This document shows positions 1 to 23,245 of a stretch of DNA of 23,245 bases, in pieces. Numbering within the stretch: position 1 is the first letter of the stretch; the number at the start of each line of letters is the position of its first letter. The translations under genes were made by a program, and so were the position numbers. The stretch comes from a virus, in the IMG/VR virus record IMGVR_UViG_3300030104_001052, positions 1 through 23,245 of that record; one strand, given 5' to 3'. The notes beneath the pieces are model-generated. The model was not told the origin of the DNA and made no database searches. It saw nothing but the letters and a program-made list of their open reading frames with translations.

Positions 1-375
1 TCGATGAACCTCTGCGGTGATGGCTGCGGATATCTGACCTTGGTCTTTGGCTTCTTCCCGTAGGTCGTGGAGCGTGGATAGATGATTCTCTAAAGAAACT
101 GCATCTCTCTGTGAGGCTGCGATTTCCAAGTCTATGAGGTAGTTTCGTACAACTGGGTTATGATTTAGTAGAACACTGCCTTGTGTCTTAGCTCCCTTCC
201 TGTCTTTAGTATACCCTGCTTTAATAGCAGACTCAGTAGCTGTTTGTCCTTTGAAATACTCTTTACAAAATAGCTTTTGTTTCTGGTTGAGTGGTTGCCA
301 CGTCTTACCCTTGTCATCAATAAAGGCTTTACCATCTTCCGTTGGCATTAATGAAGTATAACTTAGCTGTTTCAT
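1..375 (-). CDS. terS: Phage terminase small subunit (3' part outside the window)
   Basis: The minus strand reads from ATG at 373-375 to the window edge without a stop, giving 125 residues. Residues about 25-60 carry the typical small-terminase helix-turn-helix region (NQKQKLFCKEYFKG, then QTATESAIKAGYT, then a region ending in NPVVRNYL), as in the Terminase_2 family. Such proteins bind viral DNA at the packaging site and hand it to the large subunit. The later part (EEAKDQGQISAAITAEVHR) is also typical. An AGGAGA Shine-Dalgarno sits just upstream of the ATG. The gene lies beyond the terminator at 646-671 and lacks the promoter motif seen upstream of the other minus-strand units, so it is probably the first gene of the late packaging/structural operon. 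The family call is from recognition, not from a search. Confidence 0.85.
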   Translation of the reverse strand, partial: MKQLSYTSLMPTEDGKAFIDDKGKTWQPLNQKQKLFCKEYFKGQTATESAIKAGYTKDRKGAKTQGSVLLNHNPVVRNYLIDLEIAASQRDAVSLENHLSTLHDLREEAKDQGQISAAITAEVHR

Positions 376-645
376 TCGTATCTCCTGAGTTCGTCAAGTA
401 GTTATTACTATCATATTAGATTATATATCTTTTATATACTTTTCTCATGCCCTCTAGGTATCTTACCTATAGTTTCTAATAGACTAATAGAATTCTATTA
501 GTTTTGAAAAACCAACGAACAGAGTAACCAAGAGACTTGTAGAGTCATTCTATTAGTATATTAGAGATATTAGTAGTTTTGAGAAACTTTTTACAAAAAC
601 TTTTTTATTTTACCAGATAACAATACCAATAGATTCAATAGGCAT
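376..645. promoter_or_regulatory. Non-coding control region upstream of terminase
   Basis: About 270 bp of AT-rich DNA without a credible ORF. It contains a perfect 20-bp palindrome (483-502), repeated ATTCTATTAGT (492-502 and 547-557), repeated AGTTTTGA(A/G)AAAC (500-512 and 575-587), an inverted repeat TAGGTA/TACCTA (455-460 and 464-469) and the leader word CTATAGTTTCTA (467-478) also found at 1098 and 1845. The shared GCTTTA promoter motif is absent. A TATAAT-like hexamer occurs on the minus strand near 420, but I see no convincing -35. The region most likely controls late transcription of the terminase operon. Confidence 0.55.
483..502. repeat. Perfect 20-bp palindrome, operator-like
   Basis: ACTAATAGAA is followed directly by its exact reverse complement. 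The symmetry centre lies at 492/493, inside an EcoRI-type GAATTC. The right half-site ATTCTATTAGT recurs at 547-557. A dimeric repressor or activator site is the simplest reading. Confidence 0.6.
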
Positions 646-671
646 AAAAAAGCCCCGCACGAGGCGAGGCT
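646..671 (-). terminator. Rho-independent terminator of the minus-strand block
   Basis: Read on the minus strand, AGCCTCGC and GCGGGGCT form an 8-bp GC-rich stem (one G-U pair) with a five-base loop, followed by six T. It lies 34 bp after the stop of the last early gene (705). It is the only hairpin plus U-tract I found in the window, so it insulates the terminase region from the 20-kb block upstream of it. Confidence 0.9.
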
Positions 672-704
672 ATAAATAACGGGGATTATCTTATTAATCA
701 ATCA

Positions 705-917
705 TCACGCACTTCCCACAAATGGCAACATCGAGCTAGGTTCTTCTCGCTGTATCACAGTAGGCTTTCCTTGACCCCACTGGTCTCCTTCGTAAACAAT
801 CGATCCGTCGTCCATCGTCAACTGCACTGATGGAAACTCTCGCGTCCCTCTTGCAGTCGGCTTAATCTTCGCAACCTTTGTATCTGCGTATTCCATTCCT
901 ATATATAAATGTGTCAT
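705..917 (-). CDS. Hypothetical protein, 70 aa
   Basis: Last gene of the minus-strand block. An open frame extends further upstream, but the start at 917 (MTHLYIGMEYADTKVAK) is preferred because its ATG overlaps the stop of the upstream small gene as ATGA and follows a GGAGG-type Shine-Dalgarno. The product is short and soluble, with a GDQWGQGKPTVIQREE segment near the C-terminus. I recognise no domain. It shares promoter 1139-1167 with the 56-aa gene and is followed by the terminator at 646-671. Confidence 0.65.
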   Translation of the reverse strand: MTHLYIGMEYADTKVAKIKPTARGTREFPSVQLTMDDGSIVYEGDQWGQGKPTVIQREEPSSMLPFVGSA

Positions 918-1084
918 GATGCCTCCTTCAGTGCTTTTTTCAATCCTCTCACTCGCGACTCGAAATTCCATCTTACAGGAACATCTAGGTTTCCCTGTAG
1001 CTTTCGCTCTAGGTAATTTAACAACTGTTTCATGTCATCTACATCATGACAATCAAAATTATTCGATCCTTCGTCTATACTCAT
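914..1084 (-). CDS. Small hypothetical protein, 56 aa
   Basis: First gene after promoter 1139-1167. It starts at ATG 1082-1084 after a strong AAAGGAG Shine-Dalgarno; a nearer-upstream ATG at 1087-1089 meets a stop after one further codon. The protein runs from MSIDEGSNNFDCHD to VRGLKKALKEAS and looks mostly helical, acidic at the front and basic at the end (LERKLQGN, RVRGLKKALK). Its stop overlaps the next start (ATGA). No family is recognised. The leader, Shine-Dalgarno and coupling make it a credible gene despite its length. Confidence 0.65.
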   Translation of the reverse strand: MSIDEGSNNFDCHDVDDMKQLLNYLERKLQGNLDVPVRWNFESRVRGLKKALKEAS

Positions 1085-1138
1085 ATCATTCTCCTTTCTA
1101 TAGTTTCTAGGGTTAACCTTATATTAGCCCTTAGGTAT

Positions 1139-1167
1139 ATTATAACTAACAGCAAACCGATTATAAA
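1139..1167 (-). promoter_or_regulatory. Conserved phage promoter (a)
   Basis: Minus strand: TTGCTTTATA with -35 TTTATA (1162-1167), 17-bp spacer, -10 TATAAT (1139-1144). The leader starts near an imperfect hairpin (AGGG, TAA / TTA, CCCT) and ends in the shared TAGAAACTATAGAAAGGAG sequence. Confidence 0.8.
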
Positions 1168-1179
1168 GCAACCTACGAT

Positions 1180-1488
1180 TCACGCATTTTTTACCAATAC
1201 AGGCATTCGTAAAGTAAATCCTGTGCCTCCCTCATATTCAAAATGTACATAGTTATACAAATCATTGGTCTCAACATGAACATAAACTTCAGATGGCTCG
1301 GTAATTCGACCTAACTCCATATCGTCTGCATTGGCAACTTCTTGTTTAAAACTACCTACGTCTTTCGAATAGATAATTTCATTCAAATGACTCGTTGGTT
1401 CGTATTCGTATATATCTTTAACTCGCTGTGGGCTATCGCCTGTAGATATTTCTATATTATCACAACCCGTCTTTACAAATTTATCCAT
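1180..1488 (-). CDS. Hypothetical protein, 102 aa
   Basis: Second gene of the unit driven by promoter 1886-1914. The ATG at 1486-1488 shares its A with the upstream TGA stop (TGATG), so it is preferred over the GTG one codon earlier. The protein begins MDKFVKTGCDNIEIS, is acidic in the middle (NADDMELGRITEPSEVYVHVE) and ends with a probable beta-rich segment (YVHFEYEGGTGFTLRMPVL). No catalytic motif or known domain is seen. The stop lies 13 bp before the -35 of the next promoter. Confidence 0.65.
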   Translation of the reverse strand: MDKFVKTGCDNIEISTGDSPQRVKDIYEYEPTSHLNEIIYSKDVGSFKQEVANADDMELGRITEPSEVYVHVETNDLYNYVHFEYEGGTGFTLRMPVLVKNA

Positions 1489-1832
1489 CACTCACATCCG
1501 TTAGGAATATTATCAAGCCTAGTAATCGAAGCCATGAATCCATGACCGTCGCCTATTTTCAATATATGGTAGATATATTCTTTCGATTGTATAACTGTAG
1601 TACCTATAACGTCGGCTTCAGTGAAACCCGTGCGTTCTTCGTTAATAAGTAATACGTAATCAGCGTTTTCAGGATATCCGTCTTTCGGTTTATCGACAGC
1701 GAACTCAACTAAATCGTCAGCGATTACTCCACCTTCTTCAGATAGTGGTATCATCGAATGCCATTCGTCTTTACGATACTCATCGAGTCGTTGGTTCACT
1801 TCATCTAAGTATATTTTAGTTTCTGTATTCAT
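1488..1832 (-). CDS. Hypothetical protein, 114 aa
   Basis: First gene after promoter 1886-1914, with an AAAGGAGAAAGT leader just upstream of ATG 1832. The product is acidic: a helical N-terminus (IYLDEVNQRLDEYRKDEWH), a middle segment with GYPENADYVLLINEER, and a beta-rich end (EYIYHILKIGDGHGFMASITRLD). I recognise no family. It is coupled to the 102-aa gene through a TGATG junction. Confidence 0.7.
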   Translation of the reverse strand: MNTETKIYLDEVNQRLDEYRKDEWHSMIPLSEEGGVIADDLVEFAVDKPKDGYPENADYVLLINEERTGFTEADVIGTTVIQSKEYIYHILKIGDGHGFMASITRLDNIPNGCE

Positions 1833-1885
1833 ACTTTCTCCTTTCTATAGTTTCTAGGTAAAATCTAGTATTTACCCTTAGGTAT

Positions 1886-1914
1886 ATTATAACTACCAGC
1901 AAAGCGATTATAAA
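1886..1914 (-). promoter_or_regulatory. Conserved phage promoter (b)
   Basis: Minus strand: CTGCTTTATA with -35 TTTATA (1909-1914), 17-bp spacer, -10 TATAAT (1886-1891). The leader opens with a 9-bp hairpin (AGGGTAAAT / ATTTTACCT, one G-U, loop ACTAG). The promoter and leader closely match copy (a). Confidence 0.82.
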
Positions 1915-1949
1915 GCAGTACGGCGACGCCGCAAGGCAAACTCTAGCTA

Positions 1950-2147
1950 TTAAGATAATCCCATTGCTTCCATACGGGCGATTAATACCACGCTCATATT
2001 GCAATCGTTGCAACACCTGCCGTTATTAATAGGTTGAGCATTATGTCCGTCTTCCCAAACAATATCACCTTTAGCGTTGCGTAAGGGTTCTATATGTCCG
2101 TCGCATATACTACATCTGCGGTCATCTAATTTAGTTACTTTGCTCAT
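1950..2147 (-). CDS. Small zinc-binding-type protein with GHNAQP motif, 65 aa
   Basis: Cysteine pairs CSIC (residues 12-15) and CCNDC (about 45-49) flank a conserved-looking stretch with WEDGHNAQPINNGRC, and the end reads NMSVVLIARM. This pattern (CxxC, GHNAxP, GRCCxxCN, VV) is familiar from short proteins in many phages and suggests a single zinc-binding fold. Its function is unknown. The ATG at 2147 has GGAAGG upstream and overlaps the previous stop as ATGA. Zinc binding is inferred from cysteine spacing only. Confidence 0.75.
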   Translation of the reverse strand: MSKVTKLDDRRCSICDGHIEPLRNAKGDIVWEDGHNAQPINNGRCCNDCNMSVVLIARMEAMGLS

Positions 2148-2281
2148 GATGCCACCTTCCTACTTTTTAATTCTTGTTTAGCTTTTTCAAGTCTTTTATT
2201 TTCTTCATCAGTATTTAAAAGTTTCATCATACTTAATGCTCTTATCATGTTTTTAAGGTCCCGTGTTGCTATATGTTTCAT
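2144..2281 (-). CDS. Small hypothetical protein, 45 aa
   Basis: Fills the gap between two zinc-type proteins. ATG at 2279-2281 follows a GGGAGA Shine-Dalgarno and lies 2 bp after the upstream stop. The reading frame closes with TGA overlapping the next ATG (ATGA). The product is short, basic and helical: MKHIATRDLKNMIRALSMMK, then a charged segment with EENKRLEKAKQELKSRK. No domain is recognised. The tight coupling on both sides argues that it is translated. Confidence 0.65.
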   Translation of the reverse strand: MKHIATRDLKNMIRALSMMKLLNTDEENKRLEKAKQELKSRKVAS

Positions 2282-2283
2282 AG

Positions 2284-2481
2284 TTATCTCCCGATAGTTT
2301 TCGTATCATTTATAGTTATATATTGGTACGCACCTTTATTGTAAGCAGGTGCACACTGTTTCTTACGACGCTCCGCTAGATCACTAGCTGCGGCTTCTCC
2401 ACATACCAAACAAGTCACATAGCCTAGAGCTCTCCTGCCCTCAGGTATCTGGTCGTCACATAGATTGCATTTATTTATCAT
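2284..2481 (-). CDS. Small zinc-finger protein (RRALGY/APAYNKGAYQYI type), 65 aa
   Basis: Two cysteine pairs, CNLC (residues 5-8) and CLVC (24-27), enclose PEGRRALGYVT. The second half carries RRKKQCAPAYNKGAYQYI. I recognise this arrangement from short phage proteins with a zinc-ribbon like that in the DksA/TraR C-terminus, though no DksA coiled coil is present. Its role is unknown; a nucleic-acid or RNA polymerase contact is possible. It overlaps the upstream gene by 11 bp and is followed after 2 bp by the 45-aa gene. Confidence 0.75.
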   Translation of the reverse strand: MINKCNLCDDQIPEGRRALGYVTCLVCGEAAASDLAERRKKQCAPAYNKGAYQYITINDTKTIGR

Positions 2482-2719
2482 TAGCGACCACCTGTAACTG
2501 GCTATCCCAGTCAGCGTACTCTTTGATACCTTTGCCTAAAACCTGTGTTTCATAAAAGTTAATCTCGCTAAGTACTTCGGATAGTATCGAAACATTACAC
2601 ATATGTCGCATTCTTTTACCAATATATATAATGTAATACTCACTACCTAGTCCGCCTTTAGAGTCTTTGTAGCTTACAGTGTAGAGTAAATGTTCGGTCT
2701 GAACAGTAAAGTTATCCAT
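2471..2719 (-). CDS. Hypothetical protein, 82 aa
   Basis: First gene after promoter 2760-2788, with AAAGGAGAATATT before ATG 2719. The N-terminal half looks beta-rich (FTVQTEHLLYTVSYKD, SEYYIIYIGKRM) and the rest helical (SILSEVLSEINFYETQ). No recognised family or catalytic motif. It heads a four-gene unit with two small zinc-type proteins and the 45-aa protein. Confidence 0.7.
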   Translation of the reverse strand: MDNFTVQTEHLLYTVSYKDSKGGLGSEYYIIYIGKRMRHMCNVSILSEVLSEINFYETQVLGKGIKEYADWDSQLQVVANDK

Positions 2720-2759
2720 AATATTCTCCTTTCTAATAGTGTTTTTAATAACTAGTTAT

Positions 2760-2788
2760 AGTATAGCTACCAACAAACCGATAATAAA
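2760..2788 (-). promoter_or_regulatory. Conserved phage promoter (c)
   Basis: Minus strand: TTGCTTTATT with -35 TTTATT (2783-2788), 17-bp spacer, -10 TATACT (2760-2765). The spacer keeps the ATCGGTTTG of copy (a). Confidence 0.8.
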
Positions 2789-2805
2789 GCAACCCTAGAG
2801 AGGTA

Positions 2806-3138
2806 TCACAAATCACTATCTTTTTTAAATAGACCATCCTCTAATCTACCTTTGCGGTCTTTTATCTCGTCCCATGCAGCGTCGATACATTCGGCTAATG
2901 AAGTATCGCATTGTTGAGCTAGTATTGTTAAAACTACTACGCAATCACCAATGCCATCTATTAATCCTTCTTGATCACCGTAAGCGAGTGCTCTAGCTGT
3001 CTCACCTACTTCTTCCATAAGCTTTAGCATCTGTGCTTTAGAATTTTCATTAGATGAAACGGAAATTAATCCTCTATCAATTCCCCACTCTTCTATTCTA
3101 AGTATATATTCGTCTATAGCTAAATCTAATTTACTCAC
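2806..3138 (-). CDS. MazG-like nucleotide pyrophosphohydrolase, 110 aa
   Basis: All-alpha NTP pyrophosphatase of the MazG/dUTPase-like superfamily, expected to hydrolyse a (d)NTP or related nucleotide to the monophosphate and pyrophosphate. The metal-binding signature is visible: KLMEEVGETARAL gives E42, E43 and E46, followed by DGIGDCVVVL with D61 and D65. I choose the GTG at 3136-3138 because AAAGGAG lies 8 bp before it; the open frame extends 13 codons further to an ATG without a comparable site. It overlaps the preceding gene by 8 bp and ends its unit. The true substrate cannot be read from the sequence; house-cleaning of damaged or modified nucleotides, or alarmone control, are options. 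Confidence 0.82.
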   Translation of the reverse strand: MSKLDLAIDEYILRIEEWGIDRGLISVSSNENSKAQMLKLMEEVGETARALAYGDQEGLIDGIGDCVVVLTILAQQCDTSLAECIDAAWDEIKDRKGRLEDGLFKKDSDL

Positions 3139-3349
3139 TAGGTATACTCCTTTGTAATATACGTTCGATAGAATCACCTTCCGCTATTACCTCAAAAGAA
3201 CCGTTTTTATGTTCTCTTGTAATGTGTCCGCTGTTATAAGCAGTTTCTAAATAACCATCTCTAGCTTCTAGATATTTAACTTTACCTGCCCATTTCTCTG
3301 CTTCTAGCCTTTTCTTTTGATAGGCTACTTCGTTTTTATATTCGCTCAT
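3131..3349 (-). CDS. Hypothetical protein, 72 aa
   Basis: Start at ATG 3347-3349 (MSEYKNEVAYQKKRLEAEKW) after GGGGAAG, overlapping the preceding stop as ATGA. A longer frame upstream is a shadow of the 42-aa gene. The first third is a charged helix, followed by ARDGYLETAYNSGHITREHKNG, which looks beta-rich. The end overlaps the MazG-like gene by 8 bp. No family recognised. Confidence 0.65.
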   Translation of the reverse strand: MSEYKNEVAYQKKRLEAEKWAGKVKYLEARDGYLETAYNSGHITREHKNGSFEVIAEGDSIERILQRSIPSE

Positions 3350-3474
3350 TTTTCTTCCCCTAACCAAAGTTTGGTTACTATACTGTCTGCTACGAATTCC
3401 CAAGTAAAATCCCAATTATCAGAATAATATTCTTTTAATAGTTTTACTAATTGTTTTTCAAATTCTTCGTTCAT
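3346..3474 (-). CDS. Small hypothetical protein, 42 aa
   Basis: Fills the gap between its neighbours. ATG at 3472-3474 overlaps the upstream stop (ATGA) and follows the strongest Shine-Dalgarno in this unit (AAGGAGGAGG). The product is acidic and aromatic: MNEEFEKQLVKLLKEYYSDN, then WDFTWEFVADSIVTKLW. Its stop overlaps the next ATG in the same way. No domain is recognised. Two ATGA junctions and a strong ribosome site support translation. Confidence 0.68.
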   Translation of the reverse strand: MNEEFEKQLVKLLKEYYSDNWDFTWEFVADSIVTKLWLGEEK

Positions 3475-3752
3475 TCCTCCTCCTTTAAGTTATTTTGCGC
3501 TTCCGCTTCTTCTATTTCATCTTGAAAACAATATTCAATACCTTGATATAAATGCTCCCAAGTTACTCCGTAATTAGCGTCATGATAACGCTTTACACGA
3601 TCGAGCACTTCCATACAATCATCGTCGCTAAGTTCTAAATTGATTCCTTTACCTTCGTTAAGTGCTTCAAGTTGATCTTTAACATCATCTATATGCCATA
3701 TAATCGCTATAGAATTATCACTATTATATCCATTACCAAAATCCTGACTCAT
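3471..3752 (-). CDS. Hypothetical protein, 93 aa
   Basis: Acidic protein with IAIIWHIDDVKDQLEALNEG (residues about 15-34), LSDDDCMEVLDRVKRYHDAN and GVTWEHLYQGIEYCFQDEIEE. The pattern IIW.IDDV followed by LSDDDC.EVL resembles short conserved phage proteins of unknown function; I do not know a role. It is joined to both neighbours by ATGA overlaps. Confidence 0.72.
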   Translation of the reverse strand: MSQDFGNGYNSDNSIAIIWHIDDVKDQLEALNEGKGINLELSDDDCMEVLDRVKRYHDANYGVTWEHLYQGIEYCFQDEIEEAEAQNNLKEEE

Positions 3753-4120
3753 GATGTCTCCTCTATAGGAATAAATTCCATAAAAGGTTCTTCATGATAA
3801 CCTTCTTCTAAAAAGGTAGTAAGGTCTACAATCTCATCGACTGCTCTATTACAAGAAACAGTATCGCCTTCGTTATCATTGGCTAATATACATCGACCTG
3901 CATAAGCTTGGTCACCTAATTTAAACCATCTGTTTTCGTTATTAAAACGTCCTTCATCGTCAACGATCATAATAACATCTGCACCTAAATAAACTATATC
4001 TATTAGATTGCATTGCATAGTTGTTTTAACTTGGGAAATTAAATCTTCCTCGTTAAAAACTACTCTACTGATACTTTCATCAAAAGGATCTATTAATATT
4101 AAATCAACGTCATTACTCAT
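3749..4120 (-). CDS. Hypothetical protein, 123 aa (DUF3846-like?)
   Basis: Start at ATG 4118-4120 (MSNDVDLILIDPFDES), chosen because it overlaps the upstream stop (ATGA) and has GGAGAA upstream; an in-frame ATG nine codons earlier lies inside the preceding gene. The middle reads LIDIVYLGADVIMIVDDEGR followed by NRWFKLGDQAYAGRCILAND. This order (acidic DPF start, DDEGR, GRCILA) loosely recalls the DUF3846 phage family, but the match is from memory. The C-terminus is acidic. Function unknown. Confidence 0.68.
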   Translation of the reverse strand: MSNDVDLILIDPFDESISRVVFNEEDLISQVKTTMQCNLIDIVYLGADVIMIVDDEGRFNNENRWFKLGDQAYAGRCILANDNEGDTVSCNRAVDEIVDLTTFLEEGYHEEPFMEFIPIEETS

Positions 4121-4398
4121 GATATTTTCTCCAATGGCGCACCCCATGAATCGTGCGGTTCAGCAGGGGCATCGTCGTTCACACAATGGTCTGCCCATAG
4201 TTGTAAAAAGTGATCGACATCTTTTCTAGTAATTTCGGTAAAAGGTTCGTAAACTCTATGAAAATCATAGATAACTTTACTTACCCACTCATGGGCATCC
4301 ATTACAGCTCTATCGCTTACATAACGACCCCATCTATCAGTCGCTAAACTTATGACATGCGGTAATGTTTGCTGTTTAATCTGTTTTAGAGTCAGCAT
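4117..4398 (-). CDS. Hypothetical protein, 93 aa
   Basis: A soluble, probably helical protein: MLTLKQIKQQTLPHVISLA, RYVSDRAVMDAHEWVSKVIY and VDHFLQLWADHCVNDDAP. Histidines and aspartates are frequent, but I see no metal-binding signature I can name. It overlaps the coiled-coil gene by 23 bp and the next gene by 4 bp. No family recognised. Confidence 0.66.
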   Translation of the reverse strand: MLTLKQIKQQTLPHVISLATDRWGRYVSDRAVMDAHEWVSKVIYDFHRVYEPFTEITRKDVDHFLQLWADHCVNDDAPAEPHDSWGAPLEKIS

Positions 4399-4576
4399 TT
4401 TGTACCTCCGCTCTTGGCATAAAACTAGATATAACTCCTAAGATTTTTCGGTCGCTCTCGAACATAGCTATCTTCTCTTCGAGGAGAGTAATCCTGTTAT
4501 GCATTGATCTAATAGATTCAAGATTATTTTGAATACTAGCCATCAGTGTTTTAATTATTTTTTCGTTATCTTCCAT
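4376..4576 (-). CDS. Coiled-coil protein, 66 aa, behind the long structured leader
   Basis: First protein gene after promoter 4881-4909 and the 298-nt leader. The ATG at 4576 has the usual AGAAAGGAG site. Residues 1-42 form a probable coiled coil (MEDNEKIIKTLMASIQNN, IRSMHNRITLLEEKIAMFES), and the end is polar. No enzymatic motif. Because the leader is so structured, this gene is the most likely to be controlled at translation, unless the RNA acts on its own. Confidence 0.65.
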   Translation of the reverse strand: MEDNEKIIKTLMASIQNNLESIRSMHNRITLLEEKIAMFESDRKILGVISSFMPRAEVQNADSKTD

Positions 4577-4874
4577 ATATTTCTCCTTTCTTAGTTTATG
4601 AAACTGAATTTGTAGTGTGTTGGAAAACGGTTTCTAGCACTTACTCCAACTCTCAACCTATGACCACGTTTAAGGGTTTTATGATAGGCTCGTTCAACAC
4701 TACAAAATAGGGTGGCATGGGCTCAGTATCCTGAGCACTAGCCACTTGGAAGTCTAGTAGTTTAAAGTCACTTCTCGGGATAACTTCCCAGCACCCGATG
4801 GCTGACTTTGGAACAGGAAAACTATAAAACCTGCTCCTAGTCTGCGGTAATATCTTACCGCATGTATTTAATAT
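4577..4874 (-). ncRNA. Candidate structured RNA / long 5' leader (unknown class)
   Basis: A 298-nt stretch between the predicted transcription start of promoter (d) and the coiled-coil gene, with higher GC than its surroundings. Read on the minus strand it offers: stem 1, TGCGGTAA/TTACCGCA, 8 bp with loop GATA (4843-4862); stem 2, GGAGCAGG/CCTGTTCC (4810-4837); stem 3, AAAGTCA/TGACTTT (4803-4809 with 4764-4770) enclosing TCGGG/CCCGA; stem 4, ACTAG+ACT/AGT+CTAGT (4737-4758); stem 5, GCTCAG/CTGAGC with loop GATA (4721-4736); and a three-way junction closed by TTTGTAGTG/CACTACAAA (4698-4706 with 4609-4617) holding AGCCTAT/ATAGGTT and GTTGGA/TCCAAC. There is no U-tract, so it is not a terminator. 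A 95-codon frame spans it but runs through the promoter and has no good start, so I prefer RNA. It could be a riboswitch-like leader or a free ncRNA. Confidence 0.6.
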
Positions 4875-4880
4875 AAGTAT

Positions 4881-4909
4881 ATTATATATAACAGCATAAC
4901 GATTATAAA
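4881..4909 (-). promoter_or_regulatory. Conserved phage promoter (d)
   Basis: Minus strand: TTGCTTTATA with -35 TTTATA (4904-4909), 17-bp spacer, -10 TATAAT (4881-4886). Predicted start near 4874. It drives the structured leader and the seven-gene unit down to 2806. Confidence 0.8.
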
Positions 4910-4923
4910 GCAACGTTATGATA

Positions 4924-5262
4924 CTAATGAATTTCACCATTTTGTGTACCTGTTATAACTAGAGGATTGGTATCTTTATTAAAATTAGGGTCATACCACT
5001 CTAAAGTCGGTATAACTACCCCATTTGTACCAAGTTTCCAGTCTTGTACATAATCTAAATATTTTTTCGATATATCACTCAATAAATCCTCAATGGGTCG
5101 AGTATCGTTCTTAAAAGTCTGTACAAACTTCTGTAAGTTAGGTTTTTTGCCTTGATCCACAGCTTCATCAATAAAAGTAAGCATTTCTATATCAACATCT
5201 GTAAGTGTATTAAAAAACTCTACCTTCTTATGCGTTTCCGCCATTAGTTCTTTAAGCGTCAT
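4924..5262 (-). CDS. Hypothetical protein, 112 aa
   Basis: Second gene of the unit from promoter 5735-5763; its ATG shares the last A of the upstream stop (TAATG). The first two thirds look helical (MTLKELMAETHKKVEFFNTL, IEDLLSDISKKYLDYVQDW); the end is loop-rich with WYDPNFNKDTNPLVITGTQNG. No domain recognised. Its stop lies 15 bp before the -35 of promoter (d). Confidence 0.68.
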   Translation of the reverse strand: MTLKELMAETHKKVEFFNTLTDVDIEMLTFIDEAVDQGKKPNLQKFVQTFKNDTRPIEDLLSDISKKYLDYVQDWKLGTNGVVIPTLEWYDPNFNKDTNPLVITGTQNGEIH

Positions 5263-5702
5263 TAATAATATCCTCCTACTTCCATTCCTGGTTCATCAAA
5301 AAATGCCCTAATATAGAAATCAGGGCATTGTTCGCGTAATACGTCTATAGCTCCTGTTGGTGGACTCCATGCAGTTATAAAAGCAAAAACAACATAATCA
5401 TCTTCCTCTTCTTCTATAGTACAATCCCAAGTATTCCATTTAGTACCCCAATGCAACACGCGCCAATCGAACCAATTATCTGCTCCGTAATCTCTTTTAT
5501 ATTGAGCACTAACAATTTCATTAAGTTCTTTAGCTTCATTCCATCCTATATTTTCTAATTCAGGGGGTATAGGAACAATCGCATTTAAATCAAAACAAGT
5601 TTCTTTTTCCTCATTTTTGAGTGAATCAACAAGCACTGCTAAATTCTGACTATCAGAGTCTCCTACGCTGATAGTAACTCTGTTAAAACAATGATTTGGC
5701 AT
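5262..5702 (-). CDS. Api92/YubB-like protein (DUF1281-type, ferredoxin-like fold), 146 aa
   Basis: The protein opens MPNHCFNRVTISVGD, has IVPIPPEL near residue 45, the signature NWFDWRVLHWGTKWNTWD at 76-93 and FAFITAWSPPTGAI at 106-119. This set (MPNxCxN start, HWGTKWN, TAWSPP) identifies the Api92-like/YubB family spread through phages and plasmids. The molecular function is not established to my knowledge. It heads a two-gene unit with the usual AAAGGAG leader. The family call is confident, the role unknown. Confidence 0.85.
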   Translation of the reverse strand: MPNHCFNRVTISVGDSDSQNLAVLVDSLKNEEKETCFDLNAIVPIPPELENIGWNEAKELNEIVSAQYKRDYGADNWFDWRVLHWGTKWNTWDCTIEEEEDDYVVFAFITAWSPPTGAIDVLREQCPDFYIRAFFDEPGMEVGGYY

Positions 5703-5734
5703 AACATTTCTCCTTTCTAATAGTTATAAGTAAT

Positions 5735-5763
5735 AGTTTAAAGTGCATTTAAAGCAAAGTAAA
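5735..5763 (-). promoter_or_regulatory. Conserved phage promoter (e), inside a small ORF
   Basis: Minus strand: GTGCTTTACT with -35 TTTACT (5758-5763), 17-bp spacer, -10 TAAACT (5735-5740). It overlaps the 3' half of the candidate 25-aa membrane peptide. Confidence 0.72.
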
Positions 5764-5815
5764 GCACTAATAAGAACCAAGCAAATAGTAAAACATAAAC
5801 GTCATCTTTCTTCAT
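5738..5815 (-). CDS. Candidate 25-aa single-pass membrane peptide
   Basis: ATG at 5813-5815 overlaps the end of the upstream gene by 14 bp. The peptide has a short charged start (MKKDDV) and then an almost wholly hydrophobic stretch, YVLLFAWFLLVLYFALNAL, long enough for one membrane span. No clear Shine-Dalgarno is visible, so translation would rely on coupling. The coding frame also carries promoter (e), which could instead explain part of the composition. It might be a small phage membrane protein, but may be a chance frame. Confidence 0.4.
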   Translation of the reverse strand: MKKDDVYVLLFAWFLLVLYFALNAL

Positions 5816-6020
5816 CGTCTTCATCCAAAGTTATAAAGTTAAACGTTGAGTCACCTTGTACTAATTCTTCTACGGCGTCCATAAAACCATTTATAAAGTC
5901 TGTCTCTAATGAATAGTGAAACGATGTGTCCGCTGTTACATGCGGATATATCGCTTTTGCTAGTGTGGTCACATTTGTTGTAAAAGTTGTGCCGTCTTTT
6001 TTCTGTATTTCTATTTTCAT
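5802..6020 (-). CDS. Hypothetical protein, 72 aa
   Basis: Start at ATG 6018-6020 (MKIEIQKKDGTTFTTNVTT) after ACGGAGAAACT; the open frame extends 26 codons upstream without a ribosome site. The protein starts with two probable beta strands and continues with FHYSLETDFINGFMDAVEEL, and the C-terminal end is very acidic (TLDEDDEER). No family recognised. It may be read from promoter 6610-6638 through the 159-bp spacer at 6021-6179. Confidence 0.62.
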   Translation of the reverse strand: MKIEIQKKDGTTFTTNVTTLAKAIYPHVTADTSFHYSLETDFINGFMDAVEELVQGDSTFNFITLDEDDEER

Positions 6021-6046
6021 AGTTTCTCCGTAAAAATTAATTAAAG

Positions 6047-6070
6047 TGAGTCTTTTTATAGTGAGACTCA
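6047..6070. repeat. Inverted repeat in the 6021-6179 spacer
   Basis: TGAGTCT (6047-6053) and AGACTCA (6064-6070) form a 7-bp inverted repeat with a 10-base loop, 27 bp upstream of the 72-aa gene start. It could be a transcript hairpin or a protein site. The rest of the spacer holds no convincing gene. Confidence 0.45.
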
Positions 6071-6179
6071 ACACCGATATGGGCAGTTGGATTAGCAAAG
6101 ATACCCCGAATTTAATCTAGGCTTTATACTTTGGATAGTTCATTAACTGCTAATTTCCCTATCAACCCTCGCATATCAA

Positions 6180-6554
6180 TTACAACTCTGCAAAGTAGCC
6201 TTCTTTAACAAGTCTTTTGCCATAGAACCTAAAGATTCTTAATGGGTCTTGACCTGTAGTCAGGTTGCCTTTCTTCACTGCTAATGCGACTAAATCTTGT
6301 GCAGTAAAACTAGTAGAGTCTATTTCACTCTTCTTAGCTTCACTAACAGTTAAGATTAATGCTCTCATCTGCGGTGTAAAGCCTTTAGCATCAGGCAAAG
6401 TTCCTATGAACTTGTAAAGCTTTCTAGCTGCACCTTTACCTGTTTTCATAGGTTTTGGTATAGCATTGACTTTAGCCTTGCTTAAAGGTTTTGCAACTTT
6501 AGTGGTTGCAATAGGTGCTCTCTTTTTAGAGGGCGTAGATGTTGCTGTTTGCAT
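6180..6554 (-). CDS. Basic protein with probable winged-helix C-terminus, 124 aa
   Basis: Residues 1-45 are rich in Lys, Ala, Thr and Pro (SKKRAPIATTKVAKPLSKAK) like a disordered nucleic-acid-binding tail. Residues about 46-124 look like a compact helical domain ending in a wing-like turn: LYKFIGTLPDAKGFTPQMRA, FTAQDLVALAVKKGNL, DPLRIFRFYGKRLVKEGYF. A DNA-binding role is inferred from charge and pattern only. The gene directly follows promoter 6610-6638 with its GNRA-loop leader. No named family. Confidence 0.68.
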   Translation of the reverse strand: MQTATSTPSKKRAPIATTKVAKPLSKAKVNAIPKPMKTGKGAARKLYKFIGTLPDAKGFTPQMRALILTVSEAKKSEIDSTSFTAQDLVALAVKKGNLTTGQDPLRIFRFYGKRLVKEGYFAEL

Positions 6555-6609
6555 ATCTTTCTCCTTTCTTTATGTTAATAAAATCTACCTTGCGGTAGAA
6601 CCAAATACA

Positions 6610-6638
6610 AGTATGCCTAACAGCCGTTCGAAAGTAAA
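6610..6638 (-). promoter_or_regulatory. Conserved phage promoter (f) with flanking inverted repeat
   Basis: Minus strand: CTGCTTTACT with -35 TTTACT (6633-6638), 17-bp spacer, -10 CATACT (6610-6615). The leader carries a TCTACC/GGTAGA stem closed by a GCAA tetraloop. An 8-bp inverted repeat brackets the -35. Confidence 0.77.
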
Positions 6639-6655
6639 GCAGTACCACGAACGGC
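6623..6655. repeat. 8-bp inverted repeat around the -35 of promoter (f)
   Basis: GCCGTTCG (6623-6630) and CGAACGGC (6648-6655) are exact reverse complements, 17 bp apart, and enclose the TGCTTTACT element. No other copy of the promoter has this. It could be an operator or the end hairpin of the preceding unit; no U-tract follows. Confidence 0.55.
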
Positions 6656-6669
6656 GGATAAGCAGATAC

Positions 6670-6927
6670 TTAATCTTTTCTCCAAACCCTAACACCTGAT
6701 ATTTCATTCTCTAAACGATAACGAATTACAAAATGTCTTTCTGGTTCTTGTTTTTTACCGTATGTTCGAGTAGCTTGTGCAAGCCTGTTCTTCATACGAT
6801 TAGCATTATCTTCTTCCGATAATGTAAAAAAGATAGAGTCGCCTACATCTAATTTATCGAAAGGGTATTTCAACTCATTTCGCATATCAGTAGGCAACGG
6901 AATACCTTTATCAATTTTAACTTCCAT
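6670..6927 (-). CDS. Hypothetical protein, 85 aa (KLDVGDSIFF/GVRVWR type)
   Basis: Begins MEVKIDKGIPLPTD and contains YPFDKLDVGDSIFFTLSEED (residues 21-40), a basic helix NRMKNRLAQATRTYGKKQ and an ending FVIRYRLENEISGVRVWRKD. The pattern FDKLxVGDSxF... plus GVRVWR is familiar from short conserved phage proteins without known function. It starts on a TAATG junction with the upstream gene and is the last gene of the DUF932 unit. Confidence 0.75.
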   Translation of the reverse strand: MEVKIDKGIPLPTDMRNELKYPFDKLDVGDSIFFTLSEEDNANRMKNRLAQATRTYGKKQEPERHFVIRYRLENEISGVRVWRKD

Positions 6928-7166
6928 TAGTGCACCTCCTTAGTGTCTCTAAATATAGCTAGATCGTTTTCCTCTAAGTAATTTTTCCAAAACATCAAAA
7001 CTAGCGAAGCGTCTGTAACACTCGTTAGTTCTTGTAGCCCTTGGTCTATCATAGAGTCAGATACTACACGAGCCAGTTCATCTTGACCTGACTCGTATAA
7101 ACCAACCCACAAAGTTTCTAAGACTTCTGCATCTAGAAAATAAGTTTTAGGATTGTCTCTGGACAT
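6927..7166 (-). CDS. Hypothetical protein, 79 aa
   Basis: Acidic, probably helical protein: MSRDNPKTYFLDAEVLETLW, LYESGQDELARVVSDSMID and MFWKNYLEENDLAIFRD. It is joined to the DUF932 gene upstream and the 85-aa gene downstream by TAATG junctions, so all three are translationally coupled. No family recognised. Confidence 0.7.
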   Translation of the reverse strand: MSRDNPKTYFLDAEVLETLWVGLYESGQDELARVVSDSMIDQGLQELTSVTDASLVLMFWKNYLEENDLAIFRDTKEVH

Positions 7167-8194
7167 TATGCAGCCCTCAATAAAGCAAGCTCTAACGCTT
7201 TGCTTTTACGGTTTGCTGCTGCTCCGAACCATGCACTATGTAACGCATTACCTGCTGTTTGTGACTCACGTAAATGGTCTTCAACATAGGTTACTGCATT
7301 TAATGCACCCCACCATGTACCTCTAGCAGACTTCAAGTTTGCACCTGGACTGTGTTCTAGAGCATCTACCACTAATGAAGGAAACTTATTAAGTTTATCT
7401 TTTAATGGTTCTTGCATACCTACGGCTTTACCTGCAGCTTTGAGCTGTTCATGTAGCCTGTACTCTGCAATCATAGCAGGTTGGTATATTTCACCGACAT
7501 AATCAAGCACGTCTGAGTGCTTAGCTTTTGTCTTAGACAGTAGAGTAGCGTTATTTCTAAACTCAGTCATAGCTGTTGCAGATAAACCTAAAGCTTCTTC
7601 TGCAATTTTTATAACTTCGTCACCGAACTGTCTAACATGAGGCATACGGAAAGATGCTGTTCCACCTTGCTGTAAAGCCATCGTAAGCGTATTGTTACAT
7701 ACAACTCTTATAGGCGTAAGCTTAATGGTCATCGATTTACCAACGATGTGGGGTTGATTAATAAGAAGATAGCCTTTTATAAGGTCGTCTCCCGCCAATT
7801 CGAAGTCTTCTGAGATTTTAGCTAAACCCCAAATTTCTCCACCATCTTTTAAACTACCTGCGGTTTCCATAGTCATGTGACCAGCATCCGTAAAGCGTTT
7901 AAAGAATTTGAATACGTCCGCGTTTTGAATAGGGATATAATCCTTACCACAATGCGATAGTATTCGGTTATCAGAATCACGAACGATGTGAAAAGTATTC
8001 TCCGCTTGGATTATACCTACATCGTCGCTCCACTCAGGGGCATCTAGCGTATAACTAGGACGTTTACTAACTGTCCAGTCAAGCCGTGCAGCCTCCTGCA
8101 TTTGCAATGGGGTAAGGTTAGCGTCAACTTCAACACCTAATCCGTGCCAAGGTTTTTCACCTGCCCACGCCATTGTTTCTATTTTATGTGCCAT
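7166..8194 (-). CDS. DUF932 / TIGR03299 phage-plasmid protein, 342 aa
   Basis: N-terminal GEKPWHGLGVEVD (residues 12-24), LTPLQMQEAARLDWTV, then YIPIQNADVFKFFKRFTDAG, WGLAKI, GYLLINQPH and TPIRVVCNNTLTMAL are the recognisable blocks of the TIGR03299 family (within DUF932). The 342-aa length is normal, and the C-terminal RGTWWGALNAVTYVEDH with LHSAWFGAAANRKSKALELA also fits. Members are common in phages and plasmids; their biochemical role is not firmly known. It is the first gene after promoter 8245-8273 with an AAAGGAG site. Confidence 0.9.
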   Translation of the reverse strand: MAHKIETMAWAGEKPWHGLGVEVDANLTPLQMQEAARLDWTVSKRPSYTLDAPEWSDDVGIIQAENTFHIVRDSDNRILSHCGKDYIPIQNADVFKFFKRFTDAGHMTMETAGSLKDGGEIWGLAKISEDFELAGDDLIKGYLLINQPHIVGKSMTIKLTPIRVVCNNTLTMALQQGGTASFRMPHVRQFGDEVIKIAEEALGLSATAMTEFRNNATLLSKTKAKHSDVLDYVGEIYQPAMIAEYRLHEQLKAAGKAVGMQEPLKDKLNKFPSLVVDALEHSPGANLKSARGTWWGALNAVTYVEDHLRESQTAGNALHSAWFGAAANRKSKALELALLRAA

Positions 8195-8212
8195 ATATTT
8201 CTCCTTTCTAAA

Positions 8213-8249
8213 ATAATGGTCGTAGCCTTATTACTACTAAGACCATTAT
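8213..8249 (-). repeat. 9-bp inverted repeat forming a hairpin at the mRNA 5' end
   Basis: ATAATGGTC (8213-8221) and GACCATTAT (8241-8249) are exact reverse complements. The distal arm overlaps the -10 of promoter (g), so the expected transcript begins inside the stem. It may protect the mRNA 5' end or act as an operator. Confidence 0.55.
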
Positions 8250-8273
8250 AGGTAGCAAAGTTACGAAAGTAAA
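8245..8273 (-). promoter_or_regulatory. Conserved phage promoter (g)
   Basis: Minus strand: CTGCTTTACT with -35 TTTACT (8268-8273), 17-bp spacer, -10 TATAAT (8245-8250). The -35 overlaps the last codons of the nuclease gene. It drives the DUF932 unit. Confidence 0.82.
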
Positions 8274-8650
8274 GCAGTAGCAAGAACGTCCCAATCGTAA
8301 GGGATTGTTAGAGTAACGAGGGCTTTAGATTTATATCCTGTTTTTACAAGATCCTGTATGCCTGTCAAACTGTCTATATGATAGAGTTTGATCTCATCTT
8401 GTTTCCTAGCCATAACGAATACTTGACCGCCGTGTGAGGCTCGTTTAGCTAACCATGAAATTTGCATGGGGCGTAGAGTAAGTGTATTACCTGAATGTAT
8501 TTCTTTTAACTCTACCCAAAACTCTTTGCCTTTAGCACAGCCGTTAACATCAGGAACACCTGCTCCTGTCATACCTGTTTCAATCCTTTGTAAATGGATC
8601 TGAGGTAGATTAGTTCTCATTAACAGCCAAAGATTTTTTTCTTTAGCCAT
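8261..8650 (-). CDS. VRR-NUC-like PD-(D/E)XK nuclease, 129 aa
   Basis: Residues 22-49 read RIETGMTGAGVPDVNG and then FWVELKE, giving the PD...ExK catalytic set (D34, E47, K49) of restriction-endonuclease-fold nucleases; the following LRPMQISWLAKRASHGGQVF is the usual VRR-NUC/Holliday-resolvase-like helix region. Phages use such enzymes to cut branched DNA or degrade host DNA. The start at 8650 is kept because the KNLWLLMRTNLP stretch is typical of the family N-terminus; an internal ATG at 8620 forms a TAATG junction with the upstream stop and is a real alternative. It overlaps the upstream gene by 31 bp. Confidence 0.83.
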   Translation of the reverse strand: MAKEKNLWLLMRTNLPQIHLQRIETGMTGAGVPDVNGCAKGKEFWVELKEIHSGNTLTLRPMQISWLAKRASHGGQVFVMARKQDEIKLYHIDSLTGIQDLVKTGYKSKALVTLTIPYDWDVLATALLS

Positions 8651-9231
8651 TTTTCGTGTTTGTATAAATCAGGTTGTTTAATATAAAAATATTTTGCTCT
8701 TCTTTTTGCTTTTAATTTTTCTTTATTTCTTTGATAATATTTTTTAGTGTATTTCTTACTGTGTATTTTTATCCAATCTTTATTCTTTTCATAATATTTT
8801 TTAGCCTTTTCAACACCGTAATTTTCTTCATGGTGTTCATCGTACGCTTTTTTAAATTCTAATAATCCATCTATAACTACTCTTGCTTCATGTTCATTTC
8901 TAGCCTCTACTGCAATTTCGTGGTTAAGTTCAGCTATTGCAAAAACATCAGGATCTATTGCGTAATCGTCAATTACATATGCTCCGTTACCTGATACAAA
9001 ACTTTCAGAACGGTCTATAGAACTTTCGCTCACTATTGCTCTCGGAGCACTACCTATTCTTTTATGAACTTGTTTATTGAGTTTATTTTGATTTCTACCA
9101 TGCCACGTTGTTCTGCATTTTTCGCTACAGTATTTGTTTCTAGCACCTTGTACTGGGTTATTACATTCTTCTAAAGCACACGGCTCTAAATTCGTGTACT
9201 CAAAGTTGGATATTTCGTAAGTTTTAGACAT
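8620..9231 (-). CDS. Zinc-finger protein with lysine/tyrosine-rich basic tail, 203 aa
   Basis: Four cysteines, C18 and C23 then C35 and C39 (NKYCSEKCRTTWHGRN), suggest a treble-clef-like zinc site. The centre is acidic (EARNEHEARVVIDGLLEFKK). The C-terminal 60 residues are strongly basic, with repeats of the type YYxxNK...K.KKY (YYEKNKDWIKIHSKKYTKKY, QRNKEKLKAKRRAKYF), a pattern seen next to HNH domains in phage homing endonucleases, but no HNH catalytic triad is visible. A nucleic-acid-binding protein or degenerate endonuclease relative is possible. No Shine-Dalgarno precedes the ATG; the -10 of promoter (h) ends 6 bp before it. Confidence 0.7.
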   Translation of the reverse strand: MSKTYEISNFEYTNLEPCALEECNNPVQGARNKYCSEKCRTTWHGRNQNKLNKQVHKRIGSAPRAIVSESSIDRSESFVSGNGAYVIDDYAIDPDVFAIAELNHEIAVEARNEHEARVVIDGLLEFKKAYDEHHEENYGVEKAKKYYEKNKDWIKIHSKKYTKKYYQRNKEKLKAKRRAKYFYIKQPDLYKHEKWLKKKIFGC

Positions 9232-9237
9232 TTATAT

Positions 9238-9266
9238 AGGGTAAAGGAGATAAACGCCAAAGTAAA
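9238..9266 (-). promoter_or_regulatory. Conserved phage promoter (h), apparently leaderless
   Basis: Minus strand: GTGCTTTACT with -35 TTTACT (9261-9266), 17-bp spacer, weak -10 TACCCT (9238-9243). The predicted start falls on or next to the ATG at 9229-9231, so the mRNA would have little or no leader. Confidence 0.65.
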
Positions 9267-9311
9267 GCACTAGGGGTTTAGTAGAGATTATCCTTTTAAA
9301 TAGAGGTTCTT

Positions 9312-9339
9312 CTAAGGCTAAGCCCTTACTTAACCTTAG
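9312..9339 (-). other. Strong intergenic hairpin, 11-bp stem
   Basis: On the minus strand CTAAGGTTAAG and CTTAGCCTTAG pair over 11 bp (one U-G) around a six-base loop. No U-tract follows, so it is not a standard terminator. It lies downstream of the HTH gene and upstream of promoter (h). Confidence 0.6.
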
Positions 9340-9367
9340 ATCGTTTAACCTGCGGCGTCTGAGGAGA

Positions 9368-9398
9368 CCGATTTTTTGGAAATCGGCTATTTTATAGC
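9368..9398 (-). other. Two further tandem hairpins after the HTH gene
   Basis: Directly after the HTH-gene stop, minus-strand GCTAT/ATAGC (9386-9398, loop AAA) is followed by CCGATTT/AAATCGG (9368-9386, five-base loop). With the 11-bp hairpin they make three consecutive stems in about 90 nt, likely a structured 3' end. Confidence 0.5.
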
Positions 9399-9737
9399 TT
9401 ACCAGTCCCATCCTGTATGCGGAGCAACTTTTTGATTGTTTGCTGTTAATTTAACGTCTTTTTCTTTTAACCATTCATTAAAAGCTCGTTGAGTTTGGTT
9501 AACATCAGAGTAGAGTGACTTAAATTCTGACCATTTATTCCTAGCTATTTGCACTCCATAATAATAATCACCTTCCCCAAGTTTACAACGTGTGACTATT
9601 TGCCACATACGTTGCTTAGTTATGTCGTGTTTTTTACCAAGCTGTTCTAAAGTAACTTTTTGTTCTAACCACTGTTCATACATGGTTCTATATTTAACTG
9701 AATTTTCTTTTGCTTTTATTTCTGAAATACCTTTCAT
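9399..9737 (-). CDS. Helix-turn-helix protein resembling sigma factor region 4, 112 aa
   Basis: Residues 28-50 read VTLEQLGKKHDITKQRMWQI and then VTRC, closely matching the sigma-70 region 4.2 helix-turn-helix pattern (TLEEIG...VTRERVRQIE) that reads the -35 element. The rest is helical and basic, without the other sigma regions. I choose ATG 9735-9737 (MKGISEIKAKENS) because it overlaps the polymerase stop as ATGA and has AAAGGA upstream; an ATG nine codons earlier is possible. It could be a phage transcription factor or a nuclease accessory protein. It is the last gene of the long replication unit. Confidence 0.7.
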   Translation of the reverse strand: MKGISEIKAKENSVKYRTMYEQWLEQKVTLEQLGKKHDITKQRMWQIVTRCKLGEGDYYYGVQIARNKWSEFKSLYSDVNQTQRAFNEWLKEKDVKLTANNQKVAPHTGWDW

Positions 9738-11602
9738 CTTTTTATGTCCTTTGTTTCGCCCCATGAACTTCCGAGTTCCATGTCCACTAATAGGGGAACT
9801 GCAAGTTGTACACAGTTTTCCATTATATTGGCTACTGTGTTAGCTTGTTCAGTGTTCTCTATTGAAATATCAACTTCATCGTGAACTTGTAGGTGAGGAA
9901 CTATTCCTTCCTCCCATAAACCCAACATAGCTAACTTTGTCATGTCAGCGGCTGAGCCTTGGATTAAACGATTCAGAGCTTTGTAAGTATATGATCGTTT
10001 TAAATTATCACCGTATTTTTCTCTTGCCTCTTCAAGAGGTAAAGGTAGAGTGCGTTCATATCTACTTTCCCATAGATCGAAACGGCAACGCCTACCTGCA
10101 AATGTTTTTATATACCCTCTATCCATTGCTACTCTTGCACATTGATCTTGTAGAGCTCGGATAAAAGGCACGTTAGCATGATACTGCTGAAATAATTTCT
10201 CAGCTTCTATATCATCTATGCCTAATTCATTAATAAGTTTTTCTTTACCCATTCCATAACTTAATCCTAAATTAATTGTTTTAGCTTGTTTACGTGGTAT
10301 TTTAGCCATGTCTGCGACTATTTGGTGAAAGTCTGCATTATCGTCTCTATATTGAGAAACTGCATTCTTAGCACCGTTTAAATTCATCTGATCAGCATAA
10401 TGCACGGTAAGTCTAGGTTCTTGTTGTGAGTAATCAAAAACACCCCACTGACACCCTTCTTCAGGAATAAATAAAGATCGTATCAAATTACCTATTTCTG
10501 GGTCGCGTGCAGGGACTTGTTGTAGATTAGGGTTACTATAACTGAACCTGCCACTAACCGTGCCACCACGATCGTTACGCATAGCATGAGCTTCCGCGTG
10601 TATTCTACCATTAAAACAATGGTCTTTAATCATCTTATCAATAAAAGTCGTTCTAGCTTTATTTAGCTTTCGTGCTTTAACAATAAGTTGAGGTAATTCA
10701 TGCTCATGTCCTTCTAGCCATTCTTTTTGAAAACTTGCCATACCTTTTGCTGTTCTAGGATACCAGATTTTATTCTTTTCAAAAATAGCCTGTAAAGAAG
10801 CATTAGCCCAAAGATTTACTTCAGCACCATACTGTCTTTTAATCTCCACCAATATCTTTTGCTCTTGCATAGAGAGTTGTTTGCTTATGGTATCTGCTTT
10901 TTCTTCATCTACCCTAACTCCTCTCCAACGCATTTCTAATAACAAAGGTATAAGCCTACACTCCATATCTAATATCTGTTCTAAGTTTTGCTCAGCAATC
11001 TCTACTTTTAACTTATCCCAAAGTTTTAAAGTCAAGGCTGCGTCTTGCTCACCATAAGGTCCAACATATTTAGAATGTAGTTTATACATCTCTGATTTAG
11101 GATTAACTCCAAAAGATAAAGCTGCATCTTGTAACAAAGACTCATCTTTCTTTTCATCGCAGTAAAACTCACCTAGATTATCTAAAGAATAAGAATATCT
11201 ATTTTCATTAACAAGAGGAGCAGCAACAATGGTATCTAATATCCTGCCTTTAACTTCAACACCTTCTCTTTTTAACCACCCTACATCGTAGAGTGAATTG
11301 TGAAAAACCACGTCCCGTTTTTCGGAAGCGAGTGTGTTAGTCAACCAACGTATAACTAAACCTTCATCTAAATTTCCTCCGCCTAAATGACGTATAGGAA
11401 AATAACCTTGCCAATCTTTAGTAGCTATTCCTATGCCCACAACATGCCCACGACTTGTAGCCCATCCAGGACCGCAAGTCATGAGATGCGGATCATAAGT
11501 TTCTAAATCAATAGCTATTGTTTCTGTCTCAGAGAACTGAGGAAAAACATCAGGTACTGACCAATCGCTTTTAGGAGTAAACATTGGCTGTTGTAAGATC
11601 AC
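9734..11602 (-). CDS. polA: DNA polymerase, family A (PolA/T7 type) with 3'-5' exonuclease, 622 aa
   Basis: Replicative phage DNA polymerase. Exonuclease motifs: AIDLETYD (D32, E34), VFHNSLYDVGWL (D106) and YGEQDAAL (Y183, D187). Polymerase motifs: DRGGTVSGRFSYSNPNLQQV (344-363), motif A VFDYSQQEPRL (D390), motif B RKQAKTINLGLSYG (437-450) and motif C LQVHDEVDIS (H574, D575, E576). In motif B the residue matching E. coli Phe762 is Leu445. The length is ordinary for a phage PolA without a 5' nuclease. The frame starts with GTG at 11600-11602, overlapping the upstream TGA (GTGA); an ATG six codons in (11584) is an alternative. It is coupled downstream to the HTH gene by ATGA. Confidence 0.96.
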   Translation of the reverse strand: MILQQPMFTPKSDWSVPDVFPQFSETETIAIDLETYDPHLMTCGPGWATSRGHVVGIGIATKDWQGYFPIRHLGGGNLDEGLVIRWLTNTLASEKRDVVFHNSLYDVGWLKREGVEVKGRILDTIVAAPLVNENRYSYSLDNLGEFYCDEKKDESLLQDAALSFGVNPKSEMYKLHSKYVGPYGEQDAALTLKLWDKLKVEIAEQNLEQILDMECRLIPLLLEMRWRGVRVDEEKADTISKQLSMQEQKILVEIKRQYGAEVNLWANASLQAIFEKNKIWYPRTAKGMASFQKEWLEGHEHELPQLIVKARKLNKARTTFIDKMIKDHCFNGRIHAEAHAMRNDRGGTVSGRFSYSNPNLQQVPARDPEIGNLIRSLFIPEEGCQWGVFDYSQQEPRLTVHYADQMNLNGAKNAVSQYRDDNADFHQIVADMAKIPRKQAKTINLGLSYGMGKEKLINELGIDDIEAEKLFQQYHANVPFIRALQDQCARVAMDRGYIKTFAGRRCRFDLWESRYERTLPLPLEEAREKYGDNLKRSYTYKALNRLIQGSAADMTKLAMLGLWEEGIVPHLQVHDEVDISIENTEQANTVANIMENCVQLAVPLLVDMELGSSWGETKDIKR

Positions 11603-11922
11603 TTTTTCTTAGTAACCTTAACTGTTTTAGCTTTAGGCTTCTTCGTTTTTGTTGTGGTCTTTTTCTTTTTAGTCGGAGCTTTACCACCTACCCAAGCCTC
11701 ATTTACATCAGGCGTAGATTTATCATCGGCTTTGTAAGTGCCTTTTTTGGTTCTAGCTCTTTTAGGTTTTGCTTTAACAACAGAAGCATCATCAAATTTA
11801 TCTAATGTTACTGTAGCTGTTTGTACTGCTGATTTAATTACTTTAGCTTTCATAACCTCGTCCACTTTCTTTTCAGTCGGTGGTGGTGTTATGAACGCAA
11901 TAAATTTTGCCCAAAATCCCAT
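11599..11922 (-). CDS. Lysine-rich-tail protein, 107 aa
   Basis: Start at ATG 11920-11922 (MGFWAKFIAFITPPPTEKKV), which follows AGGAGG by 6-7 bp; an earlier in-frame ATG lacks this. The first 11 residues are hydrophobic, residues 40-90 are mixed, and the last 25 are nearly all Lys, Thr, Pro and Val (KKKKTTTKTKKPKAKTVKVT), like a histone-H1-style tail. It sits directly before the DNA polymerase with a 4-bp overlap and may bind DNA or a replication protein. That is inference from charge and place; no domain is recognised. Confidence 0.68.
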   Translation of the reverse strand: MGFWAKFIAFITPPPTEKKVDEVMKAKVIKSAVQTATVTLDKFDDASVVKAKPKRARTKKGTYKADDKSTPDVNEAWVGGKAPTKKKKTTTKTKKPKAKTVKVTKKK

Positions 11923-11923
11923 A

Positions 11924-12286
11924 TTAATCCTCCTCTCTGCCATCTTCGGCAGAATAATTTACATCGTCAACTTCTTCATAAGGAAGATCTTCGTATTTTG
12001 TTACGGTGTTGTCTAAGATGTATTCTTCAACTAATAATAAATATCTACGTAAATCTCTAATATCATCGAGTAGACCTGCTTCGCCCACATAGACTTCACC
12101 TGCCTCGAATACGTCCCACCCGTGCTTTTGCGACTGATGCTCGATTCTATCGAATTTACGTGCTAACATCATAAAGGCACCAACACCTCCACGACGTCTC
12201 CAAGAGTCGCCATAAGACGTCTCAGCTTTTTGTAGAGCTGATAAATCGTTTTGAGCGATATCTTTCATTTTTTCCCATTTACTCAT
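11924..12286 (-). CDS. Nmad1/DUF1599-like (MazG-like) nucleotide-modification-associated protein, 120 aa
   Basis: Residues 25-48 read YGDSWRRRGGVGAFMMLARK and FDRI, and 72-85 read LLDDIRDLRRYLLL. The pattern YGDSW..RG.....LARK.DRI followed by D(I/L)RDL..Y matches what I know as nucleotide modification associated domain 1 (DUF1599), an all-alpha fold related to MazG-type pyrophosphatases and often encoded next to DNA base modification genes. The C-terminus is acidic. ATG 12284-12286 overlaps the end of the ThyA homologue by 8 bp and follows GGAGG. Function in this phage (nucleotide hydrolysis or pool control) is inference. Confidence 0.68.
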   Translation of the reverse strand: MSKWEKMKDIAQNDLSALQKAETSYGDSWRRRGGVGAFMMLARKFDRIEHQSQKHGWDVFEAGEVYVGEAGLLDDIRDLRRYLLLVEEYILDNTVTKYEDLPYEEVDDVNYSAEDGREED

Positions 12287-13319
12287 GAGTTCCTCCTATA
12301 TCCGCTTTATTAATAAGTGACATCTCTCTCTTGCGGATCCATTCGAGACATGCCTTTTTCCAATCGTGAGCTTTAATATTTCCTGCTTTTTCATAAGCAT
12401 AATCAAATTCACCTATTTTGTAAGCAGCGTAACATTGCATCATAGGTATAGCTATGTCAATAAAGGCTGCATTTTGCCAACCATAATCAACAACATCAAA
12501 ATCCATAGGATTAATATTAAAAAATCTTTTTAACTCTCTGTCAAAACTATCACAGTCAGTAATTAAAGCAACATGTTCGTCTAAGCTGTCGTAAGGATTT
12601 TTTACATCACGTTGAGCGTATATGTCTATTTCTATATCTTTAACTTTATCCCAAACAGGATTTAAGTACACATGAAAACTATCACTAACCTGCCTGTACA
12701 CTCCCATAGACACTCCTATCATAGAGGCTATATACTCCTGAAGCATTGACATGTGTACTACATTAGCTCCATAAGCTCCCCACAACATATCATTAGATCT
12801 GTTACAAACAGTCATGTGTAATCTATTGTCTCTAACTTTAAAATAAATATTAGTATTACAAGGAACATCTTTGCCTTGCCTATTTAAATCTTTATTAGCA
12901 TCCCACATCTGCAAAACACAACGTCTATCATCAGGATTTGTTTTTAACATAGTAATAATAATATCTAATTGATCTTTATGAAAATAGTCTCTCCATCTCC
13001 AACCATAAGCTCCCCACAAAGTTTTGCCATCATCTGAAAAATCTTTCATAGAGTTAACGAAAAAAGTTAATGGTTTTAAATCCTTACGTCCCGCTAGCAT
13101 CCACAAACCTTCTATGTAATGAAAAAATGGATTAGCATCCCGTTCTGTTATTAAACAAACCCTTTCCCAAGGATGGTTATAAACCGTTGTCACTGGATCT
13201 ATTGCTTCATAAGTATCTCCATTACGGCTTTCTTGAACTCTATAATTAGTTTTATCATTAAATAAATCTATGCCTAAAAGTAGAGCGTCGTTTACATTTC
13301 GTGCATTAATTACCTTCAT
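12279..13319 (-). CDS. ThyA-family dUMP methylase or hydroxymethylase, 346 aa
   Basis: Thymidylate synthase fold. Visible: HYIEGLWMLAG with the conserved Glu (E70), WGAYGWRWRDY (102-112), the phosphate-binding DDRRCVLQMWDAN (R132, R133), catalytic Cys in DVPCNTNIYF (C154), NRSNDMLWGAYGANVVHMS (R174, S175, D177) and YRQVSDSFHVYLN (208-220). It is longer than E. coli ThyA (264 aa), and the loop before the uracil-reading Asn carries one extra residue (GAN, N186). ThyA makes dTMP from dUMP; close relatives in phages make 5-hydroxymethyl-dUMP. Because it sits three genes from a DNA base hypermodification protein, hydroxymethylase is plausible, but sequence alone does not settle it. ATG 13319 has AAGGAG upstream. 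Confidence 0.85.
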   Translation of the reverse strand: MKVINARNVNDALLLGIDLFNDKTNYRVQESRNGDTYEAIDPVTTVYNHPWERVCLITERDANPFFHYIEGLWMLAGRKDLKPLTFFVNSMKDFSDDGKTLWGAYGWRWRDYFHKDQLDIIITMLKTNPDDRRCVLQMWDANKDLNRQGKDVPCNTNIYFKVRDNRLHMTVCNRSNDMLWGAYGANVVHMSMLQEYIASMIGVSMGVYRQVSDSFHVYLNPVWDKVKDIEIDIYAQRDVKNPYDSLDEHVALITDCDSFDRELKRFFNINPMDFDVVDYGWQNAAFIDIAIPMMQCYAAYKIGEFDYAYEKAGNIKAHDWKKACLEWIRKREMSLINKADIGGTHE

Positions 13320-13404
13320 TCTTTCTCCTTGACATTTTATTAGCAGTTCTTTTTAACGATAACTCTAATAATCTGTCTATTAATTTACTTAAATACTCTA
13401 ACAT
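13306..13404 (-). CDS. Candidate 32-aa basic peptide
   Basis: An open frame exactly filling the gap between the 73-aa gene and the ThyA homologue: ATG 13402-13404 begins 7 bp after the upstream stop and the frame ends 14 bp inside the ThyA gene. The peptide MLEYLSKLIDRLLELSLKRT then ANKMSRRKNEGN would form an amphipathic helix with a basic end. No good Shine-Dalgarno is seen, so this may be a chance frame or a coupled leader peptide. Confidence 0.35.
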   Translation of the reverse strand: MLEYLSKLIDRLLELSLKRTANKMSRRKNEGN

Positions 13405-13411
13405 TGTTTTC

Positions 13412-13633
13412 TTATAAAGTGCTGTGATAGCCCTCTATAATTTCTCCAATTAAAAAGTTTATTTCACTTTCCGATAGACGCGGAAGCTTTCTTTTTACAA
13501 AAGCGATAGCCATATCTTGTGATGCAGGTACTCTTAAAAAGAATGCTACCTCTAAAAATTGTGTGTAATATATATCAACTGAGTCGCCCCAATCTTCTAA
13601 TAGTTCTACTGAGTATTCATTGACTCTACCCAT
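13412..13633 (-). CDS. Hypothetical protein, 73 aa
   Basis: ATG 13631-13633 follows GAAGGAG and overlaps the hypermodification gene by 8 bp. The product is acidic and helical: MGRVNEYSVELLEDWGDSVD, FLEVAFFLRVPASQDMAIAF, LSESEINFLIGEIIEGYH. No family recognised. Its place between the hypermodification protein and the ThyA homologue makes it a candidate accessory factor of that pathway. Confidence 0.66.
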   Translation of the reverse strand: MGRVNEYSVELLEDWGDSVDIYYTQFLEVAFFLRVPASQDMAIAFVKRKLPRLSESEINFLIGEIIEGYHSTL

Positions 13634-14531
13634 ATTTACTTTCTCCTTCTATTAAATCTTCTACTATTGGAAGATCATTCGGTTTATATACAGACCTTGT
13701 TCTACCTTCGCCTTTTAGTATCCTCGAATACTTATCAAACTCACAAAGTCCTCCTTCTATTTCACGCATTTCATAGTTTATTTCATTTCTATTTAAAATG
13801 TGAGCAGGAAGTTTAGCCTGTACCTCTTTGTATAAAGCTCTCATCTCACCTACCCAATCATGGCTACGTTTAGAATAACCTAGCTCTCTGCCTGTTAATC
13901 TATTTAATCCTCGCATAGCTCCTGGACCTGCGTTAGCCCATGTAAGCACGTCTTTAGCGTTGCCTAATAGATAAGTATGCCTTAAATCAGTAACCACCTC
14001 ATAAGCCATGAAAGGTCCCATGTATGGATAATCTCTTAATAGTTCCCATGTTTCTTCTAATAAATCGCATTGACTAATTTTATCAACTAGCTTTTTTCTA
14101 TCATTCCACATATGAGAAATACACTCAGAAACTCCTGTAACTTTATCCATACCGTTAGGTGTTTTAACGATATAAGCTCCAGTTATCCATTTAGGTTGTT
14201 TAGTTATTTCATTTATTGCTTTTTTCCTGTCCCAATTAAGTAGCAAATCGTGTTCTATCAAAGTTCTTCCTGTGTCTATAAAATTAAACCAACGAAATAT
14301 AATAGTAGCCATAAAAACATCAGGAGAATAATACAAAGGTTCTCTTATATGTGTTCTAAACCATCGAGTAGTTCTGTCGTCTTCTCTAAAAACTTGGCAA
14401 AATTTAAACTCGCGAAGAATTGGATCATCAGTCCACGGAGACGGGAGTTTTGATATCTCTTTTTGTAGACGTATATTCTCTCGTTCTACTTGCCAATAGC
14501 AATAACGATCCAGTTCTTCTTGAATAAACAT
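13626..14531 (-). CDS. DNA base hypermodification protein (5-hmdU DNA kinase helical-domain / thymine pyrophosphorylase superfamily), 301 aa
   Basis: Motifs (numbering from ATG 14531): LPSPWTDDPILREFKFCQVF then REDDRTTRWF (29-58), MATIIFRWFNFIDTGRTL (74-91), the helix-hairpin-helix-like YPYMGPFMAYEVVTDLRHT (168-186), GPGAMRGLNRLTGR (202-215) and the end motif LCEFDKYSR. This combination is the signature of proteins annotated as putative DNA base hypermodification proteins, related to DNA-glycosylase folds and described with phage 5-hydroxymethyluracil kinases and alpha-glutamyl/putrescinyl thymine pyrophosphorylases. It probably acts on 5-hmdU or a derivative in DNA. No P-loop is present in it. 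ATG 14531 lies 2 bp after the upstream stop; an ATG at 14567 inside the RHH gene is less likely. Confidence 0.8.
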   Translation of the reverse strand: MFIQEELDRYCYWQVERENIRLQKEISKLPSPWTDDPILREFKFCQVFREDDRTTRWFRTHIREPLYYSPDVFMATIIFRWFNFIDTGRTLIEHDLLLNWDRKKAINEITKQPKWITGAYIVKTPNGMDKVTGVSECISHMWNDRKKLVDKISQCDLLEETWELLRDYPYMGPFMAYEVVTDLRHTYLLGNAKDVLTWANAGPGAMRGLNRLTGRELGYSKRSHDWVGEMRALYKEVQAKLPAHILNRNEINYEMREIEGGLCEFDKYSRILKGEGRTRSVYKPNDLPIVEDLIEGESKYG

Positions 14532-14533
14532 AG

Positions 14534-14710
14534 TTATTTGTCTATGTCCGCTAATGAAAGATGACATTCAGTAATCATTTGTTTAATTAAAACCCCTGTA
14601 CCTACTCCATAAAACTTTTTCAAAGCATTTAACTTTTTCTTAGTGTCTGGATCAATTCTAAATTGAATTCCTGTGGTGTTAGGTTTTTTCGTTTCAAAAT
14701 TAAGTTTCAT
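14534..14710 (-). CDS. Ribbon-helix-helix DNA-binding protein, 58 aa
   Basis: Start at ATG 14708-14710 (MKLNFETKKPNTTG), 2 bp after the methyltransferase stop, with AAGGAAG upstream; a frame ten codons longer begins inside that gene. The core TGIQFRIDPDTKKKLNALKK and FYGVGTGVLIKQMITE has the beta strand, helix, turn, helix order of Arc/CopG/MetJ repressors, with hydrophobic positions in register. Such proteins bind DNA as dimers through the strand. It could regulate phage promoters, for instance through the palindrome at 483-502. The target is inference. Confidence 0.75.
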   Translation of the reverse strand: MKLNFETKKPNTTGIQFRIDPDTKKKLNALKKFYGVGTGVLIKQMITECHLSLADIDK

Positions 14711-14712
14711 AA

Positions 14713-15564
14713 TTATTTCTTCCTTAATATCCATGAACAATTATTAGCGTACTCAGGGTAGGGTGCTGCTGCTACTACACGTAGAAACTGTCTACCATAC
14801 CTAGCTTTAAGCATTTCTAGTTGCTCTAAACTCCATCCTCTTGAAGGGAAATTAGAGTCTTCTTTTATAGCTTTCTTTAAATTAGGAAGTTGTATAAACG
14901 TTCCTGTTACATCTATTAGCTTAAAATTCCTTTCTAATTCATCTTTAAGTTCTTTAAAACCCCATTCATATACATGGTCTTCAGGTAACTTGTCGTTAGA
15001 GCCTTCATGATTAGGAGTAGAAACAAAAATTAATCCGTTAGGTCGTATAACCCTAGCCGCATCATCTAACCATGCAGAAATAAACTCTTTACCCATGTGC
15101 TCTATAACTTCAGTAGTCCAAAAGAAATCAATGCTTTCGTCTTTTAAATCAAATACAGGATTAGTCGTTAAATCTTGAATACGTATTTCACCATTAAAAT
15201 TCTTGAACCACGTAGAGTCTTTTAATGGATTACCTGCATTAGACCAAAAAGGATTTTCCATTTCACACGCAGGATCTATATCGTAACCATAATAAGAGCT
15301 AATGACATCTGATTTCTTGATGACATATGCTTTATACAAATTTCTTAAAGTCCAGCACTCTCCACAACCTACTTCAAAAGTATCTAATGGTCTACCTAAT
15401 CGTTTAGCTTCTTCTATACACATAGAAGCTATATTATCGAAACGGCTCATATGAGCTATTTCATCAGGTCGCCAGTTTGCTAATACACCCGCACTAGCTA
15501 TATCCATTCTAGTATTTTTACTGTCGTTTTCATTAACGAGCAGTTTCTTTCTTATTGATGACAT
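14713..15564 (-). CDS. Class I SAM-dependent methyltransferase, 283 aa
   Basis: Rossmann-fold methyltransferase. Motif I FEVGCGECWTLRNLY (residues 63-77), second strand YYGYDIDPA (91-99), motif IV region IDFFWTTEVIEHMGKEF (145-161) and the post-motif VIRPNGLIFVSTPNHEGS (172-189) are all clear, as in UbiG/Methyltransf_11-type enzymes. No DPPY or target recognition domain is visible, so a classic DNA adenine methylase is unlikely; the substrate may be a small molecule, sugar, protein or a modified base. The start at 15564 is chosen for its GGGAGGT site; it overlaps the preceding gene by 13 bp. Confidence 0.85.
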   Translation of the reverse strand: MSSIRKKLLVNENDSKNTRMDIASAGVLANWRPDEIAHMSRFDNIASMCIEEAKRLGRPLDTFEVGCGECWTLRNLYKAYVIKKSDVISSYYGYDIDPACEMENPFWSNAGNPLKDSTWFKNFNGEIRIQDLTTNPVFDLKDESIDFFWTTEVIEHMGKEFISAWLDDAARVIRPNGLIFVSTPNHEGSNDKLPEDHVYEWGFKELKDELERNFKLIDVTGTFIQLPNLKKAIKEDSNFPSRGWSLEQLEMLKARYGRQFLRVVAAAPYPEYANNCSWILRKK

Positions 15565-16052
15565 TGATTTACCTCCCACCAACTTGGTTTATTTCTACCC
15601 TTCTCCCATTTAGCGTAATGTTTTTCATTGATAACGTAATTACGGTAAGCAAGAGTAGAGTCCTCGTTTTTGTACTCATCAGGCATAGCTTGTGCTACGT
15701 CGGTCATAAGACCTTTAGTAATGTTTTTAGGCATCACGTATAAGGCATCAGCTAGTTTATCCAAACTAAGGTGATTACGATTGTAGCGATAAGTATATTC
15801 ATTACCTAACGCTAAAAAATGTTTATAGAGCCACCAGTAATTACCACTGCATTCTCTAGCCCATATAGTGCACGGATGGTTCATGTAAGCTTTTTTATAT
15901 AAACCAACTTCGTCTGCATACTCGTCTCCATCTAATATACGATGAGCTGTGCATAACATCTGTGCGGTTTCTAAAGGCATTTTGACTAACATCTTGTCAG
16001 GTTGTGCTTTAGCAGAAACCTCAGGGTCTTTGTTAAAATAAAATATGTTCAT
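15552..16052 (-). CDS. Conserved phage protein, possibly pyrimidine-dimer glycosylase-like, 166 aa
   Basis: Starts MNIFYFNKDPEVSAKAQPDK then MLVKMPLETAQMLCTAHRIL, followed by YMNHPCTIWARECSGNYWWL (about 56-75), FLALGNEYTYRYNRNHLSLD and MPDEYKNEDSTLAYRNYVIN. I know this pattern (MNIFYL..DP..AA, KMxLETAQxLCTAHR, NHPCxxWxRxSxxNYxWL, MPDEYK) from many marine phages; some are labelled pyrimidine dimer DNA glycosylase by distant similarity. I cannot confirm that enzyme activity from the sequence. It heads the nine-to-ten-gene unit from promoter 16082-16111, with AAAGGAG before the ATG. Confidence 0.7.
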   Translation of the reverse strand: MNIFYFNKDPEVSAKAQPDKMLVKMPLETAQMLCTAHRILDGDEYADEVGLYKKAYMNHPCTIWARECSGNYWWLYKHFLALGNEYTYRYNRNHLSLDKLADALYVMPKNITKGLMTDVAQAMPDEYKNEDSTLAYRNYVINEKHYAKWEKGRNKPSWWEVNQCHQ

Positions 16053-16081
16053 TGTTTTCTCCTTTCTTTAAACACTTAAAT

Positions 16082-16111
16082 AATATACTTTATAATTATA
16101 TGCAAAGTAAA
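16082..16111 (-). promoter_or_regulatory. Conserved phage promoter (i)
   Basis: Minus strand: GTCCTTTACT with -35 TTTACT (16106-16111), 18-bp spacer, -10 TATATT (16082-16087). It is the most deviant copy: the G before CTTTAC is C. It drives the unit containing the modification genes and the polymerase. Confidence 0.7.
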
Positions 16112-16117
16112 GGACTT

Positions 16118-17614
16118 TTACAACTGATAGCAGCGTGTTGTTTTAGGCTCTATTAAATAGAGGTTTTCTTTAGTCCTTGTTACTCCTACATAAAACACCC
16201 TGTTTTCATCATCAGGGTTTTGTTGATAATTTTTATACACTCTTGAAGTTATATCTGTTAACAACACTACGTTGGTAGCCTCGCCGCCTTTAGCAGCATG
16301 GATAGTAGATAAACGTATTCTAGGAAGTTTGGTTATCTTTTCTCCTCTACGTAACATAGCTCTTATGTAACTAATCTCTTTAGCACTTAATAAATTAAAA
16401 ACATCATACCAATGACCATCAGGCAGGTCAGGAAAATGAGATTTAAAATCTTGGTACTGTAGAGTTAAATCAGAATCTAGCATGTCTAATTTTTTAGGTT
16501 TGTCAACTTTAATGTATTTTAAAATATTAGCGCACTCGTTCAAAGATACGCTTTGTCCTTTAGATAAACTTTCCCAATGGATTACTGCTCGTACTTTGGC
16601 TTCTGATATACTAGGTCTACCTTTTACTTCAAAAAACCAACCCTCGTTTCTACAATACTCATCAACTTCTTCTAACAAATAATTAGTTCTAGCTAAAACA
16701 AGCCAGTCTCCTTCTTCCATGTTTACTAATTCTATATTAGGTTCCCAACGCACTAATCCTTCTTCTTTTCTAGGAGTCCATTCCTTATAGATTCGAGAAC
16801 GAACTTGCCCAATACACTGTTTAGCTACTGTATGTACAGAAGATGGAACACGATACGATTGTTTTAATATCATGGCGTCTTTAGAATTTTTAATTAAATA
16901 ATCTACATCAGCTCCTGCCCACTTATAAATAGCTTGATCATCATCTCCCGCTACATAAATCTTTTTAGAGTTTTCTGCTAACTTACGCACCACCGCCCAC
17001 TGCAAAGGAGATAAATCTTGAGCCTCGTCTACAAACATTACATCGAGTTGAGGCACATCTCCTTCTACAAGAAATTTTTGTAACATGTCTGTATAATCAA
17101 CTAATAATCTGTCTTCTTTAAATAACCGTAATCCTCTAGCAAATCGCTCTAGTTCGAACCAACCTACCGCATCATCAACTTCATGCCATTGTTGTTCTAA
17201 AGGTATGTCTCGCATACGAGCAAGATTTTCTATAAACGCTAATCTGTCATCGTGGGTCATACCGAATAAATGACCGTCATCAGAAGTTGTTCTGCCTGTT
17301 AATTTTAAATTAAGTTTTTCATTTAGATCTTTTATATCTGTATGACTAACTACGCTTTCTCTAGTTAATCCTAGTTGTCTAAAAGCTAAAGAATGTAAAG
17401 TTCTGAAAAAAGGTAGCTCTTTGTTGCTTATATTAAACCTATTTATTGCTCGTTCTTTGCCTTCTTTTACAGCTTTTTTAGTAAAAGTAAAAAACCCTAT
17501 ACCTTCTGGTTGTGTCCCACTTTCTAATTCATCTTCTATCAAACCTAGTAAAGTGCTTGTCTTTCCTGTTCCTGGAGGTCCAAGAATAACTTGTGTATGA
17601 CTAGGTAATGTCAC
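16118..17614 (-). CDS. UvrD/Rep-like superfamily 1 DNA helicase, 498 aa
   Basis: ATP-driven DNA helicase. Walker A ILGPPGTGKTST (residues 10-21), motif Ia FTFTKKAVKEGKER, motif II VMFVDEAQDLSPLQ (192-205; D196, E197), motif III AGDDDQAIYKWAGAD (222-236), motif IV KQSYRVP (251-257), motif V LSTIHAAKGGEATNVVLL and motif VI NRVFYVGVTRTKENLYLI. It is shorter than bacterial UvrD (about 720 aa), typical of compact phage versions. It starts in an ATGA overlap with the AlkB-like gene. It may help the replication fork or repair; the adjoining primase has no helicase domain of its own. Confidence 0.93.
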   Translation of the reverse strand: MTLPSHTQVILGPPGTGKTSTLLGLIEDELESGTQPEGIGFFTFTKKAVKEGKERAINRFNISNKELPFFRTLHSLAFRQLGLTRESVVSHTDIKDLNEKLNLKLTGRTTSDDGHLFGMTHDDRLAFIENLARMRDIPLEQQWHEVDDAVGWFELERFARGLRLFKEDRLLVDYTDMLQKFLVEGDVPQLDVMFVDEAQDLSPLQWAVVRKLAENSKKIYVAGDDDQAIYKWAGADVDYLIKNSKDAMILKQSYRVPSSVHTVAKQCIGQVRSRIYKEWTPRKEEGLVRWEPNIELVNMEEGDWLVLARTNYLLEEVDEYCRNEGWFFEVKGRPSISEAKVRAVIHWESLSKGQSVSLNECANILKYIKVDKPKKLDMLDSDLTLQYQDFKSHFPDLPDGHWYDVFNLLSAKEISYIRAMLRRGEKITKLPRIRLSTIHAAKGGEATNVVLLTDITSRVYKNYQQNPDDENRVFYVGVTRTKENLYLIEPKTTRCYQL

Positions 17615-18195
17615 AAACCACTCCTAAAAGTTAAATTCATTCTTGTTCCTGCTTTTTCTAAATCAGGTACGGCGTGGGTAGACTTCATTTGGTTATGCCC
17701 ATCAAAAATAAGTACATCTCCGTCCTCTAAAATATAATGTTTTTCATCTATTATAAAATTCTCTATTTTAGTTTCTATTTCGCTAGTGTCCGTATGTGTT
17801 TTTACATTGTTTTGATAGGTGCGTTGTACAAATACTCTAGGAGCACCTAACGATATTGAAACCACTATGTCATCTAGTGTAGGTACTGTATCTGAGTGAT
17901 GCGGTATGCCTTTTCCATCTACCCCATAGTAACCGCATAAACAAAACGTGAACTGTTTGTCGATACCTAACTCCTCCCAAACTAAACGTTCTGCTTCTTG
18001 TTTAAGATTGTACATAGCAGGAGTCCATGGTGTGGGTTTATACAATTTACCTGCATAGTTAAAAGAAGAACTGCCAAACCCTTTCGTAGGTCTGCCTTTA
18101 ACCATAGAGCCATTGAACTCTCTTTCTCTAGGCTTATCCCACTCTTCTATGTACGGATTAATTTCTTTAAAATATTTTTTAATGTATCTTATCAT
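17611..18195 (-). CDS. AlkB-like 2-oxoglutarate/Fe(II) dioxygenase, 194 aa
   Basis: Iron ligands H100 and D102 in GKGIPHHSDTVP, and H174 in DGHNQMKSTHAVP; the 2-oxoglutarate-binding arginines in TRMNLTFRSG (R185, R191) match the RxNxTFR signature of AlkB proteins. The N-terminal nucleotide-recognition lid contains FGSSSFNYAGKLYKPTPWTP. AlkB enzymes remove alkyl lesions from DNA or RNA by oxidation, consistent with the neighbouring primase and helicase. The frame is joined to the primase and UvrD genes by ATGA overlaps on both sides. Acting on a modified phage base is a less likely alternative. Confidence 0.9.
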   Translation of the reverse strand: MIRYIKKYFKEINPYIEEWDKPREREFNGSMVKGRPTKGFGSSSFNYAGKLYKPTPWTPAMYNLKQEAERLVWEELGIDKQFTFCLCGYYGVDGKGIPHHSDTVPTLDDIVVSISLGAPRVFVQRTYQNNVKTHTDTSEIETKIENFIIDEKHYILEDGDVLIFDGHNQMKSTHAVPDLEKAGTRMNLTFRSGL

Positions 18196-19715
18196 AATAA
18201 ATTATCATTAAAATCAGGTAAGTCGTGAGGTTCGTCTTGGGTTTTAAATTCTTCTATAAACCACACGTTTACCCCTTTGCCTTTTATGTTGAAAAAATAA
18301 GGTTCTCCGTGGAGCTGTTTTAATTTTGATGTTAGTTTATTTCTTTGATACTCTTTAAAATTATTTCTATGTAAATAATCCATTAAATCTAATAACCTAA
18401 AGTAAGTCCTGCCTTTGTCTGTCCAAGGTTTATGTAATAATAATTCGTCTCTTTCTCTAGCAGGTCTTTCTGTGCAAAAAGCTTCCAACAGCTCCATAAA
18501 ATGTCCTTCAGTAGAACTTTCCATAGGAACTTCTACAATAGTAATGACATCGAGTAACTGTTGTATAATCTGACGCCACACATTTTCTTTTACTTTAGGT
18601 GGTATCTTGTTTAAAGCGTCCATACATTTACGCTGAAATCTATTTTGGTTTAGTAGATCATCTGTCTCTAATTCTAAACGTCCTCCCTCGACATCTAAAA
18701 ACCATATAGGGGGATCGCTGTCTTGTTTTGTTAAGTTACTAAATAAAGGTGTGCCACCGTTAGCACCAATACCAAACTTACGTGTTCTACATAACGGACT
18801 ATTGCAGTGACTAGCTATAGGTTGGTCATTACATTTATAGAAATAATCTTTTCTTTGTAACTGTTTACCTATCGTTAAAACTTCTTGTGCTCCTAATGGG
18901 GGTTGCATGTATTGAATATTAACATCTTCTAATCGTTTTTCCCAATCGTCAGGAAACTTCTTACGTAAGAAAACTCCTACATTAAACAAACCTGAGTTTC
19001 TCGTGCCTTTAGGAAAACCCTGCACTATTAAATGTTGGATACATGGAGGCGCTTGGTCTAACCATTCGACTGACTCAGTTAACGGACTTGCTTCTAGTTT
19101 TTCTAATTGATTAGGTGTTAGTTCTATAGTTTCTATATAGTTTAAAAATTCTTGTGGGCTTAATGCTTCTCCTTCTTTACCGTAAGCATATCTAGTAGAG
19201 TTTTCTCCACCAAAATATGGCATGTTTAATGTACTCCCTCTGTCTCCTCTGTCTAGTAATAATTTAGTTTGTTTTGGAAATATTTCTGCTTGCCCGTATC
19301 CGATTGATGCGGCTATTTGTCTTAGTTTTCTTTGTAGCATAGAAGCAGCAATAGGCTCATTAAGAAATATATATAAATGAGCTCCTCCACTTTTACTACG
19401 GCAAAGTACAAGAGGTAATTCCTGTTTGGCTATTTTTATAGCTAAGTCTTTAAGGTCGAGCTGATACTCATCAACATCGATAGCTCCCCAAACACAACTG
19501 TTTGTCTCATCTATCGCTACGATCCCTACGCTTTGCTGACCAGACAAGTGATTTTCCCACAGTCCAAGGAGGTCTTTATCAGACAACTCCTTGGATATTG
19601 TTATGTTTTTACCACTTGCCTTGCCATCTTCTCTGGTGTCATTACTTGCCGTAAAAGTTCCATAAGCTGAGCGTAATCCCGCATAGCGTTTAGCAAAATT
19701 CTCTGCTAACGACAT
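18192..19715 (-). CDS. Archaeo-eukaryotic-type primase (AEP), 507 aa
   Basis: Makes primers for DNA synthesis. Catalytic acidic pair in VWGAIDVDEYQ (D80, D82), the CRSKSGGAHLYIFL strand (S109, H113) and the QAEIFPKQTKL / STLNMPYFGG block (142-170) are AEP hallmarks. A second part contains GFPKGTRNSGLFNVGVFLRK (233-252), like the PriCT region, and a probable zinc site at C295, H303, C304, C309 (YKCNDQPIASHCNSPLCR). The last 180 residues are helical without a recognised helicase P-loop, so helicase activity must come from another protein, perhaps the UvrD-like one. It overlaps the AlkB-like gene by 4 bp. Confidence 0.9.
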   Translation of the reverse strand: MSLAENFAKRYAGLRSAYGTFTASNDTREDGKASGKNITISKELSDKDLLGLWENHLSGQQSVGIVAIDETNSCVWGAIDVDEYQLDLKDLAIKIAKQELPLVLCRSKSGGAHLYIFLNEPIAASMLQRKLRQIAASIGYGQAEIFPKQTKLLLDRGDRGSTLNMPYFGGENSTRYAYGKEGEALSPQEFLNYIETIELTPNQLEKLEASPLTESVEWLDQAPPCIQHLIVQGFPKGTRNSGLFNVGVFLRKKFPDDWEKRLEDVNIQYMQPPLGAQEVLTIGKQLQRKDYFYKCNDQPIASHCNSPLCRTRKFGIGANGGTPLFSNLTKQDSDPPIWFLDVEGGRLELETDDLLNQNRFQRKCMDALNKIPPKVKENVWRQIIQQLLDVITIVEVPMESSTEGHFMELLEAFCTERPARERDELLLHKPWTDKGRTYFRLLDLMDYLHRNNFKEYQRNKLTSKLKQLHGEPYFFNIKGKGVNVWFIEEFKTQDEPHDLPDFNDNLL

Positions 19716-19726
19716 AGGTTACTCCC

Positions 19727-20476
19727 TTATTGCTGTTCTTCTTTTACCGCGACATCGCCTGATCTAGCTGCAGACATAAAATCTTTAGCCATCATAGCCG
19801 TAGCCATATCTGTAGCACCTGCTTGGTTAACACTATAAGCGTTCCAACTGCCTTTATCATTAGACTGAGTAGTTGTGGTTAGTTTATAGTTATATGCGAA
19901 CATAGGAGCTTCTACAGACTCTCCTTTGCTATTTTGTACCCTAGCCATTCTTAACATGGTTAGCCATTTTCTAGCAACTCCTAACTGTGTTGAAGTAAAT
20001 GCAAGAACTGCTTGTTGTGCAGTTTCGCCATCTAACACTAAGATAAAGAATTGTGCCGTCTCTACTATCTCATTACCCTCAGGTGTGTAATACCTTCTAG
20101 ACTCTGAGTCTCTAGTACAACTAGATAATACAGATATATCATGGTTAGCGTTTACAAGTCCGCCACCTTTTTCTCTAGGAATCCATTCAATGTACTTTTT
20201 ATTATAAGCACATGGAACTATGATTATTCCTTTCTCACCATCGTAAGCTTCTCCAGTAACAGTGTTGTACAGATCACCTGCACTAGCACCTGCTACATAG
20301 CCTCCGTGTTGTTTTTGTAGTTGTGGTGACATAGGTTGTAAGACTCTAATAAAGGGGATCGCGAAATCCTCTGTAGTAGTTTCTTCTAAACCTGTACCGC
20401 CTGACAATAAAGTATCGTCAAAAGTGCTGATAGAGGTAGAACCTTGTTCAGCTATTTCATTTTTGTCATCTGCCAT
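19727..20476 (-). CDS. Candidate phage ssDNA-binding / replication-associated protein, 249 aa
   Basis: Start at ATG 20474-20476 (MADDKNEIAEQGSTSIST) after AAAGGATT; the open frame extends upstream into the preceding gene without support. The core AIPFIRVLQPMSPQLQKQHG, GDLYNTVTGEAYDGEKGIII and VPCAYNKKYIEWIPREKGGG looks beta-rich, followed by FFILVLDGETAQQAVLAFTS and an acidic C-terminus (VAVKEEQQ). Phage proteins with IPF..VLQP.SPQ and GD..NTVTGE occur beside replication genes. A ssDNA-binding role is suggested by the place before the primase and the acidic tail, but is not shown by any motif I can name. Confidence 0.68.
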   Translation of the reverse strand: MADDKNEIAEQGSTSISTFDDTLLSGGTGLEETTTEDFAIPFIRVLQPMSPQLQKQHGGYVAGASAGDLYNTVTGEAYDGEKGIIIVPCAYNKKYIEWIPREKGGGLVNANHDISVLSSCTRDSESRRYYTPEGNEIVETAQFFILVLDGETAQQAVLAFTSTQLGVARKWLTMLRMARVQNSKGESVEAPMFAYNYKLTTTTQSNDKGSWNAYSVNQAGATDMATAMMAKDFMSAARSGDVAVKEEQQ

Positions 20477-20480
20477 AATA

Positions 20481-21053
20481 TTAATCCTTTTTAATAATAG
20501 CTTTGGTACCGATGTAAATACCAAAAGGCTCGGTTGGTATATCATTCCCCGTAGTAAACTGCTCTTTAACAAAAGCTTTTAGTGTACTAGGGTGAACACT
20601 CTGACGTACTTCAGGTGATAGTCCTCTGGATTGTAACGCCGAAACAGTTTCATCAACTACTCCAGTTTCCTCACGTCCGAACTTTAAAAGAACCTCGTTC
20701 TTTATTAGTCCTTCGTGACCATTAGCAACTAGCCATCCATACGCTTTTTCTTGGTTTGCTTTCGATATATGAGCGTTATAAAATTCATTAATAGATATGT
20801 TTTCTCCACTACTTAATTTTATTTGAGTTAATCCTGCCTGTTGCATAGCATCAGGTAGCTCTTGCTCCGAAGTCAAACGAAGTTCTTCCTTCTTAGCTTT
20901 CAAACTAGCTTCTAGCTCAGCTACTTCAGTAGCAAGCTTTAACTGTTTATTGGCTAAGTTGGAAACTATACTGAGTTCTCCATCGGTTACATCATTAGTC
21001 CATTCCTGAACATCTTCTGTACCTATTAAGTCCTCAAAAGTTGGTTTAGTCAT
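20481..21053 (-). CDS. Coiled-coil replication-module protein, 190 aa
   Basis: Residues 30-65 form a probable coiled coil (NKQLKLATEVAELEASLKAK then KEELRLTSEQELPDAMQQAG). After it come LTQIKLSSGENISINEFYNA and a region with AYGWLVANGHEGLIKNEV and PSTLKAFVKEQFTTGNDIPT, ending PFGIYIGTKAIIKKD. The order coiled coil, then IxLxxGxxIxINEFYNAHI, is familiar from phage proteins encoded next to ssDNA-binding-like genes; its function is unknown to me. It overlaps the first early gene by 8 bp with AAAGGAG before the ATG. Confidence 0.7.
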   Translation of the reverse strand: MTKPTFEDLIGTEDVQEWTNDVTDGELSIVSNLANKQLKLATEVAELEASLKAKKEELRLTSEQELPDAMQQAGLTQIKLSSGENISINEFYNAHISKANQEKAYGWLVANGHEGLIKNEVLLKFGREETGVVDETVSALQSRGLSPEVRQSVHPSTLKAFVKEQFTTGNDIPTEPFGIYIGTKAIIKKD

Positions 21054-21372
21054 TTATTTCTCCTTTCTGGTTAAGGTCGATATCGACAGGGTAGTACATA
21101 CCTTCCTGTCTATCCCATTTAAGGATACTATATCTTCCTTGGTTATAATATGCAGCGATAGAACACGCTACGCCAATAGCGGCGGGGTCGCCGATTAACA
21201 ATAAGTAATCCTCCTCTTTATAGTCCTGTAGAACTTTTTTCATTCTACGAACAGACGGAGCAGCACTTAACATTATTTGTGTGTTAGAAGGTAAAAGAAC
21301 TTCAAAATCACCATACTGTCTAGCAGAGGCTATATTGCGTCCTGGAACTTCTTGTACAACATATACTGTCAC
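21046..21372 (-). CDS. First early protein, hypothetical, 108 aa
   Basis: First gene after promoter 21404-21432 with the standard AAAGGAG leader. Residues 1-30 (MTVYVVQEVPGRNIASARQY) look beta-rich, residues 40-60 basic and helical (VRRMKKVLQDYKEED), and YLLLIGDPAAIGVACSIAAY followed by GRYSILKWDRQEGMYYPVDI forms a probable alpha/beta core. I recognise it only as a conserved type of phage protein beginning replication operons. Its first position suggests early, strong expression. Confidence 0.72.
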   Translation of the reverse strand: MTVYVVQEVPGRNIASARQYGDFEVLLPSNTQIMLSAAPSVRRMKKVLQDYKEEDYLLLIGDPAAIGVACSIAAYYNQGRYSILKWDRQEGMYYPVDIDLNQKGEIND

Positions 21373-21403
21373 TTTTTTCTCCTTTCTTATTTCTAGTTAA
21401 TAA

Positions 21404-21432
21404 ATAATAAATATAAAAAACGCCAAAGTAAA
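21404..21432 (-). promoter_or_regulatory. Conserved phage promoter (j), head of the replication operon
   Basis: Minus strand: TAGCTTTACT with -35 TTTACT (21427-21432), 17-bp spacer TTGGCGTTTTTTATATT, -10 TATTAT (21404-21409). It drives the unit 21372-16118. Confidence 0.82.
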
Positions 21433-21622
21433 GCTATTACTTATATATACTTTTTAAAAAGAAAAACTTTAACCTAAAAAAATTTATAAAACTACTAATA
21501 TCGTTAATAGATTAATACTGACCTTCGGTTTATAGAGTATCTAAGAGGATCTAAAGTTATTAGATTTAGTCTGATCAATATTACTTCTATTAGAGGGCAC
21601 AGGGAATTATTTTGTTTTGGGC
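21433..21622. other. AT-rich divergent intergenic region
   Basis: About 190 bp between the two back-to-back promoters, with no credible ORF. It has A/T tracts near 21441-21490 and an inverted repeat ATCTAA/TTAGAT (21549-21554 and 21560-21565). Its place between the replication operon and a helicase makes it a possible replication origin or regulator-binding region; I see no iteron array. Confidence 0.4.
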
Positions 21623-21650
21623 TTTATTTTACCTATTTGTAATATATAAT
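21623..21650 (+). promoter_or_regulatory. Plus-strand promoter of the SNF2 helicase
   Basis: GGGCTTTATT with -35 TTTATT (21623-21628), 16-bp spacer, -10 TATAAT (21645-21650). It shares the GCTTTA element with the ten minus-strand promoters. The AGAAAGG ribosome site follows before ATG 21676. Confidence 0.75.
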
Positions 21651-21675
21651 GGAGTCTAGAAATTAGAAAGGTAAT

Positions 21676-23118
21676 ATGAAATATAAGTTTAAAACAAAAC
21701 CATATGAGCATCAGTTGACGGCGTTAACTAAATCATGGAATAAAAAAGAATATGCTTATTTTATGGAAATGGGTACTGGTAAATCTAAAGTATTGATAGA
21801 TAACATTTCTGTGCTTTATGATAAAGGCGGCATCAACTCAGCTATCATCATAGCACCTAAAGGCGTATACAGAAACTGGTCTGAAAAAGAAATACCTGCA
21901 CACATGCCTGACCATATAGAAAAACAAATAGCCGTATGGAATCCTGCCCCCACTAAAAAACAAAAACATGAACTAATGAAACTGTTCGAAGTAACAGATG
22001 ATTTAAAAATATTAGTTATTAATGTAGAAGCTTTCAGTACTAAGAAAGGCGTAGCTTTTGTAGAAAAATTTATTCTTGCTCATAATGTGCTAATAGCTGT
22101 AGATGAATCAACTACAATAAAAAACCCTAAAGCACAAAGAACTAAGAACTTACTGAAGTTAGCTTTGAACACTAAATATCGCAGGATACTAACAGGATTC
22201 CCTGTTACTCAATCACCGTTAGATTTATACAGTCAAAGTGCTTTTTTATCCACAGATCTTATAGGGTTTAATTCTTTTTACTCTTTCCAAAACAGGTACG
22301 CAAAAGTAATCAATAGGAACATGGGGGCTAGAACTTTTAGACAAGTAGTGGGGTATCAAAACTTAGAAGAACTAACAGGACGCGTTGCAGACTTTTCTTA
22401 CAGGGTATTAAAGAAAGAATGTTTAGACCTGCCTGATAAAGTTTATCAACGTAGGGAAGTAGAACTAACAACAGAACAAAAGAAAGTTTATAAACAATTA
22501 AAAGACTACGCGATAGCAGAGCTTGCCTCGCATGAACTAGTTAGTGTAACTTCAGTGCTTACTCAAATATTAAGACTGCATCAAGTCGTCTGTGGGTTTG
22601 TTAGACAAGACCAAGGCGACGAAGTAGAAATACCAAGTAACCGTCTCGATGAATTAATTAATATTTTACAAGAAGTACAGGGTAAAACTATTATATGGGC
22701 TAATTATCAATATGATATAAAAAGAATTTTAAAGAAACTTCATGATATAACAGGAGTAAACAGTGTTGCTACTTACTACGGAGAAACTCCTGACGAAGAC
22801 AGACAAGAAATAATTAGACGTTTTCAAGATCCTAATTCAGAATTAAAATACCTAATAAGTAACACACAAACAGGTGGTTATGGTATTACTCTCACTGAAG
22901 CAAGTAATGTTATTTACTATAGTAATAACTACGACCTTGAAAAACGTTTACAGTCTGAAGACCGTGCTCATCGTATAGGTCAAACTAATAAAGTAACTTA
23001 TATAGATCTTGTTGCTAAAGGCACCGTAGATGAAAAGATCGTTAAGGCTCTTAGAAACAAACTCGACCTAGCACAAGAGGTACTAGGTGACGAGAAGTGG
23101 AAAGACTGGATAGGTTAA
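21676..23118 (+). CDS. SNF2-family DEAD-like helicase/ATPase, 480 aa
   Basis: The only plus-strand gene. Motif I YFMEMGTGKSKVLID (28-42), motif Ia IIIAPKGVYRNW (57-68), motif II VLIAVDESTTIKNPKAQRTK (138-157; DES in place of DEAH, D143 and E144 kept), motif III RRILTGFPVTQSP (169-181), then C-terminal TIIWANYQYDI, ISNTQTGGYGITLTEASNVI (motif V) and YDLEKRLQSEDRAHRIGQT (motif VI). These are diagnostic of SNF2-type translocases, here in the compact phage form without extra domains. It likely remodels DNA or protein-DNA complexes in replication or recombination. It ends tail to tail with the minus-strand gene at 23115. Confidence 0.93.
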   Translation: MKYKFKTKPYEHQLTALTKSWNKKEYAYFMEMGTGKSKVLIDNISVLYDKGGINSAIIIAPKGVYRNWSEKEIPAHMPDHIEKQIAVWNPAPTKKQKHELMKLFEVTDDLKILVINVEAFSTKKGVAFVEKFILAHNVLIAVDESTTIKNPKAQRTKNLLKLALNTKYRRILTGFPVTQSPLDLYSQSAFLSTDLIGFNSFYSFQNRYAKVINRNMGARTFRQVVGYQNLEELTGRVADFSYRVLKKECLDLPDKVYQRREVELTTEQKKVYKQLKDYAIAELASHELVSVTSVLTQILRLHQVVCGFVRQDQGDEVEIPSNRLDELINILQEVQGKTIIWANYQYDIKRILKKLHDITGVNSVATYYGETPDEDRQEIIRRFQDPNSELKYLISNTQTGGYGITLTEASNVIYYSNNYDLEKRLQSEDRAHRIGQTNKVTYIDLVAKGTVDEKIVKALRNKLDLAQEVLGDEKWKDWIG

Positions 23119-23245
23119 CCACTCATTCGCATCGCTTTTAGTGTTTGCTGAATATCTTTATCAGACATAGTTTTACCTGAGGTAGCTCTTCTTCCAAATT
23201 GAGTTAAAGGAGACATATCTTTATCAGACATAGTTTTACCTGAGG
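23115..23245 (-). CDS. C-terminal end of a protein with a repeated SGKTMSDKD motif (partial)
   Basis: Minus-strand frame open from the window edge to TAA at 23115-23117, giving the last 42 residues of an unknown protein. SGKTMSDKD appears twice, 21 residues apart, separated by MSPLTQFGRRAT; the end reads IQQTLKAMRMSG. The DNA repeat is perfect over 31 bp, so this is a recent in-frame duplication or the edge of a tandem array. The gene overlaps the convergent helicase by 4 bp. It may belong to the structural region, but nothing here identifies it. Confidence 0.6.
   Translation of the reverse strand, partial: SGKTMSDKDMSPLTQFGRRATSGKTMSDKDIQQTLKAMRMSG
23152..23182. repeat. 31-bp direct repeat, copy 1
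   Basis: Identical base for base to 23215-23245, with a 63-bp period (21 codons). Encodes SGKTMSDKD on the minus strand. Confidence 0.9.
23215..23245. repeat. 31-bp direct repeat, copy 2 (at the window edge)
   Basis: Identical to 23152-23182. It touches the window end, so the repeat may be longer or continue with further copies. Confidence 0.9.

What the first reader, a model, noticed from the sequence alone, without database searches (positions are those of the whole stretch)
4577..4874. Candidate new structured RNA in a 298-nt phage leader
Seen: almost the whole leader behind promoter (d) can be paired on the minus strand. It has two perfect hairpins with the same GATA loop (8-bp and 6-bp stems), an 8-bp stem with one G-U, a two-part stem AAAGTCA/TGACTTT over TCGGG/CCCGA, and a three-way junction closed by 9 bp (TTTGTAGTG/CACTACAAA) holding 7-bp and 6-bp arms. 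Other leaders in the window are about 35-60 nt. The last helix ends about 20 nt before the Shine-Dalgarno. Inference: a cis-regulatory RNA acting on translation, or a processed phage ncRNA. I do not recognise a known class.
Basis: partly seen in the sequence, partly recalled or inferred. Interest (0 to 1): 0.85.

Follow-up and report, generated by a model that had tools for sequence, protein, structure and literature searches.

The report
Exchangeable RNA cassettes in phage leader
The untranslated stretch in front of an early gene of this uncultured marine phage is a row of separate folded RNA modules that related and unrelated marine phages swap, nest and lose like cassettes; none of the modules tested matched an Rfam RNA family, a named phage or a plasmid, and the two tested were absent from bacterial genomes, but what they do is not yet known.

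Summary
The leader (4577-4874, minus strand) is real structured RNA. The decisive evidence is comparative, not folding energy, which does not stand out in this genome.

In 12 distinct relatives three of its pairs show changes on both sides and none is broken. The three-way junction (module C) recurs in 33 variants with 27 different closing helices around a conserved core.

The leader is not one RNA class but a mosaic, H0-H1-B-N-C. A 99%-identical relative carries about 105 extra bases of other modules between H1 and B. Other phages combine B and C with further modules, some nested inside others.

Tested modules occur mostly once per genome or not at all, on the strand of the next gene, before 39 protein families. 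Searches of Rfam, GenBank phages and plasmids found none; two patterns were absent from 257 Gb of prokaryote genomes. The 95-codon frame is not kept.

Function is unproven. I favour single-copy binding or decoy RNAs, with cis-acting leader elements a close rival.

The parts
4877..4914 (-). sigma-70-like promoter (TTTATA ... TATAAT) that starts the leader
   Evidence: sequence; the equivalent region of relatives has the same arrangement upstream of their arrays; read by eye, not scored
4843..4862 (-). H0, hairpin TGCGGTAA-GATA-TTACCGCA
   Evidence: sequence and fold; found also in the close relative L002
4810..4837 (-). H1, first hairpin of nearly all arrays at this locus: loop TTTTATAGTTT in a changing stem
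   Evidence: loop kept inside several unrelated stems (CTGATAAAGG/CTTTATCAGG, CACTAAGCGA/TCGCTTAGTG, GGAGGCAAGG/CTTGTCTCC etc.); flanking stem >=4.5 in 39% of 49 loop matches against 7% when flanks are swapped
4748..4809 (-). module B: P1 AAAGTCA/TGACTTT, P2 TCGGG/CCCGA, 3' pseudoknot strand
   Evidence: 12 distinct homologues, alignment A1
4783..4788 (-). module B apical loop strand GGAAGT of the pseudoknot
   Evidence: pairs with 4748-4753; the other loop variants have matching partners
4748..4753 (-). module B 3' pseudoknot strand ACTTCC
4712..4745 (-). module N: GTGGC-TAGTGCT-[CAG..CTG]-AGCCCAT-GCCAC, internal loop kept while the apical stem changes
   Evidence: homologues in L002, L013, L085, L096; by eye
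4609..4706 (-). module C: three-way junction with conserved bulge (T)RTRAAA and loop GTGCTAGAAACC
   Evidence: 33 variants, 27 distinct closing helices; only C match in the window, E 1.8e-18 with sequence-only model R1, whose alignment includes it
4583..4588 (-). Shine-Dalgarno AAGGAG of the 66-codon gene
   Evidence: sequence
4376..4576 (-). downstream gene, 66 codons, unknown function
6077..6176 (-). second array: module P, pseudoknot stems GATAG/CTATC and GCAGTT/AACTGC, starting a few bases after the stop codon of the upstream gene (6180-6554)
   Evidence: relatives L044, L081, L117, L124, L156, L173; stems change together in L081 (GAAGG/CCTTC, GCTGTT/AACAGC) and L124 (ACAATT/AATTGT); by eye
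6097..6132 (-). mini-motif hairpin (TATAAAGCCTAGATTAAATTCGGGGTA) nested in module P
   Evidence: exact match at 6104-6121, 0 expected by chance; 110 stretches in viral contigs
6047..6070 (-). hairpin TGAGTCT..AGACTCA after module P, before the next Shine-Dalgarno

Best explanation
The leader is an array of autonomous, exchangeable RNA cassettes transcribed from an early phage promoter. Shown: modules B and C fold (compensatory changes), modules are shared between marine phages of different kinds, are gained, lost and nested as units, lie on the strand of the following gene, and those checked occur once per genome or not at all, with one tandem exception. Inferred: each module works by specific recognition. 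Its invariant loops bind one particular partner, most likely a host RNA-binding factor of metabolism or defence, so that it acts as a decoy or inhibitor RNA in the infected cell, and arrays are reshuffled as hosts change.
For: Fold: B pseudoknot 100% paired, three pairs with changes on both sides, 13 such cells, 0/500 shuffles. C closing stem native score 8.9 against 4.5 for swapped partners; only 0.7% of swaps reach the native median. Mini-motif flanking stem 6.3 against 3.5. Mosaic: combinations F-B-C-G, B-C-G, B-C, C-I, C-B-K, F-K, J-G-I; L002 has D and E inserted between H1 and B of an otherwise 99%-identical leader; F nested inside P in L081. Single copy: F in 6, K in 6 and B in 6 of 30 viral records, once each even with 3 mismatches allowed; C once in 16 of 17 positive records. 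Strict core: F 31/31 bases identical in six records. Next gene on the same strand in every case where one could be called, none opposite. 39 downstream families. Precedent for a phage RNA decoy: PMC3475682.
Against: No binding partner is identified and no expression data are at hand. Two modules tested have no exact match in 257 Gb of bacterial and archaeal genomes, so mimicry of a known host RNA is not seen. The arrays sit just before Shine-Dalgarno sites, which also fits an effect on the mRNA that carries them. Core invariance in F and B is partly set by the search patterns used, although the 3-mismatch searches of whole records found no looser copies there.
Confidence: 0.4

Rival explanations
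1. Cis-acting leader elements: compact pseudoknots that shield the early mRNA from ribonucleases or insulate its ribosome-binding site. Module B has the layout of plant-virus exoribonuclease-resistant RNAs (two stacked stems, apical loop pairing with downstream sequence).
For: Position between promoter or upstream gene and Shine-Dalgarno; same strand as the next gene in every callable case; 39 downstream families; modules swap freely at one site; same topology as xrRNA_D (pseudoknot and P1/P2 described in PMC6299227; apical-loop detail from own knowledge).
Against: A generic roadblock need not be single-copy with an invariant core; dianthovirus-type xrRNAs show little sequence conservation outside two loops. 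In L085, L096, L102 and L103 a promoter-like sequence lies between array and next gene. No Rfam match for the region at E up to 10.
Confidence: 0.3
2. Ligand-sensing riboswitches or protein-bound operators that control translation of the downstream gene.
For: Conserved internal loops within variable stems, as in aptamers; last module close to the Shine-Dalgarno.
Against: The same module stands before unrelated genes; several different modules in tandem would be unusual for one gene. Alternative folds covering the Shine-Dalgarno were not searched for.
Confidence: 0.15
3. Some modules are self-cleaving ribozymes or nuclease processing sites that cut the polycistronic transcript.
For: Small size, pseudoknots, invariant unpaired bases, location between genes.
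Against: No Rfam match, and Rfam includes the described ribozyme classes; the conserved parts differ between modules.
Confidence: 0.1

Closest known systems
xrRNA_D (dianthovirus-type exoribonuclease-resistant RNA)
   Same: Module B: two stacked stems with a conserved internal loop; apical loop forms a pseudoknot with sequence 3' of the stem
   Different: No covariance-model match in Rfam; in a DNA phage 5' leader, not a plant RNA virus; strongly conserved primary sequence; resistance untested
pseudo-ToxI of phage PhiTE (PMC3475682)
   Same: Phage-encoded structured RNA that evolves by recombination; a pseudoknot
   Different: PhiTE has repeats of one 36-nt unit similar to a host antitoxin; here different modules, mostly single-copy, with no known host counterpart
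manA, wcaG and PhotoRC-II motifs (Rfam, marine and cyanophage; PMC2864571)
   Same: Structured RNAs of marine phages upstream of genes
   Different: Single motifs tied to particular gene classes; not arrays; not matched here
Phage tRNA clusters (own knowledge)
   Same: Single-copy RNA genes in variable clusters
   Different: No tRNA in the window; folds are unrelated

Membership tests
Any Rfam 15 family | score at or above gathering threshold | tested here: not met
   window: 0 matches; 4500-5000 at E up to 10: 0; 16 related loci: one tRNA only, in L188 outside the modules
xrRNA_D | P1, P2 and pseudoknot with a downstream strand, supported by covariation | tested here: inconclusive
   module B has the layout and its pseudoknot covaries, but P1 and P2 hardly vary
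xrRNA_D | covariance-model match | tested here: not met
   no Rfam match at E up to 10
xrRNA_D | stops a 5'-3' exoribonuclease at the base of P1 | not testable with these tools
   needs an in vitro assay
Type III RNA antitoxin or its phage mimic | tandem repeats of one pseudoknot | tested here: not met
   modules in an array differ from each other; one array has two C copies
Type III RNA antitoxin or its phage mimic | similar RNA in bacterial toxin loci | tested here: inconclusive
   two patterns (F core, mini-motif) have 0 exact matches in genome contigs; B, C and the other modules were not scanned there
Riboswitch | association with one functional class of genes | tested here: not met
   39 downstream protein families by blastp clustering
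Riboswitch | ligand binding | not testable with these tools
   none
Protein-coding gene (95 codons) | reading frame conserved in homologues | tested here: not met
   longest frames 8-88 codons with different starts and ends in ten homologous leaders
tRNA or tmRNA | ARAGORN match | tested here: not met
   0 in the window

The most novel reading that the evidence does not exclude
Uncultured marine phages carry a shared, recombining library of about ten folded RNA modules (H1, B, N, C, E, F, G, J, K, P and the mini-motif), assembled into phage-specific arrays in early leaders, each module being a single-copy RNA gene aimed at a particular host factor: an RNA counterpart of an anti-defence gene island.
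Probability: 0.3. Interest if true: 0.95.

Novelty: categorically new. Interest (0 to 1): 0.78.

Why it matters
Phage accessory regions are usually read as protein genes. Here the variable unit is RNA: several unrelated folds, some pseudoknotted, that move between phages and insert into each other as domains. If they act in trans they are a new reservoir of phage RNA effectors; if in cis, a modular toolkit for mRNA protection. Either way, energy-based scans miss part of it (the second array has z near 0), while comparison between viral contigs finds it, so similar arrays may be common and overlooked. The claim of a new kind rests on the array organisation, not on a proven function.

Tried and rejected
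Blastn of the leader against named phages gave only short chance matches; megablast of the whole window found none. Ten modules concatenated with N spacers found nothing in phages or plasmids at E up to 1; the mini-motif gave only a weak 57%-coverage match in Lactococcus phage KSY1, E 0.9. RNAalifold found no consensus pairs on the MAFFT alignment of module C, in which the closing stems are misaligned, so model R1 is sequence-only; helices were instead tested with partner-swap controls. Swap tests for the short C arms were weak (arm 2a: 27% of swaps reach the native median; arm 3: 56%), although each arm has 17 distinct helices. The first regular expression for C matched coding sequence and was discarded. 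The swap test for J flanks was uninformative; J, E, N and P were judged by eye. Module H1's loop can be read as a short GFYS peptide in some phages, but frames and starts are not kept. Hosts: the nearest polymerase and primase relatives are Pelagibacter and Roseobacter phages and a gammaproteobacterial phage at about 45-53% identity, too far to name the host. No structure prediction of the 66-aa protein was made.

Full report
What was checked. The window is a 23,245-base IMG/VR virus record without a close named relative. Its DNA polymerase is nearest to those of phage 023Pt_psg01 (52.5%) and Pelagibacter phage HTVC023P (48.9%). The finding concerns minus-strand 4577-4874, between a 112-codon and a 66-codon gene.

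Observation. All the stems listed are present. The predicted energy is -88.6 kcal/mol with z -4.48. However, when the whole minus strand is tiled, several coding windows score as low, and the leader ranks 7th of 156. Energy is therefore weak evidence here. No Rfam family matches.

Homologues. The 66-codon gene led to one close relative, L002; the 342-codon gene upstream led to 80 loci. Leaders at the same place in about 15 of them share parts of the sequence but not the whole. Reading them side by side shows units. L002 is 99% identical over the leader yet carries about 105 extra bases between H1 and B. L013 has the C part but not B. L008 has B with a C-like unit that differs. L007 and L033 add a further unit (G). 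Modules found by pattern in viral contigs also lie in phages with different neighbouring genes.

Module B. In 12 distinct copies nearly all variable columns inside the element are three in the apical loop and three in the 3' flank, and these change together: loop GGAAGT with ACTTCC, and likewise for the AGAGAGT, GAAGGT and AGGGT loops. The other variable columns are two in the 5' part of the loop and a few at the base of P1. The pseudoknot is 100% paired, with 13 cells changed on both sides and 0 of 500 shuffles as high; sliding the partner destroys it. P1 and P2 hardly vary, so they are supported by pairing, not by covariation.

Module C. 33 variants share a bulge (T)RTRAAA, a loop such as GTGCTAGAAACC or GAACTAAACC, and a closing stem that differs in most cases: 27 distinct helices, mean native score 8.9 against 4.5 for partners swapped between helices. 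The arms carry 17 distinct helices each, but there the swap control is weak because the arms are short. An apical mini-hairpin (CCTAGATTRRATTCGGGG) is inserted into one arm in many variants.

Other modules. F (11 distinct sequence contexts), K, J, G, I, E and P were recognised by recurrence. P has two pseudoknot stems that change together in L081 and L124. E and J read as H-type pseudoknots by eye; this was not put through a statistical test.

Second array. The mini-motif occurs once in the window, at 6104-6121, nested in a P module at 6077-6176 that begins a few bases after the stop codon of the upstream gene. Energy folding gives z -0.05 for it.

Distribution. In 30 viral records of 13-84 kb, F, K and B are each present once or not at all, even with three mismatches allowed. 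With the sequence model, C is present once in 16 of 17 positive records and twice in tandem in the other. No convincing match in GenBank phages or plasmids and none in the prokaryote genome collection for the two patterns scanned. In every case with a callable downstream gene it is on the module's strand, and the downstream proteins fall into 39 families. My gene caller was crude: it also placed 13 module copies inside open frames, which I take as spurious because frames differ between homologues.

Mechanism. Established: structured, modular, mobile, and not tied to one kind of gene. Inferred: specific recognition, because cores are invariant and copies single, while a generic mRNA-protecting element could drift and repeat. 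Against this, location just upstream of Shine-Dalgarno sites fits a cis role, and module B resembles in layout the plant-virus exonuclease-blocking RNAs (PMC6299227). A phage RNA decoy is known for ToxIN (PMC3475682). I put the trans-binding reading at 0.4 and the cis-protection reading at 0.3; the claim that these are real exchangeable RNA modules I hold at above 0.9.

Limits. Only contigs in the viral collection were compared; copies found by pattern are by construction similar in the pattern region; many loci are overlapping or near-identical contigs, so counts are not independent events; hosts are unknown; no expression data were available; literature was searched in the open-access subset only.

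Noticed in passing
6026-6179: Second RNA array in the window, intercistronic and apparently pseudoknotted, invisible to energy folding
   Followed up: yes
L085, L096, L102, L103: B-N arrays followed by further hairpin units and then a promoter-like TTTACT..TATTAT before the next gene, so here the array is not a simple leader
   Followed up: partly
L114 5287-5700; L115 upstream of F: Arrays begin a short way behind near-consensus TTGACA..TATAAT-like promoters, suggesting strong expression
   Followed up: no
8195-8260: Hairpin TAATGGTC..GACCATTA with a 19-nt loop between genes, possibly another small module
   Followed up: no
window upstream of several genes (e.g. 1085-1179, 1833-1949, 5703-5801, 6555-6669): Recurrent GCTTTAYTWTCG-like stretch followed by a TATAAT-like box and a TAGAAAGGAGAA-like ribosome site, probably the phage's common early promoter type
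   Followed up: no
L125, L187, L194: The mini-motif hairpin stands shortly before primase-helicase genes
   Followed up: partly
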